A DNA stretch of 64,000 bases from an archaeon. Lineage in GTDB: Archaea; Thermoproteota; Nitrososphaeria; Nitrososphaerales; Gagatemarchaeaceae. This document shows positions 1 through 64,000 of the stretch, in pieces. How positions within the stretch are numbered: the first letter of the stretch is position 1; each line of letters opens with the position of its first letter. Position numbers and translations under genes: made by a program. The stretch covers positions 1-64,000 of the forward strand of contig CADDZR010000001.1 of NCBI GenBank assembly GCA_902812495.1. The letters are read 5' to 3'. The notes under the pieces are model-generated. The model had not been told where the DNA came from, ran no database searches, and saw only the letters and a program-made list of their open reading frames with translations.

Positions 1-229
1 ATGTTAAGGCTAAAGGTGGATTCAGTACTGGCACAAGTATCAAGAGAGTAATGATTGTGAATACATGCATATAGACTGTTGTGTTGTAGTGGCCCACTTT
101 CTCAGACTGGTAACGTGAAAGGTAGTCGGAGGTTCCCCAACAGAAGGCTGTCGCAAGCCCAAAGAGTAAAAAACCGTAAACCATCCACAAACGCACTCAA
201 CTAGGTGTATAAATTGGTTTAGCATTCAA
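1..229. other. no clear gene; possible decayed transposase tail
   Basis: No intact gene is visible. The + strand reads in broken pieces, for example a short run ending VVGGSPTEGCRKPKE then a stop around position 168. Proline/glycine-rich tails of this sort end some IS605-type TnpB proteins, and the stretch lies directly before hairpins that resemble a transposon right end, so a decayed tnpB 3' end is possible. This is inference from layout, not a recognised domain. A 61-residue open frame on the minus strand (40-225) has no recognisable motif. Confidence 0.2.
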
Positions 230-265
230 GATACAAATCAATCGACATCCCTCCTACCATTCAAA

Positions 266-360
266 TAGGAGATTCCCCATTATATCGGGGAATTCTGGTT
301 TATGCTTCTAATTATTAGAAGCAAAAACCTCTCTCACGCTTCAGTGTGAGAGGATGTCAG
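266..360 (+). repeat. three-hairpin repeat resembling an IS200/IS605-type right end
   Basis: Three hairpins follow each other: TTCCCC/GGGGAA around ATTATATC at 273-292, the near-perfect palindrome GCTTCTAAT-T-ATTAGAAGC at about 304-322, and a CCTCTC...GAGAGG stem at about 328-353, followed by ATGTCAG. The first hairpin with its flank recurs almost identically near 16630-16656 and, in reverse and diverged, near 10610-10640. Dispersed, palindrome-rich elements of this kind are often non-autonomous relatives of IS200/IS605. No transposase is present. Confidence 0.5.
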
Positions 361-378
361 TATTACTAAATACCCCCG

Positions 379-1833
379 CTATCCTGTTAAGTCCTTTTGG
401 TAGTACTTTGCCCATGCGTTGTTAATTACGAACGAGAATCGCTTCCCTATGACCTTCTCCAACCATATAGGGATTAAGAACTTCCGATTGACATTAAAGT
501 ATCTGTAGTACTTATCGTCTTCCTGTTTGCTGTCCTGCATTACTTGCCTAGCGACAAAGTCACCGCAGAATGTTGCCCAGGGAAGCCCTACGCAGCCTAG
601 AACTCTATGGACCCAAGGTGTATCAGGTTCTTTGAGCACTGTTGGAAGAAGGTCCCTTGTCATATCGATCCTTCCCATCCAGAACTGGATGAATCTAATG
701 GAACGGAGTTGTGGAAATGCAGACCTAAAACCTGAAATGACGTGGTCAATTACTCTGGATGTTGTAGTGTCTTTTCTTGCATAGGTTGTCATCAGGCTTC
801 CCCCACCAAGAAGAAGCCGCTTGTCACCTGTAAGCCTATAGTAGGAATAGATAAGGTCCGAGTCCCAGCACTGGAACGGTTCCGATGGAAACATAGAGTT
901 TTGCTCAGCCATGCTCAAAGGTTCAGTAATAGAGAGAAACGTCTGCTCGTGGTAAACATTCCAATAGTAAGGATTAAGCTCTGGGCCCAGCTTATCTGCA
1001 CAAAATATAATCTGATCAGCTGTGACAGAGCCCATATGAGTCCTTACAGTATGTCCAGAAAAAGCTAAAGCCCTAGTTGATTCATAGATTTCCACTCCGG
1101 CATCCAGTAACATCCCTTTGACTCCTTGCGCATATCTCAAAGCATCTATCCCATACGTGTCTCTGTACCTTACAGCAGCTGTGTACTTGCGGCTTCCTAT
1201 TACTTCAGTAAGGTCTTCGCCAAAGTATGTCTGTGACTCATAGCCTAACTTCTTTCTAGAAGCGTCTTCTTCTTTGACTGCCTTCATCCCACCTCTCCCC
1301 TTTCCAAGAAAAAGGCTGTCCTGCTTCTGAAGGTCACAATCGATTCCTCCACTCTTGATAAGGTTGAGCATCCTTTGTATCCCTCTAACCGGAACCTCCC
1401 AGAGGTCTTTTGCTCCTTGGGTCCCGAAGCGACGAACCAATTGTGAAAGTTCAAGTTCACTGTCTGGAGTAAGAAATCCTGCACTCTTTCCTGTAGAGCT
1501 TCCACCACAAATATTTGCTTCGATTAGAACTACTTTCTTTCCCGATCCAGCTAACCTAGCTGCTGCAGCTAATCCTGCTGCTCCGCCACCTACGATAAGT
1601 ATGTCACGTTTTATTTCTCCCCGGAGTGGCGGTTGGATGGGGCGTTTGGTCCCGATTAATGTAGTGAACCACCAGTTCTGAAGGAGCATCTCCATCCATC
1701 TATCTATCTCCATTAAAAGGATTCCAATTCTCGCCTCAATTTTCGACTTTCCAGATTCGTAGTCCTTAATTCCACTCTGTGAATACATTTTATAGGACAT
1801 AGACCTCATGGTATACTTGCAGCGCAAAACCAT
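379..1833 (-). CDS. FAD-dependent oxidoreductase (DAO/GlpA-like family)
   Basis: The protein has a Rossmann dinucleotide-binding motif, ILIVGGGAAGLAAAARLAGSGK, about residues 79-100, followed by an acidic residue ending strand 2 (VVLIEAN), the pattern of the D-amino-acid-oxidase/glycine-oxidase fold. Near the C-terminus a second nucleotide-contacting stretch (VLGCVGLPWATFCGDFVARQV) fits the family. The N-terminal 75 residues include WWFTTL and RPPLRG-like segments as in gamma-glutamylputrescine-oxidoreductase-type proteins, so it probably oxidises an amine or amino acid; the substrate is not readable. The gene stands alone between repeats. Several Met codons in the first 45 residues make the start uncertain; 484 residues is the longest option. 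Confidence 0.8.
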   Translation of the reverse strand: MVLRCKYTMRSMSYKMYSQSGIKDYESGKSKIEARIGILLMEIDRWMEMLLQNWWFTTLIGTKRPIQPPLRGEIKRDILIVGGGAAGLAAAARLAGSGKKVVLIEANICGGSSTGKSAGFLTPDSELELSQLVRRFGTQGAKDLWEVPVRGIQRMLNLIKSGGIDCDLQKQDSLFLGKGRGGMKAVKEEDASRKKLGYESQTYFGEDLTEVIGSRKYTAAVRYRDTYGIDALRYAQGVKGMLLDAGVEIYESTRALAFSGHTVRTHMGSVTADQIIFCADKLGPELNPYYWNVYHEQTFLSITEPLSMAEQNSMFPSEPFQCWDSDLIYSYYRLTGDKRLLLGGGSLMTTYARKDTTTSRVIDHVISGFRSAFPQLRSIRFIQFWMGRIDMTRDLLPTVLKEPDTPWVHRVLGCVGLPWATFCGDFVARQVMQDSKQEDDKYYRYFNVNRKFLIPIWLEKVIGKRFSFVINNAWAKYYQKDLTG

Positions 1834-2052
1834 GAACCAAAACTGGAGTTTTCGTACTCGACCACGGTTCTATCAAAGGAACCTTTTCTTGCAGGGAGGA
1901 ATGATTGGTAAATATATAGATCGTGTGTTTGAAATTGAATTTATCCTTGACACACTCTCGCACTAAAGCGCATGAGGTTCTTGCTTCTATTGAAAGCATG
2001 ATGATGGTACCATCACCCTGTTAGACCTGCAGACTGCTATGGCTAGCTGCTG

Positions 2053-2283
2053 TTGCCGACTGTGGATGACATCAGTTCAATTTCTTACAGAATTTTTGAT
2101 GTCCCTGCATGGGTGGTTGATGGGTATTCCGAGGTCTGGCAAAGGAATCTCGAAGAAAAGTTTGAAAGGATTGAAGATAAAACGAAAAAGGTCGAAATCA
2201 ATGTCAAGACAAATGGGGAGAAGGAAGGAACTCAAAAAAAGGTAAAAGAAACAGAAGCTAAAGAGAAGACGATAAACAACTAA
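2053..2283 (+). CDS. small charged protein of unknown function, possibly decaying
   Basis: The TTG-initiated frame gives 76 residues: an ordinary-looking first half (SISYRIFDVPAWVVDGYSEV) and a very Lys/Glu-rich second half likely to be helical or disordered. I recognise no family. Codon composition looks coding. The same frame continues past the stop with VVVYVAKAFFEDNK before another stop, and a frameshifted helical segment follows, so this may be the front of a broken longer gene. Start codon choice is weak. Confidence 0.4.
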   Translation: MPTVDDISSISYRIFDVPAWVVDGYSEVWQRNLEEKFERIEDKTKKVEINVKTNGEKEGTQKKVKETEAKEKTINN

Positions 2284-2555
2284 GTGGTAGTGTATGTGGC
2301 TAAAGCATTTTTTGAAGACAACAAAACTACTTCGTAATACGAATATCGAGTACTAGCAAGAAACGTTGAGACACTTCATTGCATAAAGATATACTGCAAA
2401 ACACAATTGACACAATTGGACAAGAAGTTGCCTATCATGTCCAGCAACTACAGAATCTAATGGATAAAATTAATGAGTTCTTAGAAGACATACGATCCGA
2501 AATAGCCACCCAACTTCCACCAGCTCAGCTGGACAGTGTACAGAGATACACATGA
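2284..2555 (+). pseudogene. broken helical protein remnant
   Basis: A frame continuing from the upstream small gene reads MAKAFFEDNKTTS, stop, then YEYRVLARNVETLH. After a shift of frame near 2379, coding-like sequence continues as HKDILQNTIDTIGQEV... to a TGA at 2553-2555. The second piece (58 residues from a TTG at 2379) has a heptad-like helical pattern. One in-frame stop and one frameshift interrupting sensible sequence suggest gene decay, but two tiny genes are also possible. No family recognised. Confidence 0.35.
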
Positions 2556-2558
2556 AGG

Positions 2559-2566
2559 TTTATAAG
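2559..2566 (+). promoter_or_regulatory. TATA box of the trp operon
   Basis: TTTATAAG is centred near 2562, predicting transcription from about 2589. That is upstream of a GTG codon at 2602 but downstream of the ATG at 2572, so GTG 2602 is the better trpE start. No leader peptide rich in Trp or attenuator hairpin is seen. Confidence 0.55.
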
Positions 2567-2601
2567 TATGCATGAGATGCAGCCAATGGTCATGGGTATG
2601 G

Positions 2602-4002
2602 GTGATAACCTTTGGTAGTGTTCTCGAGTTCAGCCCTACCTCTCTGAAAGTAGAGAAGCTTAACCTCAACTTAACCCCGCAGGAGTTCTTCGCAAATATC
2701 AAGCAGGAGAACGAGATAGCTTTCTTGCTCGAGTCTTCTACGGGGAGTAGCAGGCTGGCAGAGTATTCTTTCATTGGGTTCGACCCTGTAGTGACATTTG
2801 CAGTGATAGATGGTAAGGCTGAGGTGAGGAACAGGAAGACAGGGACTAATGAGAGATTGAGGACAGACGACCCACTTGGACTTCTCAGGCGGCTAGTGCC
2901 TCCAAACTCTGTCAGCTCTCTGTTCAGGTTTACAGGAGGGGCTGTGGGCTATGTTTCCTACGACTCTGTCAGATACATGGAAAGCATCGAACCGCCAGAG
3001 AGGGGGTATTTCTCCCTCCCTGAGATGGAGTTCGGTGTTTTCACTGACGGCGTTGTATTCGACCACCTGAGGTGCGAGTCATATTACTACACACTTGGTG
3101 AGAGCAGGTTGGAGGAGGTGAAGAGGTTTGCTACTAAGGAGAGAAAGATAGGCCGAGCCCATTTTTCAAGTCCAAAAATCTCTGTTAGCAGGGAGAGGTT
3201 CGTAGAGATGGTGGAGAGGGCGAAGGAGTATATATTTGCTGGCGATGTGTTCCAGGTTGTCCTCTCGAAGAGGTACGAACTCGAGTCCGAAGGTGACATG
3301 ATGGGCTTCTACTCCGCGCTGAGCAAGCTAAACCCCTCGCCATACATGTACTTCATGAAATTCGACGACAGGCAGGTTGTGGGGTCCAGCCCTGAGATGT
3401 TAGTTAGGGTAGAGCACGGCCGTGTGGAAACTTACCCTATAGCTGGCACCAGAAAGTCGTATGAGGACAATGAAAAGAATGAACAGCATGCTGAGGAGCT
3501 TCTTGCTGACGAGAAGGAGAGGGCAGAGCATACAATGCTTGTTGACCTTGCTAGGAACGATATTGGTAGGGTCTCAAAGTTCGGGTCAGTGAGCGTACCT
3601 GAGTTCTTTACTATCCAGAGGTTCAGCCACGTTCAGCACATCGTGTCTCGTGTGGTTGGAGAGTTGAAGGAGGGGCTCTGCTCATACGACGCTTTCAGTT
3701 CTGTTTTCCCAGCTGGGACTGTGTCTGGTGCTCCGAAGGTAAGGGCAATGGAGATAATACGCGAGCTTGAGATGGAAAGGAGGGGGCCCTATGCTGGTGC
3801 GGTAGGCTATTTCTCGCTCAACGGTAACGCGGACTTCGCAATATCCATAAGGACACTCGTGGCTCAGGGAAGGAGATGCTCTATCCAGACAGGAGCAGGG
3901 ATAGTTGCGGACTCTGTGCCTGAGAGAGAATGGGAGGAGACAGAGGCAAAGGCTGCAGCTCTTTTGGCCGCGGCTAAGCTTGCAAGTGGTGAAGCAGAAT
4001 GA
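2602..4002 (+). CDS. trpE: anthranilate synthase component I
   Basis: TrpE converts chorismate to anthranilate using ammonia supplied by TrpG, the first step of tryptophan synthesis. The N-terminal LLES motif (in AFLLESSTG), which forms the tryptophan feedback site in this family, is present. The chorismate-binding half has [13 protein letters not shown], the PIAGTRK segment, [12 protein letters not shown], and [16 protein letters not shown], all characteristic. About 466 residues is normal. An ATG at 2572 would add ten residues but lies before the predicted transcription start. First gene of a seven-gene operon; its end overlaps trpG by 4 nt (ATGA). Confidence 0.96.
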
Positions 4003-4583
4003 AGGTGCTGATAATAGACAACTATGACTCATTTGTGTACAACCTAGCACAGTACGTGGGTGCTCTCGGGGCAGATCCTGTTGTAAAGAGGAACGACGAA
4101 ATAACAGTTGAAGATGCCCTTAACCTCTCGCCAGAAAGGATAATCATCTCTCCAGGGCCTGGCAGTCCTAATAGTAGGAGGTACTTCGGAGTATGCGAGG
4201 ATGTGCTCAAGAGCATGAGCAAAGAGATACCAACTCTAGGTGTCTGCCTCGGGAACCAGGGAATAGCTTACGTGTTTGGGGCAAGGGTTGTGAGGGCGGA
4301 GAAAGTGATGCATGGAAAGACAAGCAAGATAGTTCATGACGGGGCAGGGATATACAGAGGAGTGAAGAATCCTGTTGTAGGCGCTAGATACCACTCGCTT
4401 GTAATCGACAAGAGGACAATACCTGACTGCTTGAAGGTTACGGCAATCTCTCTTGACGATGGCCAAGTGATGGGTGTTAGGCACAGGAAGTACCCGATAG
4501 AGGGAATACAGTTCCATCCTGAATCTGTGATTACAGAGGAAGGGATGAAGATAGTTAAGAACTTCTTAAGTGGATGTGTATGA
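3999..4583 (+). CDS. trpG: anthranilate synthase component II (glutamine amidotransferase)
   Basis: Class I glutamine amidotransferase subunit that hydrolyses glutamine and channels ammonia to TrpE. The start IIDNYDSFVYNL and the PGPGSP oxyanion-loop region are typical. The nucleophile is the Cys in GVCLGNQ, where most family members have GVCLGHQ; the His-to-Asn change is not in the catalytic triad. The triad His and Glu are in QFHPES. 194 residues is the usual length of a free-standing TrpG. The start overlaps the trpE stop by 4 nt, so translation is probably coupled. Confidence 0.96.
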   Translation: MKVLIIDNYDSFVYNLAQYVGALGADPVVKRNDEITVEDALNLSPERIIISPGPGSPNSRRYFGVCEDVLKSMSKEIPTLGVCLGNQGIAYVFGARVVRAEKVMHGKTSKIVHDGAGIYRGVKNPVVGARYHSLVIDKRTIPDCLKVTAISLDDGQVMGVRHRKYPIEGIQFHPESVITEEGMKIVKNFLSGCV

Positions 4584-5635
4584 TAAGGGAGGCAATAGCT
4601 ACACTCGTCGAAAAGAGGAACCTCACGGAGCTTGAGGTTGAAGGATGCGTTAAGGAGATAGCAACAGGTGAGGCGACTCCTGCACAGATAGGTGCATTAC
4701 TAGCTTCCTTGAGGTGCAAGGGTGAGACGATAGAAGAGATAGTTGCATTCGCCTCATCATTGAGGGAGCTGGCAGTGAGGATAAAACCTACTTCAAGAGG
4801 TAGGCTCATTGACACATGCGGGACTGGCGGTGATGGCTCTATGACTTTCAACGTGAGCACTCTGTCTGCCATAGTTGCTGCTGGTGCTGGAGCTATTGTG
4901 GCGAAACATGGAAACAGGTCTGTGACAAGCAGATGTGGGAGTGCAGACTTGCTTGAACAACTTGGCTTCAATCTTGCTGTTGGGCCTGAGAAAGTAAAGG
5001 AGTCTATAGAGAAAGCAGGTATCGGGTTTATGTTCGCACCCACTTTCCATCCCGCGATGAAGAGTGTCGCACATGTGAGGAGGGAGATAGGAGTCAGGAC
5101 AGTATTCAACGTGATGGGGCCGCTTACCAACCCTGCTGGCGTAGATGCCCAAGTCGTTGGTGTCTATTCTGCTTCCCTTACTCCAAAGATTGCTGATGTC
5201 TTAAAGAGGCTCGGAACTAAGGAGGCAATTGTCGTCCATGGGCTGGAAGGTATAGATGAGGTCTCTGCCACACACAGGACAATTATCTCATGGCTGAAGG
5301 ATGGCGTGGTAACAACAAAGGAGTATACACCAGAAGAGTTAGGAGTGCGGGGTAGGGTAGAGGGCAGCATGACTGTCTTGAGTCCTGAACACGCGGTAAA
5401 GGTTGCCCTTGGTTTGCTAACAGGAAGCTCTGTACAGAGTGTGGTCAAGGAGACAGTACTTGTCAACTCCGCTGCAGCGCTCATTGTGTCTGGCATCGCG
5501 GGAAGCTTTAGGGAAGGAGTCGAGATTGCAAGGGAGTCTTTAGAGAGTGGCTCAGCCCTCAAAAAGCTTGAGCAACTTGTTAAGTTAAGCGGGGGGAGCT
5601 TGGAGAGGCTGGAGGAATATGAGGCAAGAGTCTGA
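4574..5635 (+). CDS. trpD: anthranilate phosphoribosyltransferase
   Basis: TrpD transfers the phosphoribosyl group of PRPP to anthranilate. Family motifs are complete: DTCGTGGDG for PRPP binding (about residues 77-85), KHGNRSVTSRCGSADLLE, and the second metal/anthranilate region with KEAIVVHGLEGIDEVS. The 353 residues are slightly longer than the usual 330-345. The gene begins 10 nt inside trpG; a second Met at residue 3 is an equally good start. It is the stand-alone form, not the TrpGD fusion found in some bacteria. Confidence 0.96.
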   Translation: MCMIREAIATLVEKRNLTELEVEGCVKEIATGEATPAQIGALLASLRCKGETIEEIVAFASSLRELAVRIKPTSRGRLIDTCGTGGDGSMTFNVSTLSAIVAAGAGAIVAKHGNRSVTSRCGSADLLEQLGFNLAVGPEKVKESIEKAGIGFMFAPTFHPAMKSVAHVRREIGVRTVFNVMGPLTNPAGVDAQVVGVYSASLTPKIADVLKRLGTKEAIVVHGLEGIDEVSATHRTIISWLKDGVVTTKEYTPEELGVRGRVEGSMTVLSPEHAVKVALGLLTGSSVQSVVKETVLVNSAAALIVSGIAGSFREGVEIARESLESGSALKKLEQLVKLSGGSLERLEEYEARV

Positions 5636-6416
5636 GAGTTTCCTCTCTTACCTAGTATCTGCTGCTAGGGAAACTGTGAAGTCAGGGTACTACTCAGTAG
5701 AGCCAAGTACCAAAAAGAAGAGGAGGAGCCTGTTAGCAGTAGTGAAGAAAGGAGTTGAGGGGAGGAGCAAACTGATAGCAGAGGTCAAATTCAAGTCTCC
5801 TACGGAGGGAAAGCTAGCAGAAGGGGATGCCACTTCCATAGCCCTAGAGTACCAGAGGGGAGGAGCAGTTGCAGTGTCTGTTCTAACAGAACCACATGCC
5901 TTCGGCGGGAGGCTGGAGCACCTTGCGGCTGTGAAGGAAACTGTTGAGCTCCCAGTACTGATGAAAGATGTTGTTGTCGACAGGAAGCAGGTCGAGGCTG
6001 CAGCTAGACTTGGGGCAGATGCCATTCTGCTAATAATGTCTATCTTTCAGAGAGGAATGGCAGAGCAGGGGCTGGACGAGATGGTTGAACTTGCGCACTC
6101 TCTTGGTCTGGAAGTCTTTCTTGAAGTGCATAACGAGGATGAGTACATAAGTGCTCTCAGTAGCGGTGCGGACATTGTAGGGATAAACAACAGGAGCCTT
6201 GATACACTTCATGTCACACTTGATGTCTCAATAGAACTGCTCTCGAAGCATCCTCACAAGAAGCCTGTTGTCTGCGAGAGCGGGATAAAGACAAGAGAGC
6301 AAATATTGATGCTGGAGTCCCTTGGTGCAGATGCATTCCTTGTCGGGTCACACTTGATGAAGTCTCGGAATAGGGTAGGTGCAGTAATGGAGCTGACTGG
6401 TGGTAAGAATTGGTGA
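5619..6416 (+). CDS. trpC: indole-3-glycerol-phosphate synthase
   Basis: TIM-barrel enzyme closing the ring of carboxyphenylamino-deoxyribulose-phosphate to give indole-3-glycerol phosphate. Readable signatures are EVKFKSPTEGKL with the first catalytic Lys and Glu, LMKDVVVDRKQ with the catalytic Lys on strand 3, VGINNRSLDTL, and VCESGIKT before the phosphate-binding turn GADAFLVGSHLM. 265 residues matches the monofunctional archaeal enzyme. It overlaps trpD by 17 nt and the next gene by 4 nt (GTGA). Confidence 0.96.
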   Translation: MRQESESFLSYLVSAARETVKSGYYSVEPSTKKKRRSLLAVVKKGVEGRSKLIAEVKFKSPTEGKLAEGDATSIALEYQRGGAVAVSVLTEPHAFGGRLEHLAAVKETVELPVLMKDVVVDRKQVEAAARLGADAILLIMSIFQRGMAEQGLDEMVELAHSLGLEVFLEVHNEDEYISALSSGADIVGINNRSLDTLHVTLDVSIELLSKHPHKKPVVCESGIKTREQILMLESLGADAFLVGSHLMKSRNRVGAVMELTGGKNW

Positions 6417-7045
6417 GAGTCAAGGTCTGCGGTCTTACAAACGAGGAGGATATAGACGCAGCTGTCCATGCAGGTGTTGACGCTGTGGGAGTAGTAGTTG
6501 GGTTTAGCAGTTCCCCGAGGAACATGACTCTCGATGCAGCCTCGAGGTTATTCAGACGTGTGCCTCCATTTGTCTGCAAGGTCCTAGTGACAACCGTAGA
6601 CATAGTAAAAAGAGAGACAGATACAATAAAGAGGCTTGCTCCCTGCGCTATCCAGATCTACGGTGAGGTAGAGAGGCCAGCCTTTATCCGAGAGAGAACC
6701 GGTGCATCACTAATCCTTCCTTTCAGGGTAGGTGGAGGAAAGGGACCTGAAAAGGAGAAGGTAAGGCAGTTCGACGCAGTACTTACAGACACCTACGACA
6801 GCACAGCTCTCGGCGGAACAGGCAGGGTCTCAGACTGGAATTTTTGCAGGGCTCTCAGGGACGAGATAACACCAATTCCACTCATTCTTTCTGGAGGACT
6901 GAATCCTAGGAACGTAGCAGAGGCTGTGAGGGTTGTCGAGCCCTACGCTGTAGACGTTTCGTCAGGTGTTGAGTTATCTCCTGGGAAGAAGGACATGTCC
7001 AAGATGAAGGAGTTCGTGAAAGAGGTAAGGAGAGCCTCATGGTAA
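6413..7045 (+). CDS. trpF: phosphoribosylanthranilate isomerase
   Basis: Small TIM-barrel isomerase that performs the Amadori rearrangement between TrpD and TrpC. It begins with the hallmark [11 protein letters not shown] containing the catalytic Cys. The catalytic Asp lies in [11 protein letters not shown], and the phosphate loops are [12 protein letters not shown] and [12 protein letters not shown]. The GTG at 6413 makes a 4-nt overlap (GTGA) with the trpC stop and is preferred over the TTG one codon earlier. About 210 residues, as expected. Confidence 0.95.
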
Positions 7046-8226
7046 TAAAGTACCCAAGGAATGGAAGGTTCGGAAGGTTCGGAGGGCAGTTTGTCCCCGA
7101 GACACTTATGCCAGCTGTGAGGGAGCTTGAGAGAGCATACCTGAGGTACAGGAGGGAGAGAAGATTCGTGGAGGAGCTTAACGTTCTACTCAGGAGCTAC
7201 GCGGGCCGACCTACACCTCTCTATTTTGCTCCCAACATGACCAAACATGCGGGAGGTGCCAGAATATACTTGAAGAGAGAGGACCTACTACATGGAGGTG
7301 CACACAAAATAAACAACACTCTTGGTCAGTGCCTTCTTGCAAGGAAGATGGGAAAAAGAAGGGTGATAGCTGAGACTGGGGCTGGACAACATGGTGTTGC
7401 AACTGCTATGGCAGCTGCTGTTCTTGGTCTGAAGGCAGAGGTGTACATGGGTGCAGAGGACATGGAGAGGCAGAAGCTCAACGTGTTCAGGATGGGCCTG
7501 CTAGGGGCAGAGGTCCACAGGGTGAGTACAGGTTCGAGGACACTGAAGGACGCAATAAACGAGGCGCTGAGAGACTGGGTCACAAACTTGGAAAGCACAC
7601 ACTACCTCATAGGTTCAGCTGTGGGTCCACATCCGTACCCTGTGATGGTCAGGGACTTTCAGAGCGTGATAGGGCAGGAAATAAGAAGTCAGATGCTGAG
7701 GGAAACAGGAAGGCTACCCAATGCTGTGGTTGCATGTGTGGGAGGGGGGAGCAACGCAATAGGAAGTTTCCACCCTTTCGTTGGGGACAAGCATGTCGAG
7801 CTGTATGGTGTGGAGGCAGGCGGTGAGGGGAAAGGTAAGAATGCTGCCCCGCTCCTAGAGGGAAGGGAAGGTGTACTACATGGGATGCTGACTTACCTAC
7901 TACAGGATTCGGAAGGCCAGGTAAGGGAAACGCGAAGTATATCAGCTGGACTCGACTATCCTGGCGTAGGGCCTGAACACGCGTACCTAAAGGAGAAAGG
8001 AAGGGCGAAGTACGTTGCAGTCTCTGACAAGCACGCACTCCGTGCTTTCCAGCTACTCTCAAGGCTTGAGGGTATAATCCCTGCCCTTGAGTCAGCGCAC
8101 GCTGTTGCATACGCAACAGAGCTGGCCAAGAGCATGAAAAAGGATGATACAGTCGTTGTCACTCTTTCTGGGAGGGGGGACAAGGACGTTCATGTAGTTG
8201 CTCGCATGACAGGCGTAGAGATTTGA
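7039..8226 (+). CDS. trpB: tryptophan synthase beta chain
   Basis: PLP enzyme joining indole with serine to make tryptophan. The PLP Lys lies in [14 protein letters not shown], the substrate loop is [13 protein letters not shown], and the phosphate-binding glycine loop is [12 protein letters not shown]. These features and the presence of trpA directly downstream identify it as the TrpB1 type that works in the alpha2-beta2 complex, rather than the stand-alone TrpB2. 395 residues is standard. It overlaps trpF by 7 nt and trpA by 4 nt (TTGA). Confidence 0.97.
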
Positions 8227-9047
8227 GCAAGATAAAGGAGGCTTTCGAAAGGATAGGTGGCGGTGGCGCTTTAGTTGCTTACGTGATGGGAGGGGACCCT
8301 GACCCTGAGACTTCAAGCCGTGTAATAGAGGCTGTTGAAAGAGGAGGTGCCGACATCATCGAGATAGGTATACCGTTCTCAGACCCCATAGCAGACGGGA
8401 AGACTATACAGGAAGCGGGTGTAAGGGCACTAAAGTCAGGGACAAAGCCAGAGGATGTGCTCGAGATAGCCTCCTGCGTCAAAGTTCCTGTTGTCCTGAT
8501 GACTTACTACAACATAGTCCACTCGCAAGGCCTAACCCGATTCCTGGAGAGGGCAAGGGACAAGGGAGTAGACGGCCTAGTCATACCTGACCTTCCTCTC
8601 GAGGAGACAGAGGAGTACAGGAGGGCAGCGAGAGAGTTAGGGGTCGATGCAATACTTCTAGCCTCGCCTGCAACACAAGTCAGAAGAATGAAGGAGATAG
8701 CAATGAAAACTTCGGGCTTTCTCTACCTTGTCTCGCTTTACGGTGTGACAGGACAGAGGGCTGAGCTTGCCAGCGGGATTGGGAAGCTGATACAATTTGC
8801 GAAGAGGTTCACTAATGGGAGAATCCCTCTCTGTGTGGGCTTCGGCATATCGAAACCAGAACATGTATTGAGGGTTGTTGAGAAAGGGGCTGAAGGGGCA
8901 ATAGTTGGGAGCGCAATCGTTGACAGGGTGGCGCTTCTCGCGCATGGTAAGGAGGAAGTACTTCAAGAGGTGGAGTTGTATGTACACTCACTAAAGGAGG
9001 CAGCGAGAAAAGGGTTCAGAAAGAGGGAGCTTCGCAAACCTTCATGA
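8223..9047 (+). CDS. trpA: tryptophan synthase alpha chain
   Basis: TIM-barrel subunit that splits indole-3-glycerol phosphate and passes indole to TrpB. The catalytic Glu is in [16 protein letters not shown] and the catalytic Asp in [11 protein letters not shown]; loop 6 contains [11 protein letters not shown] and the phosphate site [10 protein letters not shown] and GAIVGSAIV. It starts with TTG within the trpB stop (TTGA). Last gene of the operon; its lysine/arginine-rich end ([13 protein letters not shown]) is a little longer than usual. Confidence 0.96.
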
Positions 9048-9425
9048 CGAATGGCCATCTCTTCCATAGAAATGTTTATGCCTTTTAAACATATTTTCGA
9101 AACCTTTCCTACAGTTCATTTCGATCCTTGCCTGCTAGAACGCCAACTGTTTGTGTCTTCTATGATAGATGCGTATATGCAACACAAAAGTGCAGAGAAG
9201 TTGAACCAGAGTTGGCTGAACTTTGGAGCGAGAATATTGTCTCGTGCCATTATGCTGATGGGTTAAACTTTGGTTGTGTCTAGCAATACAACATCCTATA
9301 ACATATTCAGAAACCTTACTGAATAGGCTTACCTTGATGCTGATACTTGTTGATATGTTTCTCTCTTCCCATACGCAATTTGAGCTTCTTTATCGTTTGC
9401 TGTGGTAGCTTGGATGAAATTCTCT
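9048..9425. other. intergenic region between trpA and a convergent gene
   Basis: No convincing gene. A 71-residue open frame starting at 9051, right behind trpA, has no recognisable motif and low-complexity composition. No clear hairpin terminator is seen. Confidence 0.5.
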
Positions 9426-10322
9426 CTAGGTGAAAAGCTTCTTGACAAGGGCTGGATCAATCGGTATTGAACGTTTTTTGATAATTCCTTTTGTGATTGA
9501 GACCCACGCTCTGTCAGCCCGGAAGACTTCCTTGAGCATCTTTAGACCACTTGCACTCTGGTCCGTGTTTAAGAGACTCAAACCAGTCCAATATTTTAAT
9601 TCAAGCACCTCTGGCACAAGCTCTAACCCCCTTTGATATGCTTCCTTTGCCTCTTCGTATCTTCCTGATGTAAGGAGGTCATCTCCCTTGCTTACCCACT
9701 CATACCCTCTCTGATAGCGTAACAATCTCTTCAGCTCTTCAACAGGTTCTGGATGGTCTTCAACCCTTAACTCTATAACCTTCCCTTCCCATTCGGTAAG
9801 AAACTTCTCAGAGGACACAACCAAGATAGCTGCAGATTGCTTTCCTCTCGCATCGCCACCAGCAGCCTCAGCTGCTTCTAGTGCAGCAACAAGCCTTTCC
9901 GGAAATGGCATCGAAGTGTTTCTCTCGTAGGACTTCATCATCTCCTTCCAGACATTTCCATTCTTCATTATGTTCCCCTGGCAACTTACACCTCTGCCTG
10001 TTACATGACCTGCATACGGTATACATCTCTTTCCTGTGTACGCAGCTACATTCCCTCTCGAGTCAACGATAGCAACCTGCCTGACATCTGCCTTTGGGTC
10101 GACAGAAAGGAGAGCTCTCAATGCTTCTTGTGCTGTCATCCCAGCTGCCATTAGTCCAAGCCCAAGTGGACCATATCTCGGCTCCACCATTGCCTGGGTT
10201 GCTACTGCGCCAACTCCTGCCCTAGCCCATGGTACAACCGAGCCGACAGAGAAGTAATGAGACTGGACAGCTACCCCCATCTCACCAGTCTTCTCATCTC
10301 TGGCAACTATAGAGTATGTCAA
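9426..10322 (-). CDS. DUF1028 Ntn-hydrolase-like protein with C-terminal repeat domain
   Basis: The first 210 residues match DUF1028: TYSIVARDEKTGEMGVAVQSHYFSVGSVVPWARAGVGAVATQA, then YGPLGLGLMAAG and a VSCQGNIM segment. This family has an Ntn-hydrolase-like fold with an early Thr/Ser (here Thr2) as candidate nucleophile; its substrate is unknown. After about residue 215 a TPR-like pair (SGRYEEAKEAYQRGLELVPEVLELKYWTGLSLL) follows, as in many DUF1028 proteins. Lacking a signal peptide, it should be cytosolic. It is next to a peptide transporter operon on the other strand, so a role in peptide or amide hydrolysis is possible but not shown. Confidence 0.88.
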   Translation of the reverse strand: MTYSIVARDEKTGEMGVAVQSHYFSVGSVVPWARAGVGAVATQAMVEPRYGPLGLGLMAAGMTAQEALRALLSVDPKADVRQVAIVDSRGNVAAYTGKRCIPYAGHVTGRGVSCQGNIMKNGNVWKEMMKSYERNTSMPFPERLVAALEAAEAAGGDARGKQSAAILVVSSEKFLTEWEGKVIELRVEDHPEPVEELKRLLRYQRGYEWVSKGDDLLTSGRYEEAKEAYQRGLELVPEVLELKYWTGLSLLNTDQSASGLKMLKEVFRADRAWVSITKGIIKKRSIPIDPALVKKLFT

Positions 10323-10897
10323 CTTTTACGGAGTAGCAGCAGTATGATTTATGTATTCCGCCTTTTGAAGCAGTTAAATATTTGGTAGGCAGATATCGAA
10401 TGAATGTATATAATGAATGCAGCCAACCTTTAGTTAGGGAAGAGATGAATAGATTGCTAGAATACGGCTTAGATGCTCAAAAACTTGAATAAGGCTCCAA
10501 GCTGAAATGGGCTGCTGAGGAGATTTGAGAAAGGATATGAACAATAATCAAGTCCCTCACGGAGGGATAACAGGCTGATTGAACAACCCTTGCTTCCAAT
10601 AAAAGTAAAAACCAGAATTCCTCAATATAATAGAGAATCTCATAGCTTTAGATATTGGAGGATGTCAAATATGACAGCAAGACCTTGTCTCCTAAAAACC
10701 AAAGTAGTTTATGGTGTGTTAAATTTGGAAATTTCACATCGTCGTGTCGAAATTTGATTCATTAGTAGCAAATGTTTATAGCTAATAGAGTTGCGCTTTC
10801 TGACCATGGAACCAAGGTTCCAGCATGTACTGTCAAAGCCTTATCTCGACAAGTTTTATGCTCTGACAATTCAGTGCAGAACAAGAGGGAAGGAAAA
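10323..10897. other. intergenic region with repeat remnants and upstream region of transporter operon
   Basis: A 30-codon fragment (10400-10492, + strand, starting MNVYNECSQPLVREEMNRLL) looks like coding debris. From about 10555 a hairpin and a reversed, diverged copy of the dispersed hairpin repeat occur. The region 10772-10897 is open in the transporter frame, but the signal-like membrane anchor starts only at 10898, so it is treated as non-coding here. Confidence 0.45.
10555..10680 (-). repeat. diverged copy of the dispersed hairpin repeat
   Basis: Read on the minus strand, the core is AAAGCTATGAGATT followed by a weakened hairpin and GAGGAATTCTGGTTTTT, matching the copies near 273 and 16621. 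A CCCTC-ACG-GAGGG hairpin lies at one side (about 10553-10564) and GGAGGATGTCA, also found at the end of the first copy, lies at the other (about 10659). Substitutions in the stem suggest an old insertion. Confidence 0.45.
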
Positions 10898-12640
10898 ATG
10901 AAAACACGAAAAGCCGTTTCTAGGACCCAAGTCGTTGTTACTGTAGTAGTAATTTTGATCCTCTTAGTCTCAGGATTATACTACTATTTTGTTACACTTT
11001 CGACTACTCAAAATACTACAAGCGCGCAAACCACACCTACTAGTACTGGGGTTTCAGGACCTGTGCCCACTTTAGTGATACAGAGAAACGCACCTACTAG
11101 CGATATGGACCCCAGGTCAACCTCGTCTATAGATGTAGTCCAGAATGTATACGAGACACTAACTTACATACTACCAAATGGTACTGTAATCCCTGGTCTT
11201 GCTACAAGCTGGACCCATAACTCTGATTATACTGAGTGGCAGTATACTCTTAGGCAAGGAGTGAAGTTTCATGATGGGACTCCCTTCAACTCGACTGCGG
11301 TAGTCTTCTCAGTTAAGAATATAGTGAAGTGGGGTGGTGGAGATGCGCCAGATGTTTGGGGTAATCTGATTGACGTGAAGGCTACGGGGCCTTACACAGT
11401 GAACTTCACGATGTCATCACCTACGAACCTACCTTTTGTTACTTCTTCTGCATACTCTGCTTTCATCTTTAGCCCTAATATATTGAAGTATTCTGGTGTG
11501 GAAAACGACACACTAGCCCTACATACATGGTTTGTGTCTTTCCACGATGATGGTAGTGGTCCTTATACTATAAACTCCACAGCATCAAGCCTTGAGAAGG
11601 GGCAGATAGAGTTAGATGCGTTCCCCTCATACTGGCGTGGTTGGAATCCAGGGCAATATACTAGAGTGATATACAAGTTCATCTCGAACGTAAATACAGC
11701 AGTTCAGCTTGCGCAGGCTGGTCAGCTTGACGTGATAGGGTTAAGCGGCCAATTCCAGTATGTGCCGCAACTGCTCAGCTCTGGGTTAAAAGTTAGGATA
11801 GGACCTTCTTTTGCTGCGATATGGCTTCTCTTCAATACACTCCATCAGTACCTGAACAACTCTCTCGTGAGAAAGGCCCTACTTACAGCGATAGACTACA
11901 ACCAAGTGGTAAATCAGGCATACTTCGGATATGGCCATCCTTTTGGAGGCATAATTAACCCTGGCAAACCCTTCTACGATGCTAACGCTCCAAGATACGG
12001 TCCAGCACCAAACATAACACTTGCCAAACAGCTTTTGAAGCAGGCAGGCTATCCTGGAGGGCTGAATGTTACGTGGACCATTACCTACTCAACAGGTAGC
12101 CCATTCCTCGGTACAGTGGCACAGATACTCCAGACAAACTGGAAGCCTCTTGGTGTTACATTAAACATACAGGGCATGAGCTTCGGACAGCTAGCCAAGA
12201 AAGCTGGATACTTTAATCCTCAAACAGGTACCACATTCCAGCCAGGACCACTCTCCTATGCAAAAAGTAGTCAGGCACAAGATATACTTCTCTTAAACTG
12301 GGTAGGTGCTACAGCAGATCCGTGGCTTGTACCGAATGAACTCTTCGCAATCCAGACTGTTAATGGGCAACAAGTGATAATATACAACTGGAGCTACTAC
12401 ACAAACTCGACTTTCACAAACATACTTAATCAAGCGAGGGTCGATGAAGCTCTTAATCCTGCAAAGGCTGCAGCGGAATTCAAACAGCTCAACCAGATGT
12501 TTTACGATGCAGCACCGGGCGTAGGTCTCTTTGCAGAGGACCAGGTATGGGTCCTTAGCCCGCATGTGCAGGGATACGTGCCTAATCCATTCTACGGGTT
12601 TGACTACATCTTTGTCTACCAGCTTAGATATTCTCCGTGA
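10898..12640 (+). CDS. ABC transporter substrate-binding protein, peptide/nickel family (family 5)
   Basis: Extracellular binding protein. The start ATG 10898 puts a basic tip and one membrane helix (VVVTVVVILILLVSGLYYYF) at the N-terminus, followed by a Thr/Ser-rich linker, so the protein is probably membrane-anchored outside the cell. The mature part has the family 5 pattern: VYETLTYILPNGTVIPGLATSW, WQYTLRQGVKFHDGTPFNSTAVVFS, and VRKALLTAIDYNQVV. Length of about 580 is usual for archaeal OppA/DppA-like proteins. It overlaps the first permease gene by 4 nt (GTGA). The ligand (peptide or oligosaccharide) cannot be read. Confidence 0.92.
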   Translation: MKTRKAVSRTQVVVTVVVILILLVSGLYYYFVTLSTTQNTTSAQTTPTSTGVSGPVPTLVIQRNAPTSDMDPRSTSSIDVVQNVYETLTYILPNGTVIPGLATSWTHNSDYTEWQYTLRQGVKFHDGTPFNSTAVVFSVKNIVKWGGGDAPDVWGNLIDVKATGPYTVNFTMSSPTNLPFVTSSAYSAFIFSPNILKYSGVENDTLALHTWFVSFHDDGSGPYTINSTASSLEKGQIELDAFPSYWRGWNPGQYTRVIYKFISNVNTAVQLAQAGQLDVIGLSGQFQYVPQLLSSGLKVRIGPSFAAIWLLFNTLHQYLNNSLVRKALLTAIDYNQVVNQAYFGYGHPFGGIINPGKPFYDANAPRYGPAPNITLAKQLLKQAGYPGGLNVTWTITYSTGSPFLGTVAQILQTNWKPLGVTLNIQGMSFGQLAKKAGYFNPQTGTTFQPGPLSYAKSSQAQDILLLNWVGATADPWLVPNELFAIQTVNGQQVIIYNWSYYTNSTFTNILNQARVDEALNPAKAAAEFKQLNQMFYDAAPGVGLFAEDQVWVLSPHVQGYVPNPFYGFDYIFVYQLRYSP

Positions 12641-13707
12641 ATGACTTGAATGTAGGGGCTTACCTCGTAAAGAGAGCCCTTCTGACTGTGGTGGTCGTGA
12701 TAGGGACCATCACAATCACCTTCTTTTTATCTCATGTTGTCCCTTCAAATCCGGTTATCCTTCTCGCTGGGCAAAATCCCACACCTGAGCAAATAGCAAG
12801 GCTTACACATGAGTACGGACTTGACGAGCCTCTTTATGTACAGTTTCTGATATACCTTAGGCAGGTCTTTTCTGGGAACTTGGGAATATCGTTTTCCTTT
12901 TCTCTCCAGCCTGTACTTCCACTTGTGCTGCAAACACTCCCTAACAGTATGACGCTTGGGGCTCTTGCAACTTTACTTGCGATAGTTGTTGGGATACCTC
13001 TCGGTGTAGAATCGGCAAGGAGAACAGGAAGGAAGTTCGACTCTTTAATGAGGATATTCTCTGTAAGCTCGGTAGCTCTTCCTCAGTTCTGGCTTGGCTT
13101 GATACTGCAACTTATTTTTGCAGTATACCTAGGCATACTCCCGAACGCATCTTATGGCGGGAGCCTTCTCTTCTTTGACATGCATCCAGTGAAGACAGTA
13201 ACAGGATCTTACCTTATAGATAGCCTGCTAACCGGGAATTTCGTTACCTTTGTAGCGATAGCAAAGAGCATGGTCCTTCCTGTGCTCACACTTGCACTTT
13301 ACCCAATAGGCCTTATGATAAAGCAGACTAGGTCCTCAGTAATGGCTGCTCTCAGCCAGGACTACATCAGGACAGCAAGGGCATATGGGATAAAAGAGAG
13401 AGAGGTTAACTATAGATTCGCACTAAAAAATGCACTTCCTCCAATTATTGTGACAGCTGCACTAACTTTTGCCTACAGCTCTACGTTAGGCGTTATATAC
13501 GTGGAGGAGGTCTTTAACTTGGCTCCTGGGTTAGGCTTCCTTCTCAGGAGCTCGACAGGGACAGGTATATCTTCGACTGGCATAAGCGGAGCCCTAGACT
13601 ACCAGCTAATACTCGGACTTGCTATAGTTGTGGGTATATTCTACGCAATAGCAAACTTGGTTGCTGATGCTCTCCAGATCTACTTTGATAGGAGGATAGC
13701 AAGATAG
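12637..13707 (+). CDS. ABC transporter permease, DppB/OppB type
   Basis: First membrane subunit of the importer. The N-terminal YLVKRALLTVVVVIGTITITFFLSHVVPSNP is the classic DppB start, and the following PTPEQIARLTHEYGLDEPLYVQFLIYLRQVFSGNLGISF is the conserved extracellular stretch before the transport domain. The EAA-type coupling loop reads YIRTARAYGIKEREVNYRFALKNALPP. About six membrane helices; 356 residues. GTG start within the stop of the binding-protein gene. Confidence 0.93.
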   Translation: MNDLNVGAYLVKRALLTVVVVIGTITITFFLSHVVPSNPVILLAGQNPTPEQIARLTHEYGLDEPLYVQFLIYLRQVFSGNLGISFSFSLQPVLPLVLQTLPNSMTLGALATLLAIVVGIPLGVESARRTGRKFDSLMRIFSVSSVALPQFWLGLILQLIFAVYLGILPNASYGGSLLFFDMHPVKTVTGSYLIDSLLTGNFVTFVAIAKSMVLPVLTLALYPIGLMIKQTRSSVMAALSQDYIRTARAYGIKEREVNYRFALKNALPPIIVTAALTFAYSSTLGVIYVEEVFNLAPGLGFLLRSSTGTGISSTGISGALDYQLILGLAIVVGIFYAIANLVADALQIYFDRRIAR

Positions 13708-13709
13708 GA

Positions 13710-14633
13710 ATGAGGATTACTGACTCTCCAAGAAGTGATGCTTGGGGGTTCTTCAGACTGCTACACATAATAAGAGTTCTTTCAAGGGATAAGCTGTTTG
13801 TGTTTGGAGTTACAGTGGTACTTTCGCTTGCACTTCTCTCAATAGCTGCGCCATATGTTTCTCCATATACCTCACAGGGGTATGGAGAAGCAGCAGTTCC
13901 ACCTCCAAGTTGCCCGGGTGTGCCGACGGAGGTTGCTGGGGTGTGTCCTCCTTCACTCCTGCATCCTCTTGGGACAGAAATACTTGGAAGAGACCTGCTA
14001 ACTAGGATACTATTCGGAATAAGGACATCACTTATAATAGGCCTATTTGTAGTTATTACAGCTACAGCAATAGGATTGTTCGTCGGAATAACCGCTGCAT
14101 ACATTGGAGGATGGGTTGATGAATTACTAATGAGAACTACAGATGTATTTCTGTCTTTCCCTCATGTGATACTAGCGCTAGTGATACTTGCAACTATTGG
14201 GCCTAACTTCTACAGCGTTTTTATAGCATTAGGTGCTGTTTGGTGGCCAACCTTCGCAAGACTTGCAAGGGGACAAGCGCTCTCCGTGAAGTCACAGAAC
14301 TATATTCTTGCTGCACAAGCAGCTGGTGTAGGAAGATTTGGAATAATATTCAAGCATATACTTCCAAACTCTATAGCTCCACTTACTGTCCAGATGGCTT
14401 TAGACATGGGTGCAAGTATACTTGCTGAGGCAGGTCTAAGTTTTCTCGGGCTTGGTATTAGGCCCCCGACAGCAGACCTTGGGGTAATGGTCTTCGAATC
14501 AACAAACTTCATAACGACTGCTTGGTGGTATCCTGTCTTCCCTGGTCTTTTCCTCTTCCTTCTAGTACTTTCCTTTAACCTAATAGGTGATAGAGTTACG
14601 CAGTATTTAGACCCTAGGTTGGCAGGAAAGTGA
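13710..14633 (+). CDS. ABC transporter permease, DppC/OppC type
   Basis: Second membrane subunit. The N-terminal helix precedes a loop containing HPLGTEILGRDLLTRILFGIRTSL, the family signature (TDxxGRDxxSRxxxG type). The coupling loop is YILAAQAAGVGRFGIIFKHILPNS. It ends with the usual FNLIGDRVTQYLDPRL. Two nucleotides separate it from the preceding permease stop, and it overlaps the next gene by 4 nt. Confidence 0.93.
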   Translation: MRITDSPRSDAWGFFRLLHIIRVLSRDKLFVFGVTVVLSLALLSIAAPYVSPYTSQGYGEAAVPPPSCPGVPTEVAGVCPPSLLHPLGTEILGRDLLTRILFGIRTSLIIGLFVVITATAIGLFVGITAAYIGGWVDELLMRTTDVFLSFPHVILALVILATIGPNFYSVFIALGAVWWPTFARLARGQALSVKSQNYILAAQAAGVGRFGIIFKHILPNSIAPLTVQMALDMGASILAEAGLSFLGLGIRPPTADLGVMVFESTNFITTAWWYPVFPGLFLFLLVLSFNLIGDRVTQYLDPRLAGK

Positions 14634-15616
14634 ACGGTTTGGAGCCATTGCTTGAGATAAAGGATTTAAGACTCGTATTCAGTACAGAAAGAGGTATACT
14701 CGACCTCTTCCAAGGGCTTAGCCTCTCACTCATGAGTAGGGAGGTACTTGGTATAGTAGGTGAGAGCGGGAGCGGAAAAAGCACGTTAGCCTATACGATA
14801 ATTAAGCTCCTGCCAGGGAATGCAAGGATACTTAGCGGGAAAGTCCTTTTGGAAGGAAGAGATATCCTAAGCATGAAGGAAGAAGAGCTGAGAAGAATAA
14901 GGGGAAAGGAGATTACTATGGTATTTCAAGACCCTTCTACATCACTTAACCCTGTTTTTAGGATAAAGGACCAGATGCTTACTGTAGTAAAGGAGAACCT
15001 TGGGCTACAAGGGGAGGTAGCAAGAAAGAGAGCCTTAGAACTGTTGAAGCAAGTAGAGCTCCCTGACCCCGAATCCATCATGAATTCTTTCCCATTTGAG
15101 CTAAGTGGAGGGATGCAACAGAGGGTGATGATAGCTATGGCTTTGGCAGCTAACCCTAAGCTGATAGTTGCAGACGAGCCAACAAGTTCTGTCGATGCTA
15201 CAATACAAACACAGATACTGTCTCTTTTGAAGAAGCTTAAAGCAGAGAGAGATTTCTCGCTAATACTGATAACCCACTCGATAGCTGTTGCAAAGGAAGT
15301 AAGCGATAGGATTGCTGTTATGTATGCAGGCGAGATTGTAGAGCTAGGAAAAGTTGAGACAGTGATAGAGAAACATCTGCATCCCTATACGGAAGCTCTT
15401 CTTAAGAGCATACCAAGACCGAGGGGGAAGAGTGAGATGAAAAGGATGCTACCAGTTGTTCCTGGGCAAGTACCGGACCTTATTTCTCCTCCTTCTGGAT
15501 GCAGGTTCCATCCCAGATGCCCTTATGCTATGGACATCTGTAAGGCTGAGAGACCCCCATACTTCAACAAAGATGGTTCTTTGGTGATGTGCTGGCTCTA
15601 CAGTGAGGAAAGATGA
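14630..15616 (+). CDS. ABC transporter ATP-binding protein, DppD/OppD type
   Basis: ATPase subunit with Walker A GESGSGKST, Q-loop MVFQDPSTSLNPV, ABC signature LSGGMQQRV, Walker B LIVADEPTSSVD and switch His in LITHS. The C-terminal extension has the oligopeptide-transporter domain with CRFHPRCPYAMDICKAERPP, whose Cys residues are the conserved ligands of an iron-sulfur cluster in some homologs. GTG start overlaps the permease stop. Paired with the following ATPase gene as a heterodimer. Confidence 0.95.
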   Translation: MNGLEPLLEIKDLRLVFSTERGILDLFQGLSLSLMSREVLGIVGESGSGKSTLAYTIIKLLPGNARILSGKVLLEGRDILSMKEEELRRIRGKEITMVFQDPSTSLNPVFRIKDQMLTVVKENLGLQGEVARKRALELLKQVELPDPESIMNSFPFELSGGMQQRVMIAMALAANPKLIVADEPTSSVDATIQTQILSLLKKLKAERDFSLILITHSIAVAKEVSDRIAVMYAGEIVELGKVETVIEKHLHPYTEALLKSIPRPRGKSEMKRMLPVVPGQVPDLISPPSGCRFHPRCPYAMDICKAERPPYFNKDGSLVMCWLYSEER

Positions 15617-16602
15617 GCTTGCTAAAAGTTGAGCAGCTCAAAAAGCACTACATAATGAAGGAAGGGCTATTCAACAGGAAGAAGGTAGAGATAAGAGCTG
15701 TTGACGGAGTTAGCTTTGAGGTCAGGGAGGGTACAACATACGGTATAGCGGGGGAGAGCGGAAGCGGGAAGAGCACGCTCTGTATGTGTGTTGCTAGGCT
15801 CTTAGAGCCTACATCTGGCAAGCTATATTTTGATGGAAAGGAATACACACACGCAAAGGGTGAGGAGCTCAGGAGGCTGAGGGCAGAGATACAGATGGTT
15901 TTCCAGAACCCTCTGTCTTCCCTTGACCCACATATGGTAGTGAAAGATATAGTCCTAGAACCTGTCAGAGCACAGGGTAAGAATGACGATGAGTCTGTAG
16001 CATTAGATGCTCTAGAGAAGGTCGGCCTCTCAAGGTCTGTGATGAAGATGTATCCACACGAGCTTAGTGGAGGGATGGCTCAGAGAGTAGCAATAGCAAG
16101 GGCACTAACCCTTAGACCAAGAATGCTAATACTGGATGAGCCAACATCAGCTCTCGACGCATCTATGCAGGCTCAAGTGCTTAACCTGTTTAATGAACTA
16201 CAGAGAGAAATGAAGATAACATATCTTCTTGTCTCCCACGACCTCTCAGTAATAGGGCATATGTGCGACTCGATGGCTGTGATGTATGCGGGCAGGATAG
16301 TAGAGATGGGTAGTTACGACCAGCTCTTTTACGAGCCTTCCCATCCTTACACCCTTGCTCTCCTTGCATCAGCACGCTTTCTGCCGGAAGGTGTGAATGG
16401 AGATAAGTTCGCTCTAAGAGGAGAGATGCCAAGCCCTAGAAACCCTCCTGTAGGATGCACTCTCCATCCGAGGTGCCCTTTTGCAACTGATGTGTGCCAT
16501 GTAAACTATCCAGACTTGGAGGCACTAGGCAATGGCCATTTTGTTGCATGCCACAACAAGAAAAATGTTACAGAAGCACTAGAGATAGCAAGAAGGATTT
16601 AA
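15613..16602 (+). CDS. ABC transporter ATP-binding protein, DppF/OppF type
   Basis: Second ATPase of the importer: Walker A GESGSGKST, Q-loop MVFQNPLSSLDPH, signature LSGGMAQRV, Walker B LILDEPTSALD, switch His in LVSHDLSVIGHM. The C-terminal Cys motif is CTLHPRCPFATDVC. ATGA overlap with the preceding gene. The five genes of the unit are tightly packed and probably one transcript. No promoter-proximal regulator is adjacent. Confidence 0.95.
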   Translation: MSLLKVEQLKKHYIMKEGLFNRKKVEIRAVDGVSFEVREGTTYGIAGESGSGKSTLCMCVARLLEPTSGKLYFDGKEYTHAKGEELRRLRAEIQMVFQNPLSSLDPHMVVKDIVLEPVRAQGKNDDESVALDALEKVGLSRSVMKMYPHELSGGMAQRVAIARALTLRPRMLILDEPTSALDASMQAQVLNLFNELQREMKITYLLVSHDLSVIGHMCDSMAVMYAGRIVEMGSYDQLFYEPSHPYTLALLASARFLPEGVNGDKFALRGEMPSPRNPPVGCTLHPRCPFATDVCHVNYPDLEALGNGHFVACHNKKNVTEALEIARRI

Positions 16603-16610
16603 TGTAAGCT

Positions 16611-16790
16611 ACCCACGGCTAAAGCTATGAGATTTCCCATTATATCGGGGAATTCTGTTTTGTGTTTCTGAGATGAGTATCTCTCTGGTATTCATAGAGC
16701 TCTTACTCTTCCACTTTCATCTATCCCATTTCAGAAGCAAGGTGTGTTATCACCTGTGAAACCTGCCTCCGTAAACTCGGTTTATTTTTC
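16611..16790 (+). repeat. second full copy of the dispersed hairpin repeat
   Basis: It begins AAAGCTATGAGATTT and carries the CCCATTATATCGGGG hairpin followed by AATTCTG; more than 20 consecutive bases of the core are identical to the copy at 273-296. Further downstream are AGGTG...CACCT (about 16739-16754) and GTGAAACCTGCCTCCG. No transposase nearby. It fills most of the gap between the transporter operon and the cupin gene. Confidence 0.5.
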
Positions 16791-16860
16791 TACCTAAACC
16801 TCTTTAGCTCATTTAATATAACACAAAGCAATGGAAAACTTCTACTAAACAAATCTTAAG

Positions 16861-16870
16861 TTTTTATACA
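16861..16870 (+). promoter_or_regulatory. TATA box of the cupin gene
   Basis: TTTTTATACA is centred about 26 nt before the ATG at 16892, predicting a leaderless transcript and deciding the start over the TTG one codon upstream. Confidence 0.6.
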
Positions 16871-16891
16871 TGTTCATTTTATTTTGTTTTG

Positions 16892-17272
16892 ATGGTTTAT
16901 ATAACAAATGTTGAGAATGTAGAAGAGGAGGTATTAAAGAAGGGTAATGCCAAAGAAACAAAAGTAAAGTATCTAGTTGATTCAAGACATGGGGCTGAAA
17001 GATTTTTCTTGAGAATTTACAAAGTAGAGCCAGGAGGGAGAACGCCTTATGACAAGCACAATTACGAACATGAGGTTTTTGTACTCCAAGGCACAGCAAA
17101 GCTTGTAACTGTTGAATCAGGTGATAAAAAGGAATATACACTCAAAGAAGGAGATGTAGTATACATAGCTCCAAATGAAGTACATCAATTTGTTAATGAG
17201 GGTTCAAGCACATTCAAAATGCTTTGTGTAAGGGGCTCTGAAATAAAAGATGAGATAAATGAAGGATGCTAA
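16892..17272 (+). CDS. cupin-domain protein
   Basis: Single-domain cupin of 126 residues. Motif 1 reads KHNYEHEVFVLQGTAKL (metal-ligand His, His and Glu positions visible) and motif 2 is YIAPNEVHQFVNEG with the last His. The long first half (VKYLVDSRHGAERFFLRIYKVEPGG) is typical of archaeal stand-alone cupins, which often bind Fe or Mn; the substrate is unknown. Its 3' end overlaps the convergent nitroreductase gene by 4 nt. Confidence 0.85.
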   Translation: MVYITNVENVEEEVLKKGNAKETKVKYLVDSRHGAERFFLRIYKVEPGGRTPYDKHNYEHEVFVLQGTAKLVTVESGDKKEYTLKEGDVVYIAPNEVHQFVNEGSSTFKMLCVRGSEIKDEINEGC

Positions 17273-17781
17273 GCAATTATAAGTGATCTGCCAAAGTAAT
17301 CGCTAAATGCTATTTCTTCTAATTCCTTTCTATTTTTCTTTCCCAATATTTTCCTCTTTGGAAAACCAAACCCGACAACTGCTGCAATGTTGTAATTTTC
17401 AGGTATCCCAAAATGTTTAACCATGAGCTCTCTGTTCATCCCTGTGTATATTCTTGAACCGACATTGTAGTTCCATGCAGCAAGTTGCATGTTCTGTATA
17501 ACTCTTCCTGCATCTAGTTGATGAAAGTTGTACTTCGGGTCTGTTAGGACAACAACAGCAAAGTTTGCACGCTCAACCCATTTACCTGTTGTGCTATCAT
17601 CTGCTAGTTGTTTCAGTTTGTTCTTATCTTGTATAAGTATGAATCGCCAATGCTGTGAATTGATCCCACTAGGAGAGAGTCTGGCAGCCTCGAGAACCTT
17701 TCTTTTTATCTCTGCCGGAACAGGTTTATCCGAAAATTCTGTTATCTCAAGTTTTGTTGCTATTGCTTCAAATGTATCCAT
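17269..17781 (-). CDS. nitroreductase-family flavoprotein
   Basis: FMN-dependent oxidoreductase fold. Recognisable elements are ARLSPSGINSQHWRFILIQD (the SPSxxNxQPW-type FMN site), the central helix LDAGRVIQNMQLAAWNYNVGSRIYTG, and the C-terminal AAVVGFGFPKRK. At 170 residues it is a short member. The early Arg that usually contacts the FMN phosphate (RRSxRxF) is not obvious in EITEFSDKP, so cofactor binding may deviate. Physiological substrate unknown. Confidence 0.85.
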   Translation of the reverse strand: MDTFEAIATKLEITEFSDKPVPAEIKRKVLEAARLSPSGINSQHWRFILIQDKNKLKQLADDSTTGKWVERANFAVVVLTDPKYNFHQLDAGRVIQNMQLAAWNYNVGSRIYTGMNRELMVKHFGIPENYNIAAVVGFGFPKRKILGKKNRKELEEIAFSDYFGRSLIIA

Positions 17782-17860
17782 AACTTTTTCAACTTGCTGG
17801 AGCGAGATAAATCTTGCTCATTTAGACATCTTTTTATTATAGTGTAGAGAAATAAATTAC

Positions 17861-18190
17861 ATGTCACAGGAACAGATTGATATAAGAGAGATACAGATTG
17901 AGTTGTCAAAGATAGTCGACCCAGAAATTGGTGTTCCAATAGCAGAAATGAACCTGATTGACAAATTAGAAGTTAAAGATGGAGTAGTAGAGATAGAGTA
18001 TCATGCCACAACACCATACTGTCCACCAATATTCGCTCTCCATATATCAAAGAGCATAAAAGAGAACGTAATGAAAGTAAAAGGTGTGAAAAGTGTGAAG
18101 GTAAGAGTAACTGGCCATTATCTCGCAGAAGCAATAAATAGGCAGGTTGATCAACTCTTTTCAAATCAGAAAAAAGATGAAGGAAGTTAG
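17861..18190 (+). CDS. DUF59/MIP18-family iron-sulfur assembly protein
   Basis: 109 residues with the family start ELSKIVDPEIGVPIAEMNLIDKLEV and the conserved TTPYCPPIFALHISKSIKENV, in which the Cys follows the usual T.P.CP pattern, ending with VKVRVTGHYLAEAINR. DUF59 proteins (SufT/PaaD/CIA2-like) help insert iron-sulfur clusters into client proteins. It converges with the next gene and overlaps it by 4 nt. Confidence 0.88.
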   Translation: MSQEQIDIREIQIELSKIVDPEIGVPIAEMNLIDKLEVKDGVVEIEYHATTPYCPPIFALHISKSIKENVMKVKGVKSVKVRVTGHYLAEAINRQVDQLFSNQKKDEGS

Positions 18191-18807
18191 ATCAGGGTTA
18201 GACCTGCTGCTATACAGCCAAGCTTAGCGTTAACGGTTGTGGAAGCACCACATACAATCACTACATCATTCTCTTGAGGTTGGAGTTTGTCTCTTATCAA
18301 AGACCAGATATCATTAGGATAATCTTTTTCACAATCTCTTGAGCCACTCGGAACAGTGAATTTAGAGCCTATGTATACGTATGTTGTTGCTCCATCTGCA
18401 CCAAAGATTATAGCTCTGTCCCTTTGCGCTATACCATCCTTAACTCTAGAGCCACAGTTCTTAAATAAGATGGTTGCTTGACACTTTCCTATTGTTATCG
18501 ATGTTGGAGGAATCTCAAAGGGGCCCCTGAATATTTCCCTTAAAAACTTGTAAAATCTGTTTCCTTTTGACGTAAGTTTATTGCCTGATGCACTTGTATC
18601 AACTATGCCTAATTCTGCTAATTTCTTTAAAACCGTTCTTGTCGCTCCTTCACCAAGCCCAAGTTCTTTAGATAGTTCTTTCCTGCCTATTTGAGATCTT
18701 TCATATATTGTTAAGATAGCTAGTAGAAGATGTGCCGCTGTAAAAGTAGGTGAAGGACCTTGTATTTTTTTATCAAGCTCTAGGAGCGACCTGAGCAAAC
18801 CACTCAA
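18187..18807 (-). CDS. winged-helix regulator with DUF4443-like C-terminal domain
   Basis: The N-terminal 75 residues form a winged helix: TIYERSQIGRKELSKELGLGEGATRTVLKKLAELGIVDTSASGNKLTSKG. The C-terminal part (CQATILFKNCGSRVKDGIAQRDRAIIFGADGATTYVY...) resembles the DUF4443 ligand-like domain seen in archaeal regulators, ending in DVVIVCGASTTVNAKLGCIAAGL. It is divergently placed next to an ECF transporter S-component, so it plausibly controls vitamin or metabolite uptake (inference). Confidence 0.75.
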   Translation of the reverse strand: MSGLLRSLLELDKKIQGPSPTFTAAHLLLAILTIYERSQIGRKELSKELGLGEGATRTVLKKLAELGIVDTSASGNKLTSKGNRFYKFLREIFRGPFEIPPTSITIGKCQATILFKNCGSRVKDGIAQRDRAIIFGADGATTYVYIGSKFTVPSGSRDCEKDYPNDIWSLIRDKLQPQENDVVIVCGASTTVNAKLGCIAAGLTLI

Positions 18808-18927
18808 ACATTTGGTATTATTTTTCGTACTTTATAGGTTTTCAGAAAGGTTTGGCTGTACCTTTATTTAGCATTTCACTTTCTCTATAACTACTAGGCT
18901 TAGCATAGATAAAGAATTTCGATAAGA

Positions 18928-18935
18928 TTTTATAA
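18928..18935 (+). promoter_or_regulatory. TATA box of the ECF S-component gene
   Basis: TTTATAAT is centred about 26 nt before a GTG at 18957. The ATG at 18939 lies too close to be transcribed, so the GTG is the likely leaderless start. Confidence 0.5.
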
Positions 18936-18956
18936 TGGATGGATAATCCAACCGGC

Positions 18957-19502
18957 GTGCAAGCTAGAGATATAGCTGCAACAGCAATATTTACTGCTGT
19001 TATACTTGGTTCAGATTTCGCTCTCTCAGGAATACCAAATGTAAAGCTTCTTGACGTTCTTGTGTTCGTATCTTCATTCCTCTTTGGATTTAGAGTAGGT
19101 GCATCTGTAGCCATTCTATCAGAATTGGCATGGAGCTTTCTTAGCCCATGGGGTGCTGCGGGTGCTATAGCACCTTTTCTCATACTTGGGGAGCTACTCT
19201 ACGCGGCTGCAGGAAGAGTAGCCTACACGCTATGGAAGGGTAAGATAAACGTTGGATCTGTTTACTCGTTAGCTGTAGGATCTTTGCTTGCTATTTGTGC
19301 ATTTATATGGGATTTTGAGACAAACCTGGGTACAGCCCTAATTGCAACTTGGCCTGAAACATCTATTAATGCTATAATTGCTTATCAGATTGCAGGCATT
19401 GGCTTCGCTGCAGTACATGAGATAAGTGATTTTGTATTTGGTACTTTAATTGCTCCAGCTGTAATATCAATATTCGTAAGGTTCTCAAGGAGGTCTTTGT
19501 AA
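18957..19502 (+). CDS. ECF transporter S-component-like membrane protein
   Basis: Hydrophobic protein of about 181 residues with five to six membrane helices. The start QARDIAATAIFTAVILGSDFALS and the segment LDVLVFVSSFLFGFRVGASVAILSELAWSFLSPWG are typical of substrate-binding S components of energy-coupling-factor importers. No A, A' or T subunits lie nearby, so it would share a module encoded elsewhere. The next gene starts directly after the stop and encodes a DUF4430-like exported protein, consistent with joint uptake of a vitamin. Confidence 0.72.
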   Translation: MQARDIAATAIFTAVILGSDFALSGIPNVKLLDVLVFVSSFLFGFRVGASVAILSELAWSFLSPWGAAGAIAPFLILGELLYAAAGRVAYTLWKGKINVGSVYSLAVGSLLAICAFIWDFETNLGTALIATWPETSINAIIAYQIAGIGFAAVHEISDFVFGTLIAPAVISIFVRFSRRSL

Positions 19503-20411
19503 ATGGTCTCTAACCAAGCATTTTATGCAGTTACATCAATACTTGTAGCCCTACTTATAATATCTGGAACAGCATCCGTATATTATTACCAGCAGACTTT
19601 AAAGCTCTCAGACCAGAGTAAACAGTATCAGTCGCAGCTTCAAGATGAGATAAACAGATACAATTCCCTCGTTTCCAAGTATAATTCGCTTGCAAATAAT
19701 GCATCTAAGTTAATATCCGAATTGAACAACAGTAAAGCTTCAGTAAAGCAACTTGTAGAGCTTTACAACAAAAGCATTTTCTACATTGAAGAGATAAATT
19801 CTAACTTTGTAAGCATTTCTGGTCAGTACAATCACACCATAAGCTTGCTAACAGAACTTGTTTCAAACGTAAACACAAGCCTGCCTGTCTACAAAAAGGC
19901 TTCTTCAGAACTTTCTTCAATATGGCAGAGTTATCTCATTCTGTTAAAGAATTACACTTACACATCCAACAACCTCTTCTCACTTGTAAACCAGCTTGTA
20001 ACAGAGCTTACCTCCATGAACGTGACAGTTACTTTCGAAAAGCCTGCAATAGTTAAACCAATTACCTATAGAGCAAACATACTTATAGATTTAGGAAATG
20101 GAACAAGGATCTGGTTCAATAGCACAAACGCTCAACCAGGATGGAACCTCTATGTTCTAACACTTGTTATAACTGGAGGCAGGGTACAAGCTACTTGGTA
20201 TCCGCAATACAACGCACATTTCGTAACAGGAATTTATGGTGTAGCTAATTCAGGGAATAGTGCTTGGTTCATATGGACATGGAACTCAACATCTCATTGG
20301 CAGATTGCGCAGTATGGTGCTGACGAGCTTCCAATATTGAACGGCTCAATCTATGCATGGACTTACTGTTCATACAACCCAGTTACATACGAACCTAACT
20401 GTAAACCTTGA
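19503..20411 (+). CDS. exported coiled-coil protein with DUF4430-like C-terminal domain
   Basis: One N-terminal membrane helix (VTSILVALLIISGTASVYYY) anchors a long coiled coil (about residues 30-165, rich in Gln/Ser/Asn with many possible N-glycosylation sequons). The last 110 residues (YRANILIDLGNGTRIWFN..., then NSAWFIWTWNSTSHWQIAQYGADELPILNGSIYAWTYC) follow the pattern of DUF4430, a domain related to the C-terminal part of transcobalamin. It starts immediately after the S-component stop, so it may present a cobamide or similar ligand to it (inference). Confidence 0.6.
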   Translation: MVSNQAFYAVTSILVALLIISGTASVYYYQQTLKLSDQSKQYQSQLQDEINRYNSLVSKYNSLANNASKLISELNNSKASVKQLVELYNKSIFYIEEINSNFVSISGQYNHTISLLTELVSNVNTSLPVYKKASSELSSIWQSYLILLKNYTYTSNNLFSLVNQLVTELTSMNVTVTFEKPAIVKPITYRANILIDLGNGTRIWFNSTNAQPGWNLYVLTLVITGGRVQATWYPQYNAHFVTGIYGVANSGNSAWFIWTWNSTSHWQIAQYGADELPILNGSIYAWTYCSYNPVTYEPNCKP

Positions 20412-20444
20412 AGCTATTAAATATCTTATGACAAGAGTCTGCTC

Positions 20445-20861
20445 ATGGCTTCGTACTGGTTGTTTAAGGAGGAACCCTCTCATTATTCATTTGATAACCT
20501 GCTGAAAGATGGAAAAACTGTATGGGATGGCGTTGAGAATAACCTGGCGTTAAAGTATCTTAGGAGTGTGAAGAAGGATGACGAGGCATTCTTTTACCAC
20601 ACAGGGAATGAGAAAGCAATAGTTGGAATTATGAAGGTTGTATCAGACCCATATCCTGACCCAAAGAAGCATGATAAAAAGTATGTAGTTGTGGATGTTG
20701 TTCCAGTTAGAAAGCTAAAGAGGCCTGTTACTCTTCAGCATGTCAAAAAAGATAAATTCTTCTCCGGTTTTGAGCTGATAAGGCTTCCTAGGCTTTCGGT
20801 ATTACCTGTCTCTGAAAAGTTTTGGAAAAAGATATTAGAGATTGCTGAGCTGCAGCTTTAG
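20445..20861 (+). CDS. EVE-domain protein
   Basis: The start SYWLFKEEPSHYSFDNLLKDGKTVWDGVENNLALKYLRSVKKDDEAFFYHTGNEKAIVGIMKV is diagnostic of the EVE fold, a PUA-like reader of modified bases found alone or fused to nucleases. 138 residues, single domain. A TATA-like ATTAAATATC about 25 nt upstream of the ATG suggests a leaderless message. Its last 27 nt overlap a convergent gene. Confidence 0.92.
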   Translation: MASYWLFKEEPSHYSFDNLLKDGKTVWDGVENNLALKYLRSVKKDDEAFFYHTGNEKAIVGIMKVVSDPYPDPKKHDKKYVVVDVVPVRKLKRPVTLQHVKKDKFFSGFELIRLPRLSVLPVSEKFWKKILEIAELQL

Positions 20862-21320
20862 AACTCTTCTTTTAATCAGAAAACCACAGCAACAAACAGG
20901 CGTGAAAAGCCTACTTTTCTCTTTAATTAGCTTTTCAGGACTTTCAAGTGAACGAAGGTTATAGCATCCATCATGCATATTAATCCTACAACTTGCACAT
21001 GCCACATTAGGCTGGTATCCAGGAAGATAATGCGGCCTTCCTATTATCCACGTTATCTCAATAATTGCTGAAATTAATGAGATTAAAAGCATGAAGGTAT
21101 TTAATTGTTCATCATTCTGAAAAAGAAGAAATCCAAGGAAAGCAGGTATGAAAAATAAGCATAGCTTTACTGCTGAAGGAAAAAGTATCCTAAAGCCAAG
21201 ACTATCTAGATAGTACGAATAATCCTTCTTAACCTTAAGCTTGATTCTAATCTTATAGCTAATTAATATGCAAGGGCATCCAGCTAGAAACCAGATATAT
21301 TTAATCCATAATTCATGCAA
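20835..21320 (-). CDS. membrane protein with cysteine cluster, unknown function
   Basis: 161 residues with two clear membrane helices (about 47-66 and 73-93) and a weaker one near the start, followed by a cytosolic or exterior tail with CASCRINMHDGC (about 109-121) and CCC (about 142-144). The cysteines suggest metal binding or disulfides. No family recognised. Converges on and overlaps the EVE gene by 27 nt; no operon partner. Confidence 0.55.
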   Translation of the reverse strand: MHELWIKYIWFLAGCPCILISYKIRIKLKVKKDYSYYLDSLGFRILFPSAVKLCLFFIPAFLGFLLFQNDEQLNTFMLLISLISAIIEITWIIGRPHYLPGYQPNVACASCRINMHDGCYNLRSLESPEKLIKEKSRLFTPVCCCGFLIKRRVLKLQLSNL

Positions 21321-21515
21321 TCAGTAGTCTACCTGATGAGCCTCTGAACCTTACTACCCTCAAACCTCCAAATCTCACATGCTTTCTTGCTCTCATCATG
21401 TGTTGATGTTTGATATGTAGAAAAATTATTCCCTAGATTCAACAGTGCTGACAAAATGCTCAAAAAACGTAAATCAGTATTAACTCTTAAATCATGGTGC
21501 GAGAGGAACACAAGT

Positions 21516-22682
21516 ATGGAAAAAGGTATCTCAACTCTCCAACTAGAGAGGTTTGATATTTCACATGAGAGAGGATTTTTACCAAAGGAAGATCCAGCAT
21601 ACAGGTTTGAAAGCCTAGAACTAGCTGAACTTAGATACCTTGAATTCCTTGGAAATAATATACCAGAGATGCTTTCTAATCATACACTGAGAAAAACACT
21701 TAGAAATCTCGAACCTTTACCTATTGAGGTCCTAGAAAGGCTACCATACAGAGAGAAGGTAATGGCTGCTAGAATATATGCATTCCTAACGAGTGCATAT
21801 GTACACCAGCTCGAAGAGGAAAAAGTGAACTCAATCCCTAGAGGGCTTGCTATCCCGTTCAACTATTTAAGCAAAGCATTAGGAAGAAAATATCCAATAC
21901 TTTCCTACGATTTGTATGCTCTTAACAACTGGAAGAGGAAGGATAAAAGCTCAAGAATAGAAGTTGAAAACTTGGAGACAATACAAAATTTTGTCAGACT
22001 TGAGGACGAGCCTTGGTTCATACTAATACATGTCGAGATAGAGGCTGAAGCTGGACCAGCAATAGCATCAATTGTTACACTGCAAGATGCTGTAGCAAAG
22101 AAAGACTTTGAGCTGCTGAAGTATGCACTCGACAACATGCATGATTCTCTGGCTGAGATGATAGAAACACTAAGGCGGATGCCAGAGCATAACAATCCTA
22201 ACCTCTATGCATTTACTTTTAGACCATACATACAGATGTTCCAGAACGTAAAATATGAGGGGGTAAATGAGTATAGCTACGGACCTACCTTTAGGGGTGA
22301 GACAGGAGCACAAAGCTCAGTTATACCATCTCTTGACGCTGCTCTCGGGATAAAACATCAAAAGACAGATCTAACAGATTACGTTACAGATATGAGAAAC
22401 TACATGCCCAAAAAACACAGAGAGTTTATAGAGGTAGTTGAAGCAAATGAGAAGTCCAAACCTATCAGGGAATTTCTGATGAAAGAAGGTGGTGTAGGTG
22501 CTATTAGGAGATACAACGATGTACTCGACAAGTTAGTTGAATTCAGGCAGAAACATCTAGAATTTGCTGTTTTATATATATTCTCAAAGGTAAAAGACAC
22601 GCTTGGAACAGGTGGAACACCTTTTATGAAATGGTTAGCACAGCTTAGGGATGAAACACTTGCTCATAAGATAAATGTCTAA
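21516..22682 (+). CDS. indoleamine 2,3-dioxygenase-family heme protein
   Basis: The 388 residues align by eye with IDO over the whole length: YDLYALNNWKRKD, the oxygen/substrate region YGPTFRGETGAQSSVIPSLDAALGI (with the conserved Arg), DMRNYMPKKHREFIE, the proximal heme ligand His in FRQKHLEFAVLYI, and GTGGTPFMKWLAQLRDET. IDO opens the indole ring of tryptophan to N-formylkynurenine. The ATG at 21516 is preferred; upstream codons in frame lack similarity. It overlaps the next gene by 8 nt. IDO is rare in archaea, and no kynurenine formamidase or kynureninase is visible near it. Confidence 0.9.
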   Translation: MEKGISTLQLERFDISHERGFLPKEDPAYRFESLELAELRYLEFLGNNIPEMLSNHTLRKTLRNLEPLPIEVLERLPYREKVMAARIYAFLTSAYVHQLEEEKVNSIPRGLAIPFNYLSKALGRKYPILSYDLYALNNWKRKDKSSRIEVENLETIQNFVRLEDEPWFILIHVEIEAEAGPAIASIVTLQDAVAKKDFELLKYALDNMHDSLAEMIETLRRMPEHNNPNLYAFTFRPYIQMFQNVKYEGVNEYSYGPTFRGETGAQSSVIPSLDAALGIKHQKTDLTDYVTDMRNYMPKKHREFIEVVEANEKSKPIREFLMKEGGVGAIRRYNDVLDKLVEFRQKHLEFAVLYIFSKVKDTLGTGGTPFMKWLAQLRDETLAHKINV

Positions 22683-23040
22683 AGCTGAAGAAGAGGAAGA
22701 CTTTAAGGCAAGGGTAGTCTCACTGATACTTGATTCAAAGACAGAGCAAGCAATAGAATTACTCTCAAAGCATTACGGGGTAGAGAAACCAAAGATTAGT
22801 GTAGGTGTATTTGCTGGAAGAACAAAAGGTGTAAGAGCAGTTTACAACCCAAGAAGCAAGGAGATACTTGCATCAAGTAGAGAATACTTCAATGACCCAT
22901 TCACAGTTTTGCACGAATTTTATCACCATCTCAGAACATTTTCTGGAAAGCATAGGGGAACAGAGAAGCATGCAAATATCTTTGCCATAGAGTTCATAAA
23001 ATCATACAAAAAGAGAATTGAAGGGAAAAAGAATGGATAA
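22675..23040 (+). CDS. small putative zinc metallopeptidase (ImmA/IrrE-like motif)
   Basis: 121 residues. A zinc-site motif LHEFYHHLRTF (HExxHH type, with F in the first x position) is followed by EKHANIFAIEFI, in the place where ImmA/IrrE-like peptidases have their third ligand helix (E..AN.FA). The preceding ILASSREYFNDPFTVL resembles the edge strand before the active helix. Translationally coupled to the IDO gene (8-nt overlap) and overlapping the HIT gene. Function inferred only from motif. Confidence 0.6.
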   Translation: MSKAEEEEDFKARVVSLILDSKTEQAIELLSKHYGVEKPKISVGVFAGRTKGVRAVYNPRSKEILASSREYFNDPFTVLHEFYHHLRTFSGKHRGTEKHANIFAIEFIKSYKKRIEGKKNG

Positions 23041-23482
23041 AGAAAAATGCATATTCTGTAAGATTGTGAATAGAGAGTCTCCTTCTCATATTGTTTATGA
23101 AGATAATGAGCATATAGCTTTCTTGGATATAGCTCCTTTTTCCATAGGACATACTCTTGTATGCCCAAAGAGACATGGTGAAACACTTTGGGATATGACA
23201 GAAGAAGAAATTGGTAAGTTATTCATGGTAGCTTCTAGAATTTCAAAAGCAGTTGTAAAGGCTGTAGGAGCTCAAGGCTTCAGACTCATACAAAACAATG
23301 GTGAAGCTGCAAATCAAGTTGTCGCGCATGTGCACATACATGTAATTCCAGTAAGAATGGAAGACAGAGGAAAGTTTTTGGACAGAAAGAAGTTCACAGA
23401 GGAAGAAATGTTAAAGACTGCAGACATTATAAAACAAGCGATAACTAACAGCGACTCAATTGTAGAGGAACAACGAAAATGA
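23033..23482 (+). CDS. HIT-family nucleotide hydrolase
   Basis: CIFCKIVNRESPSHIVYEDNEHIAFLDIAPFSIGHTLVCPKRH is the standard start with a CxxC zinc pair; the catalytic histidine triad is VHIHVIP preceded by AHVH (HVHIHV). HIT proteins hydrolyse adenosine phosphoramidates or dinucleoside polyphosphates. ATG 23033 overlaps the preceding stop by 8 nt. The third gene of the IDO unit; the 3' end overlaps the convergent CAP gene by 27 nt. Confidence 0.94.
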   Translation: MDKEKCIFCKIVNRESPSHIVYEDNEHIAFLDIAPFSIGHTLVCPKRHGETLWDMTEEEIGKLFMVASRISKAVVKAVGAQGFRLIQNNGEAANQVVAHVHIHVIPVRMEDRGKFLDRKKFTEEEMLKTADIIKQAITNSDSIVEEQRK

Positions 23483-24487
23483 TGTAACTGAGCCAGAAAC
23501 AGAGGAGTTTGTAGTAAGATAGAGTGTGTAAACACCAGGCCCAAACTTTTGTGTTAAAGGCTGAAGGGTAAAAGAAATTGATACATGGTATGAGTCTACA
23601 ACCCATTCTTGTGCGTATACTGTTGTACCGTTTTCAAATTTCTCGCAAATAAAGAAGCATTGAGGTAATATCCCTCCTACAAAAATGCCAGGTGTGTATT
23701 CATGCCTTAATGCTTTAAGCTGTGTTATGTTCATTGTTTCAGGCTTTGCGTCATAATAAACAATCAATGAAGTGAACCTTTGAATAGGATTAACTATGTT
23801 TCCATATAACGTGACCAAATTATCTTCCAGCTTGATAGAAGCATTAACATAATAATTTTCAAAATCTTCCACAAGGTAAAGATGTGTTGAATTGTACGCA
23901 ATGCCTATTGAAACTTTATTATGCAACGGATTCAGGATGTTATATCTGTGACCATTATTGCAGCATATACTATCGTTGTAGACCATCATACTCTCAAGTT
24001 CTTTAATTCCTTGTTCTACTTCTGCCAAAGATGTGTAGTGAGGTTTGCTCCAGTATTCATAAGCAACATTCTCAGAAACAGAACCTCTTCCACCAAGAAG
24101 TGTGTACCTCATGTAAGGCTTGAAACCTTGAGTATCCCAGTGGCTGAAATAGCCAAAATAGAGCATAGAGTCTGCATGCTGCTGCCCTGAAGGCACCATA
24201 CTTAGGGACACAGGTTCAAGACCAAAGTTTCTCCTGTCTGAATTAATAAGGTCAAGAGTATAGTTTGCAAGTTTGGCGTAATCGTTTGGGTAGGTTATGT
24301 TCAACCTGTTGCCTATTAAAGGGGGAGAATAAACGGAACTTGTTCTGTTGTACGCGGTGCCGCTAGTCTTCGGTGTTAAGGGCGGAATTGGTCTCAGCAA
24401 GAAGAAAAGCAGAGCTACAAGGAGCATTGCAGATAGTATGAATACGAACTCCTTTGCCTTGACACTCGTGCTCCGATCTGTGTTCAA
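23456..24487 (-). CDS. membrane-anchored CAP/SCP-domain protein
   Basis: A signal anchor (FVFILSAMLLVALLFFLLRP) precedes an extracellular CAP domain of the bacterial YkwD type: ANYTLDLINSDRRNFGLEPVSLS, QQHADSMLYFGYFSHWDTQGFKPYMRYTLLGGRGSVSENVAY, then HRYNILNPLHNKVSIGIAY. The His and Glu residues of the CAP cavity are present. A beta-rich C-terminal domain of about 120 residues follows. Many N-glycosylation sequons. Function of archaeal CAP proteins is unknown. Confidence 0.88.
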   Translation of the reverse strand: MNTDRSTSVKAKEFVFILSAMLLVALLFFLLRPIPPLTPKTSGTAYNRTSSVYSPPLIGNRLNITYPNDYAKLANYTLDLINSDRRNFGLEPVSLSMVPSGQQHADSMLYFGYFSHWDTQGFKPYMRYTLLGGRGSVSENVAYEYWSKPHYTSLAEVEQGIKELESMMVYNDSICCNNGHRYNILNPLHNKVSIGIAYNSTHLYLVEDFENYYVNASIKLEDNLVTLYGNIVNPIQRFTSLIVYYDAKPETMNITQLKALRHEYTPGIFVGGILPQCFFICEKFENGTTVYAQEWVVDSYHVSISFTLQPLTQKFGPGVYTLYLTTNSSVSGSVTSFSLFLYN

Positions 24488-24489
24488 TT

Positions 24490-25134
24490 TCAGGTTGTTA
24501 GCTCTTCATCTACATCTTTTACTTCGAGTTCTAAAGGTACTTCTGGAAAGGATTCCCTCATTCTTCCCTCGGCAACTATCTCAGCCTCGTCAAGTATCTT
24601 CCTGGCCTCGCTGTTAGCGATTTCAAAGTTGACTTCTGTTCCTGTGTCGGCGCTAAGCTCAGCAAGCACGCTATTAAGTGTACCAAATAGGTCCTCTACG
24701 TTGCCTTTGGCTTCCGGAAGAACCTCTACTACCTGGAATTCTATCTCCCTCAACACACTTACTGCGGGTGCAAGGGAACCGGCTGTCAGCTCTCCAAGGG
24801 TCAACAAAGTCTCAAGTCTAAGCGTTATGTACTCAAGAGCTAACTGCGCTTGGGAAACAAATTTGCCCAACTTTCTAAGCTCAGAGAGTTCGTTTGCATA
24901 CATGGTTGCGTGTTCTTTGTCTCCCTTTTTGATTGAGTTTATAACTTGGGAGAAAATGTTTCTATCCCTGTTTTCTATCCGAAGGAGAGCATTACTTAAC
25001 TGCGAGCTCAAGACCTTTACCTCTCTTAGCGCAGCTTGTAGCCTGACTTTCAGGGGTGGCTCTCTCCGAAAATTACCTGCTATTCTGTTTATTATACCCT
25101 TGTTGTTGGACTCCCATCTGTCTGATAACGGCAT
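24490..25134 (-). CDS. ESCRT-III-like protein (CdvB family)
   Basis: Helical 214-residue protein with the Snf7/CdvB core: PLKVRLQAALREVKVLSSQLSNALLRIENRDRNIFSQVINSIKKGDKEHATMYANELSELRKLGKFVSQAQLALEYITLRLET. CdvB proteins polymerise on membranes in archaeal division and vesicle formation, remodelled by the CdvC ATPase. The tail EVPLELEVKDVDEELTT lacks an obvious MIM2-type proline motif and there is no winged helix, so it may be a paralog. CdvA and CdvC are not adjacent. An upstream in-frame stop fixes the start. Confidence 0.85.
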   Translation of the reverse strand: MPLSDRWESNNKGIINRIAGNFRREPPLKVRLQAALREVKVLSSQLSNALLRIENRDRNIFSQVINSIKKGDKEHATMYANELSELRKLGKFVSQAQLALEYITLRLETLLTLGELTAGSLAPAVSVLREIEFQVVEVLPEAKGNVEDLFGTLNSVLAELSADTGTEVNFEIANSEARKILDEAEIVAEGRMRESFPEVPLELEVKDVDEELTT

Positions 25135-25231
25135 CCGTTCTAATCGGTCCTATGCTTTCTTTAACGCCTAACATTTAATATAAATGTTAGTTTTAACAAA
25201 ATAAATTAACAAGTTATCAGTTGGAGAGATT

Positions 25232-25405
25232 GTGGAGGAAGAGAGGCCCCGGATAAGAAGTGCGAAGATGTCTAGAAGTGCTGCCATACTTATCTTGTTA
25301 ATCGGGTTTCTAACCTTTCTTGTAAATTTTGTGGCAGCGGTTGCAATTGTTGCTCTTGGCGCGACTCTTCTAATCATCCTACACAAACTTACGAATGTGA
25401 AGTAA
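25232..25405 (+). CDS. small membrane protein of 57 residues
   Basis: A GTG-initiated frame gives a charged N-terminus (MEEERPRIRSAKMSRS) and two adjoining hydrophobic segments (AAILILLIGFLTFLV, then AAVAIVALGATLLIIL), ending HKLTNVK. Composition and the positive-inside charges look like a genuine small membrane protein. It overlaps the convergent membrane-protein gene by 17 nt. Unknown function. Confidence 0.5.
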   Translation: MEEERPRIRSAKMSRSAAILILLIGFLTFLVNFVAAVAIVALGATLLIILHKLTNVK

Positions 25406-25925
25406 GATCACTGATTTTACCGGCCAAGTATCTTCGCCAGATCTTTGTAACAAGGTATCCAGCTATGGCGCCACTTGAAACACCAACTACTATGATTGAT
25501 GTGTCTATCATAAACTGATAAGGTACAGCATTAGCTGTGATAGTTGCGTAAAAGGCTGTCAAGCCTGTTATGCTGCTGCTTATCGCTAGCGCCAGAACGA
25601 GCCTAAACTTCCTTAAGCCTTCTGGATTTGTCTTAACATGCAATATATGTGAGAAAATGTCAATTGTAACTCCAAATAGGAGAGCTAAGAGGATAGTAAA
25701 TGGAATAAACGCTGCTTCTGTTGCAGAAAGCAAAAGCCCTGCTATACCTGCTGAATAAGTTGCACCACCCAAACCTACAACAAGGTAGCTTAAAGCCAGA
25801 ACTATCAAAACTGGTAAAATCAGGAAGTCAGGAAGCGGAGGGGGGAGCAAATAAAGTGTCGCCTGTCTGTACACATAATAAAGAGCGCCGAACGATGTGA
25901 CAAGCGCAAGTTTTCTTGTGTTCAA
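25389..25925 (-). CDS. integral membrane protein, possible S-component-like
   Basis: 178 residues with about five membrane helices. The start (KLALVTSFGALYYVYRQATLYLLPPPLPDFLILPVLIVLALSYLVVG) and GATYSAGIAGLLLSATEAAFIPF are reminiscent of ECF S-components, but the signature is not clear. No transporter partners adjacent. Confidence 0.55.
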   Translation of the reverse strand: MNTRKLALVTSFGALYYVYRQATLYLLPPPLPDFLILPVLIVLALSYLVVGLGGATYSAGIAGLLLSATEAAFIPFTILLALLFGVTIDIFSHILHVKTNPEGLRKFRLVLALAISSSITGLTAFYATITANAVPYQFMIDTSIIVVGVSSGAIAGYLVTKIWRRYLAGKISDLTSHS

Positions 25926-25963
25926 GTGTCATCTGGGTTAACGAGCGATAGATATAAGACATT

Positions 25964-26056
25964 TCATTCGAGTAAGATTGGAGGAAATCCTGTCTTAAGC
26001 GCCTCCTGCACCATCTCTACTGTGGCCCTTTCTTCTTCTTTGGCCACGAAACTCAT
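25964..26056 (-). CDS. possible 30-residue protein coupled to the OsmC gene
   Basis: ATG overlaps the OsmC stop (ATGA), and the frame reads MSFVAKEEERATVEMVQEAL then KTGFPPILLE before TGA. The amphipathic, charged composition and 4-nt coupling support translation, but the small size limits confidence. Confidence 0.35.
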   Translation of the reverse strand: MSFVAKEEERATVEMVQEALKTGFPPILLE

Positions 26057-26577
26057 AACTCGACCTTATTGCCGTTTACAACAAGTTTCTCATAAACATT
26101 CGTTGCTTTAGAGATGGTTGCATGCATCGGACATCTTCTGAATGTTACCTTTGCTACCTCGGCAACTTTTTCTGGCTCTGCTGAACTTACGACGTTAAAT
26201 TCAACAGTTATATCTGTAAAAGAAGGGCTTTTACCCTCTATCTCGAACTGCCCCTTCCTATTCCAGTGACCTGTTACACGTGTTGTTAGCTTTTCGACAG
26301 GCACTCCCATGAGTGCAGCATTCCTTATAAACGTCACATTCTCACAGAAGCCTATTGAGGAGAGAAAATATTCTAACGGTGTTGGACCAAGATCTTGCCC
26401 TCCTGAAGACTCTGGTTCATCAGAGACTACAGAGAAACTCCTGACCTTTGATATGGATGCTTGTTCCCCAACCAATGTCACGTCAGCTTTAACAGCTCCC
26501 GTTGCTTCAATGTCTGTTGCTTTTCTCAAAGATTCCCGTAAACTTTCAAGCATTTTCCTGAGGCCTTCCATATTCAC
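26053..26577 (-). CDS. OsmC-family peroxiredoxin-like protein
   Basis: 174 residues of OsmC/Ohr fold. Both redox cysteines are visible, one in SSIGFCENVTFIRNAALMGV and the other in FRRCPMHATISKA; the segment GPTPLEYFLSS is the typical dimer helix start. Such proteins reduce organic hydroperoxides using lipoyl or thiol donors; closer resemblance to YhfA/OsmC subfamilies than to Ohr. Coupled to a tiny downstream frame. Confidence 0.88.
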   Translation of the reverse strand: MNMEGLRKMLESLRESLRKATDIEATGAVKADVTLVGEQASISKVRSFSVVSDEPESSGGQDLGPTPLEYFLSSIGFCENVTFIRNAALMGVPVEKLTTRVTGHWNRKGQFEIEGKSPSFTDITVEFNVVSSAEPEKVAEVAKVTFRRCPMHATISKATNVYEKLVVNGNKVEL

Positions 26578-26623
26578 GGTTCAGCCACAAAGATTCATAA
26601 ATAATAAATCTTGAGAATAAACG

Positions 26624-27817
26624 TTGAGCTTAGTCATCAAAAATGCAAGACTGAGAAAAGACTACAAATTGCATAATGTTTACATTCAAAATGGCATAAT
26701 AAACTCCATAGATGGGAAGAAAAGCAAAGTGGAAGAGGAAATAGATGCGAGAGGTCTCCTTCTTACAGAAAGTTTTGTTATAGCACACCTGCATCTCGAT
26801 AAAGTTTACACGTATTCTGACTCTAGTAAGAATGCGACGGCAAAATATCAGGAAGGAAAAGATAGCGTCTCGGCCATCAAAGAAGCATCGAAAGTTAAGG
26901 AAAACATGAATGAACGTGCAATCTACAAGAGGGCAGAGACTACTCTGCGACATGCATTTCGTTTCGGTGTTTGTGGAATCAGAGCTTTTGCTGATGTTGA
27001 CGATGTAATAGGGCTCAAGGCTATTAGAGCATTACTGAGGCTAAAAAAAGAATTTGCCAAACAAATAGAGCTCCAAGTTGTTGCATTTCCGCAGGAGGGC
27101 GTCGTAAACGTAAGCGGAGTAGAGGAACTTATCGAGAAGGCAATTGAAGAAGGGGCTGACGTGGTTGGCGGTATACCATGGATCGAGCATTCAAATCAGG
27201 AAAGAAAAAAGCACATAGAGAAAATGTTAGACATTGCTGTTAAGTATGACAGGGATGTAGCTATGCTTGTTGATGATTGCTGTTCTGGGTCGTCGAAAAC
27301 TCTTGAGATGCTTGCTAGAGAGGTCGTAAAAAGAAAGTGGATTGGAAGGGTGGTGGCTTGCCATGCAAGGTCAATGCAATTTTACAGTAAAGCTTACCTG
27401 AGATATGTGGTTCAGCTCTGCAAAAGGGCAGGGATATCCTTTGTAGTAAACCCTCACACTGGACCATGTAATGCGCCTGTGAAAACTCTTGTCGATAATA
27501 ATATTACAGTTGCGCTCGGTCAAGATGACTGCGCTGATGCTTACTATCCTTTTGGTAGGTGCAAGATGACAGAGGTTGCATTTCTTGCATCCCATATACT
27601 AAGGATGATGCTACCACAACACTTTGAACTGTTTTATGATATGATTACTGTCAACCCAGCTAAAATGATTGGGATGGAAGATTTTGGGATAAAAATGGGA
27701 AGCAGAGCGAGGCTCTTGTTATTGCCTGTAAAAAATGTCTACGAAGCAATATGGTATCAAGCTGAACCAGTCGCTATATTAGCGGGAGAGAAGGTGTTGA
27801 AGCAGAGCATTCAGTAG
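26624..27817 (+). CDS. amidohydrolase, cytosine-deaminase-like
   Basis: Amidohydrolase TIM-barrel: the strand-1 metal site IAHLHLDKVY, RAFADVD, GGIPWIEHS, ACHARSM on strand 6, and GQDDCADAYYPFGRC with the strand-8 Asp. In cytosine deaminase the strand-5 motif is HxDE, giving a metal-ligand His and the catalytic Glu; here it reads MLVDDCCSG, so the His is Leu and the Glu is Asp. This suggests altered chemistry or metal content. TTG start about 25 nt downstream of a TATA-like ATAATAAAT. Confidence 0.82.
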   Translation: MSLVIKNARLRKDYKLHNVYIQNGIINSIDGKKSKVEEEIDARGLLLTESFVIAHLHLDKVYTYSDSSKNATAKYQEGKDSVSAIKEASKVKENMNERAIYKRAETTLRHAFRFGVCGIRAFADVDDVIGLKAIRALLRLKKEFAKQIELQVVAFPQEGVVNVSGVEELIEKAIEEGADVVGGIPWIEHSNQERKKHIEKMLDIAVKYDRDVAMLVDDCCSGSSKTLEMLAREVVKRKWIGRVVACHARSMQFYSKAYLRYVVQLCKRAGISFVVNPHTGPCNAPVKTLVDNNITVALGQDDCADAYYPFGRCKMTEVAFLASHILRMMLPQHFELFYDMITVNPAKMIGMEDFGIKMGSRARLLLLPVKNVYEAIWYQAEPVAILAGEKVLKQSIQ

Positions 27818-27920
27818 GTTAACTATATCGCCGACAAGAATAAAAATTACGGCTCCCTAATGGCAAAGAAAAGGAATCATGAAAACAGATTAAAGTAGGC
27901 AATTTTGAGGCGAAAACAGG

Positions 27921-28583
27921 TTGGTAACTGTCGTAGTTGTTGTATTTCTCCTGAATGTGTTAAATTCGGTGGTAGCATTATTAACAAGTTACTATGCCTA
28001 CAAGTTCAATAGGCTTGCAAGGACTCCACTCCTCACATCCATAAGCGCGGGATTCATGCTTCTTGGAGTCGGGCTTGCATTCGAGGCAATAACATCTGTG
28101 TTCAGTGGCAGAACAGTACTTGAAAATATTGCCTTAAGAACTTTAATAGGCTACAGTATAGTAATATATCTTTTACTACAGCTCTTTGCGTATCTTCTTA
28201 TTGCAATAGGTTATGGGTTCAGCGCTTACTCTTCTAACAACACTGCAGCGGCTTCCTTGGTTCTAGCTTTTATGCAAGTGCCTGTCAGAACGAGGCCACC
28301 AGCCGAGTTTTTCATCTTTACACTTTCGGTGTATTTCTTTACTGTTGTCATGCTTGCTTTTATACTGTTTCAAGGTATATTGGTGCATAGCAGAGCAAAG
28401 GACAGGTTTTCACTACTAGTTCTTCTTGCATTTGCCTTTATCTTTGTAGCGCATGTCCTGTTTCTACTTTCTGTTATAGAGCTTTCTCAAGACCTGCTTC
28501 TTTTAGGAGACCTAGTTCAGTTTGCAGGTTTTGTTTCTCTCCTTGCGTTCATAATCAGGAGTGGTTCCGTTGGTTCAAGCTGA
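27921..28583 (+). CDS. polytopic membrane protein, unknown function
   Basis: 220 residues with six or seven membrane helices. Repeated aromatic/aliphatic helices and short loops (for example YKFNRLARTPLLTSISAGF) resemble uncharacterised membrane proteins common in thermophilic archaea that sit beside small winged-helix regulators, as here. TTG start about 28 nt after AGATTAAAG. Overlaps the next gene by 23 nt. Confidence 0.7.
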   Translation: MVTVVVVVFLLNVLNSVVALLTSYYAYKFNRLARTPLLTSISAGFMLLGVGLAFEAITSVFSGRTVLENIALRTLIGYSIVIYLLLQLFAYLLIAIGYGFSAYSSNNTAAASLVLAFMQVPVRTRPPAEFFIFTLSVYFFTVVMLAFILFQGILVHSRAKDRFSLLVLLAFAFIFVAHVLFLLSVIELSQDLLLLGDLVQFAGFVSLLAFIIRSGSVGSS

Positions 28584-28854
28584 GAAGCAGCGTTCTCCGC
28601 TAAGAATATATCTTGACATAATAGATGCAATAAATGAGGAGGGACAAGCAAGGCCAACGCACATTCTTTACAAGGCAAACCTATCGTACGACAGATTGGT
28701 GAAGTATCTTGATGACCTAGCTGCCAAAGGCCTAGTTGAAGTTAGGCAGGAAAAGGATACAAAATATTATGTCCTCACCCCCAAAGGTGTAAAGTTCCTC
28801 ATCGAACTCAAAAGGGCCGAGGCATTCATAAAGGGCTTTGGCTTCTCACTTTGA
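28561..28854 (+). CDS. small winged-helix DNA-binding protein
   Basis: 97 residues: RIYLDIIDAINEEGQARPTHILYKANLSYDRLVKYLDDLAAKGLVEVRQEKDTKYYVLTPKGVKFLIEL is the archaeal HTH_45-type winged helix. No sensor domain. It overlaps the membrane-protein gene upstream, which suggests a membrane-linked regulator pair. Confidence 0.82.
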   Translation: MVPLVQAEKQRSPLRIYLDIIDAINEEGQARPTHILYKANLSYDRLVKYLDDLAAKGLVEVRQEKDTKYYVLTPKGVKFLIELKRAEAFIKGFGFSL

Positions 28855-28906
28855 AGGTATCTTTCGTACCTAAAACTTAAATCATAGGCGTGGAACAAGT
28901 AATATA

Positions 28907-29473
28907 TTGTCTCAAGAGAGACCAGACATAAAGGGAGAGGTTGAGAGGAGTCGCGGTTTTCTTAAGAAGCTGCAACTTGTAATTCCTGGCCTTAGAGGCT
29001 ATAGGATACTTGAGGACCTTCGAGTATCTGATGAGTTACTAAGAAACCAGCTAGCAGACATGCTTGACCAAGCGAGAGCGAACCTAAACGTCTTAAGGCA
29101 GAGGCTTGCCTCCAGTGGAGATATGATGAACCTTAGTCAGGTTGGTTCACTTGTAGCGCAACTTCAAACACTCAGTGGAGAGATCAGGCATGCCCAACAG
29201 GGATATTCCGGTTTTGTAGCACCAATATCAATAAACGATGAAAAGCTAGAAAGTCTTTACGAGTATGACTATTCATTTGTTACATCTGTAATGAACATTA
29301 GGGACTCCACATCTCAAGAGAAGTTAAAATTTGACCCGTCTTCTCCAGCAGACTTGACGATGGCTTTGACTCAGTTACTGAAACAGGTTCAGGATGTTAG
29401 GGTGATGTGGTCGCAGAGAATAAAGAGGATGGAAAAGATATTGATCGGAAGTGAAGGAAATGTCCAAGGGTAG
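28907..29473 (+). CDS. helical protein linked to SPFH gene
   Basis: 188 residues, mainly helical: LLRNQLADMLDQARANLNVLRQRLASSGDMMNLSQVGSLVAQLQTLSGEIRHAQ looks like a coiled coil, followed by YSGFVAPISINDEKLESLYEYDYSF. No catalytic motif. It overlaps the SPFH/zinc-ribbon gene by 23 nt, so the products probably act together. TTG start; TATA-like CTTAAATC about 30 nt upstream. Confidence 0.6.
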   Translation: MSQERPDIKGEVERSRGFLKKLQLVIPGLRGYRILEDLRVSDELLRNQLADMLDQARANLNVLRQRLASSGDMMNLSQVGSLVAQLQTLSGEIRHAQQGYSGFVAPISINDEKLESLYEYDYSFVTSVMNIRDSTSQEKLKFDPSSPADLTMALTQLLKQVQDVRVMWSQRIKRMEKILIGSEGNVQG

Positions 29474-30503
29474 CGTCTTCGGCTCTACGACAATAGTCTG
29501 GGAGGATCAGTTCAAAAGGAACAGCGTTCTATGGAAGGTTCCTAGAAATATTAGACTGAACGATAATATAGTTGTAAGGGAGGATGAGATAGCTGTATTT
29601 TACAGAGATGGGAAGGTTTTAGCTTATTTCGACCAACCAAACAGGTACGCTCTGACAGACCTCAACGCGCCCGTGGTTGGTCCGTTGGTAAGACTCCTGA
29701 CGGGTGTCCAACAAGAGGCAGAGGTCTATTACATTCCAAAGCGATATCTCGACGGTAAGTTTGGAAGCACCCAACCATACCAGTTCACGGATCCAGTGTT
29801 TGGAATTGTCAATCTTAGGGTCTTTGGGGAATACAGATGGCGTATAGCCTCTCCTGAGCTCTTCGTTAACCAATTTGTCGGTACTTTTAACGCAGAAACC
29901 TCTGACGATGTCGAAGCAAGAATGAGAGAACAGATGGTAATTCTTGTTTACAATTCGCTTGGTAAGCTGAAGCAGCAAGGTATGAAGGTTACCGACCTAG
30001 CTGCAAATCTAACGAATATCGAGCAGTTTGTGCTTGGCTTGGCACCTGATCACTTTGGACAGTACGGTGTAGAAATAAACAAGATATCAGGCCTCACCAT
30101 AAGTCTTCCAGAAGATGTTCAAAAAGCAATAGATACAAGGTCCCAAATGTCTGTACTTGGTGTAAACTATATGCAATATCAGGCCGGGCAAGCAATGGTT
30201 GATGCAGCAAAGAATCCCTCCGGAGGTGCAGGGGTAACAGCAGGCCTTGGGGCTGGACTAGGGGTTGGATATGCTATAGGAGGGCAGATGGCACAGGGTA
30301 TGGGGCAACAGACAAAAAGCTGCACAAACTGCGGGTCAGTTGTTCCCATAACATCAAAGTTCTGCCCCAACTGCGGTTTCAACCTACAACAGCAGCAAAC
30401 AAGTGTTCAGGTGCAACAGCCAAAGTTTTGCCCTGAATGTGGGACAAAGCTCGGGGATAACGCCAAATTCTGTCCAAACTGTGGAACAAAGATTCAGGGG
30501 TGA
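29451..30503 (+). CDS. SPFH-domain (virion core protein-like) protein with two C-terminal zinc ribbons
   Basis: Residues 10-230 match the SPFH/band-7 group of YdjL type: WKVPRNIRLNDNIVVREDEIAVFYRDGKVLAYFDQPNRYALTDLNAPVVG and IFGIVN-like VFGEYRWRIASPELFVNQFVG. A Gly-rich hydrophobic linker (GGAGVTAGLGAGLGVGYAIGG) follows, then two double-Cys ribbons: SCTNCG...FCPNCG and FCPECG...FCPNCG. Such proteins assemble on membranes in stress responses. It is the centre of a cluster with a coiled-coil protein, another zinc-ribbon protein and a membrane protein. Confidence 0.85.
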   Translation: MKEMSKGSVFGSTTIVWEDQFKRNSVLWKVPRNIRLNDNIVVREDEIAVFYRDGKVLAYFDQPNRYALTDLNAPVVGPLVRLLTGVQQEAEVYYIPKRYLDGKFGSTQPYQFTDPVFGIVNLRVFGEYRWRIASPELFVNQFVGTFNAETSDDVEARMREQMVILVYNSLGKLKQQGMKVTDLAANLTNIEQFVLGLAPDHFGQYGVEINKISGLTISLPEDVQKAIDTRSQMSVLGVNYMQYQAGQAMVDAAKNPSGGAGVTAGLGAGLGVGYAIGGQMAQGMGQQTKSCTNCGSVVPITSKFCPNCGFNLQQQQTSVQVQQPKFCPECGTKLGDNAKFCPNCGTKIQG

Positions 30504-31493
30504 ATAAAGCTGTACTGCTTGAAATGTGGTGCACAGCTACCTGAAGACGCTCTTTATTGTTCGAAGTGTGGTACAAAGTTGGCACAGGGCAGTCCGGCAC
30601 AGACGCCTCAGCCTGTCATAGCGCCCGCGGGCGCCGTCTCTCTAAAATGCCCAAGCTGTGGAGCTCCGATAACACCAAAATTCGGCGAGATGGTAATAAC
30701 ATGTGAGTACTGCGGCAGCAGTATAGCACTAAGTACAGAAGGGTGGAAGGAGATTCAGAAACATACAATGTTACCCCCAAAAATATATGATAAGGATGAA
30801 GTGCTTCGAAAGATTCACGATATGATGGATAGAGGTTTGCTTCACCGTCATCTCCAAGAGAGATCAACCCTTGAAGAGCTCAATCTTGTCATGGTTCCAT
30901 ACTGGTTAATTACAGTATCTGCGAGGACAACAGTTGTCGCGTCTGACGTTCCAACTGAAGTGAGTAAGGTAGCTACGGCTGCGGTCTTGGCTGGAGTTCT
31001 AGGTTCAGTTATGAGTGGGAGGAGACAGGGAGGGTTTGGGGCAGGAGCCCTTGATGGGATACTTATAGGGACGGTTCTTTCAGGTTCAAACCAGGGGTCT
31101 CAAGTCAAGGAGTACAAAATGGACAACAACTACAACTACCCTGTGATAGCAATTAAATCCCTCGCTCAATACCAACCCCTTTATTATGAGTTCAACCTAG
31201 CAGAGAGGAAATTATTTGATTATAACGAGATTAAACAACTCAAGGTGCTGAATGGCGATGTTGGAGAGGAAACGGCGAAATACCAAGCAAAGACGCTCGT
31301 AGACCAGCTCCAGTCCAACAAAGCACATGAACAGTACCACATGATAAGAAGTATATCTACCGAGATAGATGTTGGTGAAGGTGAGCTTCTCCATGCACCT
31401 GTTTGGTTCGTTCGTTATGACCACAAAGGAGCTAAGATAATCCTTGTGATAGATGCGAATTCAGGTGGTGTAATATACAGCTTTGGCCTCTAG
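30504..31493 (+). CDS. zinc-ribbon protein associated with SPFH gene
   Basis: The N-terminus should read KLYCLKCGAQLPEDALYCSKCGTKL, a four-Cys ribbon. Its first Cys lies upstream of the only conventional start (TTG 30519), so translation probably starts at AUA 30504, directly after the TGA of the SPFH gene. A second ribbon, LKCPSCGAPI...CEYCGSS, follows, then an alpha/beta body (VMVPYWLITVSARTTVV, and late HAPVWFVRYDHKGAKIILVIDANSGGVI) like PepSY-type or TerY-C-like repeats. Unknown function; overlaps the next gene by 11 nt. Confidence 0.65.
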   Translation: MKLYCLKCGAQLPEDALYCSKCGTKLAQGSPAQTPQPVIAPAGAVSLKCPSCGAPITPKFGEMVITCEYCGSSIALSTEGWKEIQKHTMLPPKIYDKDEVLRKIHDMMDRGLLHRHLQERSTLEELNLVMVPYWLITVSARTTVVASDVPTEVSKVATAAVLAGVLGSVMSGRRQGGFGAGALDGILIGTVLSGSNQGSQVKEYKMDNNYNYPVIAIKSLAQYQPLYYEFNLAERKLFDYNEIKQLKVLNGDVGEETAKYQAKTLVDQLQSNKAHEQYHMIRSISTEIDVGEGELLHAPVWFVRYDHKGAKIILVIDANSGGVIYSFGL

Positions 31494-31845
31494 AGCAGCG
31501 GTATCTCAATCCGTAACTGTTGCTGTTGTTGCGGGTTCGGCAATAGCTGTTCTTCTTCTCCTTTTATTCAGTGTTATACCCTCTATACTTGCTTTTCCAA
31601 TATTTTTGCTTCCTATATCTCTTTACTTGGCAATCATGGCTGCCGGAAACGTAAGCTTAGAAAAAATGACACACACATACTATTTGGTGTGGAGTGGCGT
31701 AGCTATGGCAATTCTTGTTTCTTGGTTAACCGTCTATATATTTCCAAACCCCATTCTAGCAACAGTTGAGGTTCTCGTAATCTTTTTGGTCTATTACTAC
31801 TTGAACAGGTTTCTGAGTTCAGCTGAAAGACCTATTTCAAAATGA
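31483..31845 (+). CDS. small membrane protein of SPFH cluster
   Basis: 120 residues with four hydrophobic helices. TTG start inside the zinc-ribbon gene (11-nt overlap). No motif recognised. Last gene of the cluster 28.9-31.8 kb; may anchor the ribbon proteins to the membrane (inference). Confidence 0.6.
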   Translation: MASRAAVSQSVTVAVVAGSAIAVLLLLLFSVIPSILAFPIFLLPISLYLAIMAAGNVSLEKMTHTYYLVWSGVAMAILVSWLTVYIFPNPILATVEVLVIFLVYYYLNRFLSSAERPISK

Positions 31846-31934
31846 GTCACGAAAATTTCTTCGTTCCAATGATTTTTTGATAATTTCTCTAAATTGCGAA
31901 AAGCTAATTTGGGGCTCGGGCGAGAGCAATTAGA

Positions 31935-33059
31935 ATGCGATCGTTCAGCGTAATGTTACTCTTACTTCTGTTACTCTTTAGCTGTTTTCCGGTGATTGTC
32001 AGAGCCTCTGATGACTCGAACAGCGGACAGCTTACAACAATGTCTCAAATTGATCAGACTCAGCTTATCAACGCACTCAATGTCTTGAGTCAAAATATTA
32101 ACGATACTCAGCTTAGACAGCTTATCAATGATTTTGAGAGCCAGATAAAATCAAGTAATTACCTTTCTGGAGGTACGTGCAACTCCGGGAACGGAACATC
32201 TATTGTTTATCCCTCGGGCTCAGCTACCTCCATAATGAGAAATGGTACACTGACATGCTCCTCGGGCGGAGCAGGCAGCATATTACTTAAAATACAGTCA
32301 TACATGAATTCCAAGAACCTGACTTCAGGATCGCTTTATGCTCTTGTTAAAAGCTTGTCAGTAAACGGAACTAGCATATTTTTAGACCAAATGGTGTTAC
32401 AGCAGCTTTTGGGACTTTCAGAGCTGAACCAGAACGGAGTACCGCGCGGGTTGACGAACGAAAGTCCTAGCCAAGCATCTATCGACCTACAAGCAATTGC
32501 CTCGTTGTTAAGCTCAATAAATCCCGACCTTGCCGCACAGTTACTGAGGATTGCTGCAGGAATAAAGGTCTCCCAGAGTTCAAATTCTTTACCTGTAGTC
32601 CAGCCAGGACCTTTACCTATACAGGTAAACAATATACCTGTTTCGCCCACCGTCCCAAGCCTGCCTACATCATATATCTTTTATCTTGTGCCCATCCTCA
32701 CCGTTCCAGCGGTTCTTTTCCTCTTCAGAAGGAAAATTGCTTCTCTGTTTGGTGAACAGAAAACACTTGAGGACGAATTTTACGATAAGAAGAACGAGAT
32801 AGTATATCCAAGAACAAACAAAGAAAAAATAATACAAATATTTCAGAAAGCTGTTCTTCTTTTAGGACAAAAGGGAATAAGAAAGATGAAGTACGAGACT
32901 CATAGGGAGTTCTCCGAAAGACTTTCATCCTACATTTTTTCAAGAGATTTCAGAGGCATTGCTGGACTCTATGAAAAAGCTAAATTCTCAAATGCTGAAA
33001 TAAAAGTCGAAGATGTTTCAGAAGCGGAGCAAAGATACAGAAGGCTGGAGAGCTCTTGA
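31935..33059 (+). CDS. exported protein with C-terminal DUF4129-like domain
   Basis: A signal peptide (LLLLLLLFSCFPVIVRA) leads into about 220 exterior residues rich in Ser/Asn/Gln with N-glycosylation sequons, then a single membrane helix (YIFYLVPILTVPAVLFLF) and a cytosolic DUF4129-like tail: QKAVLLLGQKGIRKMKYETHREFSERLSSYI...FRGIAGLYEKAKFSNAEI. DUF4129 proteins accompany MoxR-DUF58 operons, exactly as here. Overlaps the next gene by 4 nt. Confidence 0.8.
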   Translation: MRSFSVMLLLLLLLFSCFPVIVRASDDSNSGQLTTMSQIDQTQLINALNVLSQNINDTQLRQLINDFESQIKSSNYLSGGTCNSGNGTSIVYPSGSATSIMRNGTLTCSSGGAGSILLKIQSYMNSKNLTSGSLYALVKSLSVNGTSIFLDQMVLQQLLGLSELNQNGVPRGLTNESPSQASIDLQAIASLLSSINPDLAAQLLRIAAGIKVSQSSNSLPVVQPGPLPIQVNNIPVSPTVPSLPTSYIFYLVPILTVPAVLFLFRRKIASLFGEQKTLEDEFYDKKNEIVYPRTNKEKIIQIFQKAVLLLGQKGIRKMKYETHREFSERLSSYIFSRDFRGIAGLYEKAKFSNAEIKVEDVSEAEQRYRRLESS

Positions 33060-34447
33060 AAACAAGAAATTTCATAGCGCTCATGGTTATTATTGCTTTG
33101 ATAGCTGTGATGTACAGTCCTTCATCTGTTAGAATAACTTCTGAAGGTTTCAGTACATCGCCAACATCCTCAGGTGGGTCAAGTACATCGCTCTTTCTAT
33201 CCTACATTAAAAAAGAGGGGTATAAGGTTGTACTGTTAAACAATAGTCTGCAGCTTAGTCAGATTCAGGGTGGTATCTATTTGCTCATTGGGCCTGATTT
33301 TGCCCTTTCTAGTCAAGATGCAAGCTTTATTCAGGGAATGTATGACGCTGGGAAGATTTCTCTCCTTATTGCTGAAGGGAATAGTACCAACAACAGCTTT
33401 CTCCGATCAACCTTTGGAGCAATCGTTCCTGGTTCTGCTGTAATCGTTCCAAGCTCCCCTTTTGTCGATAAAAGAGTTTACGTTGCAAGTTTTCAGCTTG
33501 GTCAGAAAGTAGTTTCTGGAATAATTGACATCTCCTCGTACCTTGTCCTTGAGAGGCAGGTCATGCATGCGTTATTCGTAACGCCTGTAAGTTCGTTTGA
33601 TACCTCGGATGACAGGCCGTATCCCAGAATTGTTATAGCTACATCTCAAAATACGAATTCGAAGGCATTGATAATTGCCGATTCGGGTCCTTTTACAAAT
33701 TCCATAATAAATACGACAATAATGGATGAAAAGGGATTTGCTCTTTCTCTCTTCGAATGGGTCACTGGTGGTGACACCTCAAAGACAGTTTATTATGATA
33801 ACTACCACTATATATCTAAGGCGCCCCAGTTCAGCTTTGGTCTTCCTGTTGGGCCTGTCTTTGACTATGCCCTAAGTGTTGCTATATCAAACCTGAACAG
33901 CTACTACCAACAGTTTCCTCTTACCATTCAAGGATTCACTCACCTTTCCTTGTTTGATTCCTCTCTAATTGCGGGGACTGTTGTGCTAATCTCGGCATAT
34001 GCTCTTGTTAGAAGGGTTTTACAAAAGGAGAAAATCGAGAAAGATGATATGGAACCACCACAAATAGAAGCAAATGTCGTCTCGTTTTCGAGAGTAAGAT
34101 TGGATTTTGAGGAGCTTGTTAAAAAGAAAAGTTTCTATGCGGCTACTGCGGAAAGACTCTACCAATTATTGGATGAGGTATCGCAAAAATACTTGGGACT
34201 GAAACTTGACGAAATACCAACTAAACTCAACGATAAATCAATTGCGGATGAGAAGATCGTCAGGTTTGTGCGCGATCTAGTTAAGATACATGAATATGTG
34301 ACTGGAAGACGACGATACGTTTTGGTCTTTAGATGGAAAAGAAAGATAGAATTATTAAACGCAGAAGCAGAAATTTTCCTTGAGAAAGTGGGCGCCAAAG
34401 CAACAACTATTTACATTAAAAAACGAGGAGCCATATCAGAGGAATGA
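33056..34447 (+). CDS. DUF4350-domain membrane protein
   Basis: One N-terminal helix, an exterior DUF4350 domain (SLFLSYIKKEGYKVVLLNNSLQLSQIQGGIYLLIGPDFALSSQDASFIQGMYDAGKISLLIAEGN), a second helix near residue 310 and a cytosolic tail of about 135 residues with DFEELVKKKSFYAATAERLYQLLDEVSQKYL. DUF4350 proteins resemble glutamine-amidotransferase-like sensor domains and sit in MoxR operons. TTG start, 4-nt overlaps at both ends. Confidence 0.8.
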   Translation: MKTRNFIALMVIIALIAVMYSPSSVRITSEGFSTSPTSSGGSSTSLFLSYIKKEGYKVVLLNNSLQLSQIQGGIYLLIGPDFALSSQDASFIQGMYDAGKISLLIAEGNSTNNSFLRSTFGAIVPGSAVIVPSSPFVDKRVYVASFQLGQKVVSGIIDISSYLVLERQVMHALFVTPVSSFDTSDDRPYPRIVIATSQNTNSKALIIADSGPFTNSIINTTIMDEKGFALSLFEWVTGGDTSKTVYYDNYHYISKAPQFSFGLPVGPVFDYALSVAISNLNSYYQQFPLTIQGFTHLSLFDSSLIAGTVVLISAYALVRRVLQKEKIEKDDMEPPQIEANVVSFSRVRLDFEELVKKKSFYAATAERLYQLLDEVSQKYLGLKLDEIPTKLNDKSIADEKIVRFVRDLVKIHEYVTGRRRYVLVFRWKRKIELLNAEAEIFLEKVGAKATTIYIKKRGAISEE

Positions 34448-35382
34448 CAACACCAAACGAAGTAAAGCAGCTAACACAGAAACTCTTGAGAGAAGTTGGA
34501 AAGGTAGTTGTTGGTAAGTCTGAGGAAGTACGTATGATATTTGTATGCCTAATGGCAGGTGGGCATGCACTACTCGAAGGTGTTCCTGGAGTTGCTAAAA
34601 CAACTATTGCAAAGACGGTGGCAACATGCTTTGACCTAAGTTTTGAGAGAATACAGTTCACACCCGACCTGCTGCCCTCGGATATAATTGGGACATATGT
34701 ATTTGATCAAAAGACATCTGAGTTCAAGTTAAAGAAAGGTCCCATATTTGGTAACGTAATACTTGCGGATGAGATAAACAGGGCCTCGCCCAAGACTCAA
34801 TCAGCCCTTCTAGAAGCGATGCAAGAGAGGCAGGTCACAATAGAGGGCACTACGCTGGAGCTACCAACACCCTTTATTGTTCTCGCAACCCAAAATCCTA
34901 TTGAGTATGAAGGCACTTATCCGCTACCTGAGGCGCAGATAGACAGATTCATGATGAGGATAGAAATAGGCTACCCTTCGAAGCAGGAAACAGTGCAGAT
35001 ACTCAAGAGCATTAAGGATATAATGGAACCCAACATATCTAAGATTACAGACGCGTCAACCCTAATAAGTTGTTCAAAACTTATCTGGAATGTACATATA
35101 GACGATTCTGTAAGGCAGTATATTGTAGACATAACGGAAGCAACAAGAAGAAATCCTTTTGTAAAGCTTGGGTGCTCTCCCAGAGCGGCAGCCTCTCTCC
35201 AGCTCGCTTCAGCAGCCTATTCATTGACAGATGGTAGGGATTACGTCATACCTGATGACGTCAAGAAGATGGTGAAACCTGTACTTGCACACAGATTAAT
35301 ACTTAACCAAGATGCAAAGCTTGATGGTGTCACCCAGGGTTCAGTTGTAGAGGACATAGTGAAGAAAGTTCCTGTACCATGA
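34444..35382 (+). CDS. MoxR-family AAA+ ATPase
   Basis: Chaperone-like AAA+ enzyme: Walker A LLEGVPGVAKTT, Walker B VILADEINRASPKTQSALLEAMQERQVT, sensor 1 VLATQNPIEYEGTYPLPEAQIDRFMM and the arginine region GCSPRAAASLQLA. MoxR ATPases with DUF58 partners assemble or activate surface or metal-loaded complexes. 312 residues, normal. Coupled to both neighbours by 4-nt overlaps. Confidence 0.95.
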   Translation: MTTPNEVKQLTQKLLREVGKVVVGKSEEVRMIFVCLMAGGHALLEGVPGVAKTTIAKTVATCFDLSFERIQFTPDLLPSDIIGTYVFDQKTSEFKLKKGPIFGNVILADEINRASPKTQSALLEAMQERQVTIEGTTLELPTPFIVLATQNPIEYEGTYPLPEAQIDRFMMRIEIGYPSKQETVQILKSIKDIMEPNISKITDASTLISCSKLIWNVHIDDSVRQYIVDITEATRRNPFVKLGCSPRAAASLQLASAAYSLTDGRDYVIPDDVKKMVKPVLAHRLILNQDAKLDGVTQGSVVEDIVKKVPVP

Positions 35383-36698
35383 GCGTAAAATTAACAAGAA
35401 GGGCTAATATAGTAGTGTTGCTCGCGGCTGCTTCCATAGCGCTCGGGCTTATTTTTCCCTCAGAGATCCCTTTTCTTTATACTGGTCTTGCTTTAATTGC
35501 CTACTATTACATAACTAGATATGTTCTCTTGGCTAAGAGCAAAGCTCTGAACAGCCTAGCCGTTCAGAGAATTCACAAGAGAACAACGACGGAGAATAGC
35601 AACTTAGAGGTAAAGATAGCAATTACGAACAAAACGGCTCTTGCATTGAATCTAGAGTTAGTGGACGTTTATCCTCGTTTCTTTAGACTCAAGGATGGCT
35701 CAAATTCCCTCATAACAAGTGTACCGGCAAGGGGATTTGTTGAATTGACGTATTACATTAAGCCAACTTCAATAGGTGCTCACGATTTCGGAAATACGGA
35801 ACTAATATTACGCGACCCCTTTTCTCTTTTCTTTGTTAGAAGAATAATTGAGAGGAAAGACGAAGTGTATGTAGCTCCTTCTGAGAAAGAGATGGCAAGA
35901 GGTGTGCTTGTTTCTTTCGCCAGCTCAATGTATACAGGTGGTCTATTCTCTAGAGTTAAAGGAGAGGGATTCGAATTTGCGGAACTTAGAGAATACGTGT
36001 ATGGAGACCCCTTTAAGAGTATCGCGTGGTCTGCTACAGCAAGAAATAACAAATTAATGGTCAGGCAGAACTACTCAGAAAATCCGTTGAACCTTATGAT
36101 AATACTTGATTGTGGTGAGACAATGGCTTATGGTGAGGCAGGCAGTACAAAACTTGACTACGCTTGCAGGGCTGTCGCCTCTTTGGTTAGCTACGTAGCA
36201 AGAAGAGGCGATTTCATGGGAATTACATTGATGAGGTCATCTCGGGAGTCCTCCGTGCTTCCCCTCTCCCGGGGTACAGACCATGCAAATAGAATAATAA
36301 GAGAGTTGAGCAGGATAAAACTTGGAACTGGTCCATCAGACCTCGAGACAGCTCTCAAATATTCACTGGCCTTTGGGAATATAAAGGGCAAAACACTGTT
36401 CTTTGTCATCTCAGACCTAAACAGCGAAAATGACCTTACACCTCTTAGGAAACTGGTGGCAATGAAACACGAGGTTGTTGTGATTTCACCTTACACGCCT
36501 CTCTTTGAGGCACACGGGCTCGAAGGTGTAGAAAGAGCTATTTATTCGATCAACGCCGCGTATCAGTATAAAACAAGAGAAAAACTACTCAGGCAGGCAA
36601 TGAAGCTGGAAATACCTGTGCTTGATGTTGGTCCTGAAGACATGTTTGAGAAGATAGTAATGCGCGCCGAAAGTTTAAGGGCTAGAGGAGGCTCATGA
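35379..36698 (+). CDS. DUF58 protein with von Willebrand A-like domain
   Basis: Two N-terminal membrane helices, a beta domain, then DUF58: GEGFEFAELREYVYGDPFKSIAWSATARNNKLMVRQNY. A VWA-like domain follows with LMIILDCGETMAYGEAGSTKLDYACRAVASL; the usual MIDAS DxSxS is DCGET, so metal binding may be weakened. Partner of the MoxR ATPase. Confidence 0.92.
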   Translation: MSVKLTRRANIVVLLAAASIALGLIFPSEIPFLYTGLALIAYYYITRYVLLAKSKALNSLAVQRIHKRTTTENSNLEVKIAITNKTALALNLELVDVYPRFFRLKDGSNSLITSVPARGFVELTYYIKPTSIGAHDFGNTELILRDPFSLFFVRRIIERKDEVYVAPSEKEMARGVLVSFASSMYTGGLFSRVKGEGFEFAELREYVYGDPFKSIAWSATARNNKLMVRQNYSENPLNLMIILDCGETMAYGEAGSTKLDYACRAVASLVSYVARRGDFMGITLMRSSRESSVLPLSRGTDHANRIIRELSRIKLGTGPSDLETALKYSLAFGNIKGKTLFFVISDLNSENDLTPLRKLVAMKHEVVVISPYTPLFEAHGLEGVERAIYSINAAYQYKTREKLLRQAMKLEIPVLDVGPEDMFEKIVMRAESLRARGGS

Positions 36699-37696
36699 AA
36701 TTCATACAGAAAGACCTCTTCCTATACTACATTTTTGCTTCCCCCGCTGCTCTTGTCGGTATTTTTTTCTCTGTCTCCCTATTGACAAACAGATCTTCTG
36801 TTATCAATAGCTTCTATATGCCTTTGATTGGTGTAGCTCTAGCAACTGCACTTGAGTTCTTTATCCTCGGGCTCATTTCCTTCTCGCTCATAAGAAGAAA
36901 GGTGTCCGTTCTTTCTATACTTCCAATTCTTTCCTTCTTTCTCTACATGGCTGGATATGGCATGCAGGTTAAGATGCCCCCTCTGACGGTAGCCATGACA
37001 ATGAGTACTGTTTTGATATCGACTTTCTGCGCTCTTGCTTCCTTCAAATATTCGAGAGCCTCAATGCTTTCTAGGCAAGGTAAGGTAATACTACGTCGGG
37101 ATGGACCGGCTGGTTACGCTATTCTCAACCAGATGCTAGATTATGCTTTTCCTTTGACCCTTGTTGTCCTGCTCACTGTTACAGTTGCATGGTTGATTGG
37201 TATTCTTAGACAGGGATTTACCAGAATTCCTGGACCTCTTTCCTCGCTCGGAGCAGAATATATCTCGACAAATATAGGGCAGGCAACTTTTGGAGTTCTT
37301 GTACTTGGAGCTGTTTTATGGATTTCAAAGCAGTTTGTGGAGCCCCTCCTCCTTAACTATTCGCTCTCCAAGTCACAGGCACTTGACTTACTACTCTCTG
37401 AAGATGACATCTACCAAAAAATGAGGAGAAAAAAGGAACTAAAATTAGTCAGCCTCAGAGGTTGGGTCTTGCTCTCCTTGTTTATGCTTGCTTTGGCTAT
37501 TGGTGTTACGGTATACTTGGAAGGATTAGAATACACTGTAAGTTCGCTTCGTTCTCTCTTCACAGGTAGCTCTTCAACGACCAACTTTGACAAATTAATC
37601 CACGACGGATTCAATTCAATTGGGGAAAGTATTACAAGATTTGTAATCCAAGGAGAAAACCTGATAAGGATATTGTTTAAGATACTTTTTGGATAG
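36695..37696 (+). CDS. membrane protein ending the MoxR cluster
   Basis: 333 residues with six or seven membrane helices and a cytosolic loop of charged residues (DIYQKMRRKKELKLVSLRGW). ATGA overlap with the DUF58 gene. No family recognised; position suggests a component of the same surface complex. Confidence 0.7.
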   Translation: MKFIQKDLFLYYIFASPAALVGIFFSVSLLTNRSSVINSFYMPLIGVALATALEFFILGLISFSLIRRKVSVLSILPILSFFLYMAGYGMQVKMPPLTVAMTMSTVLISTFCALASFKYSRASMLSRQGKVILRRDGPAGYAILNQMLDYAFPLTLVVLLTVTVAWLIGILRQGFTRIPGPLSSLGAEYISTNIGQATFGVLVLGAVLWISKQFVEPLLLNYSLSKSQALDLLLSEDDIYQKMRRKKELKLVSLRGWVLLSLFMLALAIGVTVYLEGLEYTVSSLRSLFTGSSSTTNFDKLIHDGFNSIGESITRFVIQGENLIRILFKILFG

Positions 37697-37871
37697 AACA
37701 ATATACACAACCTGGAACAACATTTGCCAGTGTTTTTATGATGAAATGTGGTCAGAGTGTCTTGAAAGCACAGTTGACGCTAATTTTGTTAATATTCGTC
37801 CAGATCCTTAGATAAAAGCCCTTCCCTCCCATTGTGAATTTTAATAAAGACTGTAACGAAAGGTTGGCGAC

Positions 37872-38111
37872 TTGAGCTATTCAAGGGGAGCCTTTGTAGC
37901 ATTGATTGTTGGGGTAGCCCTCATAGGGGTTTCGATTTATTTTTTCATTGCTGCAGTATCTCTAATATCCTCTCCAACAGAAGAAGTTGTTGCTTCAATT
38001 CTATCAGCCATAATAGGTTTCGTCTTGCTCTCGGCAGGAACGACGCTGATAAGGACGTATGTGGTAGCTCGCGTCGCAGAAAGAAAGGAGGGCACAGAAG
38101 CGCCAACATGA
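37872..38111 (+). CDS. small two-helix membrane protein
   Basis: 79 residues, two membrane helices (about 7-31 and 38-60) and a charged tail RVAERKEGTEAPT. TTG start. Overlaps the aminotransferase gene by 4 nt (ATGA). Function unknown. The 175 nt upstream hold no gene. Confidence 0.6.
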   Translation: MSYSRGAFVALIVGVALIGVSIYFFIAAVSLISSPTEEVVASILSAIIGFVLLSAGTTLIRTYVVARVAERKEGTEAPT

Positions 38112-39268
38112 ACCTTCGTAACTACAGGGAAAATTTTCCAGTGCTTTCTGAGAAAGTTTACCTCGACAGTGCAGGTGCTGGAATTCCACCTCTCTCAGTT
38201 ACAAACGCCATGCTCGAGTTCATAAAAGAGTGGTCAAGGGAAGGTGAAAAGTGGGAGGAATGGCTTAAAGAATTAATAGAGGTGCGTTCACGATTCGCTT
38301 CTCTTATTGATGTTGACGCAAACCAGGTTGCCGTTGTGCCGAGTGTAAGCGTTGGGCTTGCATCTTTTGCTTCTTCTCTCGACCTAACTAATAAGAAGGT
38401 TGTAACAAGTGAGCTTAACTTTCCAACAAACATTCTTCTCTGGCAGAGAATGAGGGAGAAAGGTCTTGTAAGGAAAGTTGAGGTCTTACGTGCAAAGGAC
38501 GGCATGATTCCACGGAGCTCTTGGAAAAATTCCGTTGACAAAGAAACAGCCCTTGTTGCAGTTGACTATGTCTCGTGGTTGACAGGCTGGAGAGAGGATC
38601 TTAAAGAGTTGGCAGATATTGCTCATAAGAAAGGGGCTCTCATCCTAGTTGACGGTTTTCATGCCACCGGCGTATTCCCCTTCAGTGTGAGGAAGCTCGG
38701 TCTTGATGTATTTGTGACGGGCTTTTACAAATGGATGTGTGGTCCCCATGGCGTTGCGTGTCTTTACGTTTCGAAGGAACTGCTAGAAAAGACTGAGCCA
38801 TCGTACTTGGGATGGCACGGCGTTAGAGATAATGTAGCAGAAAGGGTTATGGCAGGAAGAGACCCGTTTGACAAGCCCTTTCCAACAGGTAATGCAGAAC
38901 CCTCTCACAATGCCTCAAGATACGAGTGGGGAACTTGGGCAGCAGTTGTCATAAGAGGTGTCTTGGAATCGTTAAAATGGTGCGAAAAGGTGAGTCCTTC
39001 AAAGAGATACAAGACGATATCAAGGCTTCGTGAAATTCTTTTCGAAAAGATAGAAAATGCTGGTTTCAATATTGTAACCCCAGAGACAGTTGAAGAAGGG
39101 CTTTCTGGGATAGTTACTTTCAAGGTCAAGGACCATGTCCAGACTGTCGAAAAACTTAGAAGAAAAGGCATAATAGTTTCAGGAAGGTTCAATCATATAC
39201 GGGTATCACCGCACTTCTACAATACAGAAGACGACATCCTTTCATTTTCAAAATCTCTGAAAGACTGA
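38108..39268 (+). CDS. class V aminotransferase (cysteine desulfurase/isopenicillin-epimerase-like)
   Basis: PLP enzyme of fold type I: start VYLDSAGAGIPPLSVTNAML, VDGFHATGVFPFSVRKLGLDVFVTGFYKWMCGPHGVACLYVS with the Schiff-base Lys in FYKWMCG, and the late IVVSGRFNHIRVSPHFYNTEDDIL. No NifS-type Cys loop is evident, so it is more likely an epimerase/lyase-like member than a sulfur donor, but substrate is unknown. Converges with pyrF and overlaps it by 21 nt. Confidence 0.88.
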   Translation: MNLRNYRENFPVLSEKVYLDSAGAGIPPLSVTNAMLEFIKEWSREGEKWEEWLKELIEVRSRFASLIDVDANQVAVVPSVSVGLASFASSLDLTNKKVVTSELNFPTNILLWQRMREKGLVRKVEVLRAKDGMIPRSSWKNSVDKETALVAVDYVSWLTGWREDLKELADIAHKKGALILVDGFHATGVFPFSVRKLGLDVFVTGFYKWMCGPHGVACLYVSKELLEKTEPSYLGWHGVRDNVAERVMAGRDPFDKPFPTGNAEPSHNASRYEWGTWAAVVIRGVLESLKWCEKVSPSKRYKTISRLREILFEKIENAGFNIVTPETVEEGLSGIVTFKVKDHVQTVEKLRRKGIIVSGRFNHIRVSPHFYNTEDDILSFSKSLKD

Positions 39269-39976
39269 GTTTAACTTTTTTATTTCGTTTATCTTATTGT
39301 CTGACTTTATAATAGCTCTGCCTGCAATTATGAAGTCTGCACCTGCGGAGACGGCGGCTTCCGCCTCTCCCCCCTGCGCACCTACTCCAGGAGTAAAAAT
39401 AATGCAGTCCTTTCCGACTATCCTCCTTGTTTCTCTTATAGCCTCTGTATTCTTTGCTGAAACAATCACGCCATCTGCTTTCCATGCCTTTGCCTTCTCT
39501 GCAAATATATGGTAGAGCTTCCTTGAATCGAGATCCATCCCATAAAATTCATCGCTTCCCTTGTTCGAGGTCATGACCAGAAAAATAACACCAAAACCAC
39601 CTCTATCCTTCCGGAGAAGAGCATCCATCCCCTCCTTGTATCCCACTATGGGATTAACTATCACACCACCGAAGCCAAAATACCTCAGCAACCTGTAAAC
39701 CTCTTTGTTTGTGCTGTGTATGTCGTTAAGCTTTAAGTCAGCTATAACTGGGAGTCCTTTCTTATTGCAAAATTCAACTAGGCCTGATATTCCCTTTAGC
39801 CCGTAGGGAAGAATTAAGTGATAGTTCAGCTTGACTGCAGCAACATAGTCAGAAACCTCTTGAAGTGTCCTCATTGACGAACTAAGCCTTGTCTTGACTT
39901 TCGAGGTAAAGTCAAGCGCAATGACAACCCTGCTTTTCGACCTTGAGGCCGATTCGAAAATTACATCTTTGAACAT
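39248..39976 (-). CDS. pyrF: orotidine 5'-phosphate decarboxylase
   Basis: Last enzyme of UMP synthesis. TIM barrel with ALDFTSKVKTR, the catalytic network Lys-Asp-Lys-Asp seen as ADLKLNDIHST, then GVGAQGGEAEAAVSAGADFIIAGRAII for phosphate binding. 242 residues. Its ATG is 27-28 nt from the centre of a palindromic TATA box shared with pyrD. The 3' end overlaps the convergent aminotransferase. Confidence 0.95.
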   Translation of the reverse strand: MFKDVIFESASRSKSRVVIALDFTSKVKTRLSSSMRTLQEVSDYVAAVKLNYHLILPYGLKGISGLVEFCNKKGLPVIADLKLNDIHSTNKEVYRLLRYFGFGGVIVNPIVGYKEGMDALLRKDRGGFGVIFLVMTSNKGSDEFYGMDLDSRKLYHIFAEKAKAWKADGVIVSAKNTEAIRETRRIVGKDCIIFTPGVGAQGGEAEAAVSAGADFIIAGRAIIKSDNKINEIKKLNSVFQRF

Positions 39977-39999
39977 TGCTACAAGCCGCTTCTTTACCT

Positions 40000-40007
40000 A
40001 TTTAAAT
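40000..40007. promoter_or_regulatory. palindromic TATA box shared by pyrF and pyrD
   Basis: ATTTAAAT is a perfect palindrome with centre at 40003.5. The pyrF start (A of ATG at 39976, minus) and the ATG at 40031 (plus) are each exactly 27.5 nt from that centre, the normal distance for leaderless transcription in both directions. Confidence 0.7.
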
Positions 40008-40030
40008 TCATGGGATTGCCCATCTTGTTG

Positions 40031-40930
40031 ATGGACATATCAAGAGAGTTTTCGGGTATAAGACTGAAGAACCCGCTTATTCTCGCATCTGGAGTTGTTG
40101 GTAATTCTTTACAAAAGATGATCGACGCATACAGAGCAGGCGCATCTTGCGTTGTTACAAAATCTACAAGCATCAAGCCAAGAAAAGGGTATCCTAAACC
40201 AACTTTCTACTTTGACGGAGTAATTGCTATCAACGCTGTAGGTCTGTCAAATCCCGGAGCAGAGAAGATGCAAAGGATTCTTAAAAATATGGAGAACGTT
40301 CCTTTCATAGCTTCTGTTTTCGGAAAGAATGAAGAGGAGTATGTGGCCGCTGTAAAGGTATTGGATAGAGCTGGGCCAATTGGTTTTGAACTCAATCTTA
40401 GCTGTCCCCATGTCAAGGGTTACGGCACAGAAATTGGACATGACACACAACTAGTTTCCCTAATTGTAGAACAGGTAAAGGAAGCCACAAGAAAACCAGT
40501 CTTTGTTAAGCTCTCGCCAAATACTGAAAAAATAATTGCGATTGCAAAGTCGGCAGAAGATGCAGGTGCTGACGGAGTTGTTGCCATTAATACTGTCAAA
40601 GCAATGATGATAGACGCGGAAACAGGAAGGGCTGTTGTATCCAACAGAATAGGTGGTCTATCTGGAGAGGCAATAAGACCAATAGCGTTGCGGTGTGTTT
40701 ACGAACTTTACGAAGAGTTGAATATACCCATAATAGGTGTGGGTGGAATCTCAAAATGGGAGCACGTTGTCCAGTTCGCGATGGCTGGCGCAACAGCTGT
40801 CGAGATAGGCACTGCTGCTTATTACAAAATCGACGTATTCAGAGAGATACTCTCAGGTATAAAGGAGTACATGTGGAAGAAATCCTTAGCTTCGTTCGAG
40901 GAGCTGGTTGGATTATCACACAGAATTTGA
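40031..40930 (+). CDS. pyrD: dihydroorotate dehydrogenase (class 1B-like catalytic subunit)
   Basis: FMN enzyme oxidising dihydroorotate. Start MDISREFSGIRLKNPLILASGVVGNS; catalytic Cys in FELNLSCPHVKGYG; phosphate-binding GVGGISKWEHVVQFAMAGATAVEIGTA. The Cys rather than Ser base indicates class 1. An ATG at 40010 would add 7 residues but lies only a few bases from the TATA box, so 40031 is chosen. No pyrK-type subunit is adjacent. Converges with pyrE, 15-nt overlap. Confidence 0.94.
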   Translation: MDISREFSGIRLKNPLILASGVVGNSLQKMIDAYRAGASCVVTKSTSIKPRKGYPKPTFYFDGVIAINAVGLSNPGAEKMQRILKNMENVPFIASVFGKNEEEYVAAVKVLDRAGPIGFELNLSCPHVKGYGTEIGHDTQLVSLIVEQVKEATRKPVFVKLSPNTEKIIAIAKSAEDAGADGVVAINTVKAMMIDAETGRAVVSNRIGGLSGEAIRPIALRCVYELYEELNIPIIGVGGISKWEHVVQFAMAGATAVEIGTAAYYKIDVFREILSGIKEYMWKKSLASFEELVGLSHRI

Positions 40931-41503
40931 TGCTCCAGCTCGGACCCCGGGCTTCCCCTTTTTTCTTAAGATTCTGAAAATTTCTCTTACAGTAAAGCAC
41001 GAGTAAAGCGGTACTTTGCTTTTCTTTAGATTCTCCTTTGCCCCCTCCTCCCTGTCCACAAACACAAAGGCAGCAACTACCTTTCCTCCTGTGCTTGATA
41101 CTATATCAACTGTCTCAAGTATGCTTTTTCCGGTAGTTGCAACGTCGTCAACCACGATGCATCTTGAGTTCTCATTTATTTGACCTTCGAGCTTTTTCTC
41201 TGTTCCATGTTTCTTCGTCTCACTCCTGACGTATGCCATGGGCATATGTAAGCTGAGGGAAATAGGTATTGAGAAAAGAAGCCCTGCTGTTGCGACACCT
41301 ACAATACAGTCAAACCTTGAAGGACCGAATTTTGTTACAGTAGAGGTGTAGAGCCTGATTGCTTTTGAGTAAACACTTGGTATACTTGGAATTAATCTTA
41401 TGTCAACATAGTACCTGGACATTTTACCGCTTGAGAGTTTAAATTTTCCAAACTTGAATACACCCATATTGTAAAGGGAAGAGACAAATCTTTCGTTGGA
41501 CAT
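40916..41503 (-). CDS. pyrE: orotate phosphoribosyltransferase
   Basis: 195 residues; PRPP-binding motif RCIVVDDVATTGKSILET and early loop FGKFKLSSGKMSRYYVDIRLI are diagnostic. It joins orotate to PRPP to make OMP. A GGAGGT element lies only one base from the ATG, too close for normal use, while a TATTTTTATG element about 33 nt upstream is the likely TATA box. Orientation minus, facing pyrD. Confidence 0.95.
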   Translation of the reverse strand: MSNERFVSSLYNMGVFKFGKFKLSSGKMSRYYVDIRLIPSIPSVYSKAIRLYTSTVTKFGPSRFDCIVGVATAGLLFSIPISLSLHMPMAYVRSETKKHGTEKKLEGQINENSRCIVVDDVATTGKSILETVDIVSSTGGKVVAAFVFVDREEGAKENLKKSKVPLYSCFTVREIFRILRKKGKPGVRAGASNSV

Positions 41504-41579
41504 GACCTCCTAAATATGAATAGTGCATAAAAATAGAGTTTCAATAAATATGTTAAAAATGCACAAACAAGTTTTAAGA

Positions 41580-41587
41580 TTTATATC
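41580..41587 (+). promoter_or_regulatory. TATA box upstream of AsnRS-like gene
   Basis: TTTATATC is centred at about 41583, predicting a start site near 41610, just upstream of a frame that has no ATG, GTG or TTG before residue 78. Confidence 0.5.
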
Positions 41588-41618
41588 GCAGCAAAGAATA
41601 AGTTGAGCGCGGGTTCAT

Positions 41619-42653
41619 ATCTCAGTAACAGAAACAATAGAGAGAGACAGGTCAGAACCCTTCTCTGAAAAAATAAAGAAAACATCTGAAAGGCACAAAA
41701 TTCTCAGCCAACCAGAAATTACAGCTATAGCAAAGATAGAATCTGCAATACTGCGTGGTGCAAGAAGGTATCTTGAAGAAAACGGATTCATAGAAGTCAC
41801 TATACCTCACATAACAAGGGCAACAGGTGCGTGTGAGAATATAGCCACGATGTTCAGTGTAGACTTCTTCGGAGAGAAAAGATACTTGGCACAGACGGGG
41901 CAACTCTACCTCGAAGTTCTAACACCTTATCTAGACAAGGTCTGGGCATGTGGTCCAAGCTTTAGAGCTGAAGAAAGGGTTGACGGAAGACATCTCTGCG
42001 AGTTCACTCTGCTGGAACTAGAATTCAAAGGAGGATTCGAAGAGCTTCTCAACCACATAGAGGGAGTAGTCACGAGTATGGTCGAGTCAGCGCTCGAGAA
42101 GAAGGAAGAGCTTGCTTTACTTGGCTCCAGTACAAAACTTCTCGAAGAAGTTAAGAGACCTTTCAAGAGAATAACATACTCGCAGGCTGTAGAAAGACTG
42201 AAAGAGTATGGGGTACAATGGGGGGACGACCTTAAGGAGTTTCACGAGAAAAAACTTGTCGAGATCGAGGGAAACATGCCATTACTTGTCACACATTACC
42301 CCAAGAAGATCAAGTTCTTTAACATGAGAGAAGATCCTTCAAACAACGAGCAGGTTCTGAGCGCCGATCTATTGCTTCCTTTCAGTGGAGAAGCTGTTGG
42401 TGCCGCAGAAAGGGAGTATAGATACGAGAAAATCTACCAGAGGCTAGTAGAATCAAGTATGCTTGCAATGCTCAGGGAAAGAGGTGGCAGAATAGAGGAC
42501 TTTGGATGGTACCTAAACTTCTACAAGGAGAACCAAGGGGTACAGCATTCTGGCTTCGGCGTTGGCGTAAACAGGGTTGCCCAGTTCGTAATGTGTGCAA
42601 GTGATATAAGGGCTAGCACTGTCTGGCCTGTCAACAGGGAGTCAGAGACCTGA
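41619..42653 (+). CDS. class II aaRS-like protein (AsnRS catalytic-domain paralog, probable asparagine synthetase)
   Basis: Catalytic core of the aspartyl/asparaginyl-tRNA synthetase family without the anticodon-binding domain. Motif 1 region FIEVTIPHITRATGACENIATMFSVDFFGEKRYLAQTGQLYLE, motif 2 VWACGPSFRAEERVDGRHLCEFTLLELEF and motif 3 GVQHSGFGVGVNRVAQFVM are all readable. Archaeal paralogs of this kind make asparagine from aspartate. The first in-frame ATG (41850) would cut through motif 1; coding similarity extends to an AUC at 41619 (ISVTETIERDRSEPF). Since TGA lies at 41604, initiation at AUC or an unusual codon is inferred. Confidence 0.85.
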   Translation: MSVTETIERDRSEPFSEKIKKTSERHKILSQPEITAIAKIESAILRGARRYLEENGFIEVTIPHITRATGACENIATMFSVDFFGEKRYLAQTGQLYLEVLTPYLDKVWACGPSFRAEERVDGRHLCEFTLLELEFKGGFEELLNHIEGVVTSMVESALEKKEELALLGSSTKLLEEVKRPFKRITYSQAVERLKEYGVQWGDDLKEFHEKKLVEIEGNMPLLVTHYPKKIKFFNMREDPSNNEQVLSADLLLPFSGEAVGAAEREYRYEKIYQRLVESSMLAMLRERGGRIEDFGWYLNFYKENQGVQHSGFGVGVNRVAQFVMCASDIRASTVWPVNRESET

Positions 42654-42745
42654 CTCCCGCAGAATTGTTTTTTGTAGCGTCAAATATATTAAAGCCTATA
42701 CGTTCATAACTTATGTTATATATTAGCAGATATGGAGCAGAAGCG

Positions 42746-44272
42746 ATGACAACCCAACAACTTGATACAGGACTCCTAGAAGATTTCAGGAAAACCATAC
42801 TGGAAAGAATGCCACACATAGAAGGTTCAACAATAGTAAATCCAACGCCCATGCTTGACCTATCAGAAATACTTTATCAGTGTGCACTTGAAGAATTTGG
42901 GATAAAGCTAGAGAAAAACTTCAAGGTATTGGGAAAGTTCGAATCAAGTCTACCAGGTGCCTCCATAAAAACGAGGCCAGCTGTTTCAATAATTGAGGAT
43001 GCAATTGTCAGCGGAAGGCTTAGGAGGGATAGCCTAGTATTTGAAGCAACTTCGGGTAATTTCGGAATATCCCTTGGCATGCTTACAAAGCTGGGAGTAA
43101 GGGTATTTACAGTTGTTTCAAGAAAGCTGAAGGACGGAGTTCTTAAATCTCTTACAGATTCAGGTGTAAAAGTTATACAGCTAGATATCGATATATGCCC
43201 TGCTCCAGGTTTCAAGGTAGATTACAATAAAGCTACAGCCAAGCTTCTTGCAGATAAGCTTGCATCAGATCTTAAGGATAACGGCTTACCTCTTGAGCCT
43301 TTTGAAAAAGCTAGAGAAGATATAGAGTCTCTTCTTGCCAGAGAAGATGTAATTGAACTCGTGAAGATTTTGGCAAAAGCATACGACGGCTTCTGTCCAG
43401 AACAGTACGATAACCAGCTCAATCCCAGGGTTCATGAAAACTTAACAGCTCTCGAAATTGAGCATCAGCTTTTGGCAAAGGGCTATGAACCTGCTTCCTT
43501 CGAAATAGTTTGCGCTTTTGGCACAGGTGGAACATCCCTTGGTTTGAGCAATTTCTTCATCAAGAAATACGGCAAAAAGATTGTCAGGGTTGTGTATCCA
43601 ACTGAGGGTCAGGATGTAGCGGGTATAAGGACAAGAGAAAAAGCATTTGGTTTAGCATTTTACAGGCCAGAAGTTTACCTTGGAGAACATGTCGTAGACT
43701 TTGAGCAAGCAAAGAAACTTTTGGACTACTTCGTAGCCAGAGGAATAAGTATAGGAGAAAGTGGTGCACTAGTTCTCTATGCTATAGTTCAGATGCTCAA
43801 TTTCGGTGTAGGTAAGAATTTCGTCGCGATAATAGCTGATGGTATAGAAAAGTACGGTGCCGTGCAAATCAAGACAGAGGAGAGGCTCAGTGTCAAGTTA
43901 AACGAAGTAAGAGCAAATCCTTCAAGTTACAGTAGCTTCATTTGGACACATACTTTATTCACACCAAATAAAGAAGCACTTCAGGTGATATCTAAATATC
44001 TTGGTATTGAGGAACAGAAACTAGTCGTTGCAAGAACTTCTGATGTTGCTGAGCTTCTTTCAAATTCAAGACTACCTCTAACCATGCAAGACATGCTACC
44101 AAAGGATGGAAAGATTCTTCTTATATGCATGGCAGGTGGAACTTCATTGTCAGTAGCAAAAACCCTGAAGAAACTAGGTTACTCTGCAAATAGTCTGGAT
44201 GGAGGTCTCATTGCAATAGCCCAAGAGGAAGGCTTGAAGCCTCAAAATATGGTTCAGGTCAGCTCGGGCTAG
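42746..44272 (+). CDS. PLP cysteine-synthase-like enzyme fused to rhodanese-like domain
   Basis: Residues 1-390 are a fold type II PLP enzyme: LGKFESSLPGASIKTRPA with the Schiff-base Lys, FEATSGNFGISLGM, AFGTGGTSLGLSNFF for phosphate, and IGESGALVLYA. An internal segment of about 70 residues (190-260) is inserted relative to cysteine synthase. The C-terminal 120 residues are rhodanese-like with candidate active loop LICMAGGTS and GYSANSLDGGL. The fusion suggests direct sulfur transfer. TATA TTATATATTA is about 26 nt before ATG 42746, which decides the start. Confidence 0.85.
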   Translation: MTTQQLDTGLLEDFRKTILERMPHIEGSTIVNPTPMLDLSEILYQCALEEFGIKLEKNFKVLGKFESSLPGASIKTRPAVSIIEDAIVSGRLRRDSLVFEATSGNFGISLGMLTKLGVRVFTVVSRKLKDGVLKSLTDSGVKVIQLDIDICPAPGFKVDYNKATAKLLADKLASDLKDNGLPLEPFEKAREDIESLLAREDVIELVKILAKAYDGFCPEQYDNQLNPRVHENLTALEIEHQLLAKGYEPASFEIVCAFGTGGTSLGLSNFFIKKYGKKIVRVVYPTEGQDVAGIRTREKAFGLAFYRPEVYLGEHVVDFEQAKKLLDYFVARGISIGESGALVLYAIVQMLNFGVGKNFVAIIADGIEKYGAVQIKTEERLSVKLNEVRANPSSYSSFIWTHTLFTPNKEALQVISKYLGIEEQKLVVARTSDVAELLSNSRLPLTMQDMLPKDGKILLICMAGGTSLSVAKTLKKLGYSANSLDGGLIAIAQEEGLKPQNMVQVSSG

Positions 44273-44772
44273 GCTCAATCATTAGCACCATGCACTCCCT
44301 GTCTGAGATAAATTGATGGAAACTTACGTCAAATATATCGTAAAAAGCTACGTTATGAACTTTGCATATATACTTGGGAGCCGGGTTTAGCAATTTCAAC
44401 ATCTTGAAAAGGAAATTTTTCATTGCATAGCAATTGACGGCATAGTTTATACATTAAAAATAAAATAAGGTTGACACAGCTGTCAAAGTTTCTGAAAGCC
44501 TAGACTTGAGACGTTTTATATAAATTATCCATCTTTGCCTGGCATTACAGAAAAGGAACTTTTTGAAGCATCGCAGTATAAGTTCCTCCTGTTGTTAAAT
44601 AGACAGCTTCAGAAAGAAGTTATTCATTGCGAATGCAGCTATAAAACCTGTAGGAGGAATCATTCATAACCAAAAGCTCCAACAAAAAAACTTCATTGTA
44701 TAAAGTCCTCTTTATTCGAAAATTTACATGCCCATCTGCTTCATTGAACAGTTTAAAACAATTTTAGCCATG
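44273..44772. other. intergenic region downstream of the rRNA operon
   Basis: No convincing gene. A TTTATATAAA box (44515-44524, + strand) is followed by a 44-codon frame from TTG 44535 to TAA 44669 (starts MPGITEKELFEASQYKFLLL) that has two late Cys residues; the spacing is too short for a leaderless start, so it may be a remnant. The rest is AT-rich. Confidence 0.35.
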
Positions 44773-44816
44773 CACAGGACTCTTTACGCCTCCACACAGA
44801 TTTTCGGTTCGAACGC
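44773..44816 (-). promoter_or_regulatory. 3' side of 23S processing stem
   Basis: On the minus strand GCGTTCGAACC, ATCTG, GTGGAGGC and GAGTCCTGT pair in order with matching segments before the 23S (48454-48502). The interrupted long stem is the expected precursor helix cut at a bulge-helix-bulge. Confidence 0.65.
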
Positions 44817-44975
44817 GTTGGGCTATAGGTAGCGGACAGGCTGAACGCGTCGGACCGAAGTCCTTCGCGCGTACACCCCCGCCCCTTCAACGCGATCTTC
44901 TATCGCCGCCCTCCTCCATTCCCTCCTCCCCCTTACGGAAGAGAAGAAGAATGGATGGCCCACTCTTCTCGGGAG

Positions 44976-45009
<34 letters not shown>

Positions 45010-45136
45010 TCAACAGCTTAGCTGCCCGGCGTCTTGCCCTCTCGGACAACCGGTACGCCAGAGGCTGCGCCCCGCTGTTCCTCTCGTACTGAGCAGGGCT
45101 TCCCCTCAGTGGACCTCCACTTCCATCAGGTAGAGT

Positions 45137-45181
<45 letters not shown>

Positions 45182-45403
45182 GATGGGCGAGCAGCCCCAC
45201 CCTTGGCCCCTGCTGCAGGACCAGGATGGGAAGAGCCGACATCGCAACCATATCCGCTCTTTCGAGCGGGGTCAGACTATGTCTTCACCCTTCTGCACCT
45301 CGAAGGGGTCGGCGTGTGATGATGTGTGTAAACACATCATCTCATTGCCTATCAAGAGATAGGCTCAGTCGTTACGGGGTCACGGTAGCCATTTAGAGCA
45401 GGG

Positions 45404-45664
45404 CTAGAGCAGTTTCACTGCCTCTTCACGTGGTATCGCTACAAGTGTTTCTGTGTTCGCTGCATCGAGTTGCATGTTAACCTTCATTGCGTCCTTCACG
45501 TCTCTTGCTTCGAAAACTCGGACTGCATCGTATCTTCCAAGTGTCCACCAGACACCTATTGTCTTTACTCCGTGCTTTGACGCCTGCTCGAATACCTTGT
45601 TCGCCTTTTCTATGTCTTCCTTTGTAGGTTTTCTTCTAAACTTGTACAGCGTTACAAATATCAT
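45404..45664 (-). CDS. GYD-domain protein encoded inside the 23S rRNA intron
   Basis: 86 residues from ATG 45664: IFVTLYKFRRKPTKEDIEKANK, GVKTIGVWWTLGRYDAVRVFEA and DAANTETLVAIPREEAVKLL match the GYD family, a small ferredoxin-like fold named for its GxYD motif, of unknown function. No LAGLIDADG, GIY-YIG or HNH motif is present, so this is not a homing endonuclease. A GTG 7 codons upstream is disfavoured because the TATA box lies 28 nt before the ATG. The gene sits in the P6 loop of the intron, on the same strand as the rRNA. Confidence 0.88.
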   Translation of the reverse strand: MIFVTLYKFRRKPTKEDIEKANKVFEQASKHGVKTIGVWWTLGRYDAVRVFEARDVKDAMKVNMQLDAANTETLVAIPREEAVKLL

Positions 45665-45687
45665 GGTTCTTTTTTCCTTTGTCACTC

Positions 45688-45695
45688 TATATAAA
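45688..45695 (-). promoter_or_regulatory. TATA box of the intron-encoded GYD gene
   Basis: TTTATATA read on the minus strand, centred 28 nt before the ATG, implying a separate leaderless mRNA from inside the rRNA gene. Confidence 0.65.
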
Positions 45696-47223
45696 TTTAC
45701 CCTGCCCTGCGGTGCTGAACTACCGGACTTCCCACGGCGTTACCCTGCTTCTGGCTCAAAAAGCGAGGGCTTCGCCGTTATAAGCCGATGCTCCGAACCG
45801 CATTACTGCGGTCGTACCCCAAAACTGAGGTACCAAACCGCGGGGTCGATTGGAGCTCTCGCCCGCGACGAGCCTGTTACCCCTGGGGTAACTTTTCTGT
45901 CACCTCCGGCCCCCAACAGTGGGGACACGAAGGATCGCTAGGCCACGCTTTCGCGGCTGGATGCTCTGCGTTTAAGCATCCAGTCAGGCCGGCTTTTGGC
46001 CTTGCCCTCAACGACGGAGTTCTGACCCGTCTGAGCCGACCTTAGGGCCCCCTCGATACCTTTTCAAGGGGGTGCCGCCCCAGCCGAACTGCCCACCTGC
46101 CGTTGTCCCTCCGAAGAGGTTAGCGACGCAGCCCTGAGTAGCTGGTGTTACATTGGCGCCTCCCCGTTACCCGAAGGCAACGGATCGACGGCTCCCAGCT
46201 ACGCTCTGTACTCAGAACCGCATCGCAGCAACAAGCTGCAGTAAAGCTCCACAGGGACTTCTCTCCCCGATGGAAGTTGATGGACTGTTCGTCCACCTTA
46301 CGTAGGTTCACCGGGTCGCAGACGGGGACAGTAGGGCCCTCGTTGGTCCATTCATGCACGTCGGAACTCACCCGACAAGGCATTTGGCTACCTTAAGAGA
46401 GTCAGAGTTACTCCCGGCGTTTACCGGCCCTTAGCCCGGTTGAACCCGGGTTTTAGGTACCGGCACTGGCCAGGATTCATGAACCGTACAAATCCTTTCG
46501 GACTTGCGGTTCACTGTGTTTTTAGTAAACAGTCGGGACCCCCTTGTTATTGCAACCTGCGAAACCTGCTTCTCGCAAGCAACGCAGGCACCCCTTCTAG
46601 CTAACGTACGGGGCTAATTTGCCGAGTTCCCTCGCCTGCAGTTACCCGACACGCCTTAGGCTACTCACCTAGGGGCACCGGTGTCGGTTCTTGGTACGAT
46701 CCCCGGCATTTCTTTCCAGTCCTGCTTTCAAGGTCCCCGGGAATCGGGTAAACTACCCCAACGGGCAGCCATTCCTGTCTCGCCAGAGTTCTCGTCATTA
46801 CGACACTCCCCCTGACTCGAACAGTTAGACAGAGCGAAAACTCTGCTTACCCTATCTCGAGGCAACAGGACCGATACCGCTTCCTTACGGAAGCATCGAA
46901 ATACCGGAGGCACCGGAATATTAACCGGTTTCCCTGGTTCGGCCTACCCAGTTGAGGTCGGCCTTAGGATCGGCTAACTCCTGGCTGACGACGCATTGCC
47001 AGGAAAACCGTGCCCTTTCGGCGGTCAGGATTCTCACCTGACTAGGCTGCTACTACTACCAGGATCTGCACTAGAAGCCGGTCCACTGGACCTCACGGCC
47101 CAGCTTCTGCCCAGCCTCTACGCCCACCTACCACACACCCTGCACAACAGGGTGGTCTGGAGTATCGGTGGCAGGCTTAAGCCCCGTCCATTTTCGGGGC
47201 CCCCGAGCTCGGCAGGTGAGCTG

Positions 47224-47258
<35 letters not shown>

Positions 47259-47931
47259 TACCTCCCTGCTGTCTAAGCTCGAGGACGCCCTTTTGCTTGA
47301 CACTTAGCCTGCACTTGGGGACCTTAACTCCAGTCTGGGTTAATCCCCTCTCGGTTGTGAGGCTTACCCCACACAAACCCGCCTCCCCGCTTCTACTGCG
47401 CCGACACCTTCGGAGTTCGAAAAGGTGGTGGACCCTTTCGGATCCTTGTCACCTCATCGGTGCTCTACAGCGTCGGCAACATCTGCGGAGACCGGACTGG
47501 GATCCGCTTCGGTGGGAACTAGCAATCACCGAGCTAGATTGGCTTTTGGCCCCTTGCCCCCGGTCAGAGGACCGAGTTGCACGTCAGGACCCCTGCGGAC
47601 CTCCACCAGGCTTTCGCCCGGCTTCGTCCTGCCGAGGGCACGATCGCTCGGTTTCTAGTCTATACCGCCATGACTAAAAGGCCCTTTCAGACCTCCTCCC
47701 ACACCCCTTACGGGGCTACGGAGAATCGCTTTCGCTTCGCCTCCGGGCTTTTAACCCTTAGGCTCGCCATGACGGTAAACTCCCTGGCCCGTGTTTCTAG
47801 ACGGAACGCATGACTCCGGAGCACTTAACCCGCTTTGAGCTCCCTTGCGGGAACTCGCGGCAGGGTCGTACTCCTTCCAAGCCATGCACGTCTGTAACCG
47901 TATGGTTTCAGGCTCTTTTCACACCCCTTCC

Positions 47932-47965
<34 letters not shown>

Positions 47966-48453
47966 GCGCTATCGGTCTTGGGTAGTGTTTAGCCTTGGAG
48001 GCTGCTTTCCCCCATCTTCCCTAGCCACTGCCAAGGCCAGGTACTCTGCCTCTGACACAACCACAGACCCAAAGAATCTACAGGGCTATCACCTTCTTTG
48101 GCCTACCTTTTCAGGTAAGTTCGATCCCTCAGATCCAAGGTTGTATACGCCAGAGGCGAACCCCACATCTCCTACAACTTTCGCTGTAGGATTCGGTTTG
48201 GGCTTTCCCGTTTTCGCTCGCCGCTACTAACGGGATCTCATTTGATTTCTCTTCCTCTTGGTACTCAGATGTTTCCTTTCCCAAGGTTCGCGCTCCTCTC
48301 GGAGCGCCAGGACACCTTACGGTAATCCTGGCGGGTTATACCCCATTCGGGCATCCCCGGATCAAAGGCTGCTTGCGCCTACCCGGGGCTTATCGCAGCT
48401 TGCCACGCCCTTCATCGCCACCCAAGCCAAGCCATCCACCATACGGCGTCGTT

Positions 48454-48502
48454 GCGTTCGAACCTACTGATCTGAGTGGACGCCAGCGCGAGTCCTGTAC
48501 AC
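48454..48502 (-). promoter_or_regulatory. 5' side of 23S processing stem
   Basis: On the minus strand, ACAGGACTC, GCGTCCAC, CAGAT and GGTTCGAACGC pair with the segments listed for 44773-44816. Confidence 0.65.
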
Positions 48503-48572
48503 GGCTTTAATCGCGGCCAGATGCCGCTAGCCCTTCACATCCCACCCTTCGATGGGATGTTGCATCAAACGT

Positions 48573-48624
48573 TTTGGGCTACCTTCAGCGTTCTGTAGTG
48601 CTTGGCTGAACCCTCAGGGTATTC
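48573..48624 (-). promoter_or_regulatory. 3' side of 16S processing stem with bulge-helix-bulge
   Basis: Minus-strand segments CTGAGGGT, CAGCCAAG, GCTGAAG and GTAGCCCAA pair with the 16S leader at 50138-50183. The unpaired runs flanking the CAGCCAAG/CTTGGCTG helix give the bulge-helix-bulge recognised by the archaeal splicing endonuclease. The spacer to 23S contains no tRNA. Confidence 0.7.
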
Positions 48625-48625
48625 T

Positions 48626-50128
<1,503 letters not shown>

Positions 50129-50137
50129 CGATTATTC

Positions 50138-50183
50138 TGAGGAATACAGCCAAGCAATTCTACAATTGCTGAAAGTAGCCCAA
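50138..50183 (-). promoter_or_regulatory. 5' side of 16S processing stem
   Basis: On the minus strand TTGGGCTAC, TTTCAGC, CTTGGCTG and CCTCAG pair with the spacer segments after 16S, forming the precursor helix. Confidence 0.7.
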
Positions 50184-50320
50184 GTCAGATCTAACCATCA
50201 CAGTTAGATCCCCACCAATGTATGCGCATCTGGAGGTCATGCATCTCACCGCCTGGGCTAAGCCCTGATGCTCGAAGCAGACGCCGCCATTAATGCGCAA
50301 ACTTAGCGTTTGTCTTCGAG

Positions 50321-50332
50321 CGATATATATGC
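50321..50332 (-). promoter_or_regulatory. probable TATA box of the rRNA operon
   Basis: GCATATATATCG read on the minus strand is about 195 nt before the 16S, preceding a leader with hairpins (GATCTAAC/GTTAGATC around 50190-50210). Confidence 0.5.
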
Positions 50333-50413
50333 GTTGTCATAGCCTATAAACATAACTGTTAAAAAAAGGAAAGAGTACAAGGTAATTAATTGTCAAATTT
50401 GTTAAAAAAATAA

Positions 50414-50439
50414 GACAGGGACAGAAACCTGTCCCTGTC
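50414..50439 (-). terminator. hairpin terminator-like structure after the DUF1059 gene
   Basis: A perfect 11-bp stem GACAGGGACAG/CTGTCCCTGTC is followed on the minus strand by TTATTTTTTT, 14 nt after the stop codon. Confidence 0.6.
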
Positions 50440-50453
50440 ACGGGGCTGCGGGG

Positions 50454-50633
50454 CTACATCGCTGGACGTACTGCTTTCTGAAACTTCTGGACAAGCTCTT
50501 GAGGAAGCTCATTTATACCGTGTGTTTCTTTTGCATGCTTCTTTACTTTCGCCACGAGCTCTTCTGTATTAGAGCCTGTAACTGCCCAGCCACATCCGCA
50601 TACTTGCTGAAGGTCTGCCGCGTATGATGCCAT
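50454..50633 (-). CDS. DUF1059 family small protein
   Basis: 59 residues: MASYAADLQQVCGCGWAVTG then SNTEELVAKVKKHAKETHGI and NELPQELVQKFQKAVRPAM. The CGCGW pair of cysteines followed by a TEEEL...HAKE.HG helix is the DUF1059 pattern; such small proteins may bind metal. A TATA-like AATTATG about 27 nt upstream and a hairpin terminator downstream make a complete transcription unit. Confidence 0.8.
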   Translation of the reverse strand: MASYAADLQQVCGCGWAVTGSNTEELVAKVKKHAKETHGINELPQELVQKFQKAVRPAM

Positions 50634-50702
50634 GTAACGGGTAATCCCTTGAACATAATTATTGGTTTTCCCAAATTAAACCCAAATCCCACCAAAAAAT
50701 AA

Positions 50703-50724
50703 GAGGAGAGAGAGTTTAGCTCTC
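50703..50724 (-). terminator. hairpin terminator-like structure after the secreted-protein gene
   Basis: On the minus strand GAGAGAG...CTCTCTC follows the stop at 50725 and is followed by TTATTTTTT, the same layout as the hairpin at 50414. Confidence 0.5.
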
Positions 50725-51753
50725 TCAGCTTAACGGATTCTCGGGTGTCACGTTGAAGAAGATGAACAGGTTTGTATTCGCAGGAGAGTTCTCGGATATT
50801 ATTGTGACCCCGGGTATTAGAACCTGTGTTGATACCCCGCCCAATGTGTCATATATTGGATTGTTTTGTGTTGCATTTGCCATTGCCGTTGCTGTTGTTT
50901 TTGTGTTCATTGCTCTTGTCAAGGCATCAAATGATGTAAGACAGTTGCCTGTTGGGTTTGTTAGGTTGGAGTTAACAACCTTTGTGCATTGCCCAGTTAT
51001 TGGGTCTGGCATTATGTTGGGGTCGAATACAAGCACAGCAACAACGTACCAAGGTATCGATTGGTCCGTGGTGAAGCCAACGACATGGTCGTGAGCCGGT
51101 GTTGGTAGAACACCTTCCGGTAAGCCAAAGATACCGTTCTTTATACCGAGATGCTGCTCTACAAGTGTGAAGACAGGAGAGTAAAGGAAGGTTGGATGGT
51201 CCGGGCACGCGGCCATCGTTCCACCTGCGCCACATTGTGTAACTATTGTTTGACCGTTGAATGTTGGATAGCCTTGTGATGTCGCACCAAGCTGAGGCAC
51301 GCCGAAAATTGAAAGTCCGGCGTAAGCCGGAACGAGCACGAATACTGGGAATGCACCTGGAACTGCCGACTTGTTGCCTGCCCCAACCAAGCAGGTTGTG
51401 ACCTTGCTTGCGTTGGTTGCTTCACCGTTTGAAATGAATGCAGTTACTGAAGGTGAACAGACGAAATTCTGTGTGTATCCAAAGGTTGTGATATTTCCCT
51501 GCATGAAACCACCACTTTTTAGAAGCTTTATTGTGGAAACGCTGATGGATGTGGAGGTTACAGTCACCGTCGTTGTCGAACCTTGACCAGGTATTGTTGA
51601 GGTTATAGTTGAGTAGGATGTTTCTGTCATGGTTGATGTGGTTGTTGCCTTTGTTGCATAGAGATAGAACCCTGCGGCCGCTATTATCAGAAGCACAAGG
51701 GTGACTCCTGCGAATAGCGTTGTAGAAACTGCTCTTCTTCCGTATGTTTTCAT
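50725..51753 (-). CDS. secreted or membrane-anchored protein of unknown function
   Basis: 342 residues. A basic start and one helix (LFAGVTLVLLIIAAAGFYLYA) are followed by a very Thr/Ser-rich stalk (about 30-75) and a globular exterior domain with PAYAGLSIFGVPQLGATSQGYPTFNG, CGAGGTMAACPDHPTF and PAHDHVVGFTTDQSIPWYVVAVLVFDP. The His cluster (PAHDH) and paired Cys could bind metal. No named family recognised. Has its own hairpin terminator, so probably monocistronic. Confidence 0.7.
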   Translation of the reverse strand: MKTYGRRAVSTTLFAGVTLVLLIIAAAGFYLYATKATTTSTMTETSYSTITSTIPGQGSTTTVTVTSTSISVSTIKLLKSGGFMQGNITTFGYTQNFVCSPSVTAFISNGEATNASKVTTCLVGAGNKSAVPGAFPVFVLVPAYAGLSIFGVPQLGATSQGYPTFNGQTIVTQCGAGGTMAACPDHPTFLYSPVFTLVEQHLGIKNGIFGLPEGVLPTPAHDHVVGFTTDQSIPWYVVAVLVFDPNIMPDPITGQCTKVVNSNLTNPTGNCLTSFDALTRAMNTKTTATAMANATQNNPIYDTLGGVSTQVLIPGVTIISENSPANTNLFIFFNVTPENPLS

Positions 51754-51818
51754 AAGGGTTAGTTAAATTGTCACACTATATAGGAAAATTCCCAGTTTAC
51801 ACCCAAATTTGACCCAAT

Positions 51819-52130
51819 TCAGGACATGCTTATCCTTACCAGATTCGCGAGTGCAACTGTTTCAGTTGCGTTAACCGCAACCAAGAATGGCGCGGCTGAA
51901 AGGACAAAGTCCTGAGCTGAGGGTACAAGCATATAAAGGTAGTACCAAAAAATTATGATTACTATGTTTTGTACTAGGAAGAAGAAGCCGAAGAGTGTTA
52001 ATGTAATAGCTATGGAAGACCTGAATTTTCTCCAACTATCGTAGTACATGTATATCAGCATCGTAACAAGGAATACATTAGTAAAAGCAAACACGGCTGA
52101 AAGGTCCATCAACAGCATTCCTACTTGCAA
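51819..52130 (-). CDS. small membrane protein of unknown function
   Basis: 103 residues with three membrane helices (about 3-27, 38-62, 70-98). It follows the winged-helix gene 31 nt upstream in the same direction, and may be its membrane partner. No motif. Confidence 0.6.
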   Translation of the reverse strand: MQVGMLLMDLSAVFAFTNVFLVTMLIYMYYDSWRKFRSSIAITLTLFGFFFLVQNIVIIIFWYYLYMLVPSAQDFVLSAAPFLVAVNATETVALANLVRISMS

Positions 52131-52161
52131 CTTTCAACAATCACCCCCCGCATTACTATTT

Positions 52162-52572
52162 CTACCTTTGCCCAAATCTTGCCCATATCTCTTTCAGTGT
52201 CTCGAAGTGTTTATCAACGTATGGTGTGAGAAAGTAAACAGCACCATAGCTGCCCTTCGAGCTTGAAATAATAACACCATTTTCCTCTAGAAGTTTTATG
52301 TGATGTTGGATCGTCTTGTAGTCAAGACCAAGTCTTTCAGCTATTTGATTTGGGTTGAGCGGCTCTTCTTTCAAGAGCTTCACTATCCTTGCCCTGTTCC
52401 ACCCACCCCTCGTTCCTATAAAGAGATAAACCATTAGCCTCTTAAAGGCGGGGTCAACGCCTGTGTCTTGAGGAAACTGCCCCTTACTCAGAGGATTGTA
52501 AAATCCGAATAAATTAATACTAAAGTTAGACAGATTCACAATCAAGCCTTGATCCTTTGGCATAAAAGACAC
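52162..52572 (-). CDS. winged-helix transcriptional regulator (ArsR-like)
   Basis: 136 residues; the middle reads GTRGGWNRARIVKLLKEEPLNPNQIAERLGLDYKTIQHHIKLLEENGVIISSSKGSYGAVYFLTPYV, a winged helix of the HTH_20/HTH_24 archaeal kind. The first 45 residues are unrelated. Two bases separate it from the BtpA-family gene upstream, so both may share a transcript. Target unknown. Confidence 0.82.
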   Translation of the reverse strand: MSFMPKDQGLIVNLSNFSINLFGFYNPLSKGQFPQDTGVDPAFKRLMVYLFIGTRGGWNRARIVKLLKEEPLNPNQIAERLGLDYKTIQHHIKLLEENGVIISSSKGSYGAVYFLTPYVDKHFETLKEIWARFGQR

Positions 52573-52574
52573 AA

Positions 52575-53381
52575 TTAAAAACTTGCTCTAATTTCTCTGC
52601 AAACAGAGACAGCCTTCCTGTAGGCCTCTTCGTTGCTTGGCCCTCCCCATATCTCGCCCTCTTTGAAATCTTTCTCTCCTAGAATCAGTCCATCTGCTAT
52701 TTTATAATAATCTACTATGTTTGAAAGCGAAAGTCCGCTTCCTATAATGACAGGTTTTTTAACAGCTGCCTTCACTCTTTGAACTCTTTCCATAGGAGGC
52801 GGGTCAGGACTTCTAGGCCCTGAAACAATTACCGCATCTGCCCCTCCTCTCTCCACCATGTCAGCGGCAGCCTGTTCTATCTCAACGTTGTATATCGGAT
52901 GTGCGTGTTTAACATGCACATCTCCAAACACAAGAACCTTTGCATCAAGATACTTCCTTAACCTAAGCAGCTCTGCGGCACATCCCTCAACAATTCCCTG
53001 GTCTGTTGCGTAAGCTCCTGTAAGTACATTGCATCTTATAAAGCTCCCTCCGGATATGTACGCAACAGATAGTGCTTCTACACATGCGTTTCTTAGCATA
53101 TTAACACCTATTTTTATCCCAACACTTCTTGCTATCTCCCTAACAATTACCGCCATTGAAGCTATCGTGTAAGCTGGTAAGCCTGATTTTATCAGGGGTG
53201 TGTCTCCCATGTTCTCTACGATTGCGCCATCAAGACCAGCTCTTTCAAGCTTCTTGGCTTCTTTTACGGCGTATTCAACAATAGACTCGAATGCTTGAGT
53301 GTTATTTGGTGAGCCAGGCAACGCAGGAAGATGCACCATGCCTATCAATGGTTTTTGCATGAATAACTCTTTGAAATCCAT
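52575..53381 (-). CDS. BtpA/SgcQ-family TIM-barrel protein
   Basis: 268 residues starting PLIGMVHLPALPGSPNN, followed by ERAGLDGAIVENMGDTP, GVNMLRNACVEALSVAYISGGSFIRCNVLTGAYATDQG, VFGDVHVKHAHPI and VIVSGPRSPDPPPMERVQRVK, all BtpA-family signatures. These predicted phosphate-binding TIM barrels act on unknown, possibly sugar- or nucleoside-related, substrates; the link to photosystem assembly in cyanobacteria is not relevant here. Confidence 0.9.
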   Translation of the reverse strand: MDFKELFMQKPLIGMVHLPALPGSPNNTQAFESIVEYAVKEAKKLERAGLDGAIVENMGDTPLIKSGLPAYTIASMAVIVREIARSVGIKIGVNMLRNACVEALSVAYISGGSFIRCNVLTGAYATDQGIVEGCAAELLRLRKYLDAKVLVFGDVHVKHAHPIYNVEIEQAAADMVERGGADAVIVSGPRSPDPPPMERVQRVKAAVKKPVIIGSGLSLSNIVDYYKIADGLILGEKDFKEGEIWGGPSNEEAYRKAVSVCREIRASF

Positions 53382-53414
53382 ACATTGCCTTTTGTTTTGA
53401 ACAATTAAAACCTT

Positions 53415-53858
53415 TTAGCTCTCCTTAAGTGTCTCGAAACAAACACATGTTTGTGTTTTTTCGACACCTTTCATAGATCTAAGCTTGTCTATGACAAGCC
53501 TTCCTATTGCCTCGACTGAAGGAGCCCTTACCTTGACTATTATGTCCCATTCGCCGGATATAAGCGAGACTTCATACACAGAATCCATCTTAGCTATCTG
53601 TTCTGCGAGCTGGTGCTGATCGATACCCTCGCTCTTAAAGGATACAAGGATGTAAGCCTTAACACCCAAGCCAATTTTTGAGTAGTCTGGTAGAGCGGTG
53701 AATTTCTTTATTATGCCTTGGCTTAACATCTTTCTTATCCTGTCGTTAACTGTTGAACGTGGAAGACCAAGTTCACTAGCTATGTCTACAATCTGCTTTC
53801 TGCCATCGTGTATAAGTATCCGCAATATTTCCATGTCTTTATCGTCCATGATTGTCAT
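53415..53858 (-). CDS. Lrp/AsnC-family regulator
   Basis: 147 residues. HTH: DMEILRILIHDGRKQIVDIASELGLPRSTVNDRIRKMLSQGIIKKFTA; RAM ligand domain: KAYILVSFKSEGIDQHQLAEQIAKMDSVYEVSLISGEWDIIVKVRAPSVEAIGRLV. Amino-acid-responsive regulator. It is divergent from an asparagine-synthetase-like gene (97 nt between chosen starts), so it may control that gene, as AsnC does in bacteria (inference). Confidence 0.93.
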   Translation of the reverse strand: MTIMDDKDMEILRILIHDGRKQIVDIASELGLPRSTVNDRIRKMLSQGIIKKFTALPDYSKIGLGVKAYILVSFKSEGIDQHQLAEQIAKMDSVYEVSLISGEWDIIVKVRAPSVEAIGRLVIDKLRSMKGVEKTQTCVCFETLKES

Positions 53859-53954
53859 AATGACACCTTTTCTTCACTATAAATAGCTTTTTCTCGGAAT
53901 TCTGCTATTTCTGTTGTATTATTGCTTTTTAACCAGATTCATAAAGAGGCCGCC

Positions 53955-57830
<3,876 letters not shown>

Positions 57831-57903
57831 CCCTCGACAATTTTATTATGGTGTGTTGTATAAACGTATGGTATATATAGTAAATACTAGAATATACCTA
57901 ACT

Positions 57904-58932
57904 GTGACCGAATTAAGAAAAATCCAGAAGGTAGGGTATTCAACCCTCACTGTTTCGATACCAAGTAACTTTGCCAAGAGGACAGGCTTGAAGTCAGGCG
58001 ATGTTGTTATTGTGAGAGAGGAGACAGACGGCACACTTAGATTAATACCAAGATCTAACAATGAGCAAGTTAGCAAGATTACAATAAAGCTAGAGGGCTC
58101 AGACGATGTCTTGATCCAAAGGGTAATCCAAGGATGCTACGCTTTGGGATTTGACAGGATTGAGCTAGTCTCAAAGGAGATAATAAGCGAAAATGTACTG
58201 GAGAAGTGCAAAGAAGTGGTAAGGCATTTACGTGGCCTTGAGATTGTGGAGAGCGATGCAAAGAAACTAATCATACAGAGTTTCATGGATCCTACAAAGT
58301 TCCCCGTCGATGGGTTAATAAAGAGACTCCAGCTTCTCGTCTCTCAGAGCCTAGAGAGTATGATCTCATCTCTTGAAAAAACCAAGATTGACGCTGTCAA
58401 GCTCAATGAGGTGAAAAGGACCTTTTATGAAGTTGAGAACCTTTACTGGCTCATAGTTAGGCAACTTCTAGTTGCATTGAACAGAAGGGAACTTTCTGGA
58501 GAAATAGGGATAGAATCACCTCTTCATGCAGCAGGCGATAGAGTGGTGGCCAAAGCACTGGTCGAGATTGGGAACATGGTATCAGAGATAGCTGAAGAAT
58601 TCGTTTACATCAGAGAAAGAAAACTTGTGTTTGAAAAGGAAACGCTTGATAGGCTCAGAGCGCTAGCAAAAAATGTTGGAGACGTATTTGAGAAGACTGT
58701 TGAGGCGTTTTTGACTCCCGAACCAAGTTTAATTAGAGAGGCAATGAACTACATGGAGAAAGCTCTGGAATCTGGAAGAAGCTTGAACAGACTTGAAAGT
58801 ACCCAGCCAAGCAGTGTTAGAATACTTGTATCATATTTCATTGGTCTGGCTAGGTACTGCAATATAATAAATGAGATATCGTTACACAGACTCCTCAGAA
58901 AGAGCGGCGAGTATGTAAGCATCCAACTTTAA
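57904..58932 (+). CDS. PhoU-domain regulator with N-terminal AbrB domain
   Basis: The N-terminal VTELRKIQKVGYSTLTVSIPSNFAKRTGLKSGDVVIVREETDGTLRLIP is an AbrB/SpoVT swapped-hairpin DNA-binding domain; residues 90-342 contain two PhoU-like helical bundles (SLESMISSLEKTKIDAVKLNEVKRTFYEVENLYWLIVRQL and AEEFVYIRERK...). The archaeal AbrB-PhoU fusion is thought to regulate phosphate uptake. A TATA element (TATATATAG, 57871-57879) sits 26-30 nt before GTG 57904, deciding the start over ATG 57868. No pst genes nearby. Confidence 0.85.
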   Translation: MTELRKIQKVGYSTLTVSIPSNFAKRTGLKSGDVVIVREETDGTLRLIPRSNNEQVSKITIKLEGSDDVLIQRVIQGCYALGFDRIELVSKEIISENVLEKCKEVVRHLRGLEIVESDAKKLIIQSFMDPTKFPVDGLIKRLQLLVSQSLESMISSLEKTKIDAVKLNEVKRTFYEVENLYWLIVRQLLVALNRRELSGEIGIESPLHAAGDRVVAKALVEIGNMVSEIAEEFVYIRERKLVFEKETLDRLRALAKNVGDVFEKTVEAFLTPEPSLIREAMNYMEKALESGRSLNRLESTQPSSVRILVSYFIGLARYCNIINEISLHRLLRKSGEYVSIQL

Positions 58933-58960
58933 ATTACCTATCTGAAGTTTCTTGTTGGGT

Positions 58961-59068
58961 GCGGGGGTAGCGAAGCCTGGTTAAACGCGCGGGACTCAAG
59001 GTCAGCTATGCTTCAGATGGGGTATCCCGTCCCTTAGGGGTCCGTGGGTTCAAATCCCACCCCCCGCA
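58961..59068 (+). tRNA. tRNA-Leu (CAA) with 23-nt intron
   Basis: Acceptor stem GCGGGGG/CCCCCGC (58961-58967 with 59061-59067) and discriminator A. T arm GTGGGTTCAAATCCCAC. Anticodon CAA at 58997-58999 between stems CGGGA and TCCCG, with a long type II variable arm (CCCTTAGGGG). An intron occupies about 59001-59023, the canonical position 37/38. Mature length 85 nt. No 3' CCA encoded. Confidence 0.93.
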
Positions 59069-59350
59069 TTCAACCGAGGGTTTGGATTTCTTGTATCGTT
59101 AAAAGATGCCTCCAAGGATATGAAGCATATATACAAGAACGCAAAAAGAAGCCTGAAGGAAAAATGATGAGAATAAACCTACTAGGAGATTGGATTATTG
59201 GATACGGTAGGTCCTATGAACTCGATAAACAAAGCAGATGTAATGCGCTGACTTTCTAGGAGTATACTGATTATTATTGTGGTGTACCTTATTATTAAAA
59301 TAAATTAATTGAGTTCTAGAAGTTTGTGGTTATAAACTAAACTATGATTA

Positions 59351-60370
59351 TTGAACGTGTATAATGTACCGAATCCTGAAAAGGTAAATTTTGTTAGTGC
59401 AAATAAACTCAACATTTCAGAAGAAAAGCTTGAAACAGGCTATAATGGGCTTGATAGACTAATAGGGTGCCTTGAATCAGCCCAAACATATCTTTTCTAT
59501 GGAGGAGTGTTTCTAGATGAATTTGTGCACAAGTTAATAGTTAGAGGATGTAAAATTGGTACTGTTGCATACCTCAACAACACAAACTATTACTCTGAAA
59601 AGACGCTTCTACATCCAGATAAAATTGCCTTTTATGCTAAGAGAGAAGGTATTGAACCAGAGGAGATTCTCAAAAGGGTATTCTTTTCAGCTGCTTATAA
59701 TGAACTAAGGCAAGAAAAAGCTGCATCAGAGCTTCTTTCTAGGATAAAACAAGAAAAGAGTACTAAGCTTGTAATACTCCATAATATTACAAAATTTCTT
59801 AGCACAGCAAAGGACAGAAACAAAGCAACTGAAAGTGTTAACAGTATAATTTCATCTTTCTGGCAACTTTGCTCAGAATACAGAATAATACTTGTTATAA
59901 CAACTGAACCAAGAAATGAGACAGCAATTAGAATACCAAACCCAGAGGCTACAAGCTTGATGATGCATCTTTCAAGGGTAATTGTTTTTTTGCGCGATAG
60001 AGACTTTGGCGCACAAGCAGTTGTAATTAAGCATCACTCAATTAGCACACCAGCATATGTAGAAATAGAGAATTCTCAAATTGATATTGTGAGTAATCAA
60101 ATTAGAACAAGACTTGATGAAACGATAAAAAAGCTGTCTGATAGTTTTGTACCACTTTTGCGTGACAAAGAAACAAGAGATGCGTTTCAAAAGTTAAGAG
60201 AGGTGTGGGGGAGAGAAGTTGAAGCGATTTGCAATAGAGAAATGCCAACTTTGTTTGATTCTATTAACTTCATCTCTAACCTCCATAACAAAAGTGAGTT
60301 AGAAGAACTTGTGAAAAGGGTTGAAAGTATTGAAAACAGATTAAAAGAGACCAAAAATGCAAAGCCTTGA
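59351..60370 (+). CDS. RadA/RecA-superfamily paralog without Walker A motif
   Basis: 339 residues. TGYNGLDRLIGCLESAQTYLFYGGVFLDEFVHKLIVRG aligns with the RadA/KaiC start (TGi..LD.LLGGG...e..G..GsGKT), but the GxxGxGKT P-loop is replaced by YGGVFLDEF. A Walker B-like strand KLVILHNITKFLS and RIILVITTEPRNE with the later HLSRVIVFLRDRD strand remain. ATP binding is therefore unlikely. The tail after residue 230 is helical and unrelated. It overlaps the polymerase gene by 14 nt. TTG 59351 or GTG 59357 could start. Confidence 0.72.
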   Translation: MNVYNVPNPEKVNFVSANKLNISEEKLETGYNGLDRLIGCLESAQTYLFYGGVFLDEFVHKLIVRGCKIGTVAYLNNTNYYSEKTLLHPDKIAFYAKREGIEPEEILKRVFFSAAYNELRQEKAASELLSRIKQEKSTKLVILHNITKFLSTAKDRNKATESVNSIISSFWQLCSEYRIILVITTEPRNETAIRIPNPEATSLMMHLSRVIVFLRDRDFGAQAVVIKHHSISTPAYVEIENSQIDIVSNQIRTRLDETIKKLSDSFVPLLRDKETRDAFQKLREVWGREVEAICNREMPTLFDSINFISNLHNKSELEELVKRVESIENRLKETKNAKP

Positions 60371-62426
60371 AGGATGGTTCTTTGATGTCTACATACAGCA
60401 GAATGAAGCAATACTTTGGTTCAAGACAGATGATAATGAGCTTATCAGATTAAGGGATAGATACAAAAATTTTGTTTATGTACTACCAAGAGATGAGAAT
60501 TCAAAGAAAGATTTAATCTTTAGACTCGAAGAGACAGGTTTTGTAGACAACATAATAGAAGAAGAAAAGAAGACAGAACTTGGTAAGAAAGAAAAGAAAA
60601 AACTACTTAGATTAGAGATAAACCTTGAAAAGCAGCCAAAATGTTTCCTTAAAAGTCTAGAAAAAAGCCCGTTTGTTGAGAAGGTTTTTTGTTCAGATTT
60701 AAGGCATGTACAAAAGTATCTTTTCACACAGTTAAAGATAGAGCCCACAAGCAGAGTTAAAACGGAGTATAATGCAGATTCTATTTTGCATGTTGAGAAA
60801 ATAGATGATGATAAGATTGTCCCTCCTCCATTTAAAATGTCAAGACTTTTTGTTGAGCAGAAGCTTGGTTGTTCTAGCAAGCAAATCAGCTCAATGAGAA
60901 TTATTACAAATAATGATGAAGTGGTTTTTGACGGTACAGAGGCTTCTATCATAGATATGTTTTCAAGTTATCTATCAGAGAAAAGTATAGACTTGGTTTT
61001 TACACCTAAATGTGATAGTTTTACTTTCCCTTTTATAACGGAAAGAGCCCTTGCAAACGGTATAATCCCAAGCTTTGGAAGATGCTCTGATAAGGAGCAG
61101 GTTAGGAAACAGGGTTCGTTTGGAGGGAGGATATTTCTTGGAGATATTTTCTATGGGTACAATGCAGACGAGTGGGGCATCGCGGGGTTAGTAGAAAGGT
61201 CGAGGTTTTCATTTCTTCCAATGGGCCTTGCAACTAGATGGAAAAGTAACAAAAGTATAGATTCGAGAAACTGTTTTGAACTTATGGAAAGAGGATATGT
61301 TATTCCACGCGAAAATTATTTTGAATCGGTCCGCTCACTCAGTGAGCTAATGCAACTTGATAGAGGTGGATTAATTTTCACACCCGAGCTTGGTTTGCAT
61401 GAAAATGTAGGAGTACTTGATTTTGATTCACAGTTTCCTAGCATAATAGTGAAAGAGGGTCTGAGTTATGAAATAGAAAGCGAAGAGCAATTTAGACTTA
61501 TACCAGAGGTAATAAGACCTTTCATAGCTAGACGACTGTTTCTCAAGTCAATAAAAAAGACTTTACCAAAGGAAAGCCCTTTAAGAAAATACTGCGAACA
61601 AAGAATAGAGGCCTTGAAACTTATAAACGTGACACAGTATGGAATTACAGGGTGCTGTTGGAATAGATTCGGTAATGCTAAGACATTCGAAGCGATAAAC
61701 AAAGCATCTAGAAATGCGATGATAAGGGCTAAAGAAATTGCGGATTCGCTTGGCTTCAGGATAATTTACGGTGACGTTGATTCTATCTTTGTTTCAAAGA
61801 GTGGAGCCATAAAAAGAGATTACGAAAATCTGGCTTCTGCTATTGCTTCTGAAACAGGTCTTTCTATTTCTCTCGATAAGCACTTTAAGTTTATCGTTTT
61901 TCTGAGACATAAGAACGATTGCGAATTTACAGCACTAAAAAGATACTTCGGTCTGACTTATGATGGAGAAATAGATTCAAGGGGAATCGAAGTTAGAAGA
62001 GACGATATACCGGATTTTATAAAGGAGTTTCAACTCAATCTTATAAGCACGGTACTTGATTTTGAAAATGCAAACGAGGTATATACTGAAGGTATTAGAA
62101 AGGGACTTGAATTAACTAACCAAACACTAGACATGATAAGAAATGGCTCTGTTTTAGCGGAGAGGCTTTTTATTAAAAAGAGAATCTGGAGGGATCCCTC
62201 AGATTATAATGTGAACGTGGCTCACTCTGTTGCTGCGCAAAAACTAATTTCGGTTGGCAGAAAGGTTGATACTGGAGACAATGTAGGTTTTCTTTATATT
62301 GACCATCGCAACCCCAATCCTCTGCTGAGGGTTGAGATCTTACCAAAATGGTATGATAAAGAATATTATTCAAAAATGATAATTAATACAGCAAAGACTA
62401 TATTTGAAAGCTTAAAAGAAAAGTAA
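60357..62426 (+). CDS. family B DNA polymerase paralog (PolB2/Dpo2-like), exonuclease motifs lost
   Basis: 689 residues. Polymerase motif A VLDFDSQFPSIIVKEG, motif B region EALKLINVTQYGITGCCWNRFGN (Lys, Tyr, Gly kept, Asn replaced by Val), motif C IIYGDVDSIFVSK, and ALKRYFGLTYDGEIDSRGIEVRRDDIPDF. Catalytic Asp residues are kept. The exonuclease region is recognisable (FDGTEASIIDMFSSYLSEKSIDLVFTPKCDSFTFPFITERA) but Exo I DxE and Exo II YNxxxFD residues are absent. The steric-gate Tyr is Phe. Short N-terminus. Such polymerases (archaeal PolB2) are linked to DNA-damage tolerance. Overlaps a RadA-like gene. Confidence 0.85.
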   Translation: MQSLEGWFFDVYIQQNEAILWFKTDDNELIRLRDRYKNFVYVLPRDENSKKDLIFRLEETGFVDNIIEEEKKTELGKKEKKKLLRLEINLEKQPKCFLKSLEKSPFVEKVFCSDLRHVQKYLFTQLKIEPTSRVKTEYNADSILHVEKIDDDKIVPPPFKMSRLFVEQKLGCSSKQISSMRIITNNDEVVFDGTEASIIDMFSSYLSEKSIDLVFTPKCDSFTFPFITERALANGIIPSFGRCSDKEQVRKQGSFGGRIFLGDIFYGYNADEWGIAGLVERSRFSFLPMGLATRWKSNKSIDSRNCFELMERGYVIPRENYFESVRSLSELMQLDRGGLIFTPELGLHENVGVLDFDSQFPSIIVKEGLSYEIESEEQFRLIPEVIRPFIARRLFLKSIKKTLPKESPLRKYCEQRIEALKLINVTQYGITGCCWNRFGNAKTFEAINKASRNAMIRAKEIADSLGFRIIYGDVDSIFVSKSGAIKRDYENLASAIASETGLSISLDKHFKFIVFLRHKNDCEFTALKRYFGLTYDGEIDSRGIEVRRDDIPDFIKEFQLNLISTVLDFENANEVYTEGIRKGLELTNQTLDMIRNGSVLAERLFIKKRIWRDPSDYNVNVAHSVAAQKLISVGRKVDTGDNVGFLYIDHRNPNPLLRVEILPKWYDKEYYSKMIINTAKTIFESLKEK

Positions 62427-62516
62427 ATACACCCACTCAAGTGAAGAGCACGAATTACATTCTAAATTGCCTCAAACAAGAAAACTTTAAGCGCCGTATA
62501 AAAAATCAGGTAAACA

Positions 62517-62590
62517 GCCAGGGTAGCTCAGCCTGGGAGAGCACCCGGCTGAAGACCGGGCTGTCGTCGGTTCAAATCCGACCCCTGGCA
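62517..62590 (+). tRNA. tRNA-Phe (GAA)
   Basis: Acceptor stem GCCAGGG/CCCTGGC, anticodon GAA at 62551-62553 in loop CTGAAGA between CCGG and CCGG stems, T arm GTCGGTTCAAATCCGAC, discriminator A, no CCA encoded, no intron. Confidence 0.95.
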
Positions 62591-62690
62591 TATAACAACA
62601 TTAACTGAAACCGTGATCGCGGTAAAATCAAATTCTTTAATTTAGTGTATCTGACAACTATTAATATAAGCAAATTGTTGATGGTGTGGT

Positions 62691-63206
62691 TTGACAAAGT
62701 GGGAATGCTATAGATGCGGTTATGTGTTTGAAGGGGATACAACCCCTGAAGAATGTCCAAACTGTCATTATTCACTCACCTTTTGGCTTGAACATGTCGA
62801 GGAAAAACCACTTACTGTCAGAGCCTTTGTCAAAACAGACTTTCTTACGATAGATGCGGATAAATCCGTTTGGGAGGCTGCGCGTTCAATGAAGGAAAAG
62901 GGTGTTGGAAACATAATTGTAACCGTAAATGGGGAACCAGTTGGTATTGTTACTGAGAGGGATATACTGAACAAGGTCGCGGCTGAGGATCTACTTGCTT
63001 CACGTGTACAGGTTAGGAAAATAATGTCGTCACCTCTGATCTCGGTGACTACGGACACACCTCTGGAAGAAGCCATAAAGCTAATGGCGAAACACCACAT
63101 AAGGACGCTCTACGTCACGGAAAACGGTAAGCCATATGGGCTTCTAAACATGAGGGCAATAGTAGGAGACCAGTTCAGGGTGGCTAGACCTGTAGAAGAG
63201 AAGTGA
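62691..63206 (+). CDS. CBS-domain protein with N-terminal zinc ribbon
   Basis: 171 residues. A rubredoxin-like ribbon CYRCGYVFEGDTTPEECPNC (two CxxC) precedes a CBS pair: AFVKTDFLTIDADKSVWEAARSMKEKGVGNIIVTVNGEPVGIVTERDILNKV and KIMSSPLISVTTDTPLEEAIKLMAKHHIRTLYVTENGKPYGLLNMR. CBS pairs bind adenosine nucleotides. TTG start exactly 26 nt from the centre of TTAATATAAG. Ends 4 nt before the convergent modE stop. Confidence 0.9.
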   Translation: MTKWECYRCGYVFEGDTTPEECPNCHYSLTFWLEHVEEKPLTVRAFVKTDFLTIDADKSVWEAARSMKEKGVGNIIVTVNGEPVGIVTERDILNKVAAEDLLASRVQVRKIMSSPLISVTTDTPLEEAIKLMAKHHIRTLYVTENGKPYGLLNMRAIVGDQFRVARPVEEK

Positions 63207-63210
63207 GAAA

Positions 63211-63765
63211 TTAGCTCTTACCTATTATAATTTCTGTTGCCTTTATGATTGCGTCTACCACATCTCCCTCTTTTAATCCGAGCTCTTTAACCGCATCTGT
63301 TGATATCACAGAAATAATCTTTCCTCTCTCGAGTATTTGCATTTTAACCATTGAAGTTACATCTCCTCTTTCTATCTTAACAACTTTGGCTTTGACTTTA
63401 TTTCTTGCACTCAGCCTGTAGCCGGCGTGCTGCCAGTAGTCTGAATCGCTCAGGGCATTAAAAATGTATTTCCTCAAGCGTCTGAAGTTCTTTAAGAGTT
63501 CCTTGCCTTGATCAGTTAATTCTGCTCCACCCCCCTTTTTTCCGCCAGATTTTCTCTTTACCAAGCTCATCCCCGTCCTCTTTTCCAGTGCTGAAATTCT
63601 CGACCAAGCCGCCCTGAATGAAAGGCCCGCCCTTCTGGCCGCCTCCGATATAGACCCAGACTCAGAAATAAACCTAAGAAGTCTCGCGTCTACTTGATCA
63701 ATAATGGGTACTCTTGACTCGTTCTCCAAGACCAAGTAAAAATTCGGTCTGAGGCCACTATGCAT
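63211..63765 (-). CDS. modE: ModE-family molybdate/tungstate-responsive regulator
   Basis: 184 residues. N-terminal LysR-type winged helix: LLRFISESGSISEAARRAGLSFRAAWSRISALEKRTGMSLVKRKSGGKKGGGAELTDQGKELL, the ModE hallmark. A single TOBE/Mop-type domain follows: SARNKVKAKVVKIERGDVTSMVKMQILERGKIISVISTDAVKELGLKEGDVVDAIIKATEIIIG. E. coli ModE has two such repeats; one is normal for short ModE. Divergent from a binding-protein gene with a ModE-like operator between them. Confidence 0.9.
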   Translation of the reverse strand: MHSGLRPNFYLVLENESRVPIIDQVDARLLRFISESGSISEAARRAGLSFRAAWSRISALEKRTGMSLVKRKSGGKKGGGAELTDQGKELLKNFRRLRKYIFNALSDSDYWQHAGYRLSARNKVKAKVVKIERGDVTSMVKMQILERGKIISVISTDAVKELGLKEGDVVDAIIKATEIIIGKS

Positions 63766-63786
63766 GTTTTCTCTTTCTACGACATG

Positions 63787-63804
63787 AATAAATACTTTTA
63801 TAGG
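63787..63804. promoter_or_regulatory. divergent TATA boxes for modE and the binding-protein gene
   Basis: On the minus strand TATTTATT (about 63787-63794) lies 25-26 nt before modE ATG 63765. On the plus strand TTTTATAG (63796-63803) predicts a start near 63826, inside the operator. Confidence 0.55.
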
Positions 63805-63805
63805 T

Positions 63806-63829
63806 CGTTATGAACAGCCATTCATAACG
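63806..63829. promoter_or_regulatory. ModE-type operator
   Basis: A perfect inverted repeat CGTTATGAA - 6 nt - TTCATAACG, 24 bp long. The ends CGTTAT and ATAACG with a 12-bp middle are those of the E. coli ModE box. It overlaps the predicted transcription start of the binding-protein gene, so bound regulator would repress. Confidence 0.8.
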
Positions 63830-63840
63830 GTGTAACAAAT

Positions 63841-64000
63841 TTGCAGAAAAGATATTTGGCGGTTATTGTTGTTGTCTTGGTTGTTGTGGCCGCGTTCGCA
63901 ATTTACCAAACAATAACCCAGAAGAAAAATACACTCATGATCTACACTGCAGATGCATACGTCGGCGAGGTAAATGCTTTCGCTGGTAACTTCAGCATTT
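63841..64000 (+). CDS. molybdate/tungstate ABC transporter substrate-binding protein, partial
   Basis: Only the first 53 residues are in the window: a TTG start, a basic tip, a membrane/signal helix (YLAVIVVVLVVVAAFAIYQ), then KNTLMIYTADAYVGEVNAFAGNF, which follows the start of ModA/WtpA-type oxyanion-binding proteins. Identity is supported mainly by the divergent modE and operator. Whether it prefers molybdate or tungstate cannot be read. Cut by the window end. Confidence 0.65.
   Translation, partial: MQKRYLAVIVVVLVVVAAFAIYQTITQKKNTLMIYTADAYVGEVNAFAGNFSI

Follow-up and report, generated by a model that had tools for sequence, protein, structure and literature searches.

An open reading frame for an asparaginyl-tRNA synthetase (AsnRS)-like protein, found in a 1.34-Mb archaeal metagenome assembly (G000), has no ATG, GTG or TTG (NTG) at which its conserved protein could begin, and the same absence is seen in its orthologs from three other genera. 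The gene is probably functional and translated from a non-NTG codon inside the invariant GCG CGG GUU at the 5′ end of an mRNA that is leaderless or almost so. The start codons described for archaea in a review are AUG, GUG and UUG (PMC7531240). On the evidence of sequence comparison, the identical first 11 nt of the start-less orthologs in four genera, at a fixed distance from the promoter, suggest translation from a start codon not yet known in archaea.

In the window, by which we mean the whole 64,000-nucleotide stretch of G000 that was analysed, the frame opens directly behind a TGA and runs for 348 codons to a stop codon at 42651–42653 (Table 1). No in-frame ATG, GTG or TTG occurs before the ATG at 41850, which lies 81 codons from 41607 and 77 from an AUC at 41619. 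The first-pass annotation had reported both the missing start codon and coding similarity, including motif 1, upstream of this ATG. Indeed, the absence recurs among the orthologs, and homology reaches well upstream: the class II (D, K, N) synthetase core of Pfam (PF00152) is matched from residue 26 with 161.3 bits against a cut-off of 25 (E = 3.8e-47), and the orthologs align from residue 1. A structural model predicted from 15 orthologs (mean pLDDT 82) places the motif 1 helix at residues 36–58 and leaves residues 1–14 unstructured.

Table 1. Coordinates of the AsnRS-like gene, its 5′ signals and the neighbouring pyrimidine genes in the window.
Feature	Position	Strand	Remarks
TATA box TTTATATC	41580–41587	+	YTTAWATC in 7/7 Nitrososphaeria orthologs; TTTATA at 41580–41585
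Conserved element RGYGYGGGTY (here AGCGCGGGTT)	41606–41615	+	Position and spacing shared by 7 Nitrososphaeria and 4 Bathyarchaeia orthologs; overlaps the expected mRNA 5′ end
TGA, in-frame stop	41604–41606	+	Directly precedes the first sense codon
GCG, first sense codon and leading candidate initiator	41607–41609	+	Invariant in four genera; GTG in sister lineage G003
GTT, second candidate initiator	41613–41615	+	GTT in 7/7 Nitrososphaeria, GTC in Bathyarchaeia; Streptomyces sigR precedent
ATC, start proposed by the first-pass annotation	41619–41621	+	Not conserved
First in-frame ATG	41850–41852	+	Inside the catalytic core; too late as a start; would remove predicted helix 36–58
AsnRS-like class II synthetase core, without anticodon-binding domain	41607–42653	+	PF00152; best solved relative P. 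horikoshii AsnRS 1x54
pyrE	40916–41503	-	TIGR00336 above cut-off; divergent from the AsnRS-like gene across a 103-bp intergenic region
pyrD	40010–40930	+	TIGR01037 above cut-off
pyrF (OMP decarboxylase family)	39248–39976	-	PF00215; linked in Nitrososphaeria and Bathyarchaeia orthologs

By both sequence and fold, the closest solved relative of the protein is the AsnRS of P. horikoshii. However, the Pfam search of the protein returned no N-terminal OB-fold anticodon-binding domain, and the protein stayed below every NCBIfam cut-off, scoring 228.1 against 414 for the asparaginyl-tRNA synthetase equivalog (NF003037) and 155.8 against 368 for that of asparagine synthetase A (NF005052, PRK06462). 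We thus regard it as a paralog whose function is unproven; it may be an asparagine synthetase. The window holds a second, distant AsnRS-like core without an anticodon domain (54240–54866, plus strand), in a 340-aa open frame with 26% identity that is related to archaeal asparagine synthetase-like paralogs.

The assembly has its nearest named relatives in Thaumarchaeota / Nitrososphaerales. The gene is present in 6 of the 46 genomes of the family. In G007, G002 and G127, three other genera of that family, the orthologs (61–63% protein identity) are likewise start-less. The ortholog in G001 is cut off before the start region, and G003 is the only other one in the family that reaches it. Because loci L034, L035 and L036 apparently come from the same genomes as G007, G002 and G127, the independent start-less cases number four, not seven; all four genomes are metagenome assemblies. 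An indel in one assembly cannot explain an absence that is shared by the other three genera, and a sequencing error that hid an in-frame ATG or TTG, which the first-pass annotation had named as the finding that would overturn it, is excluded.

The comparison of start codons in close relatives that had been proposed as a check also showed where the four genera agree. Their first codons are GCG CGG GTT CAY, with an identical GCGCGGGTTCA and the first 11 nt the same throughout, and the codon before GCG differs (TGA, AGA, CCA or ACA). The AUC at 41619, which the first-pass annotation had preferred as initiator, did not survive this comparison: that codon is ATC, ATT, TTC or TTA in the four start-less orthologs, and the conserved codons GCG CGG GTT lie just upstream of it.

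Relatives that do possess an NTG place it at or next to the same position. G003 reads TAG GTG CGG GTT CTC ATC, with GTG in place of GCG right behind the stop; in the tree, it is nested in the start-less group as the sister of G002 (fork 86/74, enclosing fork 96/93). In the second family of the class (f20), the NTG stands one codon upstream of the GCG position, as TTG in G402 (TAG TTG GCG CGG GTT CAT ATC, which keeps GCGCGGGTTCAT behind the TTG) and as ATG in G418 (ATG GCG TGG GTT TTT ATA). Among the 11 aligned orthologs, codon 3 is GTT in all seven from Nitrososphaeria and GTC in those from Bathyarchaeia, in which the codon after GTC, a GTG or ATG, is probably the start. The Bathyarchaeia orthologs (L037, L038, L039 and L041) can form a tight hairpin, GGGTC-(G/A)TGGA-GACCC, that holds the start codon in its loop. 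In the start-less orthologs, the block pairs with the sequence downstream of it no better than shuffles do (p = 0.18), and a conserved 5′ hairpin was rejected for them.

No further start-less copy with GCG was found in the family (46 genomes), the order and the class (400 genomes each), the phylum (398), the order of G402, the class of G541 or viral contigs; two matches to the pattern in the viral collection encode no relative. An ortholog from another archaeal class (L128; G541, C1:57228–58265) also lacks an in-frame NTG. Around its position 1501, TTG GAA AGG GTT CTC TGA matches the conserved N-terminus one frame off the main open reading frame, which may reflect a frameshift, an error or a programmed event.

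The agreement at the start is one of nucleotides. The alignment has 94 invariant residues for which four or more codons exist; at only 4 of them is the codon identical in five genomes, and codons 1–3 make up three of these 4. A smoothed estimate puts the chance of three consecutive codons of this kind at about 1e-5; because the sequences are related, this value serves as a guide rather than as an exact probability. Synonymous sites outside the block are scrambled, and no stretch of eight or more identical nucleotides exists in the coding sequence except its first 11. Codons 5–24 behave differently: they differ at 77, 65 and 89 of 120 comparisons at codon positions 1, 2 and 3, respectively, are free of stops only in this frame and score positively only in this frame (none of 2000 codon shuffles did as well). 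They therefore evolve as protein, which puts the translation start at or before about codon 5. As the orthologs share no upstream NTG, the candidates left are GCG, CGG, GUU and CAY.

What precedes the block is equally constant in its spacing. The first-pass annotation had predicted from a TATA box that the gene starts near 41610, and this prediction is supported and strengthened by the four genera that share the arrangement. The first T of the TATA box lies 27 nt before GCG in 11 of 11 aligned orthologs, a distance that would place the transcription start at the first codon. With the orthologs aligned on the TATA box (first base = 1), positions 27–36 read RGYGYGGGTY, and the 20 nt between box and element, unconserved in sequence, show no change in length. 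A search for the combined pattern TTAWAT-N20-GCGCGGGTT gave a single match in each of five genomes and none in a reversed control. Among the homology-supported genes of G000, start codons pile up 27–33 nt from TATA-like boxes, with peaks at 28 and 31–33. At 27, codon 1 is thus at the edge of this range; transcription starts at about 28–33 would make codon 1 either the 5′ end itself or a codon that begins one or two bases upstream of it. No ribosome binding site was found at the gene. An 8-bp match near the 3′ end of 16S rRNA is about what chance would give, and none of the tRNAs offers a convincing pairing partner for the block.

Several RNA genes in the window and in related genomes have unusual architectures. 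A 23S rRNA match at 44806–48464 (minus strand) spans 3659 bases against a 2987-position model and probably contains one or more insertions or introns; its own strand carries no open reading frame of at least 100 aa. The 16S rRNA gene of G003 (L139, C4:189899–192307) spans 2409 bases, suggesting an insertion of ~900 nt. At 58961–59068 (plus strand) is an intron-containing tRNA, by eye Leu (CAA), which ARAGORN misses by default and calls Asp when introns are allowed. Another ARAGORN call in G000, at C3:57529–57620 in L074, has the stop anticodon TTA and is probably an intron-containing sense tRNA that was misread.

How might translation begin on such a message? Transcription would start at about 41607–41611, giving an mRNA with little or no leader, whose 5′ end could place the first codon or codons in the ribosomal P site, where the ordinary initiator Met-tRNA would accept a mismatched codon. 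As a weak start, such a codon would hold expression down or make it depend on initiation fidelity. The initiator tRNA of G000 is ordinary, with a CAU anticodon, A1 and the GGG/CCC anticodon stem. A special initiator tRNA with anticodon CGC was not among the tRNAs recovered; the CGC tRNA is an ordinary alanine tRNA.

GCG at 41607 is the likeliest initiator, a choice that we make tentatively. Against the initiator tRNA, it would form a G-U pair at position 1 and a C-A mismatch at position 2, and it lies two steps from AUG, which counts against it. In its favor, the GTG at codon 1 of G003 and the NTG just before it in f20 place the starts of the sister lineages at codon 0 or 1. By this account, which is plausible but far from assured, translation of a leaderless mRNA would start at GCG in four or more archaeal genera, the CAU initiator tRNA would accept the middle mismatch at the 5′ end within GCGCGGGUUCAY, and sister lineages would have reverted to GUG or acquired an NTG at the preceding codon. 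GUU at 41613 would be the next likeliest initiator, though an unlikely one taken by itself; its mismatch would fall at position 3, as in Streptomyces sigR. The remaining probability is spread over other codons, editing and a hidden canonical start. The unusual codons GCG CGG GTT are conserved as a group in four genera, which leaves the exact candidate among them ambiguous.

The most serious competitor to a GCG start, doubtful as we consider it, is that the block acts at the DNA level as a transcription-start element with pyrimidine-purine steps, possibly responsive to pyrimidine nucleotides, with the mRNA 5′ end falling within it and GUU 41613 or some other near-cognate codon, rather than GCG, serving as the start of translation. 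RGYGYGGGTY varies among the 11 orthologs only between A and G at its first base and between C and T at three positions, a pattern that fits a promoter or transcription-start motif equally well. Since C and T are the only bases seen at positions 29 and 31, the GTG of G003 could be a neutral C-to-T change in such a motif. Moreover, f20 and G003 keep the element although they have an NTG. A start-codon role can thus not be the only cause of its conservation, and the bases around the start probably also serve transcription initiation or 5′-end recognition. The TATA-to-start distances typical of G000 put the mRNA end inside the block, the GTT or GTC at codon 3 is present in 11 of 11 orthologs, and in Streptomyces, sigR starts with GTC or, in two species, with GTT (PMC5472188). 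The linked genes pyrE, pyrD and pyrF also speak for this explanation and make a pyrimidine-responsive transcription start a reasonable idea for the element. Under this explanation, however, it would be by chance that G003 has GTG at codon 1 and that the two f20 genomes each have an NTG at codon 0.

Other explanations fare worse. Editing of the mRNA from C to U could turn GCG into GUG, and the genomic codon at this position in G003 is indeed GTG; to our knowledge, though, archaeal C-to-U editing is known only for tRNA, and we deem this route improbable. Its precedent is in plant chloroplasts, which make AUG from ACG and in which the start codons of rpl2, psbL and ndhD arise by C-to-U editing (PMC9845219). 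There is very little chance that a canonical start lies elsewhere, reached through an upstream exon, a readthrough stop or programmed frameshifting from another frame. In G007, an in-frame ATG does stand 24 codons upstream without an intervening stop, the only NTG in the start-less group that could extend the conserved protein, and the window has a TTG one base out of frame at 41603. Yet the G007 codon precedes the TATA box and has no equivalent elsewhere in the group, nor do the orthologs share the out-of-frame TTG. In G002 and G127, stops close the frame 14 codons upstream and no NTG follows them before the block; the window has its TGA directly before GCG, and the TATA box with its unconserved 20 nt intervenes. 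A late start, at ATG 41850 or at a CTG or ATA near codons 23–25, with the rest as 5′ untranslated region, is remoter still: a CTG near codon 25 does occur in G007, G002, G127 and G003, but the window has ATA there, codons 5–24 evolve as protein, and a start at ATG 41850 would cost the protein a core helix. That the gene is decaying or misassembled is scarcely credible. A few genes without an NTG do occur in one genome only, so such noise exists; here, the same defect and the same 11 nt are found in four independently assembled genera, with catalytic-core residues invariant and the frame intact.

The non-NTG start that we favor appears to be a property of this gene. In a scan of about a third of G000, the element was unique, and a genome-wide habit of GCG starts was rejected. 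Among 563 homology-supported genes in four genomes (that part of G000 and parts of three relatives), the other long NTG-less cases were confined to single genomes or were apparent wrong frames. Three genes with homology well upstream of their first NTG, each in one genome, could be indels or other non-standard starts: a HypE/AIRS-like gene in G000 (L101:6867), a TrpB-like gene in G002 (L123:12921) and a PheS-like gene in G402 (L153:14490). We found no relevant papers on a GCG start codon in the open-access literature.

The genomic setting of the gene is also conserved. Across Nitrososphaeria, pyrE, pyrD and pyrF are linked to it, and in Bathyarchaeia pyrF is (nearby in three of them); a role in or near pyrimidine metabolism is conceivable. 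In G002 and G003, the AsnRS-like gene, pyrE, pyrD and pyrF follow one another on one strand; G000, G007 and the f20 genomes have pyrE in divergent orientation. The occurrence of RGYGYGGGTY at a fixed TATA distance in two archaeal classes, in many cases beside pyrimidine genes, points to an undescribed 5′-end control element. There is a practical consequence as well: start-codon prediction in archaea assumes AUG, GUG or UUG, and gene finders will miss or truncate this gene. A non-NTG start region that is identical in nucleotides across genera offers a natural test of how the eukaryote-like machinery of archaea selects starts on leaderless mRNAs, and of whether the mRNA 5′ end can replace codon-anticodon pairing.

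Known systems resemble this gene in part. As an enzyme, the product shares its class II catalytic core with asparaginyl-tRNA synthetase and archaeal asparagine synthetase A (3p8t), but differs in its missing anticodon-binding domain, its scores below the NCBIfam cut-offs and its linkage to pyrimidine genes. With regard to initiation, bacterial infC (ATT in E. coli, ATC in Streptomyces; PMC5472188) likewise has a conserved non-canonical start on a translation-linked gene; there, however, a single mismatch is coupled to feedback by the encoded factor, whereas our gene encodes a synthetase-like enzyme and does not conserve AUH at codon 5. Streptomyces sigR, for which a GTC start is proven and GTT inferred in two species (PMC5472188), is also a single gene whose conserved non-NTG start is kept in near-variants across species, comparable to the GUU at codon 3. 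In contrast to our gene, which is archaeal, apparently leaderless, without a ribosome binding site and marked by an 11-nt invariant start block, sigR is bacterial, has the strong ribosome binding site AGGAGGTG and is under IF3 control. In Saccharolobus, leaderless initiation at AUG or GUG is established, and the 5′ triphosphate contributes to it (PMC11698992). The GUG-start mRNA of S. solfataricus aIF2β lacks a ribosome binding site, and a TATA box precedes its start by about 27 nt (PMC11698992), as is the case here. G003 has exactly this arrangement with GTG, whereas in the four start-less genera the codon in place of a 5′-terminal AUG, GUG or UUG is GCG.
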